DNA of 64,000 nucleotides from an uncultured Treponema sp. (GTDB lineage: Bacteria; Spirochaetota; Spirochaetia; Treponematales; Treponemataceae). The translations under genes were made by a program, and so were the position numbers. The notes beneath the pieces were generated by a model. That model did not search any database and was not told the origin of the DNA. It worked only from the letters and a program-made list of their open reading frames with translations. Where the stretch lies: the NCBI GenBank assembly GCA_949299755.1, contig CASGBA010000003.1:1-64000 (forward strand). Direction: 5' to 3'. Below are positions 1-64,000 of this stretch, in pieces (position 1 is the first letter of the stretch; the number at the start of each line of letters is the position of its first letter).

Positions 1-1292
1 GCTTTGGAACAAATTTTAAACCATTCACATTTTGTATTATTACTATATGATTTCATTCGCTTAAATATTAATTCTAAGCCTATCATAGATGCTGTTTCTA
101 TATATGGTTTTGGAGGCTCTTCTGAGTTATTCATAGGCATTATTGTTAGATTATCGCCCGTTTTTACCATCGAAGCGTTTGTGACGATTTTCCCTGTACC
201 CGTGTTTTTTACAATTGAAAAACCCCTGCTTAATATCGAATTGGGATCGGCGCTTTTTATTTTTTCTTTTTGTATGGACAGGGTATGCCTTAATCCTGAA
301 ACTTTTTCTTTTACTGCCTGTATCATTTCTTCTTTTGTTGTGTCGAAACGAAGCATTATAGGTTGTGAAATGTGCCTGAATCTCATTTCCATACTTTCTG
401 CCGAAAAGATGGCTGTCTTATTTCTGGCGTTTTCTATCCGCCTTTCAATTTCAGAGATGATTGACCTCCGGTATTCACCCAGGAGACTTTCAATTTCCGA
501 AAGCGGGGCACTGGCTAATTCCGCCGCCGCTGAAGGTGTAGGCGCCCGCACATCCGCCGCATAGTCGCAAAGGGACCAGTCAATTTCGTGCCCCACTGCA
601 CTTATGACAGGTATTTCGGAAGCCGCCACTGCGCGTACCAAGGCTTCGTCCGAAAAGGGAAGCAAATCTTCCAAAGAACCTCCGCCTCTTCCTATTATGA
701 TTGTTTCTGCCATTTTGAATTTGTTGGCTGTTTCCAGACAGTATTTCAGCATTCCGGCGGCTTCCGCGCCCTGGACAGGAGCCGGAAGTATTACAATGGA
801 AACAGCCGGATTCCTTCGTGAAAGCACCTGGAGAATGTCTCTGATGGCGGCTCCTGTGGGACTTGTTATGACTGCCACCCTTTCAGGATAGCGTTTCGGT
901 TTCCTCTTCCTGCTTTCATCAAAAAGCCCTTCCGCGGCCAGAATCTTTTTCCTGGCCTCCAGCATTTTCAGGATTTCCCCTTCCCCTGACGGCTCCATTG
1001 TTTCCACGATTATCTGGTAGGTTCCCCTGGCTTCGTAGACTGAAACGGAACCGGATACTTTCACCAAATCCCCGTTTTTAGGTATGAAGCCGAGGTTTTT
1101 TGCCTTCCCCCGGAACATTACGGCGGAGATTGCGCTGCTGTCATCTTTGAGGGTAAAGTATAAATGGCCGGAACTTGAAGGTCTGAAATTTGATATTTCA
1201 CCTTCAACTTCAATATTGAAGAAACTCTCTTCAAGAATCCCTTTTATACGGGAAGTTAGCTCACTTATGGTTAATGGTTCGGCCGGAAACAT
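1..1292 (-). CDS. xseA: Exodeoxyribonuclease VII large subunit (3' end outside window)
   Basis: Large subunit of exonuclease VII, which degrades single-stranded DNA to oligonucleotides in repair. Reading the minus strand from ATG at 1292 gives about 430 residues with no stop before the left edge. The N-terminal OB fold (LTISELTSRIKGILEE, then EVEGEISNFRPSSSGHLYF) and the catalytic core with VITSPTGAAIRDI, GRGGGSLEDLLPF and SAVGHEIDW are clear, as is the late LSRGFSIVK motif. Family members usually end soon after that motif plus a GD turn; here the frame continues about 50 more residues through a lysine- and asparagine-rich tail, so the C-terminus is longer than usual. Divergent from the spiro-SPASM gene. 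The small subunit XseB is not in the window. Identity is secure; the true end is unseen. Confidence 0.95.
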   Translation of the reverse strand, partial: MFPAEPLTISELTSRIKGILEESFFNIEVEGEISNFRPSSSGHLYFTLKDDSSAISAVMFRGKAKNLGFIPKNGDLVKVSGSVSVYEARGTYQIIVETMEPSGEGEILKMLEARKKILAAEGLFDESRKRKPKRYPERVAVITSPTGAAIRDILQVLSRRNPAVSIVILPAPVQGAEAAGMLKYCLETANKFKMAETIIIGRGGGSLEDLLPFSDEALVRAVAASEIPVISAVGHEIDWSLCDYAADVRAPTPSAAAELASAPLSEIESLLGEYRRSIISEIERRIENARNKTAIFSAESMEMRFRHISQPIMLRFDTTKEEMIQAVKEKVSGLRHTLSIQKEKIKSADPNSILSRGFSIVKNTGTGKIVTNASMVKTGDNLTIMPMNNSEEPPKPYIETASMIGLELIFKRMKSYSNNTKCEWFKICSK

Positions 1293-1323
1293 AAAATAAG
1301 CCTATCATGCCGCCAGACTTTTC

Positions 1324-1350
1324 TCAAGCCGTTCTTTCCTTGGCCGATAT
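1324..1350 (+). promoter_or_regulatory. Sigma28 (FliA)-like promoter of the spiro-SPASM operon
   Basis: TCAA at 1324-1327, a 15-base spacer and GCCGATAT at 1343-1350 match the enterobacterial flagellar sigma28 consensus TAAA-N15-GCCGATAA at 10 of 12 positions with exact spacing. Transcription would start only a few bases before the ATG at 1360, and no Shine-Dalgarno is seen there, so the message may be nearly leaderless. The match is direct; use by FliA is inferred. Confidence 0.5.
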
Positions 1351-1359
1351 TCATATTAT

Positions 1360-3012
1360 ATGAGTGAAATAAAGACCGATACCCCTGCCGGAAAGGTTGT
1401 CGCCGTTGTTTTTTCCGGGAGAATTTCCCGCCACGCCTTTGAAGCTGTTTTTGACGGGAAATGTGCCTTTGAGCGTGCCGTTATCTGCGCAGGTTCGCTG
1501 CCCTCAGTGGAAAGTGTTGTTGTCCTCCTCCCAGGGGCAGAATCCCCCCTTCCCGGAGAAATAGAAACCTTGGCCGGAAGTTCCACATCAAAGCCTGTAA
1601 AGTTTTTCTCTCCCGGTGATTTTAATCCGGGAACATCGGTTTGGACTGAAGCCCTTTTATGCAAGGCGTTGGAAAAAATTTCCTCCTGTTATGAAAGCCT
1701 TTACTTTATGTGGGCGGATACTCCTTTTATCGATATTGATTTTTCTTCACAATTGTACCAACGGCATATCCGTTACGGTGCGGAATATACGTTTGCCGAT
1801 TGTTATCCTGTGGGTCTTGCCCCGGAAATTTTCGCTTCAGGAATCCTCTCTGTTTTGTCAAAAATGGCGGAGGGAAATAATTTTCCGGCCGGAAGGGATT
1901 CCTTATTCAATGTGATAAAAAAAGACATCAATTCTTTTGACATTGAAACGGATGTGGCCTCCGAAGATGTCCGCATGATGCGTATCATACTTGCCTGCAA
2001 TAATTTACGAAACCTGGAAATTTGTCAGGCTCTTTCCGGAATAAATGCTTCAAACTATGGGGAAATTATCCGGGACAGGCAGGCATCTTTACGCAGCCGC
2101 CCTGCCTTTTACGCTTTCCAAATCAGCGGCCGCTGTCCTTTTGAATGCCCCCATTGTCCTTATCCCGCCTTTTGTTCATCGGGAACCGGAAAAAGTCCCG
2201 GCATCCCTGCCATCGCCCGCAAGGATTACATGAAAAAAGAAGATTTTGAAACTGCACTTGAAAAAATATCCGGGTATTCGGAAGATGCGGTTGTTTCCCT
2301 TTCCCTTTGGGGCGAATGCTCCTTCCATCCGGAAGTGCCGCAGTTCGTTGAATCGGTTTTGCGTTACCCGGGACTTTCTCTTTTGATAGAAACAACCGGT
2401 ACGGATTGGAATCCCGATACATTAAAAGAAATCAGCAGAATTGCGGCCGCAGCGGATTCAAAATCTTCTTTCCGGCCTTATGGTAAGGTTAACTGGATTG
2501 TCTCCATCGACGCTGTTTCTCCGGGGATGTACAGCAGGATTCACGGGTTGGATGAGCGTGAAGGCGAAGCCGCCTTCAGGAAAAGCCTGGAGTTTGTAAA
2601 ACTTGCGTCAGAACTTTTCCCGGGTTGTGTATATCCTCAGTTTTTGCGCATGAAGGAAAATGAGGAGGAGCTTGAAAATTTCTTCCGTTACTGGAAGGAT
2701 TCTCTTGGAAATGTTATCATTCAAAAATACGATACTTTCTGTTCTTCGTTACCTGACAGAAGGCCTGCTGATTTGTCTCCAATCATAAGGTATCCTTGCT
2801 GGCATTTAAAACGGGATTTTTCTGTTTTATTGGATGGAACTGTTCCTTTATGCAGGGAGGATATATATGGTACAATGATATGCGGGAATATTTTTACGGA
2901 CAGTATTGCGGAAATTATTGAGAAAAACGCTCCTTTATATTCTTCCCAGATAAACTGTGAATACAAAGGTTTGTGCGGAGCCTGTGATGAATACTATACC
3001 TTTAACTTTTAA
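1360..3012 (+). CDS. Spiro-SPASM family radical SAM protein with N-terminal nucleotidyltransferase-like domain
   Basis: 550 aa. Residues 1 to about 200 look like a GT-A/NTP-transferase fold (hydrophobic strands, then ADTPFIDIDF in place of the usual metal-binding D-x-D region). A radical SAM domain follows, with the cluster motif CPFECPHC (CX3CX2C) near residue 258. The C-terminus is a SPASM region with cysteines in CWHLKRD, the LCRED segment, and CEYKGLCGAC, expected to hold auxiliary Fe-S clusters. I recognise this architecture as the spirochaete-restricted spiro-SPASM family, whose substrate is unknown to me. SPASM enzymes usually modify peptides or other small substrates. First gene of a six-gene overlapping operon; overlaps the next gene by 26 bases. 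No Shine-Dalgarno precedes the ATG. Family assignment is firm, function open. Confidence 0.88.
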   Translation: MSEIKTDTPAGKVVAVVFSGRISRHAFEAVFDGKCAFERAVICAGSLPSVESVVVLLPGAESPLPGEIETLAGSSTSKPVKFFSPGDFNPGTSVWTEALLCKALEKISSCYESLYFMWADTPFIDIDFSSQLYQRHIRYGAEYTFADCYPVGLAPEIFASGILSVLSKMAEGNNFPAGRDSLFNVIKKDINSFDIETDVASEDVRMMRIILACNNLRNLEICQALSGINASNYGEIIRDRQASLRSRPAFYAFQISGRCPFECPHCPYPAFCSSGTGKSPGIPAIARKDYMKKEDFETALEKISGYSEDAVVSLSLWGECSFHPEVPQFVESVLRYPGLSLLIETTGTDWNPDTLKEISRIAAAADSKSSFRPYGKVNWIVSIDAVSPGMYSRIHGLDEREGEAAFRKSLEFVKLASELFPGCVYPQFLRMKENEEELENFFRYWKDSLGNVIIQKYDTFCSSLPDRRPADLSPIIRYPCWHLKRDFSVLLDGTVPLCREDIYGTMICGNIFTDSIAEIIEKNAPLYSSQINCEYKGLCGACDEYYTFNF

Positions 3013-3949
3013 CGGTTGGGAAATTCCTTATTCAGTGATAGGAGGTACCGCAGTATCTTCTGCCGGTAAGCCGCCGGTGACCATTGTACTTTTGAATCGT
3101 GGTGGCAAATACTTCCGCTCGTCTGTTTTTCATTCTTTAACCGAAGCAGGCTTTTCATCAATTATGTCTGTTGAAAATAATACTGAACCCTACGATATTG
3201 AAGTTCTTTCACCCAGATTCCCATCAGTGAAATTCCTTATCCCGCAAAAGAAACTTTCAATCGGAGAAATGATAAATGCGGGTGTAGCCGAAGCTTCTTC
3301 CGATTTTGTTTTCATTTTATGGAACGATCAGCGGATAAATTCAACCACAAACATAGAGAAAATAATCGGTGATGTTTCAAAAAATTCCCTGTTTTGCGCT
3401 GCACCGGTTTTGTCAGGACATAAATTTGATTCTCTTCCTGTTCAAATGATGCCGTCATTAAATAAAAAACAATTTCAAATTCAGCCTCTGCCCTGTCTGA
3501 AGGATCTGGAGCCTACAATATATCCTTTTGATTTTACGGGCATATACAACAGGGCAAAATTCATTGAATTCGGTGGATTCGATTCTTCCATCCAGAATCC
3601 CTTTTGGCAAAATGCTGATTTTGGATTTAGAACCCATTTATGGGGTGAGGAAATACGGATATTCCATCATTTGAAAATTTTTTATGAGACAGAAATTCCT
3701 GCGGAGAATGTCATTGCAGACGTGTCATATTTAAGATTCTATTTAAAAAATCTGGCACCGGTTTTAAAAAGCCATGGCGCGATTCTGCCTTTACAGAGAT
3801 TTTTCACTTTTGCCTGCAAATCCCGGATGAATATTTTTGATTCCTGGCTCTATTTCCGCAGCGCGTCCCAATGGATTTCCATAAATGGGATGAAGTTTAA
3901 GAAAGACGCCGCAAGTCTCGTTGAATCCTGGGAGCCTGTTGTTTCATGA
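2987..3949 (+). CDS. Glycosyltransferase-like protein (GT-A/family 2 type)
   Basis: 320 aa from ATG 2987, which has GGAG about 8 bases upstream; an earlier in-frame GTG at 2957 lacks one. After about 30 residues the chain reads PVTIVLLNRGGKYF...SSVFHSLTEAGFSSIMSVEN, a typical GT-A first strand-helix pair, followed by IGEMINAGVAEASSDFVFILWNDQRI, which has the form of the nucleotide-sugar region with a D-x-R rather than a clean D-x-D. Later FDFTGIYNRAKFIEFGGFD resembles the acceptor loop of family 2 enzymes. The overlap with both neighbours (26 bases before, ATGA after) implies translational coupling. Role in a surface sugar pathway is inferred from the next gene. The missing DXD leaves open that it is not an active transferase. 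Confidence 0.65.
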   Translation: MNTIPLTFNGWEIPYSVIGGTAVSSAGKPPVTIVLLNRGGKYFRSSVFHSLTEAGFSSIMSVENNTEPYDIEVLSPRFPSVKFLIPQKKLSIGEMINAGVAEASSDFVFILWNDQRINSTTNIEKIIGDVSKNSLFCAAPVLSGHKFDSLPVQMMPSLNKKQFQIQPLPCLKDLEPTIYPFDFTGIYNRAKFIEFGGFDSSIQNPFWQNADFGFRTHLWGEEIRIFHHLKIFYETEIPAENVIADVSYLRFYLKNLAPVLKSHGAILPLQRFFTFACKSRMNIFDSWLYFRSASQWISINGMKFKKDAASLVESWEPVVS

Positions 3950-6534
3950 CAGCGGTTATCCTTCAGGCAAGGCTTGATTCTTCCAGACTTCCTGGAAAGG
4001 CTCTTTTAGATTTGGGAGGGAAACCTGTAATCCTCCGGGTAATGGAAAACCTGAAGAATGTACCCGTAGATGAATATGTCCTTGCCTGTGACCGGGATTC
4101 CTTTCAACAACTTTCTCCCCTGGCAGGGGAAGCCGGTTTTAAATGTATCCCCGGCCCGAAAGAAGATGTATTGGGAAGATTCGCTCTGGTGATTAACACA
4201 ATCAAAGCCGATATAATTGTACGTGCCACCGGAGATAATCCATTCCTTTTTTCCGACGCAGCCGCAGAAAGTCTTGCCCGTTTTAAGGAATTGGGCAGGG
4301 AAGGAACCGTGGATTATTTTACTTACACCGGGTTGCCCCACGGCAGCGGGGTAGAAATATTGTCAGCTTCTGCTGTTTTAAAAGCTTCCGGAAAATCTTT
4401 TTCCGCTTATGAACGTGAACACGTGGGTCCCGCCTTGTATTTACATAAAAACGAATACAACTGTATTTTTGAAAAAGCCCCCGAAAAATGGTTTTACCCT
4501 GATTTGCGTACAACAATAGACACTTCTGCCGATTATTCCCGGGCATCCCGTGTTGCCGGTTTTCTTGCAGAAGAAAACCAACCGTTTCCTGTTTTTTCAT
4601 CGGACATAATCCGGCTTTTTGATTTTGTATTGCGGCCTGTGATTTTTATTCCAGCCGCCAATAAAAATTCCGGAACCGGTCATTTGAGGCGTACTTTTTC
4701 AGCTGTTTTAAAATTAAGCCGTTTCTGGAATTGTTTTATTTTTATACGGGATTACGGGCAAAAAAAAACGGTTGACGAAAAAGTATTGTCAGTGCTGTTT
4801 TCTTATCCGGAAGATGACCGCCGTTTTTTGGAAAAAAAAATAAGGGCTGATTTCCCCTCCGAAAACGACCCGGTTGTTATTTACCGCATTGTTCTGGATA
4901 ATTTTAACACTAAAAAAGATGAGATGCTCCGCTTTTTAAAAACAGCTCCTGTCATTGCTGTTGATGAAGGAGGGGAGGGAAGAGCCATGGCGGATTATGT
5001 TTTTGATGTAATCCCTTCATTACGCAATGCTCCCGGAGTAAAAAAATTCCCAGGGAACAGCCGGAAAGCTATTTTTGAAGCCAATCGGTTTTCTCCTTCC
5101 TGCGTTCCCTTGCCACCGCTTTCTCAGGACAACAAACAGTCTTCAAATGAAAAAGTAAAAACAGTGTTGGTTGTCGCCGGCGGTGCCGACGAGGCCGGAA
5201 TATCGCTTCCATACGGAAAATGGTTCGCTTCCTGCGGTTTTACGACAACAGTTGTTTCCGCTGTGGATTTTGCCAACCAGTGCTTAAAAACCATAAGAAA
5301 TATTCCGTGCCTTTCCCAAAAACTTAAAGAGTACGATTTGGTTGCAACCCATTTCGGTTTTACCGCTTTTGAAGCCTTGGCTTCCGGTTGCCGGGTGGTT
5401 TTGTTTGCTCCCTCCGGATATCACAAAAAACTTGCCGTTGCCTATGGATTTCCTCTTTTGCCGGATTTGAAGTTATCCGGTAAACCGGAAATTTTCCGTC
5501 GGTTTGTGGAAAGTTTGTCTCCCGTACCGCCTGTGCGGGGAGCCTGTGCTGGATATATAAATAAAAACCGTGCAAGCGAAGATTATGCATCTGCCCTTTC
5601 AATCCTGTTGACAGGTAAGTCTTATGACTGCGCTTGCTGTGGACATAAATTTTCCGGCAAGGAAACAGACCTGCAAAGAAACAAGCCGTCTGGATTTCGT
5701 TTCCCTGAAAAGACAGTCATGTTTTGTCCCCGCTGCGGGAATCCCTGCATACGTTATTCTCTTCACCCTAAAAAAAGTTATCAGCGTGAATATTTTTTTT
5801 CCGAATATGAAAAACAATACGGAAAAACTTATTTGGAGGATTTTGAATCTATACGCTGTACCGGTATACGCAGAATGAGGGAAATTTCAATGGCAGTCGG
5901 AAAATCAATGCGGTATATTTCATCCAACGGTGAAAAGAAAATTCTAGATGTGGGGTGCGCTTTCGGTCCTTTTTTGTCAGCGGCCAATGATATGGGTTGG
6001 AAACCCTTCGGTACAGATATTTCCAGTGAAGCAGTAAAATATGTAAAGGAAAACCTTCATTTCCCGGCTGTTGTCTCAAATTTCCCGGCTATTGACTTTT
6101 CCGGCACGGATTTCCCTTCTTCCTTCCACTCTGTCACCTTCTGGTACGTTATAGAGCATTTTGAAAATATTCCCGAAGTTTTTAAAAAGGTGAATGAAAT
6201 TCTACTTCCCGGAGGAATCCTTGCCATTTCAACCCCTTCCTGCACCGGAATTTCCGCCAGGAAAAATAAACGTGACTTTTTTTTGGCAAGCCCCCAAGAC
6301 CATTTTTCAATTTGGTGTCCAAAAACCGCAAAAAAACTTCTCAAAGGCTTTGGGTTCCGGGTTGTAAAAATAGTTATTACAGGACATCATCCTGAACGGT
6401 TTCCGTCAAGATTTGTGCCTGGTTTTTTGAAAGGTTTTTATACCTTGATTTGTGGTTTTGTTTCCCGGGTTTTCAAACTGGGTGATACTTTTGAAATCTA
6501 TGCGGAAAAAATGAAAACGGAGAAAACAAAATGA
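3946..6534 (+). CDS. Fusion: SpsF-like cytidylyltransferase, PseG-like domain, zinc ribbon, SAM methyltransferase
   Basis: 862 aa with at least four modules. Residues 1-230 match SpsF/CMP-sugar synthetases (AVILQARLDSSRLPGKAL; RATGDNPF). From about 231 (IFIPAANKNSGTGHLRR) the chain resembles PseG/SpsG nucleotide-sugar hydrolases, including a late ATHFGFTAFEALASG segment like the UDP-binding part of GT-B folds. Around 557-610 two CXXC pairs (CACCGHKF, CPRCGNPC) form a zinc ribbon. From about 640 there is a class I methyltransferase with motif I ILDVGCAFGPFL near 665 and FWYVIEHFENI. Such enzymes usually come as separate proteins in pseudaminic/legionaminic-type or spore-coat sugar pathways. 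ATGA overlaps join it to both neighbours. Domain calls are from motifs; the product sugar is unknown. Confidence 0.82.
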   Translation: MTAVILQARLDSSRLPGKALLDLGGKPVILRVMENLKNVPVDEYVLACDRDSFQQLSPLAGEAGFKCIPGPKEDVLGRFALVINTIKADIIVRATGDNPFLFSDAAAESLARFKELGREGTVDYFTYTGLPHGSGVEILSASAVLKASGKSFSAYEREHVGPALYLHKNEYNCIFEKAPEKWFYPDLRTTIDTSADYSRASRVAGFLAEENQPFPVFSSDIIRLFDFVLRPVIFIPAANKNSGTGHLRRTFSAVLKLSRFWNCFIFIRDYGQKKTVDEKVLSVLFSYPEDDRRFLEKKIRADFPSENDPVVIYRIVLDNFNTKKDEMLRFLKTAPVIAVDEGGEGRAMADYVFDVIPSLRNAPGVKKFPGNSRKAIFEANRFSPSCVPLPPLSQDNKQSSNEKVKTVLVVAGGADEAGISLPYGKWFASCGFTTTVVSAVDFANQCLKTIRNIPCLSQKLKEYDLVATHFGFTAFEALASGCRVVLFAPSGYHKKLAVAYGFPLLPDLKLSGKPEIFRRFVESLSPVPPVRGACAGYINKNRASEDYASALSILLTGKSYDCACCGHKFSGKETDLQRNKPSGFRFPEKTVMFCPRCGNPCIRYSLHPKKSYQREYFFSEYEKQYGKTYLEDFESIRCTGIRRMREISMAVGKSMRYISSNGEKKILDVGCAFGPFLSAANDMGWKPFGTDISSEAVKYVKENLHFPAVVSNFPAIDFSGTDFPSSFHSVTFWYVIEHFENIPEVFKKVNEILLPGGILAISTPSCTGISARKNKRDFFLASPQDHFSIWCPKTAKKLLKGFGFRVVKIVITGHHPERFPSRFVPGFLKGFYTLICGFVSRVFKLGDTFEIYAEKMKTEKTK

Positions 6535-8222
6535 ACAACGGGCAAAAGCGTGTTTTAATTTTAGGCGCCGGATTTATGCAGGGAAGGGCCATTGATGCCG
6601 CCCACCGGAAAGGTTGGAAGGTTGCAGTGGTGGACGGCAATCCTAATGCCGTTTATGCTCCCAAAGCCGATGTATTTAAACCCATAGACTTAAAAAATAA
6701 AGAAGAAATAGCGGCATTTGCCTTGGAATTAAAGGAAAACGGTGGACTTGACGGAATTTTCACCTGCGCCACTGATTTTTCCCTTTCTGTGGCTTGGGCC
6801 GCAAAAAAATGCGGATTGCCGTCCCATTCGGTGGAGTCCGCCGCCGCCGCCAGTGATAAAGTAAAAATGAGGGAAATATTCGCCGCTTCTTCCGTTCCCT
6901 CCCCGAAATTTATTGTGGTGTACGGCTCCCGGATAAAAGAGGCTGAAAATATGCTCTCCGCCGCCGGGATATCCTTTCCCGTGGTGGCTAAACCCGCCGA
7001 CAACATGGGAGCCAGGGGCTGCAAAAAGGTTTCATCCGGCAGGGATTTGCTCCCCGCCCTGGAGGAAGCTGTTTCTTTTTCCCGAAGTGGAAGGGCTGTT
7101 GTGGAGGAATTTATGGATGGTCCGGAATTCTCCCTGGAGGCTCTGGTTTTTGACGGAAAGTTCTATGAAACAGGTTTTGCCGATAGACATATATTTTTCC
7201 CCCCGTATTTTATTGAAACCGGTCATACAATCCCTTCCGGACTTCCCGGTGAACAAAAAAAGGCAGCCTGGGAGGTTTTTAAATCCGGAGTCGCTGCTTT
7301 GGGCTTGGATTATGGAGCCGTAAAAGGTGATATAAAAATAACGGCTGAAGGTCCAATGGTGGGGGAAATCGCCGGGCGGCTTTCCGGTGGGTATATGTCC
7401 GGATGGACTTTCCCTTATTCTTCAGGTATAGATTTAACTTCCGCCGCCTTGGATTTATGTACCGGAATCCGTCCGTCATCCCTGGAAAGCATGAAAAAGA
7501 CAGTTTCCGCTGAAAGAGCCTGGATTTCCGTGCCTGGCATTGTGGCTTCCGTTTCAGGACTGGAAGCTGCCGGAAAAATCCCGGGAGTCAAAGATGTTTT
7601 TCCATTGAAAAAATCCGGCGACCATGTGGTTTTTCCCCGCAGTAATGTTGAAAAATGCGGAAACTGCATATCAGCTGTGGATTTTTCCGGAGACGAGTAT
7701 TTGTCTGCCAGGGAAAAGGCCGTTTTTGCCGCTGAGGAGGCTTGCCGCAAAATCATATTAAGGCTTTCCCCCGGTCACAGGGAAACAGAAGATTTCCTTT
7801 TTAGATATACAAGGGGGGCAGGAGAGAGAGGGCTTGAAGAAATTACTGACAAGGTTTCCTGTGACTTGGATTTCCCCCCTTCCTGTTTTGATCTTCCTTT
7901 TATGGAAACCCGGGGGAAGGTTTTCCAGTCTGTTTTTTCTGCCGGTTGGACAAAAAAAATCCTGGATGAATGCAGCGTATGCGTTTCAGAGCCTGTGGAA
8001 ATTGAAATTCCTGAAAAACTTTTACCTTTTTGGGATACAGCCTCCGATTGGCATGGCCGGGACATTGTTTCATCCTTGTGCCAAGCTTTCGTATTGGAAC
8101 CCGCCCTTACGGGGGCTTTCCGTCCGGCTGCAAAAAATGATAAACTTCTTCCCATAAAATATTGGACAGCCTTCCTTCGGGGAGGAATCCAAGGTTTACT
8201 TTATGTGTATGACTGCCTTTAA
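6531..8222 (+). CDS. ATP-grasp ligase-like protein with extra C-terminal domain
   Basis: 563 aa. The N-terminus is a pre-ATP-grasp Rossmann-like fold (RVLILGAGFMQGRAIDAA), followed by an ATP-grasp core: SDKVKMREIFAASSVPSP, FPVVAKPADNMGARG, a VVEEFMDGPEFSLEAL ADP-contacting strand, and the metal-binding AEGPMVGEIAGRLSGG. This places it with CarB/amino-acid-ligase-type ATP-grasp enzymes that join a carboxylate to an amine or thiol through an acyl phosphate. The last 160 or so residues (after the GRETED-like region near 410) match nothing I know. ATGA overlap with the fusion gene before it and 20 bases of overlap with the amidase after it. The ligase could attach an amino acid or acid to a sugar made by the operon; this is inference. 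Confidence 0.8.
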   Translation: MNNGQKRVLILGAGFMQGRAIDAAHRKGWKVAVVDGNPNAVYAPKADVFKPIDLKNKEEIAAFALELKENGGLDGIFTCATDFSLSVAWAAKKCGLPSHSVESAAAASDKVKMREIFAASSVPSPKFIVVYGSRIKEAENMLSAAGISFPVVAKPADNMGARGCKKVSSGRDLLPALEEAVSFSRSGRAVVEEFMDGPEFSLEALVFDGKFYETGFADRHIFFPPYFIETGHTIPSGLPGEQKKAAWEVFKSGVAALGLDYGAVKGDIKITAEGPMVGEIAGRLSGGYMSGWTFPYSSGIDLTSAALDLCTGIRPSSLESMKKTVSAERAWISVPGIVASVSGLEAAGKIPGVKDVFPLKKSGDHVVFPRSNVEKCGNCISAVDFSGDEYLSAREKAVFAAEEACRKIILRLSPGHRETEDFLFRYTRGAGERGLEEITDKVSCDLDFPPSCFDLPFMETRGKVFQSVFSAGWTKKILDECSVCVSEPVEIEIPEKLLPFWDTASDWHGRDIVSSLCQAFVLEPALTGAFRPAAKNDKLLPIKYWTAFLRGGIQGLLYVYDCL

Positions 8223-9258
8223 TTTATGCCGCCGCCTGGTTTTTTTCATTGTGCCGGTGTTTTTGTTTTTCTCTTCCCCGGCTTTTCCCCAGGAAAGACC
8301 TTTGGATTTTTCCCAGGCAGCGGACTCTTTAGGAGCCGAGATTTTCATGGATCCGGTATCTGGGGCGGTTTATTTCCTGAAAAACAACCGGATTATCAAT
8401 TTTAAACCCGGTTCCCCGGTGGTTCTTTTTGATAACCAGCCCGTTTTTATAGAAAATGACGGGTACTTTGATCCCTTGTCAGTACCATCAGAGGTCTTTG
8501 CCAAAATGCAGGATTATTTTTCCTCATATTCAGCCAGATATTCCTACCGGGTGGGGGCTATTCTCATTGATCCCGGTCACGGAGGCAAGGACCCTGGAGC
8601 CGTTGGTTCCTATACAAGCGAAGGAAAAAATATTTCTGTCAAGGAAAAGGATATTGTACTTTCTGTGGCTAAAAATCTGTATGAAAAACTGAAGGTTAAA
8701 TATCCGGATAAAAAAATCCTGATGACCAGATCCGGAGACACTTACCCCAGTCTGGAAGAACGGGTGGATATGGCGAATTCCGTGGAGTTGTCCGAACACG
8801 AGGCAGTCCTTTATATTTCAATACATGCTAACGCCGCTTTCAACAAAAATTCCTCCGGCTTCGAGGTATGGTACCTTTCCCCGGATTACAGAAGAACTGT
8901 AATAGATGAAAGTTCCGTGGATTCCGCCGAAATACTTCCGATCCTTAATTCTATGATGGAGGAGGAATTCACTACGGAAAGCATTTTAATCGCTAAATCC
9001 ATTTTGGACGGAATGGAATCCCAAATAGGGGACAAAAGCAAAAACCGAGGCCTTAAGGCTGAATCCTGGTTTGTGGTCAGGAATGCCCGTATGCCAAGTG
9101 TCCTTATTGAACTGGGCTTTGTTACAAATGAAACAGAGGTACGGTTGTTGGATGATACCGGGTACTTGCAAAAATGTGCAACGGGAATATACAATGGGCT
9201 GGTAAATTTTATCTCATATTTTGAAAATTCCGGAGGTTCCCGTCCTTCAAATGATTAA
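8203..9258 (+). CDS. N-acetylmuramoyl-L-alanine amidase, exported
   Basis: 351 aa from ATG 8203 (a second ATG at 8209 is equally possible). A hydrophobic N-terminus ending near FFSSPAFPQE is a signal peptide. The Amidase_3 zinc domain starts near residue 120 with AILIDPGHGGKDPGAVG; the second histidine lies in YISIHANAAF and the catalytic glutamate in VLIELGFVTNETE, so all zinc and catalytic residues appear present. It cuts the bond between MurNAc and the stem peptide in the periplasm. A preceding region of about 85 residues may be an AMIN-like or regulatory part. It sits in the overlapping operon upstream of flaA; in spirochaetes the flagella lie in the periplasm, so wall remodelling beside a flagellar gene is sensible. 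Confidence 0.93.
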   Translation: MCMTAFNLCRRLVFFIVPVFLFFSSPAFPQERPLDFSQAADSLGAEIFMDPVSGAVYFLKNNRIINFKPGSPVVLFDNQPVFIENDGYFDPLSVPSEVFAKMQDYFSSYSARYSYRVGAILIDPGHGGKDPGAVGSYTSEGKNISVKEKDIVLSVAKNLYEKLKVKYPDKKILMTRSGDTYPSLEERVDMANSVELSEHEAVLYISIHANAAFNKNSSGFEVWYLSPDYRRTVIDESSVDSAEILPILNSMMEEEFTTESILIAKSILDGMESQIGDKSKNRGLKAESWFVVRNARMPSVLIELGFVTNETEVRLLDDTGYLQKCATGIYNGLVNFISYFENSGGSRPSND

Positions 9259-9823
9259 ATTTGTTAAAAACCTGTCCAAAAAACTCAATAAAACCTTAAT
9301 GGAGGATGCTCCGGAAGACTTTATCGATGCCTTTTTGAGCAGTTCCTCTTTTCCCATGAGGGCTGTCTCCGCCCTTTGTTTTGTCGCGGTTTCCCTGGCT
9401 CTGATATTTTCCGCTGTTTTCATTGACCGTGGATATAGATCCGTCTTTTTATTCCCCAAGGCAACTGCTGTTACCGGGGAAACCGGGGATTTTTCCCGTC
9501 CGGTTACAGAAATCCGCTATTTAAAATGTCCTGAAGATCCGTCGGAACGGCTTTCCTGTTATACCAGCGAAATTCTGTTGGGTTCCACCGATTATTCAGC
9601 CCTTCCTCTTTTTACCGGGGAATGCAGACTGAATGAATGTTTTGTGCGGAACAACCAGGCTTTTGTGGATATTTCTCCGGTTTCCCCGGCGGAAACCCTC
9701 ACAACTTCTTTTTTCCTCAACCAATGTGAATTGTTTAAAAAAAATGTTTGCATAAACTTTAAAAATATTGATACAATATATTTGTATTTTGACGGGATTG
9801 AAGTATATAGTGAAAAGCGTTGA
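9251..9823 (+). CDS. Membrane-anchored GerMN-domain protein
   Basis: 190 aa from ATG 9251, overlapping the amidase stop by 8 bases; an upstream in-frame ATG at 9221 is less likely because it lies deeper inside the amidase gene. One membrane segment (residues about 38-60, VSALCFVAVSLALIFSAVF) is followed by an extracytoplasmic part. The core LKCPEDPSERLSCYTSEILL...NECFVRNNQAFVDISP...INTIYLYFDGIEV-like strands fit the GerMN (sporulation/spore germination) fold, which in non-spore-formers is often found next to cell-wall amidases. Last gene of the operon before the flaA promoter. Role in wall remodelling is inferred from the neighbour. Confidence 0.7.
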   Translation: MIKFVKNLSKKLNKTLMEDAPEDFIDAFLSSSSFPMRAVSALCFVAVSLALIFSAVFIDRGYRSVFLFPKATAVTGETGDFSRPVTEIRYLKCPEDPSERLSCYTSEILLGSTDYSALPLFTGECRLNECFVRNNQAFVDISPVSPAETLTTSFFLNQCELFKKNVCINFKNIDTIYLYFDGIEVYSEKR

Positions 9824-9847
9824 CAAAAGCTGTTTCATACGTATACT
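9820..9847 (+). promoter_or_regulatory. Sigma70 promoter of flaA
   Basis: TTGACA at 9820-9825, a 16-base spacer and TATACT at 9842-9847, starting at the stop codon of the GerMN gene. A second TATAAT occurs at 9863-9868 without a good -35. This lets flaA be expressed apart from the sigma28-like operon upstream, as expected for a sheath protein read by the housekeeping sigma factor. Confidence 0.65.
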
Positions 9848-9892
9848 TATATCTATGAGTCATATAATCGTGTATACGAAAGGAGCTTGATG

Positions 9893-11017
9893 ATGAAAAG
9901 GAGTTTCATAATTGTCGCGGCTGTTCTTTTATTGGTCAGCGGTTTTGTTGCGGCAGAAGAAAGCGTTCTGATTGATTTTAATCTTTTGGGCGCAGACATT
10001 ATCGAAGAAACGGATGCCGAAGGTAATTCCACTGGTAATATGTTGGAAAACCGCAGAACAGTGATGGATTTTTCTTCTGTGGCTGGGGTTACTTTTACAG
10101 AAACCCAGAAGAGCTTGATGAAAACCTCTCTTGCCCACCGCAACTGGGAAGTTGTTCTTAACTCTTCGGCGCAGAATCCTGCCGCTATTTCTGTTACTTA
10201 TGCCCGTGAGGCTCCGGTAAGCCAGAATGGAACTAATTTTGCCGGTGAGCGTCTTATTGGTTTGAGGATTAATTTCCCCACATGGAACAATAATGCCAAT
10301 GCGGTTCTCAAGCCGCCTTTTGAAATTCCCGCTTACGAAGCCTATGCTCAGGTTTCCGATGATGGTGTGGTTCAAGAGCCTACTGAAGAAGACAGGGAAA
10401 CAGGAATTACCCGTTTCGAGGAAGGATACGGAGTTGTTAAAAATGTGTCTGTCATTAAATCAATCGCTGTAAATACTTACGGATTGAATTTCCCCCACGG
10501 ACTTTATGTTCTTCTTACAGACCAGAACAATGTGACCCACCGTTATTTCATGGGTTACCTGAACTTTGACGGGTGGAAACAGATGGTTTGGACAAACCCT
10601 GACTACGTGACAGACGTCCGTGCCCGCGAAATCCGTGTATATCCCGTTTATCCGACAGCTATGCCTTATCAGAAATTCGCCGGATTCCTTATTACCCGCG
10701 ATGCTGCCCACGATGGCGGCGACTTTGTCGGATATTTCAAAGATGTGAAGATTATCTATGACAAGGCCGTTCTTGATTCTGTACGCGACTTTGAACATGA
10801 AGATATTTGGGGTATCCAGACAGCCCGTGAAAATGAGCGCAAGCTTATCGAAGTTTCCCGCTTCGGTGATGTTCAGGTCAACCGCTTCATGGAAAAAGAA
10901 AAAATGGCTACTGAAGCCGGTTATACTGCCCAGCCTGGAACTGGTCCTGGCGGAGATACCAATGCTGAGGATGCCGGTGCCGCTGAAGTTGCGCCTGCTG
11001 AAGAGACAGTTCAGTAA
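9893..11017 (+). CDS. flaA: Periplasmic flagellar filament sheath protein FlaA
   Basis: 374 aa from ATG 9893; AGGAG at 9881-9885 fits this ATG (or the one at 9890) better than the TTG at 9887. A signal peptide (KRSFIIVAAVLLLVSGFVAAEE) precedes the mature chain. Conserved FlaA features include the VLIDFNLLGADI opening, the RIGLRINFP-type strand (LIGLRINFPTWNN), and GLNFPHGLYVLLTDQNN. FlaA forms the outer sheath layer of spirochaete periplasmic flagella around the FlaB core and is exported by the Sec route, not the flagellar export apparatus. The C-terminus ends in an alanine/glycine/proline/glutamate-rich tail. It is followed by a strong terminator, so it is a monocistronic unit or an operon end. 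Identity is secure. Confidence 0.95.
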   Translation: MKRSFIIVAAVLLLVSGFVAAEESVLIDFNLLGADIIEETDAEGNSTGNMLENRRTVMDFSSVAGVTFTETQKSLMKTSLAHRNWEVVLNSSAQNPAAISVTYAREAPVSQNGTNFAGERLIGLRINFPTWNNNANAVLKPPFEIPAYEAYAQVSDDGVVQEPTEEDRETGITRFEEGYGVVKNVSVIKSIAVNTYGLNFPHGLYVLLTDQNNVTHRYFMGYLNFDGWKQMVWTNPDYVTDVRAREIRVYPVYPTAMPYQKFAGFLITRDAAHDGGDFVGYFKDVKIIYDKAVLDSVRDFEHEDIWGIQTARENERKLIEVSRFGDVQVNRFMEKEKMATEAGYTAQPGTGPGGDTNAEDAGAAEVAPAEETVQ

Positions 11018-11051
11018 TATTTAGCCGGTTTTTATTGACGGCTATTGTGAA

Positions 11052-11087
11052 AAACGGCGGTTTTATCGGAACCGCCGTTTTTTATTT
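11052..11087 (+). terminator. Rho-independent terminator after flaA
   Basis: Perfect 11-bp stem AAACGGCGGTT (11052-11062) / AACCGCCGTTT (11070-11080), 7-base loop, then a T-rich run. Confidence 0.9.
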
Positions 11088-11152
11088 TGAATGGACGGAC
11101 AAGAAAAAATCTTTTTCTTGATGTCATGATATTCTTACGGTATACTTGAAAC

Positions 11153-12412
11153 ATGAGCAGTGACAATCAGAATATGTTGTCCATTCCGGATAAGTCTTTC
11201 CTGATAAAAAAATACGGTTCTTTTGAATCCGGATTTGAAGTTTTGCTGGAAAGACTGGAAAGTGAATTAAAAAAGCATATTGATCCATTTTTGCATCCGA
11301 CTTATAAAGCCCGGGTAAAAGATTTTGAAAGCTATTACCGCAAACTTCTGCGGGTTTTTTCTTCAAATACGGATAAAATTATCGGTATAGGAAGCTCTTT
11401 TCCCATTATAACTGATATAATCGGTATTAGAATTGTATGTGCTTTTCTTCAGGATTTAAAGCAAGTTGAACGCATATTGAATTCAACTTTTACAATCATT
11501 GAAATTGAAAGAAAGGGTGCGGACAGAACCTTTTGTGAATTCGGTTACGAATCCACCCATGTTTTGGTTTCCATTCCGGAGGATTTAAAAGAAGGGCTTC
11601 TTTTACCGGAAAATTTGATTTTTGAAATTCAAGTGCGGACAATTTTGCAGGATGCGTGGGCGGAAGTTGAACATGAACTTGTTTACAAATCGGAGTTTTC
11701 TCCCTTTGATCTTCCACTTAAACGTAAACTTGCTTCGATAAATGCCAGTCTTAGCCTTGCGGATATTATTTTTCAGGAAATCAGGGATTACCAGACTAAA
11801 CTGAACTGTGAAATGGATAAAAGACGGAACAGTTTTTATAGTCAGGTTGACAGGGCTGGAAGTTATGCCATGGATTTGGCTGATGAACAAAAAGAAATCG
11901 CCGATTTAAAAGAGAACAATTTGCCCTATGTGCAGGGAACCATCGATGACATGATTCTCGATGCCATTGAGGCCCATAATTCCGGTAACCTGGACAGGGC
12001 TATAAAAATTTATACACTTATAATTTCCTCCCAACCCCAGCCGGCGGTTCTGTCGGTTATTTATAAGCACCGGGGAATGGCTCATTTCGCTTCTTCAGAT
12101 TATGAGGCTGCCTTACAGGATTTTATGTCCAGTGTACGGAATAATCCTTCGGACTTCCGGGCTTATTATTACGTGGGTATAGTTTTAAGTGTTATGAACC
12201 GGGATGAGGAAGCTGAAGAAGCCTTCAATAAATCCCTTTCCCTGAATATGTACCAGCCCTATTTATACCTCCGCCGGGCAAGAAGCTATTATAACATGGG
12301 ACGTTATCATGATGCCCTGGAGGATCTTGACCGCGCTTGTTCCCTGGGATTGAATAAACCTGAAGAGAAGAATTTACGCATGAAAATAGCGGAAAAAATG
12401 GATACTATTTGA
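11153..12412 (+). CDS. RelA/SpoT-type (p)ppGpp synthetase with C-terminal TPR repeats
   Basis: 419 aa. Residues 20-190 form a small-alarmone-synthetase-like domain: ITDIIGIRIVCAFLQD, FGYESTHVLVSI and EIQVRTILQDAWAEVEHEL are the conserved GTP- and ATP-binding motifs that transfer pyrophosphate from ATP to GTP or GDP. No HD hydrolase domain and no TGS/ACT regulatory region is present, unlike full-length Rel. After a coiled segment (190-260) there are about four TPR helices pairs (residues 265-410: AIEAHNSGNLDRAIKIYTLI, YKHRGMAHFASSDYEAALQD, AYYYVGIVLSVMNRDEEAEE, LYLRRARSYYNMGRYHDALE). The TPRs probably bind a partner that controls activity. Stands alone between flaA and a tRNA gene. The synthetase call is firm; the signal is unknown. 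Confidence 0.88.
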   Translation: MSSDNQNMLSIPDKSFLIKKYGSFESGFEVLLERLESELKKHIDPFLHPTYKARVKDFESYYRKLLRVFSSNTDKIIGIGSSFPIITDIIGIRIVCAFLQDLKQVERILNSTFTIIEIERKGADRTFCEFGYESTHVLVSIPEDLKEGLLLPENLIFEIQVRTILQDAWAEVEHELVYKSEFSPFDLPLKRKLASINASLSLADIIFQEIRDYQTKLNCEMDKRRNSFYSQVDRAGSYAMDLADEQKEIADLKENNLPYVQGTIDDMILDAIEAHNSGNLDRAIKIYTLIISSQPQPAVLSVIYKHRGMAHFASSDYEAALQDFMSSVRNNPSDFRAYYYVGIVLSVMNRDEEAEEAFNKSLSLNMYQPYLYLRRARSYYNMGRYHDALEDLDRACSLGLNKPEEKNLRMKIAEKMDTI

Positions 12413-12419
12413 TATTTAC

Positions 12420-12448
12420 TTGACAAAACTCTTGTTCGTTGGTAGTAT
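12420..12448 (+). promoter_or_regulatory. Promoter of tRNA-Glu
   Basis: TTGACA at 12420-12425, 17-base spacer, TAGTAT at 12443-12448, 25 bases before the tRNA. Confidence 0.75.
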
Positions 12449-12472
12449 CATTCTACTGTTTTATTTTAGTGT

Positions 12473-12544
12473 GTCTCCTTCGTCTAGTGGTTAGGACATC
12501 GGGTTTTCATCCCGACAACAGGGGTTCGACTCCCCTAGGAGATG
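12473..12544 (+). tRNA. tRNA-Glu (anticodon TTC)
   Basis: Cloverleaf with 7-bp acceptor (first pair G-U), D loop TAGTGGTTAGGAC, anticodon stem TCGGG/CCCGA around the loop TTTTCAT giving anticodon TTC, and T arm GGGG-TTCGACT-CCCC. CCA is not encoded, so a CCA-adding enzyme is needed. Confidence 0.95.
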
Positions 12545-12549
12545 TAAAG

Positions 12550-12583
12550 GACGCATACAGCTGTGGCTATGCGTCTTTTTTTT
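12550..12583 (+). terminator. Rho-independent terminator after tRNA-Glu
   Basis: Stem GACGCATA (12550-12557) / TATGCGTC (12568-12575) followed by nine T. Confidence 0.9.
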
Positions 12584-12638
12584 TGAATTAGTTTTATGCT
12601 GTTGTTTGGTAATTATTCCGGTTTTTGCAGGGGTTTTT

Positions 12639-15128
12639 GTGCCTGACATTACTTCCAGAATTTCCTCTGAAATTTGTTCAATTCTCGCTTCAGAAATATC
12701 AGCCGCTGACGGGAATGAAGTTTTCGCTGTCGGAAATCTGGACGGATCTGGAATCGTTACCGAAATATATGTGGCCGCCCGGGGAAACGATTATGCGGCT
12801 CCTGTGGTTCAGTCCGCGGTGGATTCTGCGGAGGTTTTAATTCATAACCATCCTTCCGGCAACCTTCATCCCAGCGATGCGGATCTTGAAGTCGCTTCCC
12901 AGGCCGCTTTTTCCGGTTTGGGCTTTTATATCATAAACAATAACGCCACTAAAATTTATGTGGTGGTGGAACCGGTTTTAACAAGAAAAAAGAAATGCAT
13001 TGATCCTGACAGGGCAGCCATCCTTTTGTCCTCGGAAGGCCCTCTTTCCTCTTTTTCCGATTCTTATGAGGAAAGACCTTCCCAGATGGAGCTTGCTTCC
13101 TCTTGTGCCTGTGCTTTTAACGGCGGGAATACGGCCATGTTTGAAGCCGGTACAGGAGTAGGGAAGAGTTTTGCCTATTTAATTCCGGCGGTTCTCTGGA
13201 CTATTGAAAATAAGGACAGAATTGTCATTTCCACCGCAACTATAAATCTCCAGCAGCAATTGATGGAAAAGGATATACCTCTGGTTCAAAAAATCATTGG
13301 CAAAGAAGTGAAGGCGGTTTTAGTTAAGGGACGCCGGAATTATTTGTGTAAAAGACGTTTCGCTGCCGTCATTCAGGAAAGGGATTTTTTTGACGAGGAT
13401 TTGGAAACCCTGGATTTAATTTCGGCCTGGGCGGAAAATACCACCGATGGCAGCAGGGCTGATTTATCCTTCCTGCCGTCCGAAAACCTATGGAGCCGTA
13501 TTTGCTCAGAATCAGATGCCTGCATGGGCAGGCGGTGCGGATACCATACTTCTTGTTTTGTCATGGCTGCAAGAAAAGAGGCGGCTTCAGCTTCTCTTCT
13601 TGTCGTTAATCACCATCTGCTTTTCGCTGATATAGAGGCCAGATATGCCAGTGACAAGTATACAGGAACCGCAGTGCTTCCTCCTTTCCATCACATTATT
13701 TTTGATGAAGCCCATGCCATCGAAAATGCGGCCACAAGCTTTTTCTCTGAATCCGTCAGCAGATTTAAGATTATGAGACAGCTTTCTTCTTTTATTCCTG
13801 ATAAACAGGGTCGCCGTCACGGAAAATTGGACATTCTTTCCGGTATTACATCCGATAAAACTGCCGCGGCGGAAGCCCTTCATACCGCATCCTCTGTGAA
13901 AAAAACTATAGATGAACTGGAGACTGTTACCCTGGCAGCCTGCGGCGAACGGTATTCTTTCAGGATTTCACCGGGAACCGTTTCCAGCCCGGATTTTCAT
14001 ACCGTTTTTTCCTTGTTGGATAAATTAAAAAGGCAGTTTGTGTCTTTTTCCTCATCAATGCATTTTGTATTCGATGGTATCACCGGTGAAGATGATTTAA
14101 ACAATTCTACTGTGTGGGAGGCAAAAATTGCGGTAAAACGTTTGGAGGCATATGCAAGCCTTTTGAATGAATTCCTCTCGTCTTTTGCCCAGGAGGATTT
14201 GGAAAACGTTTTTTGGATTGAAAGGAATTCTTTCATCCAGCAGCGGAAGAAAAAAGGTTCAGGAAAGGTTGAATCTGTCTGTGTCGTTTATCCTAAATTT
14301 ATCCGGACGCCTCTTTCTGTGGCTGAAACCATGAAAAACGCCGTTTTTGATCCTTTCAGGACAGTTGTATGCGTTTCCGCCACCTTGCGGATAAGCTCGG
14401 ATTTTACTTTTTGGATGAATAGAACAGGTCTTTCATTGGTTCAAAAAGACCGGATTCTTTCCGGTGTTTTCGATTCACCCTTCCCGTATTCCAGAAATGT
14501 CCTTCTTGCCCTGCCGGACGACGGTCCTCTTCCGGAGGAAAAAACCTTTCAAGCTTATATCGAGAGTGCTGTCCCAAAGCTTATTGAAGCCTCTTCCGGA
14601 GCGGCGTTGGTTTTGTTTACCTCTTATGAATCCCTGCGTTCCTGCTGTCGTGAAGCCAGGATTAAGCTGGCCGGCAGCGGAATCAATATTCTTCAGCAGG
14701 GGGAAGATGACCGGGCGAGACTTTTACAGAGTTTTAGGGATGATACATCCAGTGTTCTTTTCGCCACCGATTCTTTTTGGGAAGGTGTTGACGCTCCGGG
14801 AGAAACCCTGCAACATGTTATTATAGTGAAACTGCCTTTCCGTGTGCCGGATAATCCTGTTTTTGAAGCCAGATGTGAACAAATAGAAAAAAAAGGCGGA
14901 ATACCCTTTATGGAATTAAGTCTTCCGGATGCGGTTATAAAATTCCGTCAGGGGTTTGGAAGACTTATGAGAAAAAAAACGGACAAGGGCATAATAACAG
15001 TCCTTGATAAGCGTGTTACTGTTAAACGGTACGGCAGGGTGTTTTTGGACAGCATTCCCGAAACAAGGCGGGTTAAAGGAACCATGGAAAATGTGGTTAC
15101 AGGAATAGAAGATTTTCTGTACAGCTGA
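12639..15128 (+). CDS. DinG/XPD-family helicase fused to an N-terminal JAMM (RadC-like) domain
   Basis: 829 aa from GTG 12639, chosen because AGGGG lies just upstream; an in-frame TTG at 12606 has no such site. Residues 1-115 carry a JAMM/MPN metalloprotease motif: an upstream glutamate in NEVFAVGNLD and HNHPSGNLHPSDAD near residue 68 (H-x-H...S...D). The rest is a superfamily 2 helicase of the DinG/XPD group: Walker A EAGTGVGKSF near 168, four cysteines (NYLC, DAC, RRC, TSC) for the 4Fe-4S cluster between about 236 and 310, DEAH box near 355, and a late FRQGFGRLMRKKTD motif VI. Such helicases unwind forked or damaged DNA 5'-3'. The N-domain resembles RadC-type proteins. Function of the pairing is unknown. 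All key residues of both domains appear intact. Confidence 0.88.
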   Translation: MPDITSRISSEICSILASEISAADGNEVFAVGNLDGSGIVTEIYVAARGNDYAAPVVQSAVDSAEVLIHNHPSGNLHPSDADLEVASQAAFSGLGFYIINNNATKIYVVVEPVLTRKKKCIDPDRAAILLSSEGPLSSFSDSYEERPSQMELASSCACAFNGGNTAMFEAGTGVGKSFAYLIPAVLWTIENKDRIVISTATINLQQQLMEKDIPLVQKIIGKEVKAVLVKGRRNYLCKRRFAAVIQERDFFDEDLETLDLISAWAENTTDGSRADLSFLPSENLWSRICSESDACMGRRCGYHTSCFVMAARKEAASASLLVVNHHLLFADIEARYASDKYTGTAVLPPFHHIIFDEAHAIENAATSFFSESVSRFKIMRQLSSFIPDKQGRRHGKLDILSGITSDKTAAAEALHTASSVKKTIDELETVTLAACGERYSFRISPGTVSSPDFHTVFSLLDKLKRQFVSFSSSMHFVFDGITGEDDLNNSTVWEAKIAVKRLEAYASLLNEFLSSFAQEDLENVFWIERNSFIQQRKKKGSGKVESVCVVYPKFIRTPLSVAETMKNAVFDPFRTVVCVSATLRISSDFTFWMNRTGLSLVQKDRILSGVFDSPFPYSRNVLLALPDDGPLPEEKTFQAYIESAVPKLIEASSGAALVLFTSYESLRSCCREARIKLAGSGINILQQGEDDRARLLQSFRDDTSSVLFATDSFWEGVDAPGETLQHVIIVKLPFRVPDNPVFEARCEQIEKKGGIPFMELSLPDAVIKFRQGFGRLMRKKTDKGIITVLDKRVTVKRYGRVFLDSIPETRRVKGTMENVVTGIEDFLYS

Positions 15129-15164
15129 CAACTTTGGTCTTATTATGATATCGGGAGGAAGCCA

Positions 15165-15923
15165 TTGTTTTATTATGCCGCTGTTTTTTTTGCATTTTCT
15201 TATGTGGGTTTTACGGCTCTCGTTCTGGGATTCTGTTATACAATAAGTTTATCCCTGTGCAGACGGTTCAACAAATGGGTTGCCGATTGTTTTTCTGTGC
15301 GTCTCATCAGGATTTTCAAAACATATTTTCATTTTAAGTTTTATGCTGATCCGGCGGAAAAAAATAAAATCCCTTCGAGCTGTCTTATAATTTCCAATCA
15401 TCAAAGTTTGATGGATATTCCCGTCATGATGGCCCATCTTGGAGGATCCAGGCTCCGGTTTATTGCCAAGGCTGAACTGGCGGAAAATATCCCGATTGTC
15501 GCTCCCATGCTGAAAAGTGACGGCCATTGTCTGATTGTGAGGGGAGGGCAGGCTTCCAAGGTTATGGAGTCAATAGACAGCTTTGCTGAAAGGGTCCTTA
15601 AAAACAAATGGATTCCAGTTCTTTTTCCGGAAGGTACCAGATCAAAGGACGGGAAGCTGGGCCGTTTCCATGCAGCCGGTTTCAGGCGTTTTTTGGATGA
15701 TGCCCCCATGCCTGTAGCTGTTTTTGCCGTGGATGGAGGATGGCAATATTCCGGTATGAAGGGAATAATACGTAATTTAAAGAACGGCTTTTATAAGATA
15801 AAGCTTTTGAAAGTGTATGAACCTCCCCTGGGAAAAGAAGGTCAGATAGCGATTCTGGAGGAATCCAGAGAATTGATTCAAAGGCAACTGGATGAATGGC
15901 GTTCAGGAACCGGCATAAAATAA
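15165..15923 (+). CDS. plsC: 1-acyl-sn-glycerol-3-phosphate acyltransferase
   Basis: 252 aa from TTG 15165, with a strong GGGAGG 6-7 bases upstream. A hydrophobic N-terminal segment anchors the enzyme in the inner membrane. The acyltransferase motifs are NHQSLMD (the H-X4-D catalytic motif, with H-Q-S-L-M-D), then FPEGTRSKDGKLGRF. It transfers an acyl chain to lysophosphatidic acid to give phosphatidic acid in phospholipid synthesis. It lies downstream of the helicase gene by 36 bases and may be read with it. The call is firm at family level; fatty-acid preference cannot be read. Confidence 0.9.
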   Translation: MFYYAAVFFAFSYVGFTALVLGFCYTISLSLCRRFNKWVADCFSVRLIRIFKTYFHFKFYADPAEKNKIPSSCLIISNHQSLMDIPVMMAHLGGSRLRFIAKAELAENIPIVAPMLKSDGHCLIVRGGQASKVMESIDSFAERVLKNKWIPVLFPEGTRSKDGKLGRFHAAGFRRFLDDAPMPVAVFAVDGGWQYSGMKGIIRNLKNGFYKIKLLKVYEPPLGKEGQIAILEESRELIQRQLDEWRSGTGIK

Positions 15924-15957
15924 AATTCATCCGGCGGAAAGCAGTGAGGCACGGAAT

Positions 15958-15996
15958 AAAAAAGCCGTCCCTTATCATTCCGGAACGGCTTTTCAC
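15958..15996. terminator. Bidirectional terminator between plsC and the convergent small gene
   Basis: AAAAGCCGT (15960-15968) and ACGGCTTTT (15985-15993) with a CC/GG extension around a short loop; A-run on one side and T-run on the other allow use on both strands. Confidence 0.7.
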
Positions 15997-16013
15997 TAGG
16001 GTGTTTTCCCCGG

Positions 16014-16184
16014 TCACTTGAAATCTTTCGGCCTGCGTTCAGTGCGTTTGCATTTATTGCATTCGGCTACGTTTTTAAGCTTTCCGCTTTCAAACAATGT
16101 TTTCATGACAATTTCGCCACCGCAGGGACAGAAAAATTTATGTGTTGTAACCGATGTACGTGAGTTCTTACTCGCTGCTCCCAT
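16014..16184 (-). CDS. Small zinc-ribbon protein, unknown function
   Basis: 56 aa from ATG 16184, preceded by GAGAGGTGG. Four cysteines in the pattern FFCPCGGE...AECNKCKRTERR form a zinc ribbon; the ends are basic. It has its own promoter. Size and composition suggest a nucleic-acid or ribosome-associated factor, but I do not recognise a named family. Convergent with plsC across a shared terminator. Confidence 0.75.
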   Translation of the reverse strand: MGAASKNSRTSVTTHKFFCPCGGEIVMKTLFESGKLKNVAECNKCKRTERRPKDFK

Positions 16185-16216
16185 GTTCCACCTCTCTATA
16201 TTCTGAATCTTCAGCA

Positions 16217-16245
16217 AAGATATAAAGAAATCAAGGTAAAGTCAA
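16217..16245 (-). promoter_or_regulatory. Promoter of the small zinc-ribbon gene
   Basis: On the minus strand, TTGACT (16245-16240), 17-base spacer, TATCTT (16222-16217), about 33 bases before the start codon. Confidence 0.7.
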
Positions 16246-16257
16246 TACCCGTGTTTT

Positions 16258-16743
16258 TCACTGACCGCATAGAGCTTTTGAAAACTCTTCAAACCTGTTG
16301 ATGGACATAACCGCCACTTTTTTCCCCGGAAGGGAAGGACTTTTAATAAGCAACAGCCAGTTATCCATTCCTTCGCTGTTATTTGCGGCTTGCCGGATCC
16401 ATTCAGGCAAGGACAGGGTTTTTGTATTTTTGCATTCCACCTTCCAATCGAATTTTTCCGCTGCTTTTCCTTTAAGTATAATGTCAACCCCCGGCCTGGA
16501 GCTTTCACGGGAACGGATCTCCCCGCTGTCATCATTCCGGTTGTATTCTATCCCTGTAATGCGGCCAATCATTTCACAGCATTCTTTTTGCCATTCCAAC
16601 CCTTTCCTTTTGGCTGAACGGGGTTTTATTTGCTTCATGGATTTTTCCAGCCTGGAAATCAGTTTTTTATTGAAACTTGTTTCAGGCTCTGATTTTAAAA
16701 GTGAAATCAAGTATTCTTTTTCTTTTTTATCCAAATTCATCAT
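16258..16743 (-). CDS. Putative PD-(D/E)XK nuclease-like protein
   Basis: 161 aa; two adjacent ATG codons at 16743 and 16740. After a basic helical N-terminus, GLEWQKECCEMIGRITG is followed by RPGVDIILKGKAAEKFDWKVECKNTKTLSLPEWIRQA: an aspartate, then E-C-K, the pattern of a PD-(D/E)XK nuclease core (D...E-X-K), ending with a helix and VMSINRFEEFS. Such folds occur in Holliday-junction resolvases, phage-borne nucleases and restriction enzymes. No methylase is adjacent and no phage genes surround it. Function is unknown; the fold call is by motif only. Confidence 0.6.
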   Translation of the reverse strand: MMNLDKKEKEYLISLLKSEPETSFNKKLISRLEKSMKQIKPRSAKRKGLEWQKECCEMIGRITGIEYNRNDDSGEIRSRESSRPGVDIILKGKAAEKFDWKVECKNTKTLSLPEWIRQAANNSEGMDNWLLLIKSPSLPGKKVAVMSINRFEEFSKALCGQ

Positions 16744-16861
16744 TGTTTATGTTTAAGTTTCTCCAAAATAAAGGATTCCCACCGGAAATCCGGGAAATAA
16801 TTGTATCCGGATTTTGTTTCCAGGTTCTTTGATGTTCTCATTGTACAGTTTTTTTTTCCTC

Positions 16862-16890
16862 TTGACGAGAGATTCTTCTTTTTATATATT
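16862..16890 (+). promoter_or_regulatory. Promoter of rpsT
   Basis: TTGACG (16862-16867), 17-base spacer, TATATT (16885-16890), 45 bases before rpsT. Confidence 0.75.
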
Positions 16891-16935
16891 ATTCTACACT
16901 AATTTATATGACTAATTTTGTCGGGGGGTTTTCTT

Positions 16936-17214
16936 TTGTCAGTTAAGAATTCATCTGCTGAGAAACGGCACAAACAAAGTGAAGTACGCAGAATGCGGAA
17001 TAAATCAGTAAAAAGCGCTGTGCGCACCTGCGCAAAAAAATATCTTGCCAGTGTAACCGCTAAAGATTCCGCGGAAGCATCTGCCCGTCTTAGGGAACTT
17101 ACTAAAGAGTTGGATACAGCTGCCCGCAAGGGAATAATTGCCAAAAATGCCGCTGCCCGTAAAAAATCACGGATGCAGAAGCTTTATAACGTTACTTTCG
17201 CCGCGAATAATTAA
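16936..17214 (+). CDS. rpsT: 30S ribosomal protein S20
   Basis: 92 aa from TTG 16936; GGGGGG at 16923-16928 is correctly spaced and the S20 family begins just before the SAEKR motif (here SVKNSSAEKRHKQSE). The body RRMRNKSVKSAVRTCAKK and the C-terminal KGIIAKNAAARKKSRMQK are typical. S20 binds 16S rRNA early in 30S assembly. Use of TTG is notable because rpsT starts with a rare codon in other bacteria too, linked there to autoregulation. Followed by an HU gene. Confidence 0.95.
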   Translation: MSVKNSSAEKRHKQSEVRRMRNKSVKSAVRTCAKKYLASVTAKDSAEASARLRELTKELDTAARKGIIAKNAAARKKSRMQKLYNVTFAANN

Positions 17215-17312
17215 TTTTCTCCAAATTAACCGTGGTAATGCAGTTTATCCGGATGTCTGGTTTTACAATTCCGCATCCGGAAAATTGCGGCTGCGTTTCT
17301 GTTCCTGATAAT

Positions 17313-17642
17313 ATGCCTGTTAAAAAAAAGACGAAAACAGATTTAGTGGATTGTGTTTACGAAAAAACATCCTGTAAACTCAATACCGTAAGATCCATAA
17401 TTGAATCTTTTATAGATGAATTGCGCTCTTCTCTTGAAAACGGATATACAATAGAGCTCCGTGGTTTTGGAACCTTTGAATTGAGGGAGCGTAAGGGCCG
17501 GGAATGTGCCCGAAATCCTAAAACCGGAGAAAAAGTTTCTGTGGAAAATCATTCTGTGATAGTTTTCCGGGCAGGCCGGGATTTAAAAAAGGCTGTGTGG
17601 GATCTTTCAAAAAATGGCGGGCCGGGTATTGTTGATGGTTGA
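17313..17642 (+). CDS. HU-family DNA-binding protein
   Basis: 109 aa from ATG 17313; an upstream GTG at 17232 would add 27 residues not found in the family. TKTDLVDCVYEKTSCKLNTV is the helical dimerisation part, and ELRGFGTFELRERKGRECARNPKTGEKV is the HU signature with the DNA-binding arm (R-N-P-K-T-G). It bends and compacts DNA as a dimer. The C-terminus runs about 15 residues past the usual HU end. The Shine-Dalgarno is weak. It overlaps lnt by up to 29 bases. Confidence 0.9.
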   Translation: MPVKKKTKTDLVDCVYEKTSCKLNTVRSIIESFIDELRSSLENGYTIELRGFGTFELRERKGRECARNPKTGEKVSVENHSVIVFRAGRDLKKAVWDLSKNGGPGIVDG

Positions 17643-19344
17643 AAGGCGTAATACCCGCAGGTTTTCTTTCCCCGGTTTTTTATGTAATATTTTATTGCTG
17701 TTATCGGCGGTTTTTCTTTTCGCCCTGGCCCATCCGAATCCCTTGTCGGTAAACGGGTTTCCTGTTGCCGCTTATATAGCCTTTATACCTCTTTTTGTCC
17801 TAATCAGGAGGGTTTCTTTCGGATTTTCTTTTTTATGGGGCGCGGTTTACGGCTTTTTATGTTATTGCGCTTATTCTTACTGGCTTGCCACTTTCCATCC
17901 CCTGGCCTTGTATGTGATAACCTCCCTTTATCTTTTTTGGATGGCTATTGTCATACCACTGCTTAAATTGGCGGATGTTTTTTTCCCAAAAAAGGGTTAT
18001 ATCCTTCAATGGGCTCTTTGGGTTGGATACGAGTATGTCAAGACCCTGGGTTTCAATGCTTATTGTTACGGAATAATAGGTTATTCCCAATGGTCATGGC
18101 CCCTGGTTATCCAGATTGCCTCCATTTTTGGGGTATGGGGTGTAACAGCCCTTGTGGTTTTTCCTTCAGCTTGGATAGGGAAGGGTGTGAATTTTTCGTT
18201 GGAATCTTTGGAAACCAAAGAACTTTATGCTGAAACCGGGAAAGGAAAAATCGGCCTGCTAAAGGATTTCACCGGCTTTTTCGGAAAATTTGTTCTGGCT
18301 GAAAAAATCCCCGCTTTATGTTGGCTTGCTTTTTTAGCTTTCACCTTGATTTTTGGCTTTATTTCCCACAAAGATTATTCCGGTTATCCTTCAGTAAAAG
18401 CTGCGCTGGTACAGCCAAACAGCGATCCATGGCATGGCGGCCTCCAAACTTACCGGGAAGAATTCCATAAACTCAGCCGTCTTTCTGATGAAGCCGTGGC
18501 TGCCCATCCTGATGTGGATTTTGTTGTATGGCCGGAAACCGCCTTTATCCCCCGTATTGAATGGCACTATAAATACAGGGAAGACCGGGAGTCCTTTAAC
18601 CTTGTGGCGGATCTTTTGCATTATCTTGATTCTGCCACGGTTCCCTTTGTGATAGGGAATGACGATGCTGTCCGGGAAATGACAGAGGATGGGTATATTG
18701 ACCGGGTTGATTATAATTCTGTGTTTGTTTTTTATCCCGGAGAAAATGTTATTCCTCCCAGGCCGGAGCGATATAGAAAAACCCATCTTGTCCCTTTTAC
18801 AGAACATTTTCCTTATAAGAAAACCTTTCCATGGATTTATGATCTTCTTGTGGCGAATGATACCCATTTTTGGAAAAAGGGCACGGAATTCACTGTTTTC
18901 AAAATCGGGGATTTGGAATTTTCCACCCCCATTTGTTTTGAGGATACCTTCGGATATATTTCCAGACGCTTTGTTAATTTGGGGGCAAGGGCAATTGTGA
19001 ATTTGACAAATGATGCCTGGGCTAAAGACAAATGCTGTCAGTACCAGCATTTGGCTATGTCTGTGTTCCGGGCTGTGGAAAACCGGGTTCCTCTTATTCG
19101 TTCTACAGCTACAGGTCAAACCGCCTCTGTGGATCCGAACGGCAGGGTGATTTCGATGGCTGATTCTTTCTCTGAAACATGGCTTGTGGCGGAAATACCG
19201 GTTATTCCGGATGAATCCAAAACCCTGTATAGGATTTGGGGTGATTTATGGGGTGTTCTTTTTCTTTTCATCTCGGTTATAGTTCTTGGAGTCGGAATAA
19301 TAATCCGTGTTTTCATTATGCATGGGAATAAAAATAAAATTTGA
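17614..19344 (+). CDS. lnt: Apolipoprotein N-acyltransferase
   Basis: 576 aa. Adds the third acyl chain to the N-terminal cysteine of lipoproteins at the outer face of the inner membrane. Multiple hydrophobic segments fill residues 20-240, followed by a nitrilase-type domain with the catalytic glutamate in VVWPETAF, lysine in ERYRKTHLVPFTEHFPY and cysteine in STPICFEDTFG, then NLTNDAWAKDKCCQYQH and a final membrane segment. Start at ATG 17614 overlaps the HU gene; ATG 17635 is an alternative. Two lipoproteins with lipobox motifs in this window (32.2 and 48.1 kb) are possible substrates. Assignment is secure. Confidence 0.94.
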   Translation: MAGRVLLMVERRNTRRFSFPGFLCNILLLLSAVFLFALAHPNPLSVNGFPVAAYIAFIPLFVLIRRVSFGFSFLWGAVYGFLCYCAYSYWLATFHPLALYVITSLYLFWMAIVIPLLKLADVFFPKKGYILQWALWVGYEYVKTLGFNAYCYGIIGYSQWSWPLVIQIASIFGVWGVTALVVFPSAWIGKGVNFSLESLETKELYAETGKGKIGLLKDFTGFFGKFVLAEKIPALCWLAFLAFTLIFGFISHKDYSGYPSVKAALVQPNSDPWHGGLQTYREEFHKLSRLSDEAVAAHPDVDFVVWPETAFIPRIEWHYKYREDRESFNLVADLLHYLDSATVPFVIGNDDAVREMTEDGYIDRVDYNSVFVFYPGENVIPPRPERYRKTHLVPFTEHFPYKKTFPWIYDLLVANDTHFWKKGTEFTVFKIGDLEFSTPICFEDTFGYISRRFVNLGARAIVNLTNDAWAKDKCCQYQHLAMSVFRAVENRVPLIRSTATGQTASVDPNGRVISMADSFSETWLVAEIPVIPDESKTLYRIWGDLWGVLFLFISVIVLGVGIIIRVFIMHGNKNKI

Positions 19345-19364
19345 ATATTAGATTAGGAGGCAAA

Positions 19365-19784
19365 ATGGCGCTTTTTTCTGATAAAGAACCTGATAAGGCT
19401 TATACCATATTGGGAGAAAAAACCTTTTTCCAAGGTGTTTTGAAATTTTCCGATGAATTGGAAATCGCAGGTAAATTCAACGGTTCCATACAATCCACCG
19501 GAGCTCTGCATATCCGTAAAACATCGGTTTGTTCCGTGGATTACATTCAAGCTGCTTCGATTATTGTAGACGGAACTGTGACAGGAAATATGTATGCCGG
19601 CGATAAAATTGAAATGCGTACTGGAAGTTCTGTATACGGTAACGTGGCTGCCTCCAGCTTGAAAATTGCGGATGACGTTTCTTTTGAGGGTAATGTGGAA
19701 ATGTTGAAAAGCAAAAATGACATGGATATTTTTTTAATGCGGCCTGATGTTTTAAAAAACCAGTTGCGCGGAGGTGACCGCTGA
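19365..19784 (+). CDS. Bactofilin (polymer-forming cytoskeletal protein)
   Basis: 139 aa from ATG 19365, with AGGAGG five bases upstream. The chain is a short N-terminal tail then a right-handed beta-helix of repeating strands: TFFQGVLKFSDELEIAGKFNGSIQST, LHIRKTSVCSVDYI, IIVDGTVTGNMYAGDKIEMR, SSVYGNVAASSLKIADDVSFEGNVEM. Bactofilins polymerise without nucleotide into filaments that place cell-wall or motility machinery; in spirochaetes they affect cell shape. Read with lnt (20 bases between). Confidence 0.9.
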   Translation: MALFSDKEPDKAYTILGEKTFFQGVLKFSDELEIAGKFNGSIQSTGALHIRKTSVCSVDYIQAASIIVDGTVTGNMYAGDKIEMRTGSSVYGNVAASSLKIADDVSFEGNVEMLKSKNDMDIFLMRPDVLKNQLRGGDR

Positions 19785-19815
19785 AAGACCTTTGGATTTC
19801 CTTTGCCGGGATGTC

Positions 19816-19844
19816 TTGACATACACAATATTTTTTTATATGAT
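19816..19844 (+). promoter_or_regulatory. Promoter of rho with long leader
   Basis: TTGACA (19816-19821), 17-base spacer, TATGAT (19839-19844). The transcript would have a leader of roughly 180 bases, AT-rich with little structure that I can see. Rho genes are commonly autoregulated through such leaders; that role here is inferred. Confidence 0.7.
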
Positions 19845-20033
19845 TCCAACGGATCCTCAGATTGGATCTCCAAGTCTTTCAAGGAAAATCCAAAGCTACT
19901 AAATTAGGAAAAACTGTTTGTTTTACAACAAGCGGATAATTTTAAATAAAATTTAAACAAAAGCTTGTGAATCATTCACAGGTCTTTCCTGAATAAATTA
20001 AATGCTCAATAGTATTTTTATATGGAGAATTAT

Positions 20034-21698
20034 ATGGCAGCAATGAGACGGCGTTCCGGTCTTACAGAAGATTCGGACACGCTTCCACTTGAGGGTGAAT
20101 TTTGTTCCGTCACAGAAGATTCTTTGCCTGAAAACGTTGAAACCGGAGGAAATGAGCTTTCCGCGGATAAAGATTCTGTCCCTTTATCTTCCGGTCAGGA
20201 AAATCCCCCTGTTCCGGATACGGTGGAAAAACGTGTTGTCGTAAGATCAAGGACAAAGAAGCGGTCAGAAAGTTTCCAGGAATCCAAGGAATCCAGAGAC
20301 TTCCGTCCTTACAAGAGGAGGGAACGTGCAAAAGAGGCCCATTCCGAAAATATGGCGCAAATGCCTTTGGCCCCTACCGCTGCGGAAATTGAAGCTTCCA
20401 TTAAAGACAATGATTCTAAGCCGAGGCTTACAATAAATGAATTAACAGGGATGGGAATGCAGTCCTTGAGAAATCTGGGAACCCAGTACGGAATTTCGGA
20501 TGATGATTTGGCTGCAATGAAAAAACAGGAAATTATTTTCCAGATTTTGAAATCCCATACAGAACACGGGGGGATTATTTTTGCGTCCGGTTCCCTTGAA
20601 ATCCTGCCGGACGGTTATGGTTTTTTGCGTTCACCGCAAAACAGTTATCTCCCAGGTTCCGATGATATTTATATTTCACCCAGCCAAATCAGACTCTTTA
20701 ATTTGAAAACCGGTGATACTGTTTACGGTCAAATCCGTTCGCCGAAGGATAACGAAAGGTTTTTTGCCCTGCTTCGTGTGGAGTCTGTCAACTTCGACGA
20801 GGTTTCCGTGGCCAGGAGCCGGATTCCCTTTGATAACCTTACCCCCCTTTATCCCACGGAAAAATTAAACCTGGAAACTTCCACTGATGAAATTTCCACC
20901 AGAATCATGAATCTTTTCTGTCCAATAGGAAAGGGACAGCGTGCGATTATAAGTGCCCCTCCCCGTACAGGTAAGACCATTTTAATGCAGAAAATAGCCA
21001 ATGCTATAACGAAAAACCATCCGGAAGTTTATTTGATTGTTCTTCTTATAGATGAACGGCCGGAAGAGGTGACTGATATGGAAAGGACTGTCCGGGCGGA
21101 GGTTATTTCCTCCACCTTTGATGAACCGGCCACGCGTCATGTCCAGGTCACGGAAATGGTTTTGGAAAAAGCCCGCCGTCTTGTGGAACATAAGCGGGAT
21201 GTGGTTATCCTTTTGGATTCAATTACACGTCTTGCAAGGGCATATAACCAGACTGTTCCCACTTCTGGAAAGGTTCTTTCCGGAGGTGTGGATTCAAACG
21301 CCCTCCACAAACCGAAACGCATCTTTGGTGCCGCCAGGAATGTGGAAGAAGGCGGAAGTCTTACTATTATTTCCACAGCCCTTATTGAAACCGGCAGCAG
21401 GATGGATGAGGTTATTTTCGAGGAATTCAAAGGAACCGGTAACAGCGAAATTGTCCTTGACCGCAAGCTTTCCGACCGGAGGCTGTTCCCGGCGATTAAT
21501 ATTAAAAAATCAGGGACCCGCCGGGAAGAGCTTTTGCTTACGGAAGAGGAGATGCAGAAAATGTGGATTCTCCGCAAATTCATAAATCCGATGGATGACA
21601 CTGAAATTATTGAGCTGCTTATTGACAGAATGAAAAAATCCAAGAATAATGAGGCGTTCCTGCGTTCAATGAATACCGGTGTGGCAGCCATGGATTGA
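20034..21698 (+). CDS. rho: Transcription termination factor Rho
   Basis: 554 aa from ATG 20034; GGAGA sits 5-9 bases upstream, and the ATG at 20022 would place that site inside the gene. Residues 1-125 are a charged, low-complexity extension (serine, glutamate, lysine, arginine) not found in E. coli Rho (419 aa) but common in other phyla. The Rho N-domain ([22 protein letters not shown]), RNA-binding cold-shock-like domain ([18 protein letters not shown]) and ATPase follow, with Walker A APPRTGKT near 309, Walker [18 protein letters not shown], and the C-terminal [20 protein letters not shown]. It is a hexameric helicase that ends transcription at unstructured RNA. Identity secure. Confidence 0.96.
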
Positions 21699-21722
21699 CG
21701 GAGGGATTACACTCTTTATTAT
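21695..21722 (+). promoter_or_regulatory. Promoter of rpmE
   Basis: TTGACG (21695-21700) overlaps the rho stop codon; 16-base spacer; TATTAT (21717-21722). Confidence 0.6.
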
Positions 21723-21759
21723 TTTTAAGTATTATGGTAAGATATTTTAGGAGGAAGAT

Positions 21760-21963
21760 ATGAAAGCCAACACGCATCCTGATTATGCTCTTACAAAGAT
21801 AACTTGCGTATGCGGTAATGTAATCGAAACAAGTTCCACAGCTAAAGATATTCATGTTGAAATTTGTTCCGCCTGCCACCCATTCTTTACGGGTAAGCAG
21901 AAACTTGTTGATACCGCGGGACGCATTGAACGCTTCAATAAGAGATATAACATTAAAAACTGA
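21760..21963 (+). CDS. rpmE: 50S ribosomal protein L31 (zinc-binding form)
   Basis: 67 aa with AGGAGG upstream of the ATG. The zinc-binding cysteines are present (TCVCGNVIE and [14 protein letters not shown]), marking the C+ paralogue that needs zinc. The C-terminal [12 protein letters not shown] contacts rRNA and bridges the subunits. rho-rpmE adjacency is a common gene order in bacteria. It ends at a strong terminator. Confidence 0.96.
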
Positions 21964-21988
21964 CCCGGGAGCTAAACCAGTTTTTTTA

Positions 21989-22027
21989 CGAAACCGTTCT
22001 CTTTTTAGGGAACGGTTTCGTTGTTTT
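21989..22027 (+). terminator. Rho-independent terminator after rpmE
   Basis: Perfect 11-bp stem CGAAACCGTTC (21989-21999) / GAACGGTTTCG (22010-22020), then TTGTTTT. Confidence 0.88.
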
Positions 22028-22098
22028 CCGGCTGCATTCCTGTTGCCTTGGATATAATTTGATTTCCCGGGTTATTCGTCCTTTTTTTATCTTTTCAT

Positions 22099-22128
22099 TT
22101 GACTATATTAAAAAAGCCCGTATATAAT
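22099..22128 (+). promoter_or_regulatory. Promoter of the hydrogenase operon
   Basis: TTGACT (22099-22104), 18-base spacer, TATAAT (22123-22128), 23 bases before the first gene. No clear Rex-type palindrome overlaps it. Confidence 0.65.
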
Positions 22129-22151
22129 TTATTTATCCTAGGAGATGTATT

Positions 22152-22412
22152 GTGAATGAGCCGAGTGTAACTGTCACGGTATGTATGGGTAGTTCCTGCT
22201 TTTCCCGCGGTAGCAACCGTAATGTCGAAGCTATACAGAATTTTGTAAAAGATAACGGGTTGGAAGGTAAGGTGGAGGTTTCCGGCTGTCTTTGCAGCGG
22301 TCATTGTAAGGAAGGTCCCGTTTTAATGATAAACGGAGAGCTAATAGAGGGAGTTCTGCCGGAAATGATTCCGGATTTACTTTCCCATAAATTATTAAAT
22401 CAGGATTCATGA
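22152..22412 (+). CDS. hfsA: Thioredoxin-like [2Fe-2S] ferredoxin, hydrogenase operon subunit
   Basis: 86 aa from GTG 22152, with AGGAG about 7 bases upstream. The four cluster cysteines have the thioredoxin-like ferredoxin spacing, CMGSSC near residue 11 and CLCSGHC near 46, as in NuoE/HndA C-terminal parts. It should pass electrons to or from the hydrogenase encoded one base downstream. First gene of a five-gene operon resembling the Hfs type known from Thermoanaerobacterium; the symbol follows that arrangement and is tentative. Confidence 0.8.
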   Translation: MNEPSVTVTVCMGSSCFSRGSNRNVEAIQNFVKDNGLEGKVEVSGCLCSGHCKEGPVLMINGELIEGVLPEMIPDLLSHKLLNQDS

Positions 22413-22413
22413 T

Positions 22414-24171
22414 ATGACGGTTCAAACGCCTATTTATACTGAAATAACCCAGTGTCAGGATTGTTATAAATGCATCCGGGAATGTCCGATTAAGGCTATT
22501 TCTGTGGAGCAGGGGCATGCGAAGGTTATTCCAAATCTTTGCGTTCTCTGCGGTCATTGTGTCATAGTATGCCCTGCCGGTGCAAAACGGGTCAGGGATG
22601 ATTTGCCCAGGGCGAAACAACTGGTAAAAATCAAGGAAAAGGTTTTTCTCTCTCTCGCCCCTTCTTTTGCTTCCGAATTCGCTGGGATTCCTCCGGAAAA
22701 ACTGGTGGCTGCTTTGAAAAAACTGGGTTTTGCGGGAGTTTCAGAAACAGCTGTTGGAGCGGATTTTGTTTCCTCCGATATTTCCAGCCTTTTAAATGAA
22801 ACCGAAAATAAAATCGCCGCCGGAGAAAGTGGGGTACAGAAACTCTTCCTTTCGTCAGCTTGTCCTGTGGCGGTGGAATATGTTAAACGGTATCTTCCTT
22901 CCCTTGTGGATTCAATAACAGATTGTGCCTCTCCTCTTTTAGCCCATGTTAGGTTTTTGAAAAACCAATTCGGGAAAAACTGCGCTGTTATTTTCGCTGG
23001 TCCATGCATAGCAAAGAAGCGGGAATCGGATGTGTGGCAGCAGGATCTTGACTGTGTAATTTCCTTTCAGGATTTGAAAAAGTGGCTTCAAGATGAGGGG
23101 ATAAGGATAGAAGCCTGCACGGGAAATGAAGCTGATAAATTTGTTCCTTTTAGGGCTGCCAAAGGTGCCTTGTATCCCATAGATGGCGGGATGATTTCCT
23201 CTGTAAGGAAATACTCCGGGATGGATAATTGTGATATGCTGGCGGTTACCGGCCTTGATGAAATAGGAGCCGCCCTTAGGGGCATAGAACCTGAAAAGCT
23301 GACAAAACCTCTTTTTGTGGAATTGCTGGCTTGTCATGGTGGTTGTGTCAACGGTCCCTTGGCGTCAAATAACAGCCCCACATTGATGAGGCAAATATCC
23401 TTGCTGAAATACGCAGATAGCGCTAAAGATGTTACCTCTGAAAAAGAGATACCTGTTATGTCCGGTACATTGCCCACGGAGGCCGCGGAGGAAATAAAAC
23501 ACAGTGAAAGCGACATTACTTCTGCTTTGCGTTCTGTGGGAAAATTTACCCTTCAGGATGAATTAAATTGCGGCAGCTGCGGTTATGATACCTGTAGGAG
23601 TTTTGCGGCCGCCATGCTGGAAAAACGGGCCGAGAAGGGTATGTGCGTTTCTTATATGCGTAAACTCGCCCAGAAAAAAGCCAACGGGTTGATAAAGACC
23701 ATTCCCTCCGGTGTTGTAATCTGTGATTCCAATTTAATGATAATAGAATGCAATGAGAATTTTGCCAGACTGATGGGGGATCAGATAATGGAACTTTTTG
23801 AAGCTAAGCCGGGGCTCGAAGGGGCTGAGCTTTCAAAAATCACTTCCCTGTCAAAATATTTCAGTGATGTAATGTCGGCGGATGGTCCTGATGTTGTGGA
23901 TCATGAGGTTAGGGAAGGGAAAAAAATATTCCACGCCACAATTTTCTCGTTGGAAGAGGGGCAAAGTGCCTGTGGTGTCATTCAGGATGTGACCGCGCCA
24001 CAGGTTCAACGTTCCCGGGTGATTAAACAAACCCAGCGGGTTATAGATAAAAACCTGGCGGTTGTGCAGAAGATAGCTTTCCTTTTGGGAGAAAATGCCG
24101 CTGAAACGGAAGCAACATTGAACTCAATAATTGAATCCTTTGCCGGAAACGATGGTGATGCCAATGAGTGA
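22414..24171 (+). CDS. hfsB: PAS-containing sensory-type [FeFe] hydrogenase
   Basis: 585 aa. The N-terminus holds two 4Fe-4S motifs (CQDCYKCIRECP, CVLCGHCVIVCP). The H-cluster domain follows with L1 SSACPVAVE, L2 GPCIAKKRESD and L3 ELLACHGGCVNG: all four H-cluster ligand cysteines appear present, but the proton-transfer cysteine of the normal TSCCP motif is alanine. That substitution is known in sensory hydrogenases such as Thermotoga HydS. Next come an extra Fe-S motif (CGSCGYDTC near residue 390) and a PAS domain (about 430-540: SGVVICDSNLMIIECNENFARLMG). The 3' end overlaps the phosphatase gene. It probably reads H2 or redox state and passes this through the PAS domain; inference from the motifs and the neighbour. 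Confidence 0.85.
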   Translation: MTVQTPIYTEITQCQDCYKCIRECPIKAISVEQGHAKVIPNLCVLCGHCVIVCPAGAKRVRDDLPRAKQLVKIKEKVFLSLAPSFASEFAGIPPEKLVAALKKLGFAGVSETAVGADFVSSDISSLLNETENKIAAGESGVQKLFLSSACPVAVEYVKRYLPSLVDSITDCASPLLAHVRFLKNQFGKNCAVIFAGPCIAKKRESDVWQQDLDCVISFQDLKKWLQDEGIRIEACTGNEADKFVPFRAAKGALYPIDGGMISSVRKYSGMDNCDMLAVTGLDEIGAALRGIEPEKLTKPLFVELLACHGGCVNGPLASNNSPTLMRQISLLKYADSAKDVTSEKEIPVMSGTLPTEAAEEIKHSESDITSALRSVGKFTLQDELNCGSCGYDTCRSFAAAMLEKRAEKGMCVSYMRKLAQKKANGLIKTIPSGVVICDSNLMIIECNENFARLMGDQIMELFEAKPGLEGAELSKITSLSKYFSDVMSADGPDVVDHEVREGKKIFHATIFSLEEGQSACGVIQDVTAPQVQRSRVIKQTQRVIDKNLAVVQKIAFLLGENAAETEATLNSIIESFAGNDGDANE

Positions 24172-25393
24172 ACCCATAGCACCGGGAACCTTCGTTGAAG
24201 TAGGCCATTATCAATTGAGTAAACACGGGCAGGGCGCTCCGGGAGATATGTTCCTCTCCCAGAAAAATGATGAAACCGGGCGCATTATAACGGTTTTGTC
24301 GGATGGGCTGGGTTCCGGAATAAAAGCCGGCGTTCTTTCCACTTTGACCGCTACCATGGCCCTGAAATTTGTCGCCGCTGATATTCCTATAAAGAGGGCG
24401 GCTGATATTATAATGAATACGCTTCCGGTTTGTAAGGACAGGGGAATAAGTTATGCAACCTTTACCCTTGTTGATATTGCGCCCAATTCATCTGTGAGGA
24501 TTATGGAATATGATAATCCGGGATATGTATTAATCCGTTCAAATGTGCTTGTTGAACCTATAAAGGACTGCGCTCCCATTGAGAGGAAAAATAAAAAGAC
24601 AGCCCCTGTCCGGGAAGCCATTCTGTATTATTCTGAATATGGTGCAAAACCAGGTGACAGATTGATTTTCTTTTCGGACGGCGTTACCCAGTCCGGAATG
24701 GGCACAAAGGCATCGCCATTGGGATGGGGTGATGCGGCTGTCCATGATTTTATCCTGGAAAAAATAGAGGAAGATCCGGAAATAAGTGCCCGGGATTTAG
24801 CCAGAAAAATTGTGGTCCAGGCTAACCTTCATGATGCTTTTGAGGCGAAGGATGATATAACCTGTGGTGTGGTTTATTTCCGCCATCCCAGGGACTTGCT
24901 TATAATAACCGGTCCTCCGATAAATCCGGAAAGGGATGCGGAACTTGCAAGGATTTTTAATTCCTTTAACGGAAAAAAAGTTTTGTGTGGTGGAACAACG
25001 GCAAATATTCTGTCAAGGGAATTGGGGAAAACTGTTTCCATTGTCCTTAAAAACATAGATCCGGTGGTTCCTCCAATTTCCGTTATGGAAGGGGCTGACT
25101 TAGTAACAGAAGGAATCATAACCCTGGGAAAAGTCGCTGAATTGCTTGAGGATGGTTCTGAATACGGTAAGTCCAAAATTCTGGATTCCGAAAAAGAGAA
25201 CGGCGCCTCAAAATTAGTTCAGCTTTTACTTGACAGTGACAGAATTAATTTCGTTGTGGGAACCCAGATAAATGCCGCCCATCAGGATCCGAATATGCCT
25301 ATGGAGCTTGAAATAAGGCGTAACGTTGTTAAGAAAATCGAAACTCTTTTGACGGATAATTATCTGAAGGAAGTTCATGTTTCTTATATGTAG
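24164..25393 (+). CDS. hfsC: SpoIIE/PP2C-type serine phosphatase, hydrogenase operon
   Basis: 409 aa from ATG 24164, which overlaps the stop of the PAS hydrogenase by 8 bases; earlier in-frame ATGs lie at 24152 and 24158. The PP2C core has the metal-binding aspartates in GDMFLSQ, VLSDGLGSGIKAG, FFSDGVTQSG and KDDITCGVV. The last 150 residues (from DLLIITGPPINPERDAELARI) form a domain that I cannot name. SpoIIE-type phosphatases dephosphorylate serine on regulatory proteins such as anti-sigma antagonists. Placed right after a sensory hydrogenase, it is the likely output of H2 sensing. No cognate kinase or target is in the window. Confidence 0.82.
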   Translation: MSEPIAPGTFVEVGHYQLSKHGQGAPGDMFLSQKNDETGRIITVLSDGLGSGIKAGVLSTLTATMALKFVAADIPIKRAADIIMNTLPVCKDRGISYATFTLVDIAPNSSVRIMEYDNPGYVLIRSNVLVEPIKDCAPIERKNKKTAPVREAILYYSEYGAKPGDRLIFFSDGVTQSGMGTKASPLGWGDAAVHDFILEKIEEDPEISARDLARKIVVQANLHDAFEAKDDITCGVVYFRHPRDLLIITGPPINPERDAELARIFNSFNGKKVLCGGTTANILSRELGKTVSIVLKNIDPVVPPISVMEGADLVTEGIITLGKVAELLEDGSEYGKSKILDSEKENGASKLVQLLLDSDRINFVVGTQINAAHQDPNMPMELEIRRNVVKKIETLLTDNYLKEVHVSYM

Positions 25394-25428
25394 TTTATTG
25401 CTATTACAAGTTTTGCAAGGAGTACCGT

Positions 25429-25686
25429 ATGGACAAAAAAATTAAAGTCAACATTTGCTCGGGAACAGCCTGTTTTGTGATGGGGTCTTCCGATATCCTG
25501 CTTTTGGAAGAAAGGCTTCCTGAACATCTTAAAGATATTGTTGAAATTGAGGGTGCAACCTGTCTTGGTTATTGCAAGGATTTGTCCAAAGGAAAAGCGC
25601 CCTTCGTTGTCATTAACGGTGAAGTTATATCATCCGCCACCCTGCCCATGGTAATAAACAGGATAGAGGAGATTGCCAATGCTTAA
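25429..25686 (+). CDS. Second thioredoxin-like [2Fe-2S] ferredoxin of the hydrogenase operon
   Basis: 85 aa; AAGGAG upstream of the ATG. Cysteines in ICSGTACFVMG and GATCLGYCKD have the thioredoxin-like ferredoxin pattern. A paralogue of the first gene in this operon, sitting immediately before the catalytic hydrogenase it presumably serves; the two genes overlap by 8 bases. Confidence 0.8.
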   Translation: MDKKIKVNICSGTACFVMGSSDILLLEERLPEHLKDIVEIEGATCLGYCKDLSKGKAPFVVINGEVISSATLPMVINRIEEIANA

Positions 25687-27160
25687 TATAAACAATGGTG
25701 CGGCGAATATAAAAAGAGAGATCCTGATAAAAATAGCCAAACTTCAGTTTGAAGGAAAACTTGAGGATGGTGTCCATTATATTGCCCGGGAAATGTTCCC
25801 CAGGAAACAAACACCCATGCGGTGTTGTATCTTCCATGACAGGGAATTATGCCGACAGCGTGTTATTGCAAGATTGGGCCACAGTCTTGAGGACTACGAT
25901 GATGAAAAGCCTCTGGCGGAATATGCCAGGGATGCTCTTGCCAGGGAAAAGCCTACTGAGCCGATGCTTACTGTTTTGCATGACGCTTGTAATGCCTGTG
26001 TAAAGGCCCACTATATGGTCACCAATGCCTGTCAGGCTTGTATCGCCAGGCCCTGTATGATGAACTGCGGGAAAAAAGCAATAAAAATTGTGGGCCACAG
26101 GGCACAGATTGACTCTGATTTATGTGTCAACTGCGGCTTGTGTATGCAGAATTGTCCATACCATGCCATTATAAAAATTCCTGTTCCCTGTGAGGAAGCC
26201 TGTCCTGTGGGAGCCATCAGCAAAGATGAAAATGGAAAAGAGCGTATTGATTACAGTAAATGTATTTTTTGCGGTTCCTGTATGCGGGAATGTCCATTCG
26301 GCGCCATGATGGATAAAAGCCAGTTGGTGGATGTTATAAAACATTTGATGTCCGGAAAAAAGGTTGTGGCAATGTATGCCCCTGCCTTGGCCGCCCAGTT
26401 CCGTGGTGCCCCGGGACAGCTTGAAGGCGCATTTAAATCAGCGGGCTTCTTTAAAACTTTTGAGGTCGCTTACGGGGCTGATATCACCGCTGATAAAGAA
26501 GCGGAGGAATTCGCGGAAAGGATGGAACGCGGAGATGTTTTAATGACAACATCCTGCTGTCCTGCCTACGTGCGGGCTGTAAAGATACATGTTCCCGCAT
26601 TAACACAATGTATTTCGGATACACGTTCTCCCATGCATTACACAGCACAAATCGCAAAGAAGGAAAATCCGGATTATGTCACTGTTTTCATTGGTCCCTG
26701 CCTTGCGAAACGGAAAGAGGGTCTTGACGATGAATTCGTGGATTATGTTCTTTCTGCGGAAGAAGTGGGCGCTTTGTTTGTTGCGAAAGACATTGATGTG
26801 GCTAAATGCGATGTTATAATGCCGGAAGTTTTGTCCACGCCCAGCGGAAGGAATTTTGCCCAGTCCGGAGGAGTGGCCGAAGCGGTACGCATAAGATTAA
26901 AGCATCCTGATATTTTGCGCCCTGCTGTTATAGACGGTTTGGATAAAAACGGAATTAAGCAGCTGGTGACATTCGGGAAGGCTGTGTCTTCCGGGGTTGC
27001 AGCGGAAGCCAATTTGGTTGAAGTTATGGCTTGCCAGGGAGGTTGTATTGCCGGTCCGTCAGTGATTTCAAATCCAAAAATCGCTTCAACATTGTTGAAA
27101 AAATATGCGGCGGCAGGGGCACAGCCTGACGGACGTCCTGTGGAAGATTCCGGCATTTAA
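25679..27160 (+). CDS. hfsD: Catalytic [FeFe] hydrogenase
   Basis: 493 aa from ATG 25679; AGGAG at 25667-25671 excludes the TTG at 25673. The N-terminal 110 residues include cysteines of uncertain role (MRCCIFHDRELC, CNACVKAH). Ferredoxin-type cluster motifs follow (CQACIARPCMMNC, CVNCGLCMQNCP, CIFCGSCMRECP), then the H-cluster domain: L1 TTSCCPAYV with the proton-transfer cysteine intact, L2 IGPCLAKRKE and L3 EVMACQGGCIAG. It is expected to reduce protons (or oxidise H2) in the cytoplasm, exchanging electrons with the thioredoxin-like ferredoxins upstream. The maturases HydE/F/G are not in the window. Its stop codon overlaps that of the convergent gene. Confidence 0.9.
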   Translation: MLNINNGAANIKREILIKIAKLQFEGKLEDGVHYIAREMFPRKQTPMRCCIFHDRELCRQRVIARLGHSLEDYDDEKPLAEYARDALAREKPTEPMLTVLHDACNACVKAHYMVTNACQACIARPCMMNCGKKAIKIVGHRAQIDSDLCVNCGLCMQNCPYHAIIKIPVPCEEACPVGAISKDENGKERIDYSKCIFCGSCMRECPFGAMMDKSQLVDVIKHLMSGKKVVAMYAPALAAQFRGAPGQLEGAFKSAGFFKTFEVAYGADITADKEAEEFAERMERGDVLMTTSCCPAYVRAVKIHVPALTQCISDTRSPMHYTAQIAKKENPDYVTVFIGPCLAKRKEGLDDEFVDYVLSAEEVGALFVAKDIDVAKCDVIMPEVLSTPSGRNFAQSGGVAEAVRIRLKHPDILRPAVIDGLDKNGIKQLVTFGKAVSSGVAAEANLVEVMACQGGCIAGPSVISNPKIASTLLKKYAAAGAQPDGRPVEDSGI

Positions 27161-28206
27161 GCCGGCGGAAATCTTTCTTTCATGGTAATTTCCCAGCAGC
27201 GGTGTGGCTTTTTCCCACGGAAATCCTCCGGTATTGTTTCCGCCGTGATGTCCCGGCATAGGATTTCAGTTCCGGTGGGAGGGGTGATTTTATCCATGTC
27301 AAACCGGAGCCTTTTTGAATTGGTGGAAAAATAAAGTGTCCCTCCGATGGAAAGCTTTTTCAGGCAGACTCCGCATAAAAAAGCCCAGTCCCTGTCCGTG
27401 TCGAGGTCATTTTTTGTGCGTTTTGAATTAGAAAAGGTCGGAGGATCGCAGATAATAATATCCCAGTGTTCTTTTCTATGTGTGCTTTTTTCCTGGAGGA
27501 ATTCCATTACATCCGTGCAAATGAATTCATATTGTCCTCTGGCACCGGATATAAAACCATTTTTGTCCATATTTTCTTTCGCCCGGGACAAATAAGTTTT
27601 AGACAGGTCTACGGAAGTTACTAAAGCCGCTCCTCCTGCAGCGGCTTGCACGGAAAAAGCGCCTGTATAGCAGAAAAGATTCAATATTTTTTTCCCGGCG
27701 GCTTCTTGCCTTATTTTATGGCGTAAGGCCCTGTGATCCAGGAAAAGTCCGGTGTCAAGATAATCGGATAGGTTCACTTTTATTAGGGATCCGTATTCTT
27801 CAACAAAGAAAGACAAGTCCTTTTCCCTGAGTTTTTCGTATTGGGATTTCTCTCCTCTCTGTCTTTTTCTTGTTTTTATAAAAATATTTTTTTCCGGTAT
27901 GGAAAGGGTTTTAGACGCTCCGTCCGTCAGTTTTTTCAGCCGGTATTTTTCATCCTCATTATCTGTTGTGTCTTTATACTGGTAAAATGAAATGTGTAGG
28001 AATTTTTCACCGGTAAATGCATCCTCGTATAAGTCCACATCCAATGGAATTTCCGGAATATCCCGCCCGTAAATCCTGTAAGCATGGATTCCGTTTCTTG
28101 AGGCCCATTTGCTCAAATGCCTGGCTTTCTTTTGCAACCTGTTTACAAAGAATTCCGTCTGCTGTTCCGTTTTAAGTCTTATTTCTTCAGGTATTACGCA
28201 TTGCAA
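27157..28206 (-). CDS. RlmK-like 23S rRNA methyltransferase
   Basis: 349 aa from TTG 28206, overlapping the end of rex by 13 bases; GGGGA lies about 11 bases upstream. It matches the C-terminal (RlmK) half of E. coli RlmL/RlmKL: VNLSDYLDTGLFLDHR, LNLFCYTGAFSVQAAAGGA (motif I), VDLSKTYLSRAKENMDKNG and the catalytic-site DPPTFSNSKR. RlmK makes m7G2069 in 23S rRNA. The RlmL half (m2G2445) with its THUMP domain is absent, so this is the stand-alone form. Target is inferred from the family. It follows rex on the same strand. Confidence 0.82.
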   Translation of the reverse strand: MQCVIPEEIRLKTEQQTEFFVNRLQKKARHLSKWASRNGIHAYRIYGRDIPEIPLDVDLYEDAFTGEKFLHISFYQYKDTTDNEDEKYRLKKLTDGASKTLSIPEKNIFIKTRKRQRGEKSQYEKLREKDLSFFVEEYGSLIKVNLSDYLDTGLFLDHRALRHKIRQEAAGKKILNLFCYTGAFSVQAAAGGAALVTSVDLSKTYLSRAKENMDKNGFISGARGQYEFICTDVMEFLQEKSTHRKEHWDIIICDPPTFSNSKRTKNDLDTDRDWAFLCGVCLKKLSIGGTLYFSTNSKRLRFDMDKITPPTGTEILCRDITAETIPEDFRGKKPHRCWEITMKERFPPA

Positions 28207-28892
28207 ATTTCACAATCCCCGCAACATCCGCCGCTGTCCTTCCGGCTGCAAGTGGCACAGGTTTTCTGCATATTCATTTTTACGCACAGCATGGCGTAGC
28301 CGGAGGTTAAATCTTCTTTTTGTACTGACACATATTCAGGAACTTTCAGTTTGATATTTGTGAAATTCCAAATAGCTGTTATGCCCGCTTCTATTATTTT
28401 ATCCGCAATGGATTGGGCTTGCCCGGAGGGAACAGTGAGAATAGCGATTTTTGCGCCGAAATTTTTTATATAAACATCAGCGGTTTCCAGAGAAAAAACG
28501 GGAACCCCGTGTATTTCCCCGCCGATTTTATCCGGGTCTATGTCAAAGGCGGCGCATATATTAAGCCCGTGGTATTGGAATTCCTGATAACCTGCCAGGG
28601 CTGTTCCCAGATTTCCGGCTCCAATAAGTACCGCCTGCTGGATTTCGTCCCATCCCAAAAAGTGTTCTATGGCTGCCATGAGAGCCACAACCGGATACCC
28701 TTTTTTGGGTTTCCCCACAATTCCTGTGATTGCCAGGTCTTTCCGCACCTGGATTGGTTCCAGCCGGAGCTCCTGGGCTATTACAGTTCCGGATATGTAT
28801 TCCTGTTTTTCGTTTTTTGCTTGGCGTATTATATGCAGGTATGAAGGCAATCTTCTGATGGAAGGAGCCGCTGAAATTTTCTGTTTTGCTAT
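28194..28892 (-). CDS. rex: Redox-sensing transcriptional repressor Rex with cysteine-rich tail
   Basis: 232 aa if begun at ATA 28892, which stands six bases after TGAGGAG. No ATG, GTG or TTG occurs between the upstream stop and TTG 28850, and starting there would remove the conserved SIRRLPSYL part of the winged-helix domain. The rest is typical Rex: GTVIAQELRLEPIQVRKDLA, the Rossmann motif VLIGAGNLGTALAGY, AAFDIDPDKIG, and LTVPSGQAQSIADK. Rex senses NADH/NAD+ and represses fermentative genes when NADH is low. The last 20 residues carry six cysteines (CATC...CCGDCEIC), not part of the usual family. It lies convergent to the hydrogenase operon, a plausible target. Confidence 0.88.
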   Translation of the reverse strand: MAKQKISAAPSIRRLPSYLHIIRQAKNEKQEYISGTVIAQELRLEPIQVRKDLAITGIVGKPKKGYPVVALMAAIEHFLGWDEIQQAVLIGAGNLGTALAGYQEFQYHGLNICAAFDIDPDKIGGEIHGVPVFSLETADVYIKNFGAKIAILTVPSGQAQSIADKIIEAGITAIWNFTNIKLKVPEYVSVQKEDLTSGYAMLCVKMNMQKTCATCSRKDSGGCCGDCEICNA

Positions 28893-28918
28893 TTTTTTCT
28901 CCTCAGTTAAGGATTATA

Positions 28919-28934
28919 CGGTATTTTTTTACCG
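28919..28934. repeat. Inverted repeat upstream of rex
   Basis: CGGTA and TACCG flank a T6 spacer (16 bases). On the minus strand it sits just before a TATAAT-like -10 of rex, so it could be an operator. It does not match the known Rex box. Confidence 0.4.
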
Positions 28935-29044
28935 AATAAAATAACAATAACCCAGTTTTATCCGAAAATCAAGACTTCCTTTCCTATGGAAACATTTCTT
29001 TTATTTTTGTATAATCATACCAGTTTTTATTATGGGAGAAGGAA

Positions 29045-32000
29045 ATGTTTGAGCCCGTTGATCCGAAAGTTAATTTTCCAAAACAAGAAGAAAGAGTCCT
29101 TGATTTCTGGAAGAAAAACGATATTTTTGAAAAATCACTCCGGCAAAGGGAAAAGGGAAAGGCCCCTGAATATGTTTTTTATGATGGCCCTCCTTTTGCC
29201 ACCGGTCTTCCCCATTTCGGTCATTTTGTTCCGAGTACAATAAAAGATATTATTCCCCGTTACCAGACAATGAAAGGGAAAAGGGTTGAAAGACGTTTTG
29301 GCTGGGATTGCCATGGTCTTCCTGTTGAGAACCTTATTGAAAAAGAACTGGGGCTTAATTCCAAAACCGACATTGAAAAATACGGTGTGGATAAATTCAA
29401 TGAAGCTTGCCGTGCCGCTGTCCTCCGCTATGTGAAAGAATGGCGCTCTACAATAACAAGATTGGGACGGTGGGTTGATTTTGACAACGACTATAAAACA
29501 ATGGAACCTGGTTACATGGAATCCATCTGGTGGATTTTCAAAAGCCTTTGGGAAAAGGGTTTGATTTACGAAGGTCATTATATTCTTCCTTATTGCCCCA
29601 GATGTTCCACGGTTTTGTCCAACCATGAGTTGAATTTAGGCGGATACCAGGATGTGCATGATCCCGCCATAACCATCAAATTCAAAATAAACGGCACAGT
29701 TCCAGGTACGCCGGCGGAGAAGGAATTCGGCGCCGGTTGTAAAGCCATTCCGGGCGCTGATGAAGGGAAAGCCTTCATCCTGGCTTGGACGACAACCCCC
29801 TGGACACTCCCTTCAAACCTTGGCCTTGTCCTGGGACCGGATATTGATTATGTTCTTGTTTCTGATGAGGGGGAATATTACCTGATCGCTGAATCCAGGC
29901 TTCAGGCTTATTATAAAGAGCCGGAGAAATGCACGATTGTATGGAAAAAGAAAGGCTCCGCTCTTGAGGGCTTAACCTATGAACCTCTCATGCCGTATTT
30001 TTCTTCCCTGGCTAAAAAGGAAGACGGATCCTGCGGTGCTTTCAGGACATTTACCGGAGATTTCGTTTCCACGGAAGACGGTACCGGGATTGTTCATACC
30101 GCCCCTGGTTTTGGTGAGGATGACTATAAGGTTTTTAAGGGCAGGGGAATACCTATGGTTTGCCCTGTGGATGCGGAGTGTAAATTTACGGAAGAGGTTT
30201 CCGACTATGCCGGCCGTTTTGTAAAAGAATGCGACAAAGACATAATGGACAGGCTGAAGGCGGAAGGTAAGCTCGTAAAACGTGATCAAATCCTCCATTC
30301 CTATCCCCATTGCTGGCGCTGCTCAAGTCCCCTGATTTACCGGGCTGTGGGAAGCTGGTTTGTTTCCGTTGAGTCCATCAGGGATAAGCTGCTGAAGGCG
30401 AATTCCAAGATAAACTGGCAGCCTGCCCACATAAAAGAGGGCCGGTTCGGTAAATGGCTGGAAGGTGCCAGGGACTGGGCAATAAGCCGCAACCGTTATT
30501 GGGGGAACCCCCTTCCTGTTTGGAAGTGTCCTGACTGCGGTAAAACCATATGCGTGGGCAGCAGGGAAGAGCTTAAAAAGCTGTCGGGGATTTATCCTGA
30601 AGATCTGCATAAACATTTTGTGGACAAAATAACAATTCCCTGTGAATGCGGCGGCACAATGCACCGTATCCCTGAGGTTTTGGACTGTTGGTTTGAGTCA
30701 GGTTCCATGCCCTATGCCCAAAACCATTATCCTTTTGAAAACAAGGAATATTTTGAGAGCCATTATCCGGCGGACTTTATTTCCGAAGGTTTGGATCAAA
30801 CCCGCGGCTGGTTTTATACGCTTACGGTTCTTGCGGCAGCCCTTTTTGACAGGCCTGCTTTCCAGAATTGCATTGTGAGCGGTCTTGTGCTGGCTTCAGA
30901 CGGAAAGAAAATGTCAAAGTCCCTGCGGAATTATACGGATCCAGTTCAAGTTGTGAATGAATTCGGCGCCGATGCCCTGCGACTCTTTTTAATGCATTCC
31001 GCGGTGGTGAAAGCGGATGACTTGAAATACTCGGATGAGGGTGTCCGGGATGTTTTGAAGGGAATTCTTATTCCTTTGTGGAACAGTTACAGTTTTTACG
31101 TGACCTATGCGAACATAGACGGAATAACCCCTCCTACCGCCGCTGAAAGCAATGATATAGGACAAAATCCTCTCGACCGCTGGGTTCTTTCCGTTGCAGA
31201 GAAAATGGTTCTTGACGTTTCAACCGCCCTCGATTCCTATGACTTGGCCGGGGCGATTGATCCGGTGGTTTCTTTCATAGACCAGCTTAATAATTGGTAT
31301 ATCAGGAGATCCCGCCGGCGTTTTTGGAAAAGCGGGAATGATTGTGACAAGATTTTCGCCTACAGGACCCTGTACCTTGCACTGAAGAAATTTACCTTGG
31401 TGGCTGCACCCTTTATACCCTTCCTGACAGAATCAATATGGCAGAATCTGCGTACTCCCGAGGATCCTGAATCCGTACATTTGGCGGATTATCCTGTCTA
31501 TGATGAGACCAGGAGGGATTTGAAACTTGAATTCAAGATGGCTTCAGCCCAAAAAGCTGTTTCCATGGGCCGCAGTTTGCGTTATCAATTCAATTTGAAA
31601 ACCAGACAGCCTCTGAAAGCTGTGGAGCTTGTTACCAGAAACCCTGAGGAAAAAAAGGCTTTGCTTGAAATGAAGGACAGCATCCGGGAAGAACTGAACG
31701 TTAAAGAAGTGCTTTTCCATGAAAAAGAAGAGGATTTGGTGGAGTATACCGCAAAGGCTAATTTCCGGACTTTGGGAAAGGAACTTGGAAATGCCATGAA
31801 GGCCGCTGCTTCGGAAATTGAAAAGCTTTCCTCCCAGGAAATACAGTCAATTCTTGACGGTTCAACCCTTTGCATTGAGGCTGCCGGGAAACAGGTTTCC
31901 CTGACCGTGGATAAAATTCTTGTAAATAGGATTGAAAAAGCCAATCTGAAAGTTATAAATGAAGGGACTTTGACAGTGGGGCTTGATACTGAAATTACAG

Positions 32001-32272
32001 AAAGTCTCTTATATGAAGGCTGTGTCCGTGATCTTGTCCGGGCTGTCCAAAATCTCCGGAAAGAACGGGGCCTGTCTGTCACGGACAGGATAAATCTTTC
32101 TGTTTCAGGGGATGAAACATTACATAATGCGTTCCTTCAAAACAAGGATTATTTAATGTCAGAAACCCTTTCCCTTTCCGCTGTATGGGTTGAAAAAATT
32201 CCGGAAAGTGATAATCCCCTTTCCCTTGAATCAGGTGGCTATGTATGGCAGGCTGCTTTGGAAAAAGCTTGA
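29045..32272 (+). CDS. ileS: Isoleucyl-tRNA synthetase
   Basis: 1075 aa, with GGAGAAGGAA upstream of the ATG. Charges tRNA-Ile. The HIGH-type motif is PHFGHF near residue 58 and the KMSKS loop is GKKMSKSLRNY near 619; a CP1 editing domain with AWTTTPWTLPSN and GTGIVHTAPGFGEDDY lies between. Zinc-type cysteines occur at CPDCGKTIC and CECGG. The architecture (long, GKKMSKS followed by a C-terminal domain that includes YEGCVRDLVRAVQNLRKERG) is the eukaryote-like type often linked to mupirocin resistance. No T-box leader is seen upstream. The product overlaps the next gene by up to 28 bases. Confidence 0.96.
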   Translation: MFEPVDPKVNFPKQEERVLDFWKKNDIFEKSLRQREKGKAPEYVFYDGPPFATGLPHFGHFVPSTIKDIIPRYQTMKGKRVERRFGWDCHGLPVENLIEKELGLNSKTDIEKYGVDKFNEACRAAVLRYVKEWRSTITRLGRWVDFDNDYKTMEPGYMESIWWIFKSLWEKGLIYEGHYILPYCPRCSTVLSNHELNLGGYQDVHDPAITIKFKINGTVPGTPAEKEFGAGCKAIPGADEGKAFILAWTTTPWTLPSNLGLVLGPDIDYVLVSDEGEYYLIAESRLQAYYKEPEKCTIVWKKKGSALEGLTYEPLMPYFSSLAKKEDGSCGAFRTFTGDFVSTEDGTGIVHTAPGFGEDDYKVFKGRGIPMVCPVDAECKFTEEVSDYAGRFVKECDKDIMDRLKAEGKLVKRDQILHSYPHCWRCSSPLIYRAVGSWFVSVESIRDKLLKANSKINWQPAHIKEGRFGKWLEGARDWAISRNRYWGNPLPVWKCPDCGKTICVGSREELKKLSGIYPEDLHKHFVDKITIPCECGGTMHRIPEVLDCWFESGSMPYAQNHYPFENKEYFESHYPADFISEGLDQTRGWFYTLTVLAAALFDRPAFQNCIVSGLVLASDGKKMSKSLRNYTDPVQVVNEFGADALRLFLMHSAVVKADDLKYSDEGVRDVLKGILIPLWNSYSFYVTYANIDGITPPTAAESNDIGQNPLDRWVLSVAEKMVLDVSTALDSYDLAGAIDPVVSFIDQLNNWYIRRSRRRFWKSGNDCDKIFAYRTLYLALKKFTLVAAPFIPFLTESIWQNLRTPEDPESVHLADYPVYDETRRDLKLEFKMASAQKAVSMGRSLRYQFNLKTRQPLKAVELVTRNPEEKKALLEMKDSIREELNVKEVLFHEKEEDLVEYTAKANFRTLGKELGNAMKAAASEIEKLSSQEIQSILDGSTLCIEAAGKQVSLTVDKILVNRIEKANLKVINEGTLTVGLDTEITESLLYEGCVRDLVRAVQNLRKERGLSVTDRINLSVSGDETLHNAFLQNKDYLMSETLSLSAVWVEKIPESDNPLSLESGGYVWQAALEKA

Positions 32273-33282
32273 TTCATAAATATGGGGCCTTCCTCTTCCT
32301 TTTGGGGATGGGGCTTTGTATACCTCTGTTATTTTCCTGTACAGGCACTCCAACCCCTGTACAGGAGGATCCTTTCTCCGTCCTGTCTTTCTCTTCCCGG
32401 GAAACATCTCCTTCCGCTTATTTTGTTCTCCCTCCAGGTTTCATGAAGGATTTGCTCCATGAAAATATTTTATCAGGGGATGGGGAAGTGTGCCGGGAGA
32501 AAGGTATTGATGTTTCATTGGTGAAAACCCTGGAGGATTTTTTTTCCCGTTCCTCCAATGTCAGTGCTGTTATGTTTCAGGATGAAAGGGGGACCTTTTC
32601 CTTGAAAGTCCTTGCTTACGGTAATTTTCCGAAAACCCGTTTTAATTTGTCTTTGAATGCATCTTCCGGATGGGAACGTTCCAAAATAGAGGGAGTAACC
32701 TGCTTTAATTCAGGAAGTCTTTTTGTTTCAATTCCTTTTTCCGGCGTATTTGCCGCTGTTTTTTCCACCGGTGAAAAGGAAACAGGGGAGGGAGATATGG
32801 CTGATATTTTAGCCGCCTTGCAAAATCCTTCTAATCAGGCGGTTCCCGTGTTTCCCCCGTCTTTTGATTCCGTTGCCGTTGCGGCCGTATCCGGTGCCGG
32901 AAATATACCCGTGGCGTTTTATTTGAAGGATTTGGTATCTCTTTTACCTTTTTTTTCCGGGTTTGTTTCTGTCCCGGGGGCAGGTGTTGGGGTAGGATCT
33001 TTGGATTTAAAGGGTTTCAAACTTCCTTTTGATTCGACGGAAATTTATGTTCATCCCGGGAAAAAAATGTCTGAAAATACGGAAGAATGTATGTATACTG
33101 TAAATGTCTGCCTTGAGGTTTCTTCGGCCCAGGCGGCAGTTCCAGCGGCTTTTCTTTTGCAGATGATTATGCCTGACGGGGAAATAAACCGCGAAGGGAA
33201 CAGCTTTTTTATCGAAAAGACTGTTTCCGGGGAAACCTTGGCACTTGCTGTTTTTTCTATTTTTTTAGTATCTTATTTATAG
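32245..33282 (+). CDS. Predicted lipoprotein, unknown function
   Basis: Up to 345 aa. A hydrophobic N-terminus ends in a lipobox (LLFSC near residue 32), so the protein should be lipid-anchored after processing by Lgt/LspA. ATG 32245 overlaps ileS; TTG 32269, with GGAAAA upstream, gives a shorter and equally plausible signal peptide. The mature part is rich in serine, phenylalanine and valine with alternating strand patterns and no motif that I recognise. A late hydrophobic stretch (ALAVFSIFLVSYL) ends the protein. Probably read with ileS. Confidence 0.65.
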   Translation: MAGCFGKSLIHKYGAFLFLLGMGLCIPLLFSCTGTPTPVQEDPFSVLSFSSRETSPSAYFVLPPGFMKDLLHENILSGDGEVCREKGIDVSLVKTLEDFFSRSSNVSAVMFQDERGTFSLKVLAYGNFPKTRFNLSLNASSGWERSKIEGVTCFNSGSLFVSIPFSGVFAAVFSTGEKETGEGDMADILAALQNPSNQAVPVFPPSFDSVAVAAVSGAGNIPVAFYLKDLVSLLPFFSGFVSVPGAGVGVGSLDLKGFKLPFDSTEIYVHPGKKMSENTEECMYTVNVCLEVSSAQAAVPAAFLLQMIMPDGEINREGNSFFIEKTVSGETLALAVFSIFLVSYL

Positions 33283-33321
33283 TGTTATGGGTTTTATATT
33301 TAAATAAAGGAAGTGATTGAG

Positions 33322-33594
33322 ATGCCTACGTATGAGTATTCCTGCGATTACTGTGGAAATGATTTTGAAGTTTTTCAAAAAATGAGTGATGAACCTGTTC
33401 AAATTTGTCCTAAATGCGGAAAGCATGTTAGAAAGGTGTTATCAGGCGGCATAGGTATAAGTTTCAAGGGTTCCGGATTTTATGTGAATGATTCCCATGT
33501 ATCTGCCAGACAGAATTCCTGTCCAGCTTCACCGGGAAGTAAGGGTGAAGGTTCCGCTTGTGGCGGGGCTTGCTGTTGCGGTTCAGGAAAATAA
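33322..33594 (+). CDS. FmdB-family zinc-ribbon protein
   Basis: 90 aa from ATG 33322, with AAGGAAGTG upstream. The family opening MPTYEYSCDYCGNDFEVFQ is followed by CPKCGKHVRKVLSG, giving a CXXC...CXXC zinc ribbon, and IGISFKGSGFYVND. The tail is unusually rich in cysteine and glycine (SACGGACCCGSG), a further metal-binding candidate. FmdB proteins were named as regulators of formamide or acetamide use, but the role is not firmly known. Separate short gene between ileS and the next zinc-ribbon gene. Confidence 0.82.
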   Translation: MPTYEYSCDYCGNDFEVFQKMSDEPVQICPKCGKHVRKVLSGGIGISFKGSGFYVNDSHVSARQNSCPASPGSKGEGSACGGACCCGSGK

Positions 33595-33623
33595 ATTCCG
33601 TTTTGTTTTAATTTTACAAAGTT

Positions 33624-34004
33624 ATGTCACGGAAAACCCCGAAATTTTTTTGCGAATTCTGCGGTACAGAAGTTAAACGCAGTGATAAATTCTGCCCTTC
33701 CTGTGGAAAGTTCTTTGCCGCCGTAAAATGTCCTTCCTGCGGAATGACAGGACAAGCCCCCGTTTTTGCAAAGGGCTGCCCTTCCTGCGGCTACGCGGTT
33801 TTTTCTTCTCCCGGGAATGACAATGAGGTTGCAAAGAAAGAATCCGGTGTAAAATCCCGTTTTTCCGGATTTGCGGATTTTTTCCGTAATAAAAACCACC
33901 GGCATAAAAGTAGCGATTCCGATCCGCTTCCTCTCTGGATTTATTTTGTGATTTCTATTCTTCTTGCGGCTCTCATAATAGGTATTTTGATTTTTCCGTC
34001 CTGA
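33624..34004 (+). CDS. Double zinc-ribbon membrane protein, unknown function
   Basis: 126 aa with three CXXC pairs in the first 60 residues (CEFCG, CPSCGKFF, CPSCGMTG, CPSCGYAV: two zinc ribbons of the DZANK/zinc-ribbon type), a basic linker, and a C-terminal membrane helix (LWIYFVISILLAALIIGILIF). Likely a tail-anchored inner-membrane protein with the ribbons in the cytoplasm. The 3' end overlaps the convergent gene by 32 bases. Function unknown. Confidence 0.75.
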   Translation: MSRKTPKFFCEFCGTEVKRSDKFCPSCGKFFAAVKCPSCGMTGQAPVFAKGCPSCGYAVFSSPGNDNEVAKKESGVKSRFSGFADFFRNKNHRHKSSDSDPLPLWIYFVISILLAALIIGILIFPS

Positions 34005-34707
34005 ATGTGTGTATATAGGTTGATACCATCTCCGCGAAAGCCTTTTCCGTTTCTTTACCGTCAGGTAGAAGTGTTATATCCTTTGAGTTTTCCTTTACTT
34101 CAAAGGGGCCGGAAAAAGTTTCCTCATTCAGTTTGACGAAAACTTCTGTAATTTTCTTTCCTTCAGGTATATCCGCCGTGGAAGCCGGCGAATCCGGCCG
34201 GAAACGTATTTGGTTTTCTGTCAGGAATATTACAGTCCCTGTTATTATTGTTCCCGACACAGGATTAGAAAACAGTACGGCGGCGGATTGTTTTAATGTT
34301 GCGGAATCTGCAATGCTTTTTGCCCCTGCTTCTGTATATCTGGCTAATATTTTCCGCAGGGTATCGGTTTTTTCTTTTGCAGGCCGGTTTTTTGGAAAAA
34401 CCGCCTGGATTGAGAGGGTGGAAGCCTTTGCCGCATCTTCGGCTGTAAAAGATTGTCCCGTCAGCAGGATTATAATAACTTCATCCGTTTTTTTTATGGA
34501 ACGGATATATTGCACAACTGTTTTCCAATGCCTTGGATAGTCTTCGGCATTTATTATCATTGCATCAGGAGAAATTTCTTCAGCGTTATCCAAGGCCTTG
34601 ACAGGAGATCTGTAACGGATTATGTCAAATCCGTAGTTCCCCATAAGATCCGTTAAATAACCTGTTTCTGAATCCGAATCCGAATCCGCTATGAGTATGG
34701 CTTTCAT
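33973..34707 (-). CDS. Pseudo-receiver protein with unclassified C-terminal domain
   Basis: 244 aa. Residues 1-115 have a CheY-like pattern: acidic pair in IADSDSDSE, hydrophobic strands, LLTGQ at the threonine position and a lysine in FPKNRPAK. The phosphoacceptor aspartate (normally in a -LD-x-x-P stretch) reads IINAEDYP, i.e. asparagine, so phosphorylation is unlikely. The C-terminal 110 residues (GTIITGTVIFLTENQIRFRP) resemble a PilZ-like beta barrel, but the c-di-GMP motifs RXXXR and DXSXXG are not evident. Own transcription unit, convergent with the zinc-ribbon gene. The fold of both parts is inferred from pattern only. Confidence 0.6.
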   Translation of the reverse strand: MKAILIADSDSDSETGYLTDLMGNYGFDIIRYRSPVKALDNAEEISPDAMIINAEDYPRHWKTVVQYIRSIKKTDEVIIILLTGQSFTAEDAAKASTLSIQAVFPKNRPAKEKTDTLRKILARYTEAGAKSIADSATLKQSAAVLFSNPVSGTIITGTVIFLTENQIRFRPDSPASTADIPEGKKITEVFVKLNEETFSGPFEVKENSKDITLLPDGKETEKAFAEMVSTYIHTFRTEKSKYLL

Positions 34708-34777
34708 CTTTTAATTATGACACAGGCTGATGATGATGGCAAGATGAAAGCCTTTTGACCGAACTTTTCCGGTACTT

Positions 34778-35782
34778 TTATTCCGTTCCAAGATTGTCGA
34801 CAGTATAGTCACATATTTTCCAAATATTGTCCCTGCGGATAAGATAATATGTAAACCGTTTCTTTTCTTTGAATGTTATATAATCAAACCATTCAATTAC
34901 AGTTACTGTCCCCTCATTTCCCGAATAGGTTGTGTTTTCAATTTGGAATTCACTTGGAACCAGGGAAATTTCGTTTTCAGCGCGGCTTTGGGAAAGTTCT
35001 GTCTTATAGTTTTCTATCATTTCAAATCTTCCGCTTTCCGATTCATTTTGGAAACGGCGTTTGCGCACCGGGTCACGGTTTATCATTTCTTCGATATCAA
35101 GATAAAGGAAGAAACGTTCCCACTGGGATTTTTGTCTTGCGGATAGAACGGAGCTGACAACCTGATCCGGGGGAAGGGGTTGCGGTTTGAGAATTTCTCC
35201 TGTTTCTTCTGAAAGGGCAATATATCCGGATGCGGCTGCCGGAGAAGGTTCTGGTTTTACCTCCATTGTAAGCCGGTTGGATTTAATGTAGTTTTCACTG
35301 TAATCAGGAAGTCTCCTGAGTTCCGGGAAAAAACTGCATTCAAGCAGGTATAGTCCCGGCTCTTCAAGGGAGAGATAATCCTTTATATTTTCTATGAATG
35401 AATAAGATTCTCCTGGCTCTAAACTTATTTCCCTGAAATAAATTTGATTTGTCGTACTCCGTCTGCGTATCCATTCCTTGGAATTCATTAGAGGAATATT
35501 TCTGGTTGTAACCGCCTTGAATCCCAGACTGAAAAAATGGTCATCAGCCAGTTTGAATCTGTAAGTGTCTTTCCCGTTATTTGTTATGGTGAAAGTGACT
35601 AAAATCGGTCTGGAAGAGCTGTCTCCCGGATAATACGTTGTCCTTTCAACGAAACGTATTGAAATTTCCGTATTGGTGGATGCCTGTTCATCAGAACCTT
35701 CCTGGTCATCGGTTTGTGCCCATAAAAACCCACAAGCAAGTATCATTAAAAAACAGATGTTCAGAAAAGGTTTTCGTTTCAC
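34778..35782 (-). CDS. Exported protein of unknown function, spirochaete-type
   Basis: 334 aa from GTG 35782; AGGAGGAG lies just upstream, while an in-frame ATG at 35836 has no such site. A signal peptide (KPFLNICFLMILACGFLWAQ) leads to an immunoglobulin-like beta domain (VTFTITNNGKDTYRFKL; LEPGESYSFIENI; GLYLLECSFFPEL) of the intracellular proteinase inhibitor/BsuPI type, a proline-rich linker and a C-terminal domain with WFDYITFKEKKRFTYYLIRRDNIWKICDY, like the NTF2/Cys-containing exported proteins. Divergent from mfd. Likely periplasmic or lipid-anchored. No function can be given. Confidence 0.7.
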   Translation of the reverse strand: MKRKPFLNICFLMILACGFLWAQTDDQEGSDEQASTNTEISIRFVERTTYYPGDSSSRPILVTFTITNNGKDTYRFKLADDHFFSLGFKAVTTRNIPLMNSKEWIRRRSTTNQIYFREISLEPGESYSFIENIKDYLSLEEPGLYLLECSFFPELRRLPDYSENYIKSNRLTMEVKPEPSPAAASGYIALSEETGEILKPQPLPPDQVVSSVLSARQKSQWERFFLYLDIEEMINRDPVRKRRFQNESESGRFEMIENYKTELSQSRAENEISLVPSEFQIENTTYSGNEGTVTVIEWFDYITFKEKKRFTYYLIRRDNIWKICDYTVDNLGTE

Positions 35783-35889
35783 TCTGACTCCTCCTTGGAA
35801 ATCCTTTGGGATTTCTTCAAATACCAGTATCGGCATAAAACTCTTCCGGCTTGAGTCATAGAAAAAAAAATGCTACCATAGCCGTGGAG

Positions 35890-38800
35890 ATGGAAACAAA
35901 ACGTATTTTTGATTTAATCCGCCGGTGGCCTGGCCTTACCGGTGCTTTTTCTGTTTTAAAAGAGGGGAAATGGCCTTATGAGATAGAAGGCATCCAGGGC
36001 GGTTTGTTCGCCTTTTTCCTGGAAGAATATATCCGTCTTTTCCATGAGCCGCTGGTTCTTGTTGTTCCCACCGAGAAAGAAATTGAAAGTCTTTCCAGGG
36101 ATCTGGATATATCCGGTATAGATTTCGGAGTTATGCCTTGGTGGGGAACAATCCCCTACAGGCCTGTTGCCCCCGGATCCGCTGTTTTCGGGAAGAGGGC
36201 GTCTGTGTTGGCAGGGCTGCTTTCCGGCTCCTGTCCGTCTATACTTGTAATGACCCAGCGGGCTTTTTTAACGCCCGTTCCTTCCCCTGGGGATTTTTCC
36301 ACCCGGATATTTGAATTAAAAAAAGGCTCTTCCTTTGATCCTGTATCCCTTGCGGAAACCCTGGCTTCCTATGGTTATACCAGGGTTCCTAAGGTTTCTG
36401 TAAGAGGGGAATTCGCCCTCCGCGGAGAGGTTTTCGATATTTTTCTCCCCGGGGAAGAAGCCGCCCACCGTATTGTTTTCGACTTTGATAAAATTGAGGA
36501 TATTAAACTTTTTGATCCTGTTATGCAAACTTCTCTTGAAAAACTGGAAAAAGTCGTTCTATATCCCATGAAGGAAGTCCTTTGGTCGGAAGTTGAAAAA
36601 AACGCGTTAAAAAACAATCTTTCCGACGGTAACGGAAGGGATTCATCCCGTGAGCAAATGGAAAATATTTTGGCTGAACTTGAGGTTTACGGTACGTTTC
36701 CCGGGGAAGAATTCTTTTTTCCCATGGCGTCTGAAAAATCCCATTCAATTTTGGATTATCTTTCCGGCGGAAAAAATTCAGGGAAAACACCTGCTGTTTT
36801 CTTTTTGGATTATGACAGGCAGAAAAATGCCGTTGAAAGTCTCAGTCGTGAATATTCCGGTATGTATAGGAAAATAATGTCGTTTGACGACATAATGCCT
36901 TATTCTTCTTTGGTTCCTCCGCCTGAAAAAGAACTTTTGGATTTTGACGGACTTGTTTCCTCTTATAACAGACGTCTTTTATTCAGGACGCTTCATAATT
37001 CAGGTTTAAGCGATGGTGCTGGAACAGCGGTGACCATACAGTGTGAACCTGGCAGGAGTTTTTTTGGAAATATAAATTACTTAAAGGAAGAGTTGGCATC
37101 CCTTACCGCTGACGGGTGGTATGTTTGTGTTTTTGCTGAAACGGAAAACCAGGCTTTACGGATTGAATCCCTGTTGAATGGCTTTGACGTCGATGTTTTT
37201 CCTGTTAACCTGTCGTCAGGATTTTGTGTTCCTGAAATAAAACTTCTGGTAATTCAGGAAAATGAGATTTTCGGAAGACGCCGTCGTATTGTCCCTGCAG
37301 GTAAGAGGGCTAAAAGTGCTGTCATTGATACTTTCATTGAACTTACTCCGGGGGATTATGTTGTCCATGTTCAACATGGTATAGGACGCTTCAAGGGGAT
37401 TGAACGGGTAAAAATCAGAAATAATGAAAGGGATTATATAAAGCTTGAATATGCGGACGATGAAACAGTTTTTATACCTATTGAACAGGTAAATCTTGTC
37501 CAGCGTTATATTGGTAATGAAGGGGAAAATCCCCGTCTCGACCGGCTTGGTTCCAAGGCCTGGGAAAACAGAAAGAACCGTGTAAAAAAATCTGTGGAAG
37601 ACATTGCACGCAGATTAATCGATTTATATTCAAAAAGAAAAGCTGCACGGGGTTTTGTTTTTCCAAAAGATACGGAATGGCAGACGGCATTTGAGGCAGC
37701 TTTCCCCTATGAAGAAACCGATGATCAGCTTACCTGCATTGCGGAAGTTAAGGCTGATATGGAAAGTCCGTTACCCATGGACAGGTTGATTTGCGGCGAT
37801 GTGGGCTACGGAAAAACGGAGGTTGCCATGCGTGCAGCTTTCAAAGCCGTTATGGGAGGTAAGCAGACTGCTTTTCTCGCCCCCACAACAATTTTAGCTG
37901 AACAGCACTATGAAACATTGACCGAGCGTTTTAAAGGCTTTCCTGTTCAAATCGCCCAATTATCCAGGTTTGTTTCCGCAAAAGAACAGAAAAATATTAT
38001 TCAAAAAACAGCGGAAGGAAAAATAGATATACTTGTGGGGACCCACCGTATAATCCAAAAGGATATAAAATTCAAAGATTTGGGTTTGATGATAATTGAC
38101 GAGGAACAACGTTTTGGGGTTAAGGACAAGGAAAGATTGAAAGAAATGCGGACAAACATAGACTGCCTTGCCATGAGTGCGACTCCCATACCCCGTACAT
38201 TGCATATGAGTTTGCTGAAAATAAGGGATATGAGTCTTTTGACTACACCACCACAAAACCGTCAACCTATAGAAACCGTAATCTGCGAGTTTAATGCTGA
38301 AAAGATTGCCCAGGCGGTAAGAAATGAAACGGAGAGAGGAGGCCAGGTTTTTTATTTGCACAACAGGGTGGAAAGTTTGGAGGAAACTAGAATTTTCGTG
38401 CAATCAATTGTTCCGGAAATGCTTGTGGATACAGCCCACGGTCAAATGACTTCTTCCCAACTAGATGATGTTTTCCGCCGGTTTAAAATGGGTGGCTTTC
38501 ATGTGCTTATTGCCACAACAATCGTTGAAAACGGGATCGATATTCCCAATGTGAATACTATAATTATTGACCGGGCGGATATGTACGGTATTTCCCAGTT
38601 GTATCAATTACGCGGACGGGTTGGCAGGTCTGACAGGAAAGCATACGCTTATCTTATGTATCCAGAGAACCGGGCGTTGTCTGAGATAGCCATGAAAAGG
38701 CTTCAGGTTATTTCAGATTTTACAGAGCTTGGAAGTGGTTTTAAGATTGCTATGAAGGATATGGAGATAAGGGGGGCGGGAAATCTTTTAGGGATGGAAC

Positions 38801-39336
38801 AATCCGGGGAAATATATTCCGTTGGGTTTGATATGTATCTTCGTCTTCTTGAGGAAGCCGTGCAACGTCTTCAGGATAGCGATTTTGTTCCTGAATCCGA
38901 TGTATGGCTTGAACTTGAATATACAGGATTTATTCCGGATACTTATATACCGCTTGCCCAAACGAAAATGGAAATATACAAGAAAATAGCCGCCATTTCC
39001 TCTGAAGACGAATTTGATTCTGTTTGCTCTGAATTGCTTGACAGATTCGGTCCATTCCCTGATGAAGTTTCAAGCCTTCTTTCCCTTGCTGAAATAAGGA
39101 TAATTTGCCGCAAACTTTCTGTTTCCAGTTTGAAAGAAAAGAATTCTGTGGCCAGGGTTGAATTTTCCAAGGTAGCGGATATTTCAGTGGAAAAACTTCT
39201 GAGGCTTATAAAAGAAAGTGGAGGGCGTGTCAAGTTGGATGCCTCCAGTCCTAATTCAATTTTACTTGAAACCGGCCAAATAGGGTTAAGGGAAAAAAGC
39301 GAATATATCCGGGAAAAGCTTCAGCGTCTTGTTTAA
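35890..39336 (+). CDS. mfd: Transcription-repair coupling factor
   Basis: 1148 aa from ATG 35890, the usual length for the family; an in-frame TTG at 35851 would add 13 residues but has no Shine-Dalgarno. Mfd releases RNA polymerase stalled at lesions and recruits UvrA. Present are the UvrB-homology region (GGLFAFFLEEYIRLFHEPLVLVVP), the RNA polymerase-interacting domain (LTPGDYVVHVQHGIGRFKGIE), and a RecG-type helicase: Walker A CGDVGYGKTEVAMRAAF, DEEQRFGVKDKERLK, TRGGQVFYLHNRVE-like and the GRVGRS motif, followed by the C-terminal UvrA-binding domain. TRG motif region YGISQLYQLRGRVGRSDRKAYAY is intact. Monocistronic as far as can be seen. Confidence 0.96.
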   Translation: METKRIFDLIRRWPGLTGAFSVLKEGKWPYEIEGIQGGLFAFFLEEYIRLFHEPLVLVVPTEKEIESLSRDLDISGIDFGVMPWWGTIPYRPVAPGSAVFGKRASVLAGLLSGSCPSILVMTQRAFLTPVPSPGDFSTRIFELKKGSSFDPVSLAETLASYGYTRVPKVSVRGEFALRGEVFDIFLPGEEAAHRIVFDFDKIEDIKLFDPVMQTSLEKLEKVVLYPMKEVLWSEVEKNALKNNLSDGNGRDSSREQMENILAELEVYGTFPGEEFFFPMASEKSHSILDYLSGGKNSGKTPAVFFLDYDRQKNAVESLSREYSGMYRKIMSFDDIMPYSSLVPPPEKELLDFDGLVSSYNRRLLFRTLHNSGLSDGAGTAVTIQCEPGRSFFGNINYLKEELASLTADGWYVCVFAETENQALRIESLLNGFDVDVFPVNLSSGFCVPEIKLLVIQENEIFGRRRRIVPAGKRAKSAVIDTFIELTPGDYVVHVQHGIGRFKGIERVKIRNNERDYIKLEYADDETVFIPIEQVNLVQRYIGNEGENPRLDRLGSKAWENRKNRVKKSVEDIARRLIDLYSKRKAARGFVFPKDTEWQTAFEAAFPYEETDDQLTCIAEVKADMESPLPMDRLICGDVGYGKTEVAMRAAFKAVMGGKQTAFLAPTTILAEQHYETLTERFKGFPVQIAQLSRFVSAKEQKNIIQKTAEGKIDILVGTHRIIQKDIKFKDLGLMIIDEEQRFGVKDKERLKEMRTNIDCLAMSATPIPRTLHMSLLKIRDMSLLTTPPQNRQPIETVICEFNAEKIAQAVRNETERGGQVFYLHNRVESLEETRIFVQSIVPEMLVDTAHGQMTSSQLDDVFRRFKMGGFHVLIATTIVENGIDIPNVNTIIIDRADMYGISQLYQLRGRVGRSDRKAYAYLMYPENRALSEIAMKRLQVISDFTELGSGFKIAMKDMEIRGAGNLLGMEQSGEIYSVGFDMYLRLLEEAVQRLQDSDFVPESDVWLELEYTGFIPDTYIPLAQTKMEIYKKIAAISSEDEFDSVCSELLDRFGPFPDEVSSLLSLAEIRIICRKLSVSSLKEKNSVARVEFSKVADISVEKLLRLIKESGGRVKLDASSPNSILLETGQIGLREKSEYIREKLQRLV

Positions 39337-39411
39337 GCCAAGCCGCAAAATTAATTTTTATTTCATCATTATTAAATATACATAATATAATATTTATGTT
39401 AAAATAAAAGA

Positions 39412-40830
39412 ATGTATGAATTTATTTTTTCCATCGTGAAAACCTTGAATAGTTGGGTTTGGGGATGGGCAATGATTATCCTTTTGCTTGGTACCCATAT
39501 TTTCCTGACATTCAGGACAGGGTTTATTCAATGGAAATCCATTACAAAAGGTATTAGGCTTTCAATTGAGAGAGACCCCACTTCTGAAGGAGAAGTAAGT
39601 CAATTTGGAGCCCTTGTAACGGCCCTTGCTTCAACCATTGGTACTGGAAATATTATAGGTGTTGGTACAGCTATAGCATTGGGTGGGCCTGGAGCTGTTT
39701 TCTGGTGCTGGCTTACAGGTGTGTTTGGAATAGCCACAAGATATGCGGAATCCCTTATGGCCGTAAAATACCGTGTAAAAACATCAGACGGTCGTATGCA
39801 GGGTGGAGCGATGTATGTTTTGGAACGTGGCCTTAATATGAAGTGGCTGGCGGTTATTTTTGCTGTTTTTGCCGGTATTGCTTCTTTCGGTATCGGTTGC
39901 GCGACTCAGGTTAATGCCATAGCTACAGTATGTAATGAAAATTTTTCTTTTTCTCCGTTGGTGATAGGGATTATTGTTGCTGCCGCCACCGCTGTTGTTA
40001 TTTTCGGAGGAATTAAAGTAATTGCCCGTGTATGTGAAGCGCTTGTTCCATTTATGGCTTTGTTTTATGTGACAGGCTGTATTATTATTCTTTTCTTGAA
40101 TTATGATTACATAATACCTGCGCTACAGACGATATTCAGGCTTGCTTTTACAAAAGGGGCTGCTGCCGGTGGATTGGTTGGCGGAGGAATGAGGCTTGCC
40201 ATGCAGTACGGTGTAGCCAGGGGACTGTTTTCCAATGAATCCGGAATGGGATCAGCTCCAATTGCCGCCGCGGCAGCCAGGACAAAAAATCCTGTTAGAC
40301 AAGCTCTTGTTTCATCCTCCGGGACTTTCTGGGATACAGTGGTTGTTTGTCTTATGTCAGGGCTTGTCATTGTTACTACAGTTTTGAAGAATCCTGCCAT
40401 CAATGTAAATGAAATAGAGAACGGGGGAATTCTTACCTCTTTGGTTTTTTCCCAAATTCCTGTTTTTGGTTCTTTTGTCCTTGTTGTCGGTATAATAACC
40501 TTTTCTTATTCCACAATTCTGGGCTGGGCATATTACGGGGAGCGTTGTGTGGAATATTTTGCCGGAAAATACGGCCTTATTCCTTACCGCATTTTATATG
40601 TTTTCGTTGCTTTGGTTGCCCCGGTTTTATCCCTGGATATTATATGGCTTATGGCTGACACATTGAATGCTCTTATGGCTGTTCCGAATATTATAGCTGT
40701 TCTTCTTCTTTCGCCAATGATTGTCAGGGAAACAAAGACTTATATAAACAATCTGGATGCAGTTGATACATTGCCTATTCCGATTGTACTTACCGGTAAA
40801 TTTTGTAAGAAACGGAAAAACAATAAATAA
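39412..40830 (+). CDS. Alanine/glycine:cation symporter (AGCS family)
   Basis: 472 aa with about ten membrane segments. The AGCS signature is clear: GALVTALASTIGTGNIIGVGTAIALGGPGAVFW and the later RGLFSNESGMGSAPIAAAAA. It takes up alanine or glycine with sodium or protons across the inner membrane. A short basic C-terminal tail follows. Upstream is an AT-rich stretch containing TATAAT-like hexamers. Its TAA overlaps the next ATG by one base, so the methylase gene may be translated with it. No glycine riboswitch is seen. Confidence 0.93.
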   Translation: MYEFIFSIVKTLNSWVWGWAMIILLLGTHIFLTFRTGFIQWKSITKGIRLSIERDPTSEGEVSQFGALVTALASTIGTGNIIGVGTAIALGGPGAVFWCWLTGVFGIATRYAESLMAVKYRVKTSDGRMQGGAMYVLERGLNMKWLAVIFAVFAGIASFGIGCATQVNAIATVCNENFSFSPLVIGIIVAAATAVVIFGGIKVIARVCEALVPFMALFYVTGCIIILFLNYDYIIPALQTIFRLAFTKGAAAGGLVGGGMRLAMQYGVARGLFSNESGMGSAPIAAAAARTKNPVRQALVSSSGTFWDTVVVCLMSGLVIVTTVLKNPAINVNEIENGGILTSLVFSQIPVFGSFVLVVGIITFSYSTILGWAYYGERCVEYFAGKYGLIPYRILYVFVALVAPVLSLDIIWLMADTLNALMAVPNIIAVLLLSPMIVRETKTYINNLDAVDTLPIPIVLTGKFCKKRKNNK

Positions 40831-41981
40831 TGGATTGTTCAATGGATATGGAAGGGGAGGAAAAGAACAATCCGCCTCCGGTACCTTTTACAGAAGGTGT
40901 CAAATATGCCGGATCAAAACTTAAACTCCTTCCCTATATTCTGGAGTTTGCAGGATTAAACGGGTGCCGGTCGGTTTTTGACGGATTTTCCGGTTCTACC
41001 CGTGTGAGCCAAGCTTTTGCCGCTTCAGGATATTCTGTCACAGCTAACGATTGCGCTGTATACTCAAAAATTTTCAATACCGCATATTTATTGAATACGA
41101 AACCTCCTTCCGAATATGTTTCTCTGATTGAATATCTTAATTCCATCCCTCCTGAGGAAGGGTGGTTCACGCATCATTATGGCGGCGATGGTGGGAATAT
41201 TTCTTCTTTCGGTTATGATGGATTAAAAAAACCTTGGCAGAGAAAAAATACAATGAAACTCGATGCCGTCCGTCGCGAAATAGATAATCTTAATTTGGAT
41301 GAAATCAGCCGTGCCGTATGTCTCACCAGTTTAATGCTTGCTTTGGATAAAGTTGACAACACTATCGGGCATTTTGTATCTTATTTGAATAAATGGTCGG
41401 CCAGGTCATACGATGATTTAAAACTTGCTGTACCATCGCTACGGATAAATAGGTTGAAAAACACAGTGTTGAATGAAGATATTTTTTCCGCTGCGGGAAA
41501 TAAATCCGCTTCTGCTGCGGATATCGCTTATTTGGATCCGCCTTATGGCTCCAATAACGAAAAAATGCCTCCTTCCCGTATCCGTTACCGTTCTTATTAC
41601 CATATTTGGACAACGATTTGCCTTAACGATATGCCTGCCGTTACAGGGAAAGCCGGAAGGAGGGTTGATGCGGCGGACAGAAATTCACCCTCGGTATTTG
41701 AGGATTTTCGTAAAACAAAAGGAGGCGGATATGTCGCGGCGGAAGCTTTGGATTCACTCATTCAAAAACTGGAAAATCCTTTTGTCCTTTTATCTTATGG
41801 TTCCTCAGGCAGAATAGATTTATCTTCCCTTCAGGAAATACTTTCGTCCAATGGAAGGATTATCCGGGCGAAGAAAATCGATTTCAAAAAAAATGTCATG
41901 GCCTCCATGAAAAGTACGAATATATGGGCAAAGAACCCTGAAGAAAAAAACATCGAGTATCTGTTTTTGCTGGGTAAGTGA
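40830..41981 (+). CDS. Adenine-specific DNA methyltransferase, D12 class
   Basis: 383 aa. The order KYAGSKLKLLPYI (motif X), FDGFSGSTRVSQAFAASG (motif I, SAM binding), NDCAVYSKIFN and DIAYLDPPYGSN (motif IV, catalytic DPPY) is that of Dam/D12-type N6-adenine methyltransferases. No restriction endonuclease or specificity subunit is adjacent, so it is an orphan methylase or a fragment of a system split elsewhere. It starts in the stop codon of the symporter gene and ends convergent with lepB, with 5 bases between. The target site cannot be read. Start at ATG 40842 is an alternative. Confidence 0.88.
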   Translation: MDCSMDMEGEEKNNPPPVPFTEGVKYAGSKLKLLPYILEFAGLNGCRSVFDGFSGSTRVSQAFAASGYSVTANDCAVYSKIFNTAYLLNTKPPSEYVSLIEYLNSIPPEEGWFTHHYGGDGGNISSFGYDGLKKPWQRKNTMKLDAVRREIDNLNLDEISRAVCLTSLMLALDKVDNTIGHFVSYLNKWSARSYDDLKLAVPSLRINRLKNTVLNEDIFSAAGNKSASAADIAYLDPPYGSNNEKMPPSRIRYRSYYHIWTTICLNDMPAVTGKAGRRVDAADRNSPSVFEDFRKTKGGGYVAAEALDSLIQKLENPFVLLSYGSSGRIDLSSLQEILSSNGRIIRAKKIDFKKNVMASMKSTNIWAKNPEEKNIEYLFLLGK

Positions 41982-41986
41982 CCAGA

Positions 41987-43672
41987 TTATTCCGGAACAC
42001 CTATTCTTGATGGCGGCCAGAATCTGAAAACCGCCCCTCCAAGTATTCTGTCTGAATTGACATACCGGGGCTCCAGATTGGATCTGTACAGGAAGGAGTA
42101 TTTGTCTCCCGGATCTATAGCAGCCATATGTCTGTTATATGAATGACGCATATCCATGGAATTAAACCTGTTGTCACCCATCATAAAATAAGCGTTTTCT
42201 GGAATGAACTTGCCTTCACCTTCCGGGAATTCCCCGAAATTACGTTGGTCGTGGGCTGAAATATAAAAACGGTATATATCCGCATCCGCTAATAAACTGG
42301 CTCTTTGAGGATCTGACCTGAATTCAGCGGAAGTTGTGTTATTAAGTATCAGTTGTGCGTTACGGAGGATTAATCTGCCGAATACAAGTTTTGCGAGTAT
42401 ATTTAAATTCGCAGACCGTCTGTCAAAAAGATTTTCCCTCTCAGGGTTTCTAGTCCAGTCTGTCATAAAGGAGGTAAACCATGCGGAACCGCCGTTCACG
42501 GTTAGAAGGGTTCTGGCTGTTTGTTCATTGTTCATGAACATATCAGTTAATTCCAGTTTTGAAAACGGTATTATTTGTTCAAGATTTTCAAAGGATATAT
42601 CCGTGTCCCGGCCGGGTTTCATTGCTTCGAATTCCTCTGCGATTAGTCGGGCTGACTCCGCGGCTTCGCTGATGTTGAGGTTTGCGCGCATGGATTCAAC
42701 CGAAAGGAGAAGGTTATATGCTTCTTCTGAAAGCGGGAAATAACGAACCATTTCCCTTTGCGAAAGCGGCAATGAATTCAAATCCCATGTGGCCCAGGTG
42801 GCATCCTCTTGTACAGCCGAGAAATCGTCATCTCCCGCTTTTTTTGAATACAGTATTCCGTCCACCATCATCAGTTTTTCACCCGGAACTCCTGTAATTC
42901 TTTTTACCAAAGGATCCGCTTTTAAGTTCCCAAATTCGTCTTTGTTTATATTCACCGCTGTAAATGTGAGCATATACACGAGCTGTGAAATAAATGACCT
43001 TACCTCTGATTTTTTTCCGTCTTCATAATGGGGGTTACTGAAAACAATAATGTCTCCCCGTTTGTAATTACGCATTCTTGGAATTCCTGCTTCGGAAAGC
43101 GGGAATTTCGGACCGGATGGTGTTTTAACCACAATCACCCTGTCCCCAATCATAAATTCCGGAACCATTGATTCGCTGGGAATCGCATATAATTGGAAAA
43201 AAAACAAATTAATAAGAAGTACGAGACATGCGGCCTGTATCAGGGCATCGATCCATTCTAAAATATGATGGCCGATTGTTTTATGTTTCTGCTCTTGCTT
43301 TTTCAGCTTAGGATAGTATTTATCCACCCGTTTTTCGGAAAGCTGGAAAAGAAGGACAAAAGAGTAGACTGTTATTCCGATCCATAGAAGCACGGTTATA
43401 ATGTCCAAGGCAAAAGGGGCGGGCTTGTCCCCGATTCTCCGGAGAATAAAAACAGCAAAAAAAGCAAAGGGAGTATATTCTATGAATTTCCGTACCCTGC
43501 CCAGTTTTTTTTTATCTTCCGTTTTGACAAACTGTGTAAGGGTTAAAAAGTAAAAAACGATGAAAATAGCGGACAGAATAAAGGCTAGGACAGGCAAAGA
43601 AAATCCAGGATAAAAGGATAAAAGCGAAAAAACCGCGGAAAGTCCAGCCAAAATATAAAGACGTTTTGTCAT
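41987..43672 (-). CDS. lepB: Signal peptidase I with large insertion
   Basis: 561 aa from ATG 43672, with CGGGG six bases upstream; ATG 43702 adds 10 residues but would sit almost on the predicted transcription start. Four hydrophobic segments precede the catalytic domain. Ser168 lies in PSESMVPEF and the general-base Lys257 in DPLVKRITGVPGE; GDNRFNSMDMRHS near 499 is box E. Between box D and box E there are about 210 residues with helical character (e.g. LPLSQREMVRYFPLSEEAYNLL) where E. coli LepB (324 aa) has far fewer. It removes signal peptides from exported proteins in the periplasm. The insertion may bind substrate or partner. Catalytic residues intact. Confidence 0.88.
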   Translation of the reverse strand: MTKRLYILAGLSAVFSLLSFYPGFSLPVLAFILSAIFIVFYFLTLTQFVKTEDKKKLGRVRKFIEYTPFAFFAVFILRRIGDKPAPFALDIITVLLWIGITVYSFVLLFQLSEKRVDKYYPKLKKQEQKHKTIGHHILEWIDALIQAACLVLLINLFFFQLYAIPSESMVPEFMIGDRVIVVKTPSGPKFPLSEAGIPRMRNYKRGDIIVFSNPHYEDGKKSEVRSFISQLVYMLTFTAVNINKDEFGNLKADPLVKRITGVPGEKLMMVDGILYSKKAGDDDFSAVQEDATWATWDLNSLPLSQREMVRYFPLSEEAYNLLLSVESMRANLNISEAAESARLIAEEFEAMKPGRDTDISFENLEQIIPFSKLELTDMFMNNEQTARTLLTVNGGSAWFTSFMTDWTRNPERENLFDRRSANLNILAKLVFGRLILRNAQLILNNTTSAEFRSDPQRASLLADADIYRFYISAHDQRNFGEFPEGEGKFIPENAYFMMGDNRFNSMDMRHSYNRHMAAIDPGDKYSFLYRSNLEPRYVNSDRILGGAVFRFWPPSRIGVPE

Positions 43673-43708
43673 TGAAAACCCCGGGGAAGTATTTATATTC
43701 ATTTTATT

Positions 43709-43737
43709 TATTATCTGGTTTTCACCATATTTGTCAA
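43709..43737 (-). promoter_or_regulatory. Promoter of lepB
   Basis: Minus-strand TTGACA (43737-43732), 16-base spacer, GATAAT (43715-43710). The start point would fall next to ATG 43702, favouring ATG 43672 as the true start. Confidence 0.65.
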
Positions 43738-43818
43738 TAATGTCAAAAAAAATTGATAATCTTTGGTTAATATTGCAACTATGGAAAAATCAAGTTAATA
43801 TTATTTTAGGAGTGTAAT

Positions 43819-44847
43819 ATGAATACTGACAGTCTGCATCTGGTGTCTTTGGGGGAAATACTGATAGATTTTACACCCTATGGCAACGGCTTCGACAGCG
43901 AAACCGGAAATCCCTGTTACGTACAGAATCCAGGCGGGGCACCGGCAAATGTGCTTGCTTGTTTTGCAAAATTAGGAGGGCAAGCCTCTTTTATAGGTGC
44001 TGTGGGGAAGGATTCCTTTGGTTCTTTTTTGAGGGAAGCCCTCGTAAAAGCTTCTGTAAACGCTGATAATCTTGTAAGTAAGGATTATGCCGATACAACT
44101 CTGGCTTTTGTCACCCTTTCTCCTTCAGGTGACCGCTCATTTAGTTTTTACCGCCGTCCCGGTGCCGATACCTGTATAGCTCCTGAAGACGTTCCTTCCC
44201 CCGTGGTGGAAAATTGTTCCGTATTCCATTTCGGGAGCCTTTCCATGACCTGTGATCCCTCCCGTTCCGCGACATTTTCCGCTATCAGGCGGGCTTCCGC
44301 TTCTGGAGCCTTGATTTCCTTTGATCCTAACTGGAGACCTTCCCTGTGGAAGTCGAACGGAGCGGCTGTGGAGGCTATGCGTGCCGGACTTCTTTATACT
44401 GATTTATTGAAAGTTTCAGAGGAGGAGGCATTTCTTATAACCGGAGAAAAAGACAGGGAAGCCGCCGGAGCCTCTTTGCTCGAGAAAGTTCCTTTGGTTG
44501 TGATGACTTTAGGTGCTGAAGGCTGTATATTCTTTCATAAAAGCGGGAAAGCCCTTGTCCCTGCTTTTGACGTTAAAGTGGTGGATACTACTGGCGCTGG
44601 AGACGCTTTCTGGGGTGCTTTTTTGTTTTTTTTGCTTGAAGGGAAATTCAAAGGTGTTTCCCCTGTGAAGGGTGAAACACGGAAAAAAGTTTTCCGCGGA
44701 ATAATCGAGAACCTGTCTTTCGATGAGCTTTCGGAAATATGTAAGTACGCCAATGCATCTGGCTCTCTTTGCGCTTCTGGAAAAGGAGCCATTCCGGCGC
44801 TGCCTTCCAGAAATGAAATTGAAAAGTTGATTCAAACCCATGTCTGA
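43819..44847 (+). CDS. PfkB-family sugar kinase, probable fructokinase
   Basis: 342 aa with AGGAG upstream of the ATG. The PfkB fold is clear: GEILIDF, NPGGAPANVLACFAKLGGQASFIGAVGKDSFG (PfkB signature 1), YRRPGADTC, SFDPNWRPSLW (lid region) and the catalytic DTTGAGDAFWGAF (signature 2) with the aspartate in GAGD. It phosphorylates fructose or a similar sugar with ATP. Next to a sugar ABC operon on the opposite strand, convergent, so it may act on the imported sugar. The substrate is inferred from resemblance to fructokinases. Confidence 0.85.
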   Translation: MNTDSLHLVSLGEILIDFTPYGNGFDSETGNPCYVQNPGGAPANVLACFAKLGGQASFIGAVGKDSFGSFLREALVKASVNADNLVSKDYADTTLAFVTLSPSGDRSFSFYRRPGADTCIAPEDVPSPVVENCSVFHFGSLSMTCDPSRSATFSAIRRASASGALISFDPNWRPSLWKSNGAAVEAMRAGLLYTDLLKVSEEEAFLITGEKDREAAGASLLEKVPLVVMTLGAEGCIFFHKSGKALVPAFDVKVVDTTGAGDAFWGAFLFFLLEGKFKGVSPVKGETRKKVFRGIIENLSFDELSEICKYANASGSLCASGKGAIPALPSRNEIEKLIQTHV

Positions 44848-44944
44848 TAAAATATAGTCCCGGTTGAATTGAGGAGGTAAGACATTTCAACCGGGACATT
44901 GTGGCGACAGTTTTTTATCTGCCAATAACTTTTATGTATATGGT

Positions 44945-45784
44945 TTATTCTTTTACTGCTCCAGCGGAAACCCCCGCAAGTATGTATCTTTGGAAGAAAA
45001 TGTAAAGCAATACCGAGGGAATCATGATCAGTATAATACCGGCGGCCAGACTCTGCCATGAACCTTGCTGGGCGTTGGCAAAATTCATTAAGAATGTTGT
45101 CAAAGTCCTGAGTTTTCCTTTAGGCATGTAAAGGTAGGGAATGTACATATCATTAATGATTGTAATTGATTTAATGATACAAACAGTGGCTGTTGCCGGA
45201 GCCAATAATGGGAAAATGATTTGCCCGAAAACCCTGAAATAACCACAACCGTCTATCAATGCGCTTTCATCCAACGATACTGATATTTTGGATATAAACT
45301 GTCTGTAAATGTACAGCTGCATTAAATCGGAGGCAATATAAATTACTATAGGAGCTCCTAGTGTGTTGTACAATCCCAATCCGTTTATAATTTTAAATCT
45401 GGCAATTTCGGTTACAAAAGTAGGTACAAGCATTCCCAGAAGAAACAGCATGAAAACAATGGATTTAAATTTGAAATTAAATCTTTCAAGAATGTAAGCT
45501 GTAACAGAACCCAAAAGCACATTGAAAATTAAGCTGACAACAAGAATAATTCCGGTGTTTATAAAGCCGTTCGCCAAATACCGTTCATTTAAGACATTCT
45601 TGAAATTATCCATTGTAATTCTGTCAAAAGGCGGAAGCATCAATGGGGAAGTATTTATCATGTCAGCCTTTGTCTTTAAAGCCGCAAACAAAGTAAGCAG
45701 TATCGGTAACAATACAATGATTACCATGGCAATACATACAATTTGTTTGCAAGTTGAAACGATATATTTATTTTTATTTGCCAT
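44945..45784 (-). CDS. Sugar ABC transporter permease (MalG-type)
   Basis: 279 aa with six membrane segments and the EAA loop DESALIDGCGYFRVFGQIIFPLLAP, which docks the ATPase. Typical of the second permease of carbohydrate ABC importers (CUT1). It overlaps the first permease gene by 11 bases. No ATP-binding protein is encoded here; a shared MsmX-like ATPase elsewhere is expected. Confidence 0.92.
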   Translation of the reverse strand: MANKNKYIVSTCKQIVCIAMVIIVLLPILLTLFAALKTKADMINTSPLMLPPFDRITMDNFKNVLNERYLANGFINTGIILVVSLIFNVLLGSVTAYILERFNFKFKSIVFMLFLLGMLVPTFVTEIARFKIINGLGLYNTLGAPIVIYIASDLMQLYIYRQFISKISVSLDESALIDGCGYFRVFGQIIFPLLAPATATVCIIKSITIINDMYIPYLYMPKGKLRTLTTFLMNFANAQQGSWQSLAAGIILIMIPSVLLYIFFQRYILAGVSAGAVKE

Positions 45785-46706
45785 TGTTTATCCCCTTCCG
45801 TGTTTTTCTTCCATGAAGCAATTTGGAAGAAGAAGATTTCAAGTGAATCAGTTTATTCTGGATAAGCTGGAATACAACAATCATCACAATAATTGCAACC
45901 GCCATTGTAGAGGCAAGACCGAAGTTATTGAATGTAAACGCTGTTTTAATCGTGTATAATGTGAAAGTTGAGGATGCATATCCCGGTCCGCCGGACGTCA
46001 TTACAAACGGGATATCGAAAACCTGTAATGCACCACGAATATTGTCAAAAAGTATGAAATCCACTACCAGCATAATTGAAGGAACCTGTACAAATTTGAA
46101 AGTCTGCCAGCTGTTTGCACCGTCAATTATAGCGGCTTCTGTTATATCTTTCGGAACTGATTGAAGTGCTGCTATGAATAAGACTATGTGGTATCCGCTG
46201 AACCTCCAAAGTGATACAAATGCAAGGATAAAATTAACGATCGACGGATCCGAGAGCCAATTCCGTGTAAGACTGCTCATTCCTAGAAAAGATAATACGG
46301 CATCAAACGCTCCGTTTATCGGAGAAAAGAAATACGAAAAAGTATATGAAATCGCAACCCCGTTTATAATGTAGGGAAGAAAAACCATTGTTTTATAAAA
46401 TTTTGCTGCTCTCATTTTGGATGTAAGAATAACAGCAATCATTAATTCAATAGGAATAAACAATAAATGCAAAAAGAAATAAATGGCATTATTGCGTAAA
46501 GAAAGCCATAGATCCGGATTATGGAACATGCTTATATAATTTTCGAAACCAATAAATTTACTTGAAGGCGAAAACCCGTCCCAGTTTGTAAAACTCATGC
46601 GGAAAAGGTCAAACGCGGGGAATAAAACAAATGCCACCAATAAAAGTACCGGGACTGTTAAACACACACATATAAAAATATTTCGTTTTTTTGTCAAACT
46701 TGTCAT
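45774..46706 (-). CDS. Sugar ABC transporter permease (MalF/UgpA-type)
   Basis: 310 aa with six membrane segments (FICVCLTVPVLLLVAFVLFPAFDLFRMSF first) and an EAA-like loop, KDITEAAIIDGANSWQTFKFVQVPSIM. First permease of the same CUT1 importer. It follows the binding-protein gene after 111 bases that hold two strong hairpins. Confidence 0.92.
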   Translation of the reverse strand: MTSLTKKRNIFICVCLTVPVLLLVAFVLFPAFDLFRMSFTNWDGFSPSSKFIGFENYISMFHNPDLWLSLRNNAIYFFLHLLFIPIELMIAVILTSKMRAAKFYKTMVFLPYIINGVAISYTFSYFFSPINGAFDAVLSFLGMSSLTRNWLSDPSIVNFILAFVSLWRFSGYHIVLFIAALQSVPKDITEAAIIDGANSWQTFKFVQVPSIMLVVDFILFDNIRGALQVFDIPFVMTSGGPGYASSTFTLYTIKTAFTFNNFGLASTMAVAIIVMIVVFQLIQNKLIHLKSSSSKLLHGRKTRKGINNGK

Positions 46707-46747
46707 AGCGGCCTGCCTCTTCTACCTTAAACTTCTGCAAGCTAAAA

Positions 46748-46797
46748 CCGGCAGGCATAACCTGCCGGAAAAAATCCGCCGGATAACCGGCGGATTT
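46748..46797 (-). repeat. Two tandem hairpins between binding-protein and permease genes
   Basis: CCGGCAGG (46748-46755) pairs with CCTGCCGG (46761-46768), and AAATCCGCCGG (46772-46782) with CCGGCGGATTT (46787-46797). Neither has a long U-run in the direction of transcription, except for the T/A-rich flank of the second, so processing or mRNA protection is as likely as termination. Confidence 0.8.
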
Positions 46798-46817
46798 ATA
46801 CATGATACTCGTTCTTG

Positions 46818-48116
46818 TTATTTGTTTAATTTAGCCCTTGCTTCTTTCCATTTTGCATTCAAATCTGCAAGAGCTGCTTTTGTGTCAAAATCTTTCATAA
46901 GCATCTGAGACGCAAGTTTTTTGTAGTCAAAGGCAGTCGCTGCAACGAGAGCAGTGAAGTCATCTCCGCCGCCATCGTACATAACCATAACTTTACCGGG
47001 AGCGAGAGTGTCAGCTTCGGCAAGGATAGGATCCTTTTCTTTGATTACTGTGTCCATGGTACTGTCTTCAGAGATTGAGTTGATGTAGTCAGGATACCAT
47101 GCGTCACTGAAATAGAATTCAACAAATGCTTTTGCGAGCTCAGGGTTCTTAGAATGGGTTGTAATTCCCATGAAAGAATCGCCCTGGGTTATTACGCGGT
47201 AGGGATCAGAGGCTGAGTCACGTACCGGCAGATAGAATGTACCAAGCTGGTCAAGGCTGTCGGCACCGGCTCTGATGCTGGCAAGAGCCCAGCCGCCGGA
47301 AACAAAGATAGCAGCGCGTTTTTGTGCGAAAAGCGCGTTAGCCTGGTCGTTACCGATTCCAAGGGGATCTTTTCCGAAAACCCCTGATTTGAACAGACGG
47401 TCGATTTTCTCATATGCTGTATAAAAGTCTGTTCCGGGAGAGAAGGGCTCATCCTGTGAGGCCATTGTATTCCAGTTCTGTCCGTTTCCTCCCTGTGTGG
47501 CAGGCATGAATTCGCTGAAAGGATATGTAGGCCATTCATCTTTTCCGCCGATGGCAATTGCCATAAAGTCAGGATTGTTTTTTCCGAAATAAGCCTGGAG
47601 GGTTTCCGCAGCTTTGCAGAATTCATCCCAGGTTGTGGGGACAGCTACTCCGGCTTCCTGGAACATATCTTTCCAGTAATAAACATATTCTCCGGACATC
47701 TTTTCAGGGATACCGAGAATTTTTCCGTCTACCGCATAACCGGCAGCGGCGGCATTGTGTTTGGCAGCCTGGGTGTCTGTCAAATCAACAAGATATTCTT
47801 TGAAGCGTGCCAAAGTAAATGTCTTGTTGTACATGATGTCAGGCAGCTGGTTGGCGGCCGCCCTCATCTTCATTGCATTCCAGTATTCTGAATCGTCTTT
47901 GATTTTCTCAAATTCAATGTTTGCGTCAGGATATAACTCCTGGAAACGGCCTTCCAAATCCAATGATTCAAACAATTTGTAGGAATCATTGTCCCACAGT
48001 GAAAAAACCAGTGTTCCGCTCATCTTATCATCACTGGATTTTTTTCCGCATGACAAAAACAGGCATAAAACCGCTGCGATTACCACAAGAGCAAGTATAA
48101 ACCGGGCTTTTTTCAT
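46818..48116 (-). CDS. Sugar-binding lipoprotein (ABC importer)
   Basis: 432 aa with a signal peptide and lipobox (LFLSC near residue 23; -3 phenylalanine, which spirochaetes tolerate). The mature chain is of the extracellular solute-binding family 1: GTLVFSLWDNDSYKLFESLDLEGRFQELYPDANIEFEK, QLPDIMYNKTFTLARFKEYLVDLTD, and AAIFVSGGWALASIRAG. It captures a sugar and hands it to the two permeases encoded downstream on the same strand. AGGAGG precedes the ATG. The exact sugar is not readable. Confidence 0.9.
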   Translation of the reverse strand: MKKARFILALVVIAAVLCLFLSCGKKSSDDKMSGTLVFSLWDNDSYKLFESLDLEGRFQELYPDANIEFEKIKDDSEYWNAMKMRAAANQLPDIMYNKTFTLARFKEYLVDLTDTQAAKHNAAAAGYAVDGKILGIPEKMSGEYVYYWKDMFQEAGVAVPTTWDEFCKAAETLQAYFGKNNPDFMAIAIGGKDEWPTYPFSEFMPATQGGNGQNWNTMASQDEPFSPGTDFYTAYEKIDRLFKSGVFGKDPLGIGNDQANALFAQKRAAIFVSGGWALASIRAGADSLDQLGTFYLPVRDSASDPYRVITQGDSFMGITTHSKNPELAKAFVEFYFSDAWYPDYINSISEDSTMDTVIKEKDPILAEADTLAPGKVMVMYDGGGDDFTALVAATAFDYKKLASQMLMKDFDTKAALADLNAKWKEARAKLNK

Positions 48117-48276
48117 CTTATTCCTCCTTCAATTTTAGACAGATAAATTCCGTCTTTTATAAGAAAGTATCATCTTAATTTTCTGGAAAGTCCATGAATA
48201 AAGGTATGAAATATTGATATTTTGTTTGATTTTGGATGCCACCGGAAAAATATTTGTCCTTCAAGTCCCTTAAAAT

Positions 48277-49920
48277 TTACCGGGAGGAACGGAAATCCGA
48301 TGGTGTAATGCCTGTGTTTTTTTTAAAAACCCTGATAAAATGCTCGGCACTGTTATATCCTGCCAGAGCCGCTATTTCATAGGTTTTCAGGTTTGTTTTT
48401 AAAAGCAGTTCCTTTGCTTTCATAATCCGTAAATCCGTTAAATACGCAATAAAAGTGGAACCGGTTTCTTTTGTAAATCTTGTGCTGAAATATTTTTCAC
48501 TCAATCCCGTATAAGTTGCCACTGAAGAAGCTGATAATTCCGGATTGGAATAATTGTCCAGGATGAATTTTCTTGCCCGTATCATTATGTCATCCTGCTT
48601 TCTGGAATATTGTTTTTCCATATATTCCAGAAAAACCCGCAGGTAATTTATCATCCATATTTCAAGTTCCTTTATGGAAGCGCATTTTGATATTTTTTCG
48701 TAGTAATTTTCATCCTGTTGGAAGATATTCCAAAAAGAAATATTGTATTTATTCAAAGTGGATGCAATCTGGTAAATTACAAAAAGACATTCTTTTTGGG
48801 CTTCCTTTAAATCCCTCATGTACAGGCCTGTGACTATTTCCTCCCTCATGTGGTTGATTTTTACGCTGTCCATGTCCCGGATTCCACAGTACAGTCCGTA
48901 ATACCTGCTTTGGGCAGCCAGGGCTTCTTTCAGGGGAAATTTCACATCATCTTCCCGGGAAAAAACCTGTCCCTGTCCCAAAACATATTTCATTGTCTGC
49001 CTGACAAGGGCGTTGTCAAAACATTCCAGGAAATCCTTTATCCGGCGGGTTCCCTGTTCCTGCCTGTCCTCCAAGCTGTTCCCCGGGGACGCAATTCCCG
49101 CTGTAAATGAAATATTCATGTAATTTTTCCACATACTCAGCATCTGCCTGCAGGTATTAATCAAATTTTTCTCCGGCAGGTTTTTGCCGGTTTTTCCGGC
49201 AGGACAAAACATAACATACCGTGACGGGGAGAGGGTTGTAAAAATGTATTTTGAGGTCTGTGGCAGTTGCCGGACAAAATCTGTAAGGGGTTGGATTAAG
49301 TCCTCCGTAATATTGTCCGAAAACCTGGGGATTTCCTGAAGGAAATTATCCATTTCAAAGACGGCTATACTGTATTTTTCGCAGGAAATGCCGTTTTCTT
49401 CAACGGTATCAAGAAATAATGACGGGTCAGGGTTTTTTCCGCATAGAGTTTCTTCAAGTAATACCGTAAGCTTTTTTTCGTAGGGACGAATATAGCTATT
49501 TTCTGCCGTAATCTTCTGTTCTTTCCGTGGCCCTTGTATTTTATTCAGGAATTCCCTGGTTTGCCGTATTTTGTGCAGGAAATTCTGTTGTTCTATATCC
49601 GTTTTCAATATGTAGTCGGAAGCTCCCAGGCGGAATGCTTCCCTCACAAGATAAAAGTCATTGTAACTGCTCAGGGCCAGAATGCACAAAAATTCCTTGT
49701 AGGGCTGTATGTTCCGCAGCAAGTCTATGCCGTCCATCACGGGCATTTTCATGTCCGTAATCAACAGGTCAAAGTTCCCTCCATTCCGGATAAAGTCCAG
49801 GGCCTGTTTCCCGTTTGATGCATCCAGGACGATGCGGAAATTTTCCGCCTCCCAATCTATAATGTTCCGGAGTGTTGCCCTGATAAGTGTTTCATCGTCC
49901 ACTAAAATAACATCATACAT
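48277..49920 (-). CDS. Response regulator with AraC-type DNA-binding domain (YesN-like)
   Basis: 547 aa. Receiver domain at residues 1-120 with ILVDDETLIR, the phosphoacceptor in DLLITDMKMPVMDG, and SASDYILK-like GASDYILKTD. A middle region of about 300 residues is of unknown fold. The C-terminal 100 residues form an AraC helix-turn-helix (ELSASSVATYTGLSEKYFSTRFTKETGSTFIAYLTDLRIMKAKELL ... GYNSAEHFIRVFKKNTGITPSDFR), given here only as its ends and centre. It pairs with the upstream kinase, overlapping it by 8 bases, and probably controls the sugar importer. Confidence 0.9.
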   Translation of the reverse strand: MYDVILVDDETLIRATLRNIIDWEAENFRIVLDASNGKQALDFIRNGGNFDLLITDMKMPVMDGIDLLRNIQPYKEFLCILALSSYNDFYLVREAFRLGASDYILKTDIEQQNFLHKIRQTREFLNKIQGPRKEQKITAENSYIRPYEKKLTVLLEETLCGKNPDPSLFLDTVEENGISCEKYSIAVFEMDNFLQEIPRFSDNITEDLIQPLTDFVRQLPQTSKYIFTTLSPSRYVMFCPAGKTGKNLPEKNLINTCRQMLSMWKNYMNISFTAGIASPGNSLEDRQEQGTRRIKDFLECFDNALVRQTMKYVLGQGQVFSREDDVKFPLKEALAAQSRYYGLYCGIRDMDSVKINHMREEIVTGLYMRDLKEAQKECLFVIYQIASTLNKYNISFWNIFQQDENYYEKISKCASIKELEIWMINYLRVFLEYMEKQYSRKQDDIMIRARKFILDNYSNPELSASSVATYTGLSEKYFSTRFTKETGSTFIAYLTDLRIMKAKELLLKTNLKTYEIAALAGYNSAEHFIRVFKKNTGITPSDFRSSR

Positions 49921-51700
49921 TGTATGGAATCCTGAAAGTGATTTTAGTACCTTCTCCGGGAGAACCAGTAATATTCAGTTTGTAATTCTGCCCGAAATTA
50001 AGAATTAATCTGCTGTTGACGTTGTTTATGCCTATTGAGGAATTTTTATTTTCATTGTAATCCCCATAGTCCGAAGAAAGATTTGAATTCAGTTTTTGAA
50101 TGGTTTCTTCGCTTATTCCGCAACCATTATCTTCTATTCCGATTTGCACTTCTTCCCCTGTTTTTTTTATGGTTACCTGTATACACCCCTGTTCCTCCGG
50201 ATTTCCGAAGGCATGAATAACCGCATTCTCTATCAGAGGCTGCAAAATCAGCCTTGGCACTTGGCAGTCCAGGCAGGTTTCATCAACCGTATATTCAACC
50301 CTGAAATTATCCTGATACCTTATTTTCATTATATAAATAAAACCTTCGATTACATCCAGTTCTTCCCTTAAAGTATAGAATTCCGTACTGCTTCTGAAAG
50401 AACAAGTCAGGATTTTAATCAGGGCTTCAGCCATCTTTCTAAGGCTTTCAAATTTCGCAACCTGTGCCATAAAACGGATTGAAGTCAGGGCATTCACTAA
50501 AAAATGCGGGTTTATCTGGGATTGGAGGGCCTTTAATTCAGCTTCAAATTTTTTCCTCCGTTCAAGATCTTTTTCTTCGTTCACCGTTTTTAGTTTGGAA
50601 ACAGTATGGTCAAATGATTCTATCATTTTCCTCACTTCAGAATGTCCGCATGGTTCAATATGCACAGAAAAATCCCCGGATTCCACCTTTTCCAGTCCCT
50701 GTATCATCAGGTTCACCGGATGGATTACCGTTTTTAAAAAATATCTTGAAAAAATTATGAATAGGAGCAAAAGACAGCAGGTTATTCCCGCCACAATTAT
50801 CATAATCCGGTAAAAATCCTGCATCAGCACTGAAGTGTCTACCACGGATACAATTTTCCAGTTTGTCTCCGGTTGGATTGTTACAATGGTTTTTGTCACC
50901 GGTCCGCTTTTTTTAACAGGAATTCCCGTTCCATCTTCATTACGTAAAAAATCCGGGTAGGGTGCATTCCTCATAACAAGAATATTGCCCTCTGCATCCG
51001 TGATGTACATGAATCCCATTTTTTTATAGGAAAACCGGTTGTAATTTGAAATAATGTTGTCCGCCTGGGAACGGATAAATAGGGCTGCTGCCTCTATGTT
51101 GTTTTTTTGGCCGACAATGTTGTCCGGCGACATGGCACAAACAATGATAAATGAATCCTGGAAAAAGGGATGTACATTCGTATATGACTCCTGAACGTAT
51201 GTCCCTACCTGTACCGAATCTTTGTTAGCCAGTGCCGCCTGATACCAGGGCTCTTTCTTTATTTCCCGGTAAGGCCTTGTGATTTCTTCTTTCAGGTAAA
51301 GGGACTCCCCCGTTTTCATGTATAGTTTCAGGGACATTATTTCGCTTCCAGGTTTTATGATATGGTTTACAGCGTTTGTGAGTTCTGTATAGTAGGAATA
51401 TCGGACGGACATATTTTCCGTCTGGGTCGCGGCGGCCAGTGAAAGTACCTGTCTGTTATTAACATACATCAAATGGGCTAATTGGAGGGATGTGGCCTTG
51501 ATTTCAGAGGTTAGGACCGAAGAAACGTTTTCCTGGGCCAGATGAACCTGTTCCACGGCAGAGTCAAGCATCACGCTGTGCAATATTCCAAGGGTTCCTA
51601 TTCCAATCAAAGTAACGGGAATTATTACCAGGAACAAAAATACCGCAAAATATACTGTTTGCAGTTTACTTCTGTCCGCTGTTTTTCCGGAGTTCTGCAT
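49913..51700 (-). CDS. Sensor histidine kinase (YesM-like)
   Basis: 595 aa. Membrane segment 1 (VYFAVFLFLVIIPVTLIGIGTLG), a large extracytoplasmic sensor part, membrane segment 2 (MIIVAGITCCLLLLFIIFS), a HAMP linker, and a His-kinase domain of the YesM type with phosphoacceptor H in SQINPHFLVNAL and the ATP-binding GIEDNGCGISEE / GEGTKITFRIPY. It signals to the overlapping YesN-like regulator. Its start codon lies only 17 bases after the 3' end of tRNA-Lys on the same strand. Confidence 0.9.
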   Translation of the reverse strand: MQNSGKTADRSKLQTVYFAVFLFLVIIPVTLIGIGTLGILHSVMLDSAVEQVHLAQENVSSVLTSEIKATSLQLAHLMYVNNRQVLSLAAATQTENMSVRYSYYTELTNAVNHIIKPGSEIMSLKLYMKTGESLYLKEEITRPYREIKKEPWYQAALANKDSVQVGTYVQESYTNVHPFFQDSFIIVCAMSPDNIVGQKNNIEAAALFIRSQADNIISNYNRFSYKKMGFMYITDAEGNILVMRNAPYPDFLRNEDGTGIPVKKSGPVTKTIVTIQPETNWKIVSVVDTSVLMQDFYRIMIIVAGITCCLLLLFIIFSRYFLKTVIHPVNLMIQGLEKVESGDFSVHIEPCGHSEVRKMIESFDHTVSKLKTVNEEKDLERRKKFEAELKALQSQINPHFLVNALTSIRFMAQVAKFESLRKMAEALIKILTCSFRSSTEFYTLREELDVIEGFIYIMKIRYQDNFRVEYTVDETCLDCQVPRLILQPLIENAVIHAFGNPEEQGCIQVTIKKTGEEVQIGIEDNGCGISEETIQKLNSNLSSDYGDYNENKNSSIGINNVNSRLILNFGQNYKLNITGSPGEGTKITFRIPYNV

Positions 51701-51717
51701 TTCTTTAAATCATATAA

Positions 51718-51790
51718 TGAGCCATGAAGGGATCGAACCTTCGACCCACAGATTAAGAGTCTGTTGCTCTACCAGCTGAGCTAATGGCCC
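51718..51790 (-). tRNA. tRNA-Lys (anticodon CTT)
   Basis: Minus-strand cloverleaf: acceptor GGGCCAT/ATGGCTC, anticodon arm ACAGA-CTCTTAA-TCTGT with anticodon CTT, T arm with TTCGATC, discriminator A. CCA not encoded. Last of three tRNAs. Confidence 0.95.
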
Positions 51791-51823
51791 GTATGGGAGC
51801 GGAAACCGCTTCCGTGCCCGCGC

Positions 51824-51897
51824 TGCGCCTGACACGATTCGAACGTGCGACCTGCGGATTCGAAGTCCGACGCTCTATCCTGCTGAGCTACAGGCGC
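51824..51897 (-). tRNA. tRNA-Arg (anticodon TCG)
   Basis: Acceptor GCGCCTG/CAGGCGC, anticodon loop CTTCGAA with TCG, T loop TTCGAAT, discriminator A. The outermost anticodon-stem pair is a T-C mismatch. CCA not encoded. Confidence 0.93.
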
Positions 51898-51903
51898 GGA
51901 TCG

Positions 51904-51976
51904 GGTGCCTAATGGGATTCGAACCCATGACAACCAGATCCACAATCTGGCGCTCTACCCCTGAACTACAGGCACC
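51904..51976 (-). tRNA. tRNA-His (anticodon GTG)
   Basis: Carries the extra G at position -1 opposite C73, the histidine-identity feature; anticodon loop TTGTGGA holds GTG; T loop TTCGAAT. CCA not encoded. First of the three minus-strand tRNAs. Confidence 0.94.
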
Positions 51977-51989
51977 ACATTTGACAACT

Positions 51990-52018
51990 ATTCTGCCGTG
52001 AAAATCGAAAAAAGTCAA
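51990..52018 (-). promoter_or_regulatory. Promoter of the tRNA cluster
   Basis: Minus-strand TTGACT (52018-52013), 17-base spacer, CAGAAT (51995-51990), 13 bases before tRNA-His. Confidence 0.65.
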
Positions 52019-52093
52019 GATGTTTAGCCTCTGCCTTGTCTTTCATTTTTCCTGATTTCCCGGGATTCCGGAAGAAAAAAACTTCATTTTTTT

Positions 52094-52123
52094 TTGACCC
52101 TTCCGATAATGTATAAGTATAAA
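52094..52123 (+). promoter_or_regulatory. Promoter region of the flgN-flgK-flgL operon
   Basis: TTGACC (52094-52099), 18-base spacer, TATAAA (52118-52123). A TCCGATAA (52102-52109) within it matches the sigma28 -10 in 7 of 8 positions but has a poor -35 (TTCA), so which sigma factor is used is open. Confidence 0.45.
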
Positions 52124-52165
52124 TCCGGGTAGATTTTACGTTGGATTTGTTTCAGGAGGAATTTT

Positions 52166-52666
52166 ATGAAAATGGATAAAGAAATGATTCAGAATTCCCT
52201 GGATGAAGTTCTCCGTAAACAAATACAGATAGTTTCATCCTTATATACCTGCCAAAAAAGGATGTATGCGGGTGTGGTGGAGAAGGATTGGACTATCCTC
52301 CTTAAAGAGACTGCTTTTTTGGAGGAATGCGCCGATGTTTTCGCCATGCTGGAAACCCGGCGTATGCAGCTTTTAACCTCTGCCTCGGAGATTTTCAGGG
52401 TTCCCTGCAACTTTTACATGGTAACCGCCCTTTTTGATGAGGAAAAAAGGCAACACCTGAATTCCCTTTTGCGGGAATTAAAAAGGATTCTGGTGCTTTC
52501 AAAGACTGAAAATGAAATTTTCACGGGATACGTGGGAGGGGCAAAGGAAATGCTTTTCTCCCTTCTGGAGAATATAGTTCCTTCGCGTAGAAACAGGATT
52601 TATACAAGGCACGGGAATTTGTCTGCCGGAGCCGGCGAAGGATTTGTTGTCAACAAGGCTTTTTAA
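52166..52666 (+). CDS. flgN: FlgN-like flagellar export chaperone
   Basis: 166 aa; AGGAGG upstream of ATG 52166 (next in-frame Met at residue 3). Mostly helical with the pattern expected of FlgN (LLKETAFLEECADVFAMLETRRMQLL; LNSLLRELKRILVLSKTENEIF), which holds the hook-junction proteins FlgK and FlgL before export. Little sequence conservation exists in this family, so the call leans on size, helix pattern and the place directly before flgK. Confidence 0.72.
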   Translation: MKMDKEMIQNSLDEVLRKQIQIVSSLYTCQKRMYAGVVEKDWTILLKETAFLEECADVFAMLETRRMQLLTSASEIFRVPCNFYMVTALFDEEKRQHLNSLLRELKRILVLSKTENEIFTGYVGGAKEMLFSLLENIVPSRRNRIYTRHGNLSAGAGEGFVVNKAF

Positions 52667-52693
52667 CAGGCTTTTTTTCAAGGGGGACTGTTT

Positions 52694-54571
52694 ATGTCAA
52701 CTTTTTCAGGAATAGAGATGGGAAAACGCAGTTTATTTGCCCATTCCCAAAGCATCCAGACTGCCGGGCATAACCTGTCCAATTCTTCCACGGAAGGATA
52801 TTCCCGGCAGCGGGTTGAATTGAAAGCCACAGATCCGCTTTACAGACCGGATTTGTCCAGGGTTGAAACCCCCGGCCAAATAGGGCAGGGAGTTTCAATT
52901 GAATCCATACGGCGTATCAGGGATACCCTTCTGGATAAACGCATTGTGGCTCAGTCTGAAAACACTGGTTACTGGAATACCAGGAACCAATACATACTGA
53001 TGATGGAACAGGTTTACAATGAACCTGACGAAACCTCCCTGCGGACCAGGATGGATCAGTTCTGGGATGCCTGGGAAGAGCTTTCCCTATATCCGGAATC
53101 AAAGAGCGCCAGGCAGTCCATCCTTACCAGAGGGCAGACCTTTACGGATGCTGTCCACAACCAGTACAGGGCTCTCCGCGGCATAGGGGATATGATCAAC
53201 GGTGATATTGAGGCTGTGGTCAAACAGGTGAATGATATCAGCGGAAGGATTGCCGCACTCAATGAAGAGATTGTAAAGGTAAAAGCCATCGGCGACAATC
53301 CCAATGATCTTATGGACAAAAGGGATGTTCTCACCGAGCAGCTTTCAGAATTGATAGGGGTAACCTTCGATATCCGTGACAGGGATGAGGAATACGTTAT
53401 CCATGTTGACGGCTTTGAATTGGTCCAGGGAAAAACTTTCAGGACTTTTTCCCTGGCTTCCGGTTTTGAGAATGACGGTTATTACCGGGTTGTGTGGACA
53501 GGTACCGGAGAACAAGCCCGTTTCACCGGAGGAAAGCTGGGCGCCCTTCTTGAATTAAGGGATTCTGATATCCGGTCTGAAATACAAAATTTGGACACAA
53601 TGGCAATGAATTTCGTGGATTTAGTTAACAGTATCCATAGAAACGGTATGTCCCCCAACGGAAAAACCAATGTTGATTTTTTTGTGGAGCAGCATTTTAT
53701 AGAAAATGTCTCTGGAAACTATGACCGGAACGGAGATGGAGAATATGATTCTTCATATATATTCCGTATCAGCGGAGCTAACACCCTCTCCCCAAGAGCC
53801 CAGATTGGTTTGGAAGGGATTATGACCCTTTCCTCCCCGGAAGGACTTGTCCAAGTCCCCTATTATTCCACCGACATGGTTTCCGATGTTGTAGCCAGGA
53901 TAAACAATTCCGGGGCGGAGGTCACTGCCTCCCTGGACGGGGACGGACGTCTGGTACTCAAGGGTACATCAGCCCAGGATCCGGCCAACCCTGATTTTGT
54001 TATCCGTCATGTGGAAGACTCCGGCAGGTTTTTAGCCGGATATGCCGGAATTCTCGCCGGATACGGGCCGGAAAATGCTTATAACTGGGAAACAGCCGAT
54101 GCAGTTTTAAGTCTTGCCGGTGAAAATGTCCAATATGCCGTGGCTCCTGTGGCTCATCCTTCAGGCTGGATGGAAATCAACAGGGAAATAAAAGCCGATG
54201 TGAATACAGTGGCAGCCGGAAAAGCCGGGTATGACGGTGTAGCTTTCCCCGGTGACAATACTATCGCCAGCGCTATTGCCACCATCAGGAACACTCCGGT
54301 TATGGTCGGTAATACCAGAACCTTTGATGATTATTTTGCTGATACGGTTACAGCCATCGGTTTGAAAGGGGAGCAGGCTGAGCTTTCCCTGGAAACCCAG
54401 ACTGCGATAATGAAGGAGCTGCATGATACCAGGGACTCCATTTCCGGAGTGAATATCGATGAAGAGCTTGCTGATATTATAAAATTCCAGCACGGCTATA
54501 ATGCCGCCGCCCGTTTCATTTCCACTGTGAATGATATGCTTGACACAATTATCAACAGGATGGGAGTTTAA
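52694..54571 (+). CDS. flgK: Flagellar hook-associated protein 1
   Basis: 625 aa, junction between hook and filament. The N-terminal rod-like motif STFSGIEMGKRSLFAHSQSIQTAGHNLSN and a C-terminal helix DEELADIIKFQHGYNAAARFISTVNDMLDTIINRMG are typical of FlgK and form the coiled-coil export and assembly ends. The middle carries the variable domains. Preceded by GGGGG and read with flgN (27 bases apart) and flgL. Confidence 0.95.
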   Translation: MSTFSGIEMGKRSLFAHSQSIQTAGHNLSNSSTEGYSRQRVELKATDPLYRPDLSRVETPGQIGQGVSIESIRRIRDTLLDKRIVAQSENTGYWNTRNQYILMMEQVYNEPDETSLRTRMDQFWDAWEELSLYPESKSARQSILTRGQTFTDAVHNQYRALRGIGDMINGDIEAVVKQVNDISGRIAALNEEIVKVKAIGDNPNDLMDKRDVLTEQLSELIGVTFDIRDRDEEYVIHVDGFELVQGKTFRTFSLASGFENDGYYRVVWTGTGEQARFTGGKLGALLELRDSDIRSEIQNLDTMAMNFVDLVNSIHRNGMSPNGKTNVDFFVEQHFIENVSGNYDRNGDGEYDSSYIFRISGANTLSPRAQIGLEGIMTLSSPEGLVQVPYYSTDMVSDVVARINNSGAEVTASLDGDGRLVLKGTSAQDPANPDFVIRHVEDSGRFLAGYAGILAGYGPENAYNWETADAVLSLAGENVQYAVAPVAHPSGWMEINREIKADVNTVAAGKAGYDGVAFPGDNTIASAIATIRNTPVMVGNTRTFDDYFADTVTAIGLKGEQAELSLETQTAIMKELHDTRDSISGVNIDEELADIIKFQHGYNAAARFISTVNDMLDTIINRMGV

Positions 54572-54589
54572 AACTAGGAAGGTGATGAT

Positions 54590-55834
54590 ATGAGAAGAAT
54601 AAGTTCCAACATCCAACATACGGATTTACAGTATGCCCTGCGCCGGCACGAATCAAGACTCAGTACACAGAATAACCAGATAGCCGAACAGTCACGTATA
54701 TCGAATTTGCGGGATGACCCATTGGCGGCAGGACATTCAGTCCGTTACCGGTCTTATCTTGCCCGTCTTGAACGGTTTGACAAAAACGCGAAAACCCTGG
54801 CGGACAGATTCAAGGTTACTGAGGGATATATGAATAGTTCTCTGCAGGTTATCCAGCGTATCAGGGAACTGGCGGTCGCCGGCGCTAACGGAACTTATAC
54901 CCCGTCCGATTTGAAAAACATGGCTTCAGAGGTGGATGAGCTTTTAAAAGAGCTGGTAGTTAACGGAAATGCAGTGGGGCCTGACGGTGTGCGTGTGTTT
55001 TCCGGTTCAAAAAGCTTTACGGAACCCTTTGAAGTTGTTTACGGCGATGTGGACGGTGCCGGAAATCCTATAATAAAAGAAGTGCGCTATAATGGTTCCT
55101 TGGATACTAAAAGGGTTGAGGTAGATGAAACCGCTTTTTTGGATGCGGACTATGCCGGCAACCGAACTTTTTGGGCGGAACCCCAGAGTCTTTTTTCCCA
55201 GACAGACGCTACCGGTTACGTGGTTCCTGCGGATAGTTCCATAGAAATTGACGGGGTTGAAATTCCCCTGGCTGCCGGTGACACTGTTTACGCTATCATT
55301 TCCAAAATAAATTCTTCCGGGGCGGCGGTAAAAGCCACTTTGGATCCGGTTACCAACGGCCTTAACATAAGCACAACGGATTCCCGGCAATTATGGCTGC
55401 GGGATGTGGAGGGCTCCGGTGTTTTGTCTTCCCTGGGATTGATAAAATCCGGACAAAGACCTCCGTATAACATAGCTGACTCTGTGCGTGTTTCCGGTGG
55501 TTCCCTTTTTGATGCGGTGATTTCCCTGAGGGATGCCATGTTCTCCGGTGACCAGGAATCAATAGGAGGCCGGGTTCTCGGGGCCTTGGACGGTTCCGTC
55601 GAAAATCTTTCAGCCAGAATGGCGGAACTGGGATCAAGGTATGAAAGGGCTCAGGTTGTTTCCGCCCGCCTTGACAGGCAAGCCTTAAACACACAGGCGG
55701 CGGATTCACGGGAGTCGGATTTAGACTTTACAAAAGCTGTAACAGATCTTAAAATGCTTGAATATACTCATCAGGCTGCTCTCAGCACTGCCGGTAAACT
55801 GTATTCGAATACTCTTTTAGATTACCTGCGGTAA
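54590..55834 (+). CDS. flgL: Flagellar hook-associated protein 3
   Basis: 414 aa with GGAAGG upstream. N-terminal flagellin-like helix (RRISSNIQHTDLQYALRRHESRLSTQNNQIAEQSRI) and C-terminal helix ending LKMLEYTHQAALSTAGKLYSNTLLDYL are the FlgL terminal coiled coils. The central part (residues 140-330) is variable. Links FlgK to the flagellin filament. 18 bases after flgK. Confidence 0.94.
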   Translation: MRRISSNIQHTDLQYALRRHESRLSTQNNQIAEQSRISNLRDDPLAAGHSVRYRSYLARLERFDKNAKTLADRFKVTEGYMNSSLQVIQRIRELAVAGANGTYTPSDLKNMASEVDELLKELVVNGNAVGPDGVRVFSGSKSFTEPFEVVYGDVDGAGNPIIKEVRYNGSLDTKRVEVDETAFLDADYAGNRTFWAEPQSLFSQTDATGYVVPADSSIEIDGVEIPLAAGDTVYAIISKINSSGAAVKATLDPVTNGLNISTTDSRQLWLRDVEGSGVLSSLGLIKSGQRPPYNIADSVRVSGGSLFDAVISLRDAMFSGDQESIGGRVLGALDGSVENLSARMAELGSRYERAQVVSARLDRQALNTQAADSRESDLDFTKAVTDLKMLEYTHQAALSTAGKLYSNTLLDYLR

Positions 55835-55849
55835 TGATAAGGTGGAAAA

Positions 55850-56302
55850 ATGGAAATTCAAACAAAGGCAATGGGAACTGTTTCCATTGTGGAAAAACAG
55901 ATTATTCATCTCAACGAAGGTTTCCTGGGATTCCCGGGATATCATGATTTCGCGTTGATAGATGCCGTTCAAAAACCCTTTGTATGGGTGCAATGTCTGG
56001 AGGATGTGAATTTAGCTTTCCTGGCGGTGGATCCTTTTCTTTTCAGGGCTGATTATGAAATAAACATCGATGACGCTGATGTTGCGGCCTTGAATGTGGA
56101 ATCTCCGTCTGATGTTTTGGTTTTTGCCCTTGTAACCATTCCTTCCGACGGTTCTCCTGTAACCGCGAATTTGCAGGGCCCCCTTATTATAAACAAAAAA
56201 AATAATAAGGCTATGCAGGCTATTCATCCTGACCCCAAATGGAACACCAAACATGATATTGCGGCTGAATTGGCTGCCGCACGGGAGCGTCATCCATGCT
56301 GA
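55850..56302 (+). CDS. fliW: Flagellar assembly factor FliW
   Basis: 150 aa with GGTGG upstream. FliW family motifs: [51 protein letters not shown], and [25 protein letters not shown]. In Bacillus, FliW binds flagellin and CsrA, and frees CsrA when flagellin accumulates. Overlaps csrA by 7 bases, so both are made together. A target flagellin leader with a CsrA-type hairpin lies at 63.4 kb. Confidence 0.93.
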
Positions 56303-56517
56303 TTCTTTCACGTAAAGTTAATGAAAAAATAATGATAGGCGATGACGTGGTTTTGACTATAATTGAAACCCGTGGCGAACAGGTTAAAATCGGTGTGGAA
56401 GCCCCAAAATCCGTAAAAGTCTTCAGACACGAAGTATTTGAGGCTGTACAGAAGGAAAATAAGGCTGCAGCGGTTTCTTCCGAAACTTTGAAAAATCTCC
56501 CGGACATAAAGCTATAG
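56296..56517 (+). CDS. csrA: Carbon storage regulator CsrA (RNA-binding)
   Basis: 73 aa. [24 protein letters not shown] is the family N-terminus (RNA-binding strand beta1), and [26 protein letters not shown] completes the core. CsrA dimers bind GGA in hairpin loops and block translation. It is coupled to FliW, which antagonises it. The start overlaps fliW. The C-terminus is about 10 residues longer than in E. coli (61 aa). Confidence 0.95.
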
Positions 56518-56552
56518 CATTTTCCATGGAGACGGCCTATACCCATTGAAGG

Positions 56553-57767
56553 CTAGCGGGATAGATGGTTTTCCTGTCTTTTCAGGGAAATACTTCTGGC
56601 ATCATTCTGTATTTCCATGAGTATGTCCGCGTCATCCTCATCTTTATGCTCATTCCATATTGTATCGAATTCACCGGCGATGGATTTGAATACTTCCACC
56701 AAGAAAGGATCAAAGTGGGAGCCGCTGTGTTCTGTTATTATTTTGACAGCTTCTTCATGGGAAAAAGCATCTTTGTAGCTCCGTCTCATCCTTACAGCAT
56801 CGTAAACATCTGAAATTGCGACAATTCTGGCAGACAGTGGGATCATTTCTCCTGCAAGTTTATAAGGATATCCGCTTCCGTCCCACCATTCATGGTGGGA
56901 GAGGGCTATTTCCTTTGCCATCGGAACCGGATACCCGGAAAGGATAAACGCTCCGTTTATGGTATGTTCTTTCATGATGTTCCATTCCAAGGAAGTAAGT
57001 TTTCCAGGTTTTAAAAGAATGCTGTCCGGTGTACCGATTTTGCCTACGTCATGCATGGCGGCAAAAAGGGTTATGTTGTCTATGAAGTCCGGATCCACCT
57101 GGGGATAGGAATATTTTGTGTATAAGGTTTGGGCCATTCTCCGGCTGTAATAACTTACGCGCTTGTTGTGGGTTCCGGTATCATTGTCTTTAAGTTCCAC
57201 CGCCTTTAACAAGCTCAGTATAAGTTTTTCCGGATTAAAACTTTTTGTATTCTCTGTTTTTTCAAAAATAACAACATAAAAATCAACTGTTTTTCTGCCG
57301 TTTTCGTTATTGTCTCCTCCGTCATCAAAAATGGGAAGGAATGTTATTTTTGTATGCAATGTGCGTTTCCCTTCGGCTTTATGGGAAATAATCCCGTTCC
57401 AGCTGAATCCACTTTCCTGGGAATTAAGGGAATTGATTATTTCATGGAAAATATCCCCGATATAATCGGAATTTAAAACAGTGAAAAAAGGACCGTGTTC
57501 AAGTTTATAATAATCATTAAAAAGATGTTCCGCCGGTTTTGAAATATAAACAATGTTAAGGTTATTATTTAAAATAAACATCGCCATGCCTGGATTGGCA
57601 ATAGCTTTTATGACTCTTTCTACTTTTTCCGCACTCATTTTTAAATTCCCGTTCTTTTGTCCAAAAAGAAACAGGGTTTCCGACATTTCTGAAGTTGATG
57701 TTAAACTGTCTGCCCCGGCAAGTTCTTCTATTTCTTCCCGGTCATCGTCATCCTTGGGAGATTTCAG
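56553..57767 (-). CDS. PAS-HD-GYP c-di-GMP phosphodiesterase
   Basis: 377 aa from ATG 57686, or about 404 from CTG 57767, which has GGAGGAG seven bases upstream while the ATG has none; no ATG, GTG or TTG lies between. The PAS-like part (residues 20-130) is followed by an HD-GYP domain: AAMHDVGKIGTPD (HD), KEHTINGAFIL, and ALSHHEWWDGSGYPYKLAGE with the GYP motif, then DVYDAVRMRRSYK. HD-GYP enzymes hydrolyse c-di-GMP. Last gene of the tsaE-tsaB unit on the minus strand; its start overlaps the end of tsaB. Convergent with csrA. Confidence 0.85.
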   Translation of the reverse strand: MKSPKDDDDREEIEELAGADSLTSTSEMSETLFLFGQKNGNLKMSAEKVERVIKAIANPGMAMFILNNNLNIVYISKPAEHLFNDYYKLEHGPFFTVLNSDYIGDIFHEIINSLNSQESGFSWNGIISHKAEGKRTLHTKITFLPIFDDGGDNNENGRKTVDFYVVIFEKTENTKSFNPEKLILSLLKAVELKDNDTGTHNKRVSYYSRRMAQTLYTKYSYPQVDPDFIDNITLFAAMHDVGKIGTPDSILLKPGKLTSLEWNIMKEHTINGAFILSGYPVPMAKEIALSHHEWWDGSGYPYKLAGEMIPLSARIVAISDVYDAVRMRRSYKDAFSHEEAVKIITEHSGSHFDPFLVEVFKSIAGEFDTIWNEHKDEDDADILMEIQNDARSISLKRQENHLSR

Positions 57768-58458
57768 CGTCGCTCCTCCTCACATATATAGGACCTATCC
57801 CGAATGAATTTCCGGTATTATAATGTGGAAGCAATAGTTTTGACAATGCAATTATTGAAAAAATCGCTCCATTTTTGGTTGGTATAACCTGTAAATTTAT
57901 TTTTTCTTTTTCCGAAAGTCCGGTATTCAGAGTTTTTTCGAACGAAGGATTCGATGCCAGAATTTCCGCATCAGGACCTGTTAAAATCAAACCTGTTTCC
58001 ATCCGTTTTGTTTCTTCCAATACTTTTGCGGCGATTTCTTCCGGTGAAATGTCCAGCACTGGTGAAAATGCTTCACCGTCTTTGAAAAACTGGGCGTAAA
58101 AATGTTTTTTCTTGGCATCCATAACGCATAAAACAGGATTTGTACAATATTTAAAATCGTTGGCGCAGGCCGTGAATGTTGGTACCGGTATGAACGGACA
58201 TCCGCTGGAAAACTGCACGGCTTTGGCGGCCGAATAAGCCAGTCTCAACCCGGTAAAAGAACCTGGCCCTTCCGGAGCGGTTACAAGCTGTGTTTCTTTC
58301 AGGGAAAAGCCTGCTTTTGATACGGCTTCTTCCATGAATGGAAGTATTTCTTCCGCCTGTTGGCTTTTCCCCTTGAAAGAGATGAGGTAGGAACCTGCGT
58401 CCCCCTCTGCTGCCACACAAATTTCAGGTGTTGCGGTATGAATTGCCAGAACATTCAT
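57748..58458 (-). CDS. tsaB: tRNA threonylcarbamoyladenosine biosynthesis protein TsaB
   Basis: 236 aa. Opening MNVLAIHTATPEICVA and the motif APEGPGSFTGLRLAYSAAKAVQFS are characteristic of TsaB/YeaZ, which scaffolds TsaD and TsaE in making t6A at position 37 of ANN-reading tRNAs. The C-terminal half is variable (VMDAKKKHFYAQFFKDG). Follows tsaE by 15 bases. TsaD and TsaC are not in the window. Confidence 0.93.
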   Translation of the reverse strand: MNVLAIHTATPEICVAAEGDAGSYLISFKGKSQQAEEILPFMEEAVSKAGFSLKETQLVTAPEGPGSFTGLRLAYSAAKAVQFSSGCPFIPVPTFTACANDFKYCTNPVLCVMDAKKKHFYAQFFKDGEAFSPVLDISPEEIAAKVLEETKRMETGLILTGPDAEILASNPSFEKTLNTGLSEKEKINLQVIPTKNGAIFSIIALSKLLLPHYNTGNSFGIGPIYVRRSDAEISQG

Positions 58459-58473
58459 TTTTTACTCCACCAA

Positions 58474-58941
58474 TTATTTCTTGTATTCCTGTCCATTTGA
58501 GTAATTTTTGAATCCCTCATGATTCCAGTTTGAGAAATAAATATGTCTTTCATCCTCTGTCCCTGTTTCTATCTTTATTGTGATGACATCATCAGGAAGG
58601 ATTTCCATGATTTTCTCACTCCATTCAAGTACGGATACTCCGTTCCCGTACAGGAGTTCTTCAGCACCCAGCGAAAGAAAATCTTCAGTTGTATCCAACC
58701 TGTAAACATCCATGTGGTATAAATGAAGCCTGCCCTCATATTCAGAAATCAATGTGAATGTGGGGCTTGTGACAGACTCTTCAATTCCCAATCCCAAGGC
58801 TATTCCCTTTGTCAGGGTTGTTTTTCCGGCGGCCAGAGTTCCCTGCAGGGCGATAATATCCCCTTCCTTTGAGTTTTCACCTATAATGCGGCCAATTTGT
58901 TCTGTTTCTTCCGGAGAACGGGAAATCAATTCAAAGTTCAT
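58474..58941 (-). CDS. tsaE: tRNA threonylcarbamoyladenosine biosynthesis ATPase TsaE
   Basis: 155 aa. The P-loop is GTLAAGKTTLTKG near residue 34, followed by SPTFTLISEYEGRLHLYHMDVYRL and the VLEWSEKI motif, the standard TsaE/YjeE signature. It hydrolyses ATP to reset the TsaBDE complex in t6A synthesis. Downstream of two unknown small genes and fliD. Confidence 0.94.
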   Translation of the reverse strand: MNFELISRSPEETEQIGRIIGENSKEGDIIALQGTLAAGKTTLTKGIALGLGIEESVTSPTFTLISEYEGRLHLYHMDVYRLDTTEDFLSLGAEELLYGNGVSVLEWSEKIMEILPDDVITIKIETGTEDERHIYFSNWNHEGFKNYSNGQEYKK

Positions 58942-58946
58942 GATTC

Positions 58947-59207
58947 TTACGGGAGTTTCCCTGCTGTGTCGAGTTTTCCAATATAATCTTTCAGAGCCCG
59001 CTTAACCTGTATTATTGGATAATCAACATCATCAATAAGGTTTATGCTTATATTATTTTTACCTAGAGGAGTTGTTTCTATCGTAAATTCGATTTTCCCT
59101 GAGGAATTGTGTCCCGACATTTGATAAGAAGCTTTTGCGGAAAACTGCCTGCGGTAATAAATCGCGGACTCTTTCCTGGTAATATCTTTTAATGCCACAA
59201 CCGTCAT
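58947..59207 (-). CDS. Small conserved protein of unknown function
   Basis: 86 aa, GAGCG before the start. Charged N-terminus (TVVALKDITRKESAIYYRRQF) and strand-rich middle (GKIEFTIETTPLGKNNISINLIDDVDYPIIQVKRALKDYIGKL). No known motif. It stands 5 bases before tsaE, after the fliD-associated gene. Confidence 0.6.
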   Translation of the reverse strand: MTVVALKDITRKESAIYYRRQFSAKASYQMSGHNSSGKIEFTIETTPLGKNNISINLIDDVDYPIIQVKRALKDYIGKLDTAGKLP

Positions 59208-59274
59208 TTTTGTTCGCTCCTGACCCAGGATAACCTATCCTGTCCCGTATGCATACATAATATAGCAATATTTG

Positions 59275-59865
59275 CTATATTTCAGCAAGGAATTTTGCGA
59301 TAGCATCCACCCTGGGTGCTATTTCATATTCCGCAATATCGCCTATCGTAACTGTATCGTTTTGTTCTATCGCTTCCGTGATTTCCGTCAAAAACGGAAA
59401 CAGGGAAGCTGTGAATTCCCCCGGATTAAGTCCTTCAATCAAAAGCTTTTCCTCATTTATTCCGGCTAAAGGTAACAGTGGCAAAATGTTTTTCAGCTTT
59501 TGCATTTCCGATGAAAAATGCTCCAGGTTTTTCATCGCCTCATGTTCTTTCCCAGTTTGGAGCAATACAGGAATATTTTCAAGTCTTCCCGCTATTTCGG
59601 ACAACATTCCCCCCGCATCTTTCGCAATCTCCAGAATTTCTTTACCGGAAATTGTTTCAATGTCCAAATCATGTACATTTTCTGTTTTCTGTACAAAAAA
59701 TGCGTCCAATTCCTCCGGGGAAAGAACCTTTCCGCCGGATTTTACAGAGGTTATTGTCATCCCGTCCTTTTCACAGGCTTTTTCAAGCTGCCCCAGGATT
59801 TCTCCGACAGTTTTTTCATTTTCGAGTTTAAAATCAATGTTATTTCCGTCTATACGTATTTCCAC
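59275..59865 (-). CDS. Unknown protein downstream of fliD
   Basis: 196 aa. MEIRIDGNNIDFKLENEKTVGEILGQLEKACEKDGMTITSVKSGGK has a ubiquitin/TGS-like beginning; the rest is helical (GMLSEIAGRLENIPVLLQTGKEHEAMKNLEHFSSEMQKLKNILP). I recall such genes after fliD in treponemes; a FliS-like or flagellar assembly role is possible but not shown. Confidence 0.6.
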   Translation of the reverse strand: MEIRIDGNNIDFKLENEKTVGEILGQLEKACEKDGMTITSVKSGGKVLSPEELDAFFVQKTENVHDLDIETISGKEILEIAKDAGGMLSEIAGRLENIPVLLQTGKEHEAMKNLEHFSSEMQKLKNILPLLPLAGINEEKLLIEGLNPGEFTASLFPFLTEITEAIEQNDTVTIGDIAEYEIAPRVDAIAKFLAEI

Positions 59866-59915
59866 TTTAAAATTATCGGTTGTTTTTTACGTTTCCTTAA
59901 AATTGTGTGCCGGTT

Positions 59916-61883
59916 TTAATTGGAAGAATTTTGTCTTCTGCTAAAATTTGAAAGGGATTCTGACTGGCTTTCAAGTCTGTTGAGTGCTCCTTCCATTTGG
60001 CTGTATTTCTGCCTCAAGGAAGCTTCCTTCGCTTCAAGCTGCTGGTCCATCTGGGTTATTTTTCTCTCTGTTTCGGTTATTCTTGTGGCAAGCCCTGATG
60101 TACGGATGGAAAAAATACCTCCTGTCTGGACATAAGGCGTCACATTTTTTTCCATTTCAACAGCAGCGCCGCTGTCTACAACCAGATCACCATCGGAATC
60201 AAAACCGAAAAGGCTCTTTACGCTTTGAATTGAATTCTCCAGGGCGTTGTCCAAACGGTTTTCATCTATTTCCAAATATCCCCTGAGTCTTGAGGCATCA
60301 AGCCCGCCACCTGAATCAGCCCTGGTGGAAATGCCTATCTGGGATAAAAGTTTGAATTCCGAGTTGTCGTCTGCTGTATAAGGGTTCGAGGTGATGCGTT
60401 GCAATGCTGATTTTAATGTATTCAATGTCATGTCACCCTGCATCATACCTAGTTTTTCTTCCGCCTCTTCAGTTTCTTCCTGGGTAAAATACTGAAGCTC
60501 TGTGATGATTTCCGGTTTGTTTTGGCTTAAAATGTTGATTTCCGCCATGACCCTGTTGTAATTCGCAACAAAAGAAATAACAGCTTCCTTTGCCGTTTCC
60601 GTATCAGGAGCCACACTTATCGATACCGGTTTTTCCACTGTTTCGTGGACGGATAAAGTAACCCCAGGAACCAAATCATCTATTGTATTTGTAGGCCGGG
60701 TAATTGTAATACCCTCATATTTTATTATTGCATCCTTTGCCACGGAAACAGGATTTACCGGCGTATAATCTCCGGCGGTGGCGGGATCATATATTTTTAT
60801 GTTGGAAAGTTTTACGGTTTTGTATGTGTTTTTGTTGTTTACCAGAAGAGCGTCCACATCCCCGAATTCGTTAAGCTGTATCGTAAAGCTTTCTTCCCCT
60901 GCGGCCGGAATATCCGGAAGGGGAATCGCCGCACCCCTGGTGGACCGAAGGGATAAAACCGAATTTGTTTCCACGGGAGGGGGAGGCGGGGGAGGGGCGC
61001 TTTCTTCCGTCAACGCTGTTTCTGACTTGGCGTTTACAATGGTGATTCCGCTGTATGTTATTTCCCCTGGTTTTTGAAGTTGTGGTTCTGTGGCAATCGT
61101 TTCCGCCGGATTCCCCTCCGATGGTTGTCCCTGTTTTTCCGCGGAAACCGTGTATTCAAGCACATATCCCTGGGACGCTTTTACCGGTCTGGAAAAATCT
61201 ATTGTTTTAGATGATGAGGGCTGGACAGTTGTATCCGGTTCCGATGTGGAAACAGCCGATGCGGTATTTTTTGTTATCAAGCCTGTTTCCAAAGCAAGAT
61301 CCAAGGCTGAGTTTTCGAAACCAAGCCGCTGGGTTGATCCGGTTTTTAAGGATTCAATGAGAAGGGCTCTTTTACCCGGCGATGTCCTTATAATCGAAGC
61401 ACGCAGGATGTCTCCTCCTCTTCGGTTAAGGGCAGCCACAAAATCCGAATAGCCTCCACCCTTCCATTCAAATTCCAGTTTTTGGTCCCCGACGAAAAAT
61501 GTGTATGTTCCTTTTTTTACGGTTCCGTTTTCCGGAAGTTCTTTGGACAAAAAACTGTCCGCTGATGCAACTTGAGACACGCTTACTGAAAATTTCTGAT
61601 CCTGTGCTTCCCTGCTGGCTGTAGCTGTCACAGCCCCGCTGTTGGATGACTCGGCTGTTTTTTCAGAAAAGGGATTATTATAAGAATAAAGGGTTCTGAC
61701 CGAGTCCCTTAATGTGGATACGTGCCTTGAAAGCTGGCGCCATGCTTCCTGTTGCTTTTTATATTTCTGAAGGTCTGCATCCGCCCTGTCCCGGGGTGCC
61801 CGTTCGAGTTTCATCAAGCCTTCTATGAGTTCGTCTGTTTTATATTTGCTTGCTGTTACTCCGGGAATACTGATGTCGGCCAC
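59916..61883 (-). CDS. fliD: Flagellar filament cap FliD
   Basis: 655 aa. The N-terminus is DISIPGVTASKYKTDELIEGLMKLERAPRDR, and the C-terminus has a coiled coil (RITETERKITQMDQQLEAKEASLRQKYSQMEGALNRLESQ), the ends of FliD. FliD caps the growing filament and folds flagellin. Longer than E. coli FliD (468 aa) with an expanded central region that includes a run of eight prolines near residue 300 (SAPPPPPPPVETN) and a low-complexity stretch. Follows flaG by 48 bases. Confidence 0.93.
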   Translation of the reverse strand: MADISIPGVTASKYKTDELIEGLMKLERAPRDRADADLQKYKKQQEAWRQLSRHVSTLRDSVRTLYSYNNPFSEKTAESSNSGAVTATASREAQDQKFSVSVSQVASADSFLSKELPENGTVKKGTYTFFVGDQKLEFEWKGGGYSDFVAALNRRGGDILRASIIRTSPGKRALLIESLKTGSTQRLGFENSALDLALETGLITKNTASAVSTSEPDTTVQPSSSKTIDFSRPVKASQGYVLEYTVSAEKQGQPSEGNPAETIATEPQLQKPGEITYSGITIVNAKSETALTEESAPPPPPPPVETNSVLSLRSTRGAAIPLPDIPAAGEESFTIQLNEFGDVDALLVNNKNTYKTVKLSNIKIYDPATAGDYTPVNPVSVAKDAIIKYEGITITRPTNTIDDLVPGVTLSVHETVEKPVSISVAPDTETAKEAVISFVANYNRVMAEINILSQNKPEIITELQYFTQEETEEAEEKLGMMQGDMTLNTLKSALQRITSNPYTADDNSEFKLLSQIGISTRADSGGGLDASRLRGYLEIDENRLDNALENSIQSVKSLFGFDSDGDLVVDSGAAVEMEKNVTPYVQTGGIFSIRTSGLATRITETERKITQMDQQLEAKEASLRQKYSQMEGALNRLESQSESLSNFSRRQNSSN

Positions 61884-61931
61884 AATATTTCTCCATGTTT
61901 ATTGGTGTCGGACTCCGGTTACCGGCGGTAC

Positions 61932-62279
61932 TTAAATTGATTCGTCAAATAAGAGTCCGAGTGTCTCTTTTATCCTTAACTGGAGTCTTTGAATTTCCGC
62001 CGAAGGAATTTCCCTGATTACTTTATCGGTAGAAGAATCTATTACTTTGACAATAACTCTGTTTAATTCCTTACTGACATGAAATTTCAATTCCCGGTTG
62101 AACATATCCGCTATTTTCTGTATTTGTTCAACCGCGGCGGAAATATCCATTTCTTGTTGAACCGCCTCCGGTTTTTTTTCTTCGGCAGGCTGAATCCGCA
62201 CTGAACCGTTCGGTATTTCTTCTACGCGGCGATCCATTGCCGTCAGTTGCTGCCCGATGCCTGTAATTTCCATACTCAT
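61932..62279 (-). CDS. flaG: Flagellar protein FlaG
   Basis: 115 aa from ATG 62279, with GGAGG six bases upstream. The C-terminal core LKFHVSKELNRVIVKVIDSSTDKVIREIPSAEIQRLQLRIKETLGLLFD is the FlaG family motif; its N-terminal half is charged and variable. FlaG influences filament length and sits before fliD in many bacteria. An inverted repeat at 62329-62354 lies in its leader. Confidence 0.9.
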   Translation of the reverse strand: MSMEITGIGQQLTAMDRRVEEIPNGSVRIQPAEEKKPEAVQQEMDISAAVEQIQKIADMFNRELKFHVSKELNRVIVKVIDSSTDKVIREIPSAEIQRLQLRIKETLGLLFDESI

Positions 62280-62328
62280 CGGCAACCTCCACTGGAGAAA
62301 CATTTCCGCATCATCCGTGATACGGAAT

Positions 62329-62354
62329 ACGGAAATCCATTAAGGATTTTCCGT
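62329..62354 (-). repeat. Inverted repeat in the flaG leader
   Basis: ACGGAAATCC (62329-62338) and GGATTTTCCGT (62344-62354) pair with one bulged base. No T-run follows, so a role as mRNA structure rather than terminator is likely. Confidence 0.5.
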
Positions 62355-62395
62355 TTATTTATTCATGTGCCGGTTTGTATCCGGCACCCTGTCTT

Positions 62396-62432
62396 AAAAA
62401 GAGGAAGAAGAATGGCGCTTCTTCTTCTTCCC
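62396..62432 (-). terminator. Terminator after flaB
   Basis: In minus-strand direction GGAAGAAGAA-rich stem pairs with TTCTTCTTCC (62403-62412 with 62422-62431), followed by CTCTTTTT. A second hairpin (GAACGG / CCGTTC, 62435-62450) precedes it. Confidence 0.75.
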
Positions 62433-62498
62433 GTGAACGGCTTTTCCGTTCAAGTTCCGCAAAAGGTGACGTCCAGTAAGCCTCTTACGGAGTTACGT

Positions 62499-63353
62499 TC
62501 ACTGCATCAGTCTGAGAACTGACTGCGGCTGCGTATTAGCTTGTGCAACCATTGCGATGCCGGCCTGGCTAAGGATCTGGTTTTTGGTGAAGTCTACCAT
62601 TTCCGCAGCCATATCGGTGTCCCGGATGCGGGATTCCGCTGCCTGCATATTTTCTGCGGCAATTGCGATTCCATTATAAGCCATCTCAAACCTGTTCTGG
62701 TATGCACCGAGATCGGCACGCTGTTTGTTGATGGTTTTCAATGCGGAATCGAGAGCCGCTATGGCCATATTAGCGCCTTCAACAGATGACAATGAAATCA
62801 TAGAATCTTCCGCTCCTTGCGCTCCAGTAAGACCGAGAGCTGTCGCTGTCATAGTCCCGATATAAATTGTTTCATTCTGGTCGACGTTGGCGCCGATATG
62901 AAGTTGCATCGGTCCCATGGCGGAATCACGGGCAAAACGTCCTGTAAGAATATTCATCCCGTTGAATTGCGCGTGGCTTGCAATGCGGTTGACTTCATCC
63001 ACAAGCTGTGAAACTTCCACCTGAATCTGCATTCTGTCTTCAGCTGAATAAATTCCGTTTGCAGCCTGGATTGAAAGTTCGCGGAGCCTTTGGACAATGT
63101 CCGTCGTTTCCCCCAGATACCCTTCAGTAGCCTGGATAAACGAAACTCCGTTTTGGATGTTTTCACCGGCTTGATTGAGACCACGGATTTGTGTCCTCAT
63201 TTTTTCGGAAACAGCAAGTCCGCTGGCATCATCCCCGGCGCGGTTAATCCTCTGACCGCTTGAGAGCCGCTCGATGTTGTGCTGCAATCCGCTTTCAACT
63301 ACAGAGGACTGCCGCTGGGCATACATAGCGCTCAAATTGTGGTTGATAACCAT
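62499..63353 (-). CDS. flaB: Core flagellin FlaB
   Basis: 284 aa from ATG 63353, with AGGAGGG seven bases upstream; the frame open further upstream to 63608 is leader. N-terminus [52 protein letters not shown] and C-terminus [42 protein letters not shown] are classic flagellin ends that form the filament core (quoted as the family hallmarks). The central region is short, as in spirochaete FlaB. FlaB is exported by the flagellar type III system and makes the filament core under the FlaA sheath. One of at least two tandem flaB genes here. Confidence 0.96.
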
Positions 63354-63360
63354 ATTTTGA

Positions 63361-63403
63361 CCCTCCTTGAAGATTCTTCCGGTATGCATTCCTTGCATTC
63401 CGG
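63361..63403 (-). promoter_or_regulatory. Predicted CsrA-type hairpin and Shine-Dalgarno in the flaB leader
   Basis: On the minus strand CCGG-A-ATGCA-AGGAA-TGCAT-A-CCGG (63403-63379) folds into a 9-bp stem with an A-A mismatch and exposes GGA in its loop. The Shine-Dalgarno AGGAGGG (63367-63361) also holds GGA, about 20 bases downstream. Two GGA sites, one looped and one over the ribosome site, are what CsrA needs to bridge and block a message. CsrA and its antagonist FliW are encoded in this window. Binding is inferred. Confidence 0.6.
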
Positions 63404-63690
63404 CCGTCCGTGTTTCGGTTCCTGCGGAAGCGCCTCCGCAGAATGGCCGGACCACGATACGGAAGGTAACGCTTAAATCTGCCACGGGACAGACAAGAAA
63501 CGGAACCTTCCGTACCGTACCGGAAGAACAGGAGGTATTTGTCAAAGAACCCTGTATATATCGGTCTGAAACCAGACAAAGATATATACTCAGAATCCAT
63601 AATAACACATTTTAATATTTTTTTATACAGTTTTCTTTAAAAAAAAGCTGTTAAATGACAAAAATCCTTGAAAACCGCAGGAATACACGC

Positions 63691-63709
63691 GCCGGAGTTT
63701 CCCTCCGGC
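63691..63709 (-). terminator. Hairpin after the upstream flagellin gene
   Basis: GCCGGAG (63691-63697) and CTCCGGC (63703-63709) form a 7-bp GC-rich stem. The T-run that follows on the minus strand is weak, so it may be a processing or protecting hairpin instead of a terminator. Confidence 0.5.
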
Positions 63710-63732
63710 ACGCATATCCGCACGTTCTATGC

Positions 63733-64000
63733 TTATCTGAGAAGCGACAGAACCTGCTGGCTGGTTGCATTTGCCTGGGCCAGCATCGCAGTTCCAGCCT
63801 GCGAGAGGATCTGATCCCTGGTGTAGTCAACCATAGCCTGAGCCATGTCAGCGTCACGTATGCGGGACTCAGAAGCCTGCATATTTTCCGCCGCAACGTT
63901 CAGACCGTTAACGGTATGGCCGAGCCTGTTCTGGTAAGCACCAAGGTCCGCGCGCTGTTTGTTGACGATTTTCAACGCTGCATCCAGCGTTCCAATCGCC
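63733..64000 (-). CDS. Flagellin FlaB paralogue (5' end outside window)
   Basis: Reading off the right edge, the minus strand gives [20 protein letters not shown] and then [68 protein letters not shown] (only the family pattern is meant here; 88 residues seen). It is clearly a second FlaB-type flagellin, about 70 percent like the downstream one in this region, by eye. Treponemes carry several FlaB genes; this tandem pair is part of that set. Only the C-terminal part is visible. Confidence 0.92.

Follow-up and report, generated by a model that had tools for sequence, protein, structure and literature searches.

In the excerpts of the cited papers on which we draw, H2 sensing by bacterial [FeFe] hydrogenases is still termed 'putative'. 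A locus in an uncultured Treponema sp. raises the questions of what such a sensor consists of, by which residues it can be recognized and through which partner it might act. We analyzed a 64,000-nucleotide stretch of this genome (contig CASGBA010000003.1, hereafter the window), in which one reading frame had been predicted to encode a sensory-type [FeFe] hydrogenase (HydS) marked by a Cys-to-Ala exchange. The frame lies in an operon of the hfsABCD/hydS type that has already been published (HydDB group C3, 'phosphatase-linked'), and its host here is a Treponemataceae-like spirochaete. We consider it probable, at about 0.68, that the operon as a whole is a putative H2/redox sensor of the hfsABCD kind, in which HydS signals via its C-terminal coil to a phosphatase.

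Organization of the operon

Five forward-strand genes follow one another in the order TRX1, HydS, phosphatase, TRX2 and group B hydrogenase (Table 1). Neighbours overlap or are tens of bases apart, and the start codon of the phosphatase gene overlaps the end of the HydS gene (24164 versus 24171). The original prediction had overlooked the SpoIIE-type phosphatase between the hydrogenases as well as both thioredoxin-like proteins, and had not recognized the partner enzyme as group B. Upstream lie a terminator-like hairpin, behind a gene that we take to be rpmE, and the best of 14 sigma70-like matches in the stretch; the chance mean is 12.8, and this candidate promoter is proposed for its position and quality only. 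A gene for the redox repressor Rex is found about 1 kb downstream, convergent with the operon and outside it. Control by Rex through a near-consensus site in the window was considered and found no support, as a scan with the consensus that we presume for Rex sites returned four matches against 7.2 expected, no excess over chance.

Table 1. Features of the operon and its surroundings, in window coordinates.
Feature	Position	Strand	Basis
Terminator-like hairpin, 3' of upstream rho and presumed rpmE genes	21988..22021	+	15-pair stem
Sigma70-like promoter, TTGACT-18-TATAAT, 5' of operon	22099..22128	+	11/12 matches
TRX1, thioredoxin-like [2Fe-2S] protein, 86 aa, GTG start	22152..22412	+	PF01257, 41.3 bits
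HydS (HfsB-type), putative sensory [FeFe] hydrogenase, 585 aa, ATG start	22414..24171	+	ORF, Pfam, alignment, predicted structure
L1 SSACP, Ala at CpI C299 position	22852..22866	+	Sequence, alignments
L2 FAGPCIAKKRES, Gly at CpI M353 position	22993..23028	+	Alignments
L3 ELLACHGGCVNGP, Leu at CpI M497 position	23320..23358	+	Alignments
C-terminal 4Fe-4S motif, C386, C389, C394, C411	23569..23646	+	PF04060, 39.5 bits; invariant in A2 alignment
PAS domain of HydS, residues 412-527	23647..23994	+	PAS_8 on domain alone; predicted structure
C-terminal coil of HydS, motif QxIAxLLGExxAET	23995..24141	+	Long helix in model; G559 in 86/86
SpoIIE/RsbU-type PPM phosphatase (HfsC-type)	24164..25393	+	PF07228, 46.9 bits; structure matches to 3pu9 and SpoIIE
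Undescribed C-terminal domain (CTD) of phosphatase, 167 aa	24890..25390	+	Without Pfam/NCBIfam match; alignment of 20
TRX2, second thioredoxin-like [2Fe-2S] protein, 85 aa	25429..25686	+	PF01257, 29.5 bits
Monomeric group B [FeFe] hydrogenase (HfsD-like), L1 TSCCP	25679..27160	+	TIGR04105, 532.6 bits
Rex redox repressor gene	28194..28850	-	NF003994, 260.7 bits (cut-off 130)

The putative sensory hydrogenase and its catalytic partner

The HydS frame is real rather than a chance ORF, because it is conserved in relatives at 89, 79 and 67% identity (the closest named ones being an uncultured Treponema, 89%, and Candidatus Avitreponema avistercoris, 79%) and because the full order TRX1>HydS>PP>TRX2>HydB recurs in 31 of the 41 loci from the host family. 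The protein matches Fe_hyd_lg_C at 156.8 bits and contains Fer4 motifs. Two 4Fe-4S motifs are followed by the H-domain, a third such motif (PF04060), the PAS domain and a long C-terminal helix. By sequence the PAS domain is marginal, with PAS_8 at 19.9 bits in the whole protein, below the cut-off of 21.8, and at 22.1 bits when the domain is scanned alone; the predicted structure has a PAS-like order of helices and strands over residues 412-527, then a single long helix at 527-576, and the PAS domain originally proposed thus holds up.

HydS stays well below the cut-offs of the group A model (TIGR02512, 96.5 bits against 405.95) and the group B1 model (TIGR04105, 178.7 against 450). Group D (M2e) enzymes are characterized in an excerpt of PMC8163306 by the absence of a PAS domain and by Ser or Thr at the M353 position, whereas HydS has a PAS domain and Gly at that position. 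The locus unites the features of group C3, namely an H-domain with its ligand cysteines, a PAS domain and a linked Ser/Thr phosphatase gene, and the assignment to the sensory type is borne out. Alignment of the three H-cluster loops also confirmed the SSACP reading of L1; the cores of L2 and L3 are AGPCIAKK and ELLACHGGC, and all four ligand cysteines are kept. The proton-path positions E279, E282, C299 and S319 are occupied by I, L, A and T, with the exact replacements in the E279-R286 helix uncertain, as its columns align weakly between HydS and group A. With the usual proton path lost and the H-cluster ligands kept, HydS probably reports on H2 slowly instead of producing it.

The TSCCP-bearing enzyme predicted to be the catalytic member of the same operon is indeed encoded there, and its score, above the TIGR04105 cut-off of 450, refines it to group B. 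It carries E, E, C and S at the four proton-path positions, has Gly for M353 and keeps M497. All 55 catalytic neighbours in the alignment have E279, E282, C299 and S319.

Variation at the C299 position

Alanine at the C299 position had been taken as the mark of the HydS type, and we rejected it as a diagnostic because the residue varies across three sets of HydS and in a published survey. Among 62 HydS of the host family and of named relatives in other phyla (an alignment of 70 rows from which eight relatives of other types were removed), we counted A 53, C 7, I 1 and H 1. Two further sets came from loci fetched for the phosphatase CTD: 29 spirochaetes outside the host family (A 22, C 4, V 1, H 1, S 1) and 57 Bacillota, in which Cys is the most frequent residue (C 24, S 14, A 11, Y 4, P 2, V 1, H 1). 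The survey of sensory enzymes gives about 43% Ala and 17% Cys (PMC10055695, in excerpt). On a quick tree the Cys label requires at least four changes; long branches meet in this tree, and two of its nine Cys rows are the group A and group B enzymes serving as outgroup. Family f1 (L108 and L109) has HydS with Ile or His at this position.

The same source reports, in the part consulted, that the A131C exchange in Thermotoga maritima HydS lowered activity and did not restore it (PMC10055695). Given this result and the variability of the residue, a comparison for equal activity would not cleanly separate sensory from catalytic types. Other positions are far more constant in the 86 HydS from spirochaetes outside the family and Bacillota: C300, C355 and C499 occur in 86/86, C503 in 85/86, coil residue G559 in 86/86 and Gly at the M353 position in 83/86. 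Judged from these alignments, the conserved hallmarks of the type are the ligand cysteines, Gly for M353, the C-terminal 'LLGExxAET' coil and a partner phosphatase that carries the undescribed CTD.

The phosphatase and its C-terminal domain

In a fold search, the phosphatase model matched 3pu9 (Z 25.8, rmsd 2.7, 221 aligned) and SpoIIE 5ucg (Z 23.5, rmsd 2.9, 215 aligned). D28, D47, D172, D230 and D231 are invariant in 25 sequences. The PPM fold and the retention of metal-binding aspartates, the choice of which is our assumption, place the protein with the SpoIIE/RsbU type. Only 3-44 residues precede the first conserved residue of the phosphatase (11 or fewer in 19/25, with starts chosen by the analyst), which is too few for an N-terminal coiled linker in most of these proteins. 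One phosphatase, at L095:3246-4468, extends over two reading frames, possibly through a frameshift or an assembly error.

The CTD copy of the window had no match in a Pfam and NCBIfam scan. Other members gave scattered weak matches, the best being NF010736 at 8e-4 in one of 20, and comparison with PDB sequences likewise returned weak matches only (best E 0.026). The fold search was run with the whole phosphatase and its list was filled by the phosphatase domain, so that it gives no reading on the fold of the CTD. The GGTT and EG motifs are invariant in the 20 aligned sequences and VGT is nearly so. A profile of the domain found 41 places in 40 of 296 Spirochaetota genomes, all in frames of 388-488 aa, and matched 122 of 398 Bacillota genomes, mostly in frames of the same length and in a few short ones. 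In the open-licence literature searched, we found no description of the CTD, of a coil acting in trans or of the H-domain-less variant described below; the CTD is nameless and hence hard to search for.

Pairing of sensor and phosphatase across genomes

HydS and the phosphatase occur in an identical set of 45 of the 195 host-family genomes, counting two HydS fragments in G022 and G039. The phosphatase follows HydS in 41/41 family loci; neighbour counts used fixed distances, and 38 of these loci pass the 'immediately upstream' rule while three qualify by order only. TRX1 lies immediately 5' of HydS in 37/41, as read from order strings. Family loci that depart from the full order either carry rearrangements or are shorter, and then often lie at a contig end. 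Elsewhere, the pair often adjoins group A (HydABC-type) enzymes in place of group B.

We examined 93 CTD frames in 92 loci, comprising 32 spirochaete and 60 Bacillota loci; the latter were picked from the 122 matching genomes as best-scoring plus chosen weak or stand-alone cases, which biases the fractions. Phosphatases directly 3' of a full HydS account for 86 of the frames (one HydS without a PAS match), three follow a PAS-coil protein only, three are a CTD alone after HydA and one is at a contig edge. No HydS-phosphatase fusion was found among 253 loci.

The three PAS-coil proteins, from f19 spirochaetes (L168, L172 and L175), have 173-186 residues with a PAS domain and a coil, which reads IARLLGETTAET in L172 and L175, and have neither the H-domain nor a 4Fe-4S motif. 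Their gene is located 3' of TRX1 and 5' of the phosphatase, with nuoE, nuoF and a gene for an FeS protein resembling the HydA N-terminus further downstream. [FeFe] hydrogenases are encoded elsewhere in two of the three genomes; none was found in the third, which is 71% complete. In L172 (4204-12755), the one locus checked for this, the next gene encodes an acetyl-CoA synthase (ACS/CODH beta, 388 bits), with a gene for a ferredoxin-like protein on the upstream side.

Stand-alone CTDs of 156-159 aa were observed in Bacillota (L214:5599-6075, L215:6123-6602 and L216:5945-6415). They start 55-68 bases after the HydA gene of a HydABC operon, HydA being confirmed for L214 as Fe_hyd_lg_C at 321 bits, and the same genomes additionally hold a HydS-phosphatase pair.

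Hydrogenases and HATPases elsewhere in the genome

The genome that contains the window has six SpoIIE, four STAS and three HATPase_c_2 matches above cut-off. On contig C6 (L111:8364-10138), an RsbW-like HATPase gene is directly 5' of a second divergent [FeFe] hydrogenase, which has Ser at the C299 and M353 positions, no PAS match and a group D-like character, so that [FeFe] enzymes of groups A, B and C and of a D-like type are all encoded in this genome. C10 (L112:12709-13665) encodes a CBS-CBS-HATPase protein a few kb 3' of HydABC, a possible kinase partner. The third HATPase, on C12, is next to SpoIIE and STAS matches of its own.

Comparison with described systems

The cited papers are compared here by the gene content and features given in their excerpts. 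The hfsABCD operon of Thermoanaerobacterium saccharolyticum likewise joins a PAS-bearing [FeFe] hydrogenase, a serine phosphatase and a group B hydrogenase (PMC5707799, PMC11837493, PMC8924675); the window differs in its two thioredoxin-like genes and its spirochaete host. The hydS-hydA2 cluster of Ruminococcus albus also combines a putative PAS-containing H2 sensor with a co-transcribed hydrogenase and a putative Ser/Thr phosphatase (PMC6776011), but its eight genes include a group A1 partner and an alcohol/aldehyde dehydrogenase, whereas the window has a group B enzyme and lacks the dehydrogenase gene. Matched by described features, HydDB group C3, 'phosphatase-linked (putative)', shows the same association as the window, and we found no difference in the part consulted (PMC5037454). 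T. maritima HydS shares Ala at the C299 position, Gly at the M353 position and a PAS domain (PMC10055695), and differs at the M497 position, with Ser (PMC8163306) where the window has Leu. RsbP of Bacillus subtilis carries a PAS domain, a coil and a PPM phosphatase in one chain (PMC3183031), unlike the window, where two overlapping genes divide these parts between them, preceded by an H-domain and followed by the extra CTD.

Proposed mechanism and alternatives

By analogy with RsbP, we infer that HydS and the phosphatase may form a split version of such phosphatases. H2 would be the signal: the reduction state of HydS would pass through its FeS clusters to the PAS domain and then to the C-terminal coil. 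The linker-less phosphatase, the conserved HydS coil and the gene overlap suggest that the coil acts in trans, docking on the phosphatase encoded by the overlapping next gene. Coiled-coil linkers N-terminal to the PPM domain activate such phosphatases through dimerization, according to an excerpt of PMC12143880, and the docked coil could alter the dimer state and activity of the phosphatase as the in-cis linker of RsbP/RsbU does. The phosphatase would then dephosphorylate a Ser/Thr target encoded elsewhere and thereby set the output of the group B hydrogenase and other fermentation genes, in a direction that we can only surmise.

That sensing and production are linked, as the original prediction supposed, is reasonable, and genetics of the same operon type supports regulation (PMC5707799, PMC6776011, in excerpt); in its use of the alanine, the original interpretation leans on a variable residue. 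In T. saccharolyticum, deletion of hfsB raises ethanol, with adhE transcript up, whereas deletion of the entire operon does not (PMC5707799); removal of hfsB also raises hydrogenase activity. The hydS-bearing cluster of R. albus is down 111-fold in co-culture, and its expression drops at low H2 (PMC6776011). The sign of the effect thus differs between the two species, which counts against the main reading, as does the fact that we found no kinase or STAS partner linked to the operon. The lack of any fusion weighs in the same direction, since a fusion would argue strongly for direct contact.

HydS might alternatively be a slow catalytic or electron-carrying subunit of one hydrogenase complex that also contains the group B enzyme and the thioredoxin-like proteins, the phosphatase being a separate regulator. 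T. maritima HydS catalyzes both H2 uptake and H2 evolution (PMC10055695), HfsABC might work as a hydrogenase even when HfsD is missing, as a 2026 paper considers (PMC13277313), both as excerpted, and the operon genes are tightly packed. We nevertheless regard such a complex as improbable: HydS has lost its proton-path residues and conserves its PAS domain and coil, and the phosphatase follows HydS even where there is no group B enzyme and a HydABC-type one is nearby, and follows the PAS-coil protein that has no hydrogenase domain. This last variant, which in the three f19 loci sits between TRX1 and the phosphatase beside nuo-like genes, speaks instead for a sensor of general redox state that responds to ferredoxin or to the thioredoxin-like 2Fe-2S proteins and not to H2 itself, with the H-domain as a swappable input. 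The position of TRX1 next to HydS in most family loci fits as well, but the near-complete retention of the H-cluster ligand cysteines does not, and we hold this reading to be unlikely, if less so than the complex. A broader proposal, which we put forward tentatively and at somewhat under even odds, is that these are modular split sensor-phosphatases in which a PAS domain and coil would act in trans, the CTD would be dedicated to the pathway and the H-domain would be one interchangeable input, as some spirochaetes have the PAS-coil/phosphatase core without it. Since the CTD stands alone directly after HydA in three Bacillota, it may contact hydrogenases or their regulators directly.

Partner switching, in which the phosphatase would oppose two RsbW-like HATPases, one next to the group D-like hydrogenase (C6) and one downstream of HydABC (C10), seems doubtful to us. 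Two of the three HATPase_c_2 matches of the genome are direct neighbours of hydrogenase genes or lie no more than about 4 kb from them, and the phosphatase (45/195 family genomes) and hydrogenase-linked HATPases (39/195) occur together in 25/195, p = 4e-10 by a Fisher test that ignores relatedness. Without the large genus g4, however, which was removed by hand together with the dropping of 17/195 genomes to which no genus was assigned, the link is weak (both in 23/74 genomes, p = 0.06), and 20 of the 45 phosphatase genomes have no HATPase. An obligatory pairing with hydrogenase-linked RsbW-like kinases is therefore unsupported.

Conclusion

The HydS copy of the window is itself ordinary, and the alanine so often taken as the sensor mark is not the conserved part. 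More interesting are the family-wide features, namely the private CTD, the coil that would act in trans and the H-domain-less variant. The conserved coil, the linker-less phosphatase and the private domain provide concrete residues and proteins for tests of the split sensor-phosphatase, and the H-domain-less variant can serve as a natural control for the contribution of the hydrogenase domain.

Follow-up and report, generated by a model that had tools for sequence, protein, structure and literature searches.

The control of flagellin synthesis by CsrA has been described in several bacteria. For Bacillus subtilis the circuit is well established: CsrA blocks the ribosome site of the flagellin gene hag, and FliW antagonizes this activity (PMC7652899). 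The same source reports that the CsrA homologue RsmE prefers hairpins with an ANGGAN hexaloop and that extra loop bases can reduce the affinity (PMC7652899). In Campylobacter jejuni, the flaA leader carries two ANGGA stem-loops, one of them on the ribosome site, and compensatory changes are seen between species; moreover, flaG is a further CsrA target, the flaA mRNA titrates CsrA from flaG, flaB, and flgI, and non-flagellated species are devoid of csrA and fliW (PMC4894983). For the spirochaetes, it has been shown that Leptospira CsrA binds flaB leaders, and gel shifts revealed that GGA is needed in the case of flaB3 (PMC8668096). The repression of flaB by CsrA in Borrelia is cited in PMC3757020. 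For Treponema denticola, PMC9481697 mentions CsrA sites in the vicinity of the flaB1 and flaB2 ribosome sites as well as the gene order flgN-flgK-flgL-fliW-csrA.

Here, we have analysed a stretch of 64,000 nucleotides from an uncultured Treponema sp. (contig CASGBA010000003.1, positions 1 to 64,000), referred to as the window, and our analysis indicates that the leader of its flaB gene is very probably a translation switch controlled by CsrA. The gene (62499-63353, minus strand, ATG at 63353-63351) encodes a core flagellin of 284 amino acids with Flagellin_N and Flagellin_C domains and is the second of a tandem pair; among named organisms, the protein has its nearest relatives in Brucepastera and Treponema putidum, in addition to many bins designated 'Spirochaetales bacterium'. 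Upstream of the ribosome site lies a hairpin with a candidate CsrA site, BS1 (63403-63379, minus strand; CCGGAATGCAAGGAATGCATACCGG), in which CCGG and AUGCA pair with UGCAU and CCGG around the loop AGGAA, i. e. four pairs are separated by an A.A mismatch from five further pairs, which close a loop that contains the ANGGA motif. If the closing A-U pair is open, the loop reads AAGGAAU. The folding energy of a 31-base piece with this hairpin is -12.4 kcal/mol (z -3.83), and none of 200 shuffled sequences was equally stable. The GGA of the loop (63392-63390) is separated by 23 bases from a second GGA (63366-63364) in the Shine-Dalgarno sequence CAAGGAGGG (63369-63361, minus strand), which overlaps a second ANGGA motif, BS2, and which begins nine bases after the end of the stem. 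A GGA-loop hairpin ahead of a flagellin ribosome site that also holds GGA had been noted in the preliminary description of this DNA, and both the sequence and the fold are as described there. A promoter similar to those recognized by sigma-28 (TAAAGTTT-N11-TCCGAATA, 13/16 match) is present before the first flaB gene of the pair (G000:C3:64746-64720, minus strand, outside the window); directly before the window flaB, no match to a sigma-28-like promoter was found.

The flaB hairpin goes beyond chance because versions with different stems recur at each of the three core flaB genes in this genome and throughout the relatives. The three core flagellin genes are the window flaB, one just upstream (the first flaB of the tandem pair, starting at C3:64593 just beyond the window), and a third on a different contig. 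Their leaders present the motif on differing stems (AUGCAAGGAAUGCAU, GAAAGCAAGGAUGCUUUC, and CGGCAGGGAUGCCG), and the loops are ANGGA or AGGGA. Across 450 kb of the genome with 232 genes, strong GGA-loop hairpins in which A comes first were found only before the three flaB genes, before flaG, and at one weak AT-rich site. Among the relatives, 108 of 158 flaB leaders contain a stable GGA-loop hairpin (shuffled sequences: mean 7.7, maximum 19), and GGA is the commonest of the 64 possible loop trinucleotides in these leaders. With a simple rule, the hairpin is found in 55 of the 77 usable named relatives. An A precedes NGGA in 109 of the 115 loops selected by a scan that did not require this base. 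Moreover, in a set of 38 distinct hairpins all eight stem pairs vary on both sides, and the covariation score is 0.957 as compared to 0.290 after shuffling and no more than 0.203 when the partners are slid. Since these 38 hairpins had been picked by their stem score, the unbiased test is the one based on the motif only: here, every ANGGA located 30-70 bases before the start was considered in 153 distinct flaB leaders with the stem ignored in the choice, and ANGGA sites with a stem of at least four pairs amount to 95/153, as compared to 8/78 for NGGA without the preceding A and 4.9% for other positions. The simple p-values that we computed disregard how closely the genomes are related and serve as a guide only. 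Conservation in relatives had been named in the preliminary description as the touchstone for the stem as well as for the loop, and it was found for both: covariation preserves the stem, and the flaB leaders retain the ANGGA loop.

A covariance model (R1) that comprises the hairpin, the spacer, the ribosome site, and the start was run across the phylum. All 20 strong matches that we fetched from families outside the window's own correspond to flaB leaders, each with an ANGGA-loop hairpin; for one of them (L232), the start codon is unresolved. The strong matches listed score 33-61 bits, and the best matches in 11 flagellin-less genomes score 18-29 bits. The model was discarded as a finder of further targets: the weak matches, both in this genome and in those without flagellin, owe their scores to the ribosome site and the start codon. 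Because such weak matches are ribosome-site matches, the tally of 276 of 296 genomes at E<=0.1 is not meaningful, and we have used the strong, inspected matches instead.

The ribosome site itself is conserved in a peculiar form: it reads CANGGAG in 114 of the 153 flaB leaders, with the N being free (CAUGGAG in 60, CAAGGAG in 34, and CACGGAG in 14), whereas CA occupies this place in 17 of the 167 genes of the window's genome that have a GGAG-type ribosome site. Judged by its sequence, the flaB ribosome site has the form of a CsrA-type motif and not that of an optimal ribosome site. A candidate second hairpin that exposes the ribosome site in its loop was found in 67 of 132 leaders (permutations: mean 36, maximum 48), a suggestive number that is confounded by the conserved sequence; a hairpin around the flaB ribosome site is only weakly supported.

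Some flaB paralogues lack the site, or their loop is short of one G. In several genera, a third flaB has no GGA hairpin (L025, L043, L045, L052, L055, L064, L069, and similar leaders), while its counterparts elsewhere have one. In a group of second flaB leaders, the stem is kept with the loop ANGA rather than ANGGA (L015, L020, L021, L071, L091, L094, L098, L289 of T. bryantii, and L311 of T. parvum). In this group, the stem of the second flaB has 9-12 pairs and is found at the same place, the first flaB retains ANGGA, and an upstream hairpin with the loop sequence GGCGC, which is discussed below, is retained as well.

Both potential regulators are encoded in the window, as the preliminary description had already pointed out: fliW (55850-56302, plus strand; PF02623, E 3.5e-37) encodes a protein of 150 amino acids and overlaps the start of csrA (56296-56517, plus strand; PF02599, E 7.2e-24), which encodes a protein of 73 amino acids with a C-terminal extension. 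The two genes are present side by side as single copies in the genome, and their overlap of seven bases suggests that their translation is coupled. They are part of a flgK-flgL-fliW-csrA cluster (52694-56517), and the place of flgN ahead of flgK is taken by an open reading frame of 166 codons without a Pfam match. Read from its sequence, the window CsrA retains L4, R6, and R44, which we take to be the RNA-contact positions. Residues 2-68 of CsrA can be aligned to chain 5dmb_D and FliW to chain 5dmb_A of the solved FliW-CsrA complex, and by these alignments and its C-terminal extension the window CsrA is predicted to be of the FliW-binding kind. Of the 138 relatives with flagellin, 126 have CsrA, and all 11 relatives without flagellin lack it. 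FliW follows the same pattern with near-perfect co-occurrence, and its gene adjoins csrA. In one genome that is 99% complete (G009), flagellins and the hairpin are present and csrA and fliW were not detected; perhaps this reflects an assembly gap.

The preliminary description had likened the leader to that of hag with its control by CsrA and FliW. This reading is supported by what is observed: the hairpin is conserved by compensatory changes, ANGGA is present both in its loop and in the ribosome site, the 20 strong matches fetched from other families are all flaB leaders, the genes for the regulators csrA and fliW lie side by side, and CsrA is co-inherited with flagellin. Given the precedents in Bacillus, C. 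jejuni, Leptospira, and T. denticola (PMC7652899, PMC4894983, PMC8668096, PMC9481697), a mechanism of the hag type, a comparison that we take from these papers, is the best reading. We infer that CsrA binds and represses flaB, that FliW antagonizes CsrA, and that flagellin feeds back on this control. In such a switch, one RNA-binding face of the CsrA dimer would occupy the ANGGA in the upstream hairpin loop and the other face the ANGGA of the ribosome site, and the bound dimer would block the entry of the ribosome to flaB. FliW would remove CsrA unless FliW is held by unexported flagellin, and flaB would be translated only during flagellin export. Since the conserved hairpin is of the kind bound by CsrA, the cell can probably shut off the production of flagellin until it is required. 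Several points count against the switch: the size of the loop in the window, with five or seven bases, the paralogues in which the site is missing or the loop has lost a G, the genome G009 with its hairpin but no detected csrA or fliW, and the weak support for a hairpin around the ribosome site.

The gene next after flaB is flaG (61932-62279, minus strand, start at 62279; PF03646, E 1.9e-24); like flaG, fliD is located downstream of flaB in the window. The scan of the 232 genes revealed a candidate CsrA-site hairpin before flaG (62327-62304, minus strand), in which UUCCGUAUC and GAUGCGGAA enclose the loop ACGGAU, and this is the second-best GGA-loop hairpin ahead of any of these genes in the 450 kb. 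Eight relatives of several genera have it on different stems and a ninth has a weaker form, whereas in other clades a G+C-rich hairpin that resembles a terminator occupies this position. We consider the flaG hairpin as a likely second CsrA site within this cluster of genes. A terminator scan lists it as terminator-like because it is followed by ATGTTTCTCC; the conservation of the loop argues against the idea that it is solely a terminator.

The CsrA hairpin of the window flaB forms the end of a larger structured leader (63474-63375, minus strand) that resembles the Termite-flg motif (RF01729). In a permissive Rfam search with cmscan, the match scores 23.8 bits (E 0.02 for a stretch of 211 bases), and a stricter search of the genome with RF01729 did not list the window leader. 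As the match remains below the gathering score of 40 bits, we do not file the leader under RF01729; the architecture is nevertheless alike. The window leader has the GGCGC apical loop and the 3' GGA-loop hairpin before a flagellar gene that characterize RF01729, and the 3' hairpin of the RF01729 consensus, with its loop aGGAUa, aligns to the CsrA hairpin of the window. In relatives, all four RF01729 matches above the cut-off are located before the second flaB of a pair, and all four have an ANGGA-loop hairpin. The upstream hairpin of the window (63443-63420, minus strand) presents GGCGC (63434-63430) in the loop AGGCGCUU. In 33 of 36 second-of-tandem flaB leaders but only 4 of 36 first-of-tandem leaders, GGCGC is found 74-97 bases before the start, and a flanking stem of at least eight pairs is present in 26 of 58 leaders with the exact GGCGC as compared to 3.5% of control positions. 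The arms of this hairpin are complementary yet wholly different between genomes with the loop being kept; thus, the GGCGC hairpin is a second conserved RNA element. The preliminary description mentions neither this hairpin nor the flaG site nor the similarity to Termite-flg. A single-sequence fold agrees with a multi-stem fold that encloses GGCGC, whereas an alignment of the flaB2 leader sequences yields no consensus fold, the variability of the arms being too great for MAFFT. Where PMC2864571 lists the Termite-flg motif, it is assigned to the termite hind gut only, and the main text of that paper states no role for CsrA. It is tempting to speculate that in the Treponematales the leader of the second flaB is a regulatory RNA made up of two parts and that Termite-flg represents its form in the termite gut: the 3' hairpin might be the CsrA site and the GGCGC hairpin a separate control element that is read by some protein or signal and that is kept even where the loop of the 3' hairpin has decayed from ANGGA to ANGA. 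We put this forward tentatively, with less than even confidence.

Other explanations for the conserved hairpin have to be weighed against a CsrA-controlled switch. The two hairpins might together constitute an RNA of the Termite-flg type, with the GGCGC domain acting as a sensor of a second signal or protein and gating both the CsrA site and the ribosome site. The RF01729-like match as well as the GGCGC loop with its varying complementary arms in second-of-tandem leaders fit this idea, and so does the retention of GGCGC in several genomes in which the hairpin loop has lost its GGA. However, no ligand or partner of such a domain is known, and most first-of-tandem and third flaB genes do without it, so the GGCGC domain is not needed for the CsrA site. 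We consider the idea less likely than not. The flaB leader might also act mainly as a sponge, with the abundant flaB mRNA drawing CsrA off weaker targets such as flaG and the repression of flaB itself being secondary. The titration of CsrA by the flaA mRNA in C. jejuni provides a precedent, and with three flaB leaders and flaG this genome has the sites for it, but the ribosome site carries a second, conserved ANGGA, which speaks for translation being controlled directly. Such a main role as a sponge is unlikely, even if both roles can coexist.

Finally, the hairpin could do no more than stabilize the RNA, terminate transcription, or serve as a stand-by structure for the ribosome, with an incidental GGA in its loop. 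Stable intergenic hairpins are indeed common, and this one sits in the gap of a tandem pair. Yet the A-N-GGA loop is kept while the stem varies, and GGA loops far outnumber those with other trinucleotides in flaB leaders, making this explanation very improbable. The possibility of an intrinsic terminator was rejected, as no U tract follows the flaB hairpin and it is absent from the output of the terminator scan.

Taken together, the leaders provide strong evolutionary evidence that the control of flagellin by CsrA and FliW is the ordinary, and probably ancestral, role of CsrA in spirochaetes, bacteria with internal flagella that are built from several flagellins. Moreover, they offer a concrete explanation for a part of the orphan Rfam motif Termite-flg, and they predict which flagellin paralogues are controlled and which have escaped. 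These predictions are testable in T. denticola.

The comparison with the known systems reveals both shared and distinct features. As for B. subtilis hag, there are two CsrA sites, one of them on the ribosome site of a flagellin gene, and csrA and fliW are present (PMC7652899). In contrast to hag, sites are found here at three flagellin genes and at flaG, and the leader contains the additional conserved GGCGC hairpin. The window leader shares with C. jejuni flaA the two-site ANGGA layout and the compensatory changes; in both cases, flaG is a further target, here by its candidate site, and csrA and fliW are missing where flagella or flagellin are absent. However, the flaA leader has only 45 bases and no GGCGC domain, and its hairpin at the ribosome site is clear whereas that in the window is weak. 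With respect to RF01729, the position before the second flaB, the GGCGC loop, and the 3' hairpin are shared, with NGGAU in the hairpin loop of RF01729, and it is the score below the gathering threshold that sets the window leader apart. Borrelia, Leptospira, and T. denticola belong to the same phylum and have the same flaB gene, and the gene order around fliW-csrA in the window is that of T. denticola; the literature cited here for these three does not describe the upstream hairpin with its covariation, nor its spread across the phylum. Thus, a CsrA switch on flagellin is of a known kind, described for Bacillus, Campylobacter, Borrelia, and Leptospira and already hinted at for Treponema, and what is new is its breadth with the underlying covariation, the site at flaG, and its connection with a larger Termite-flg-type leader.
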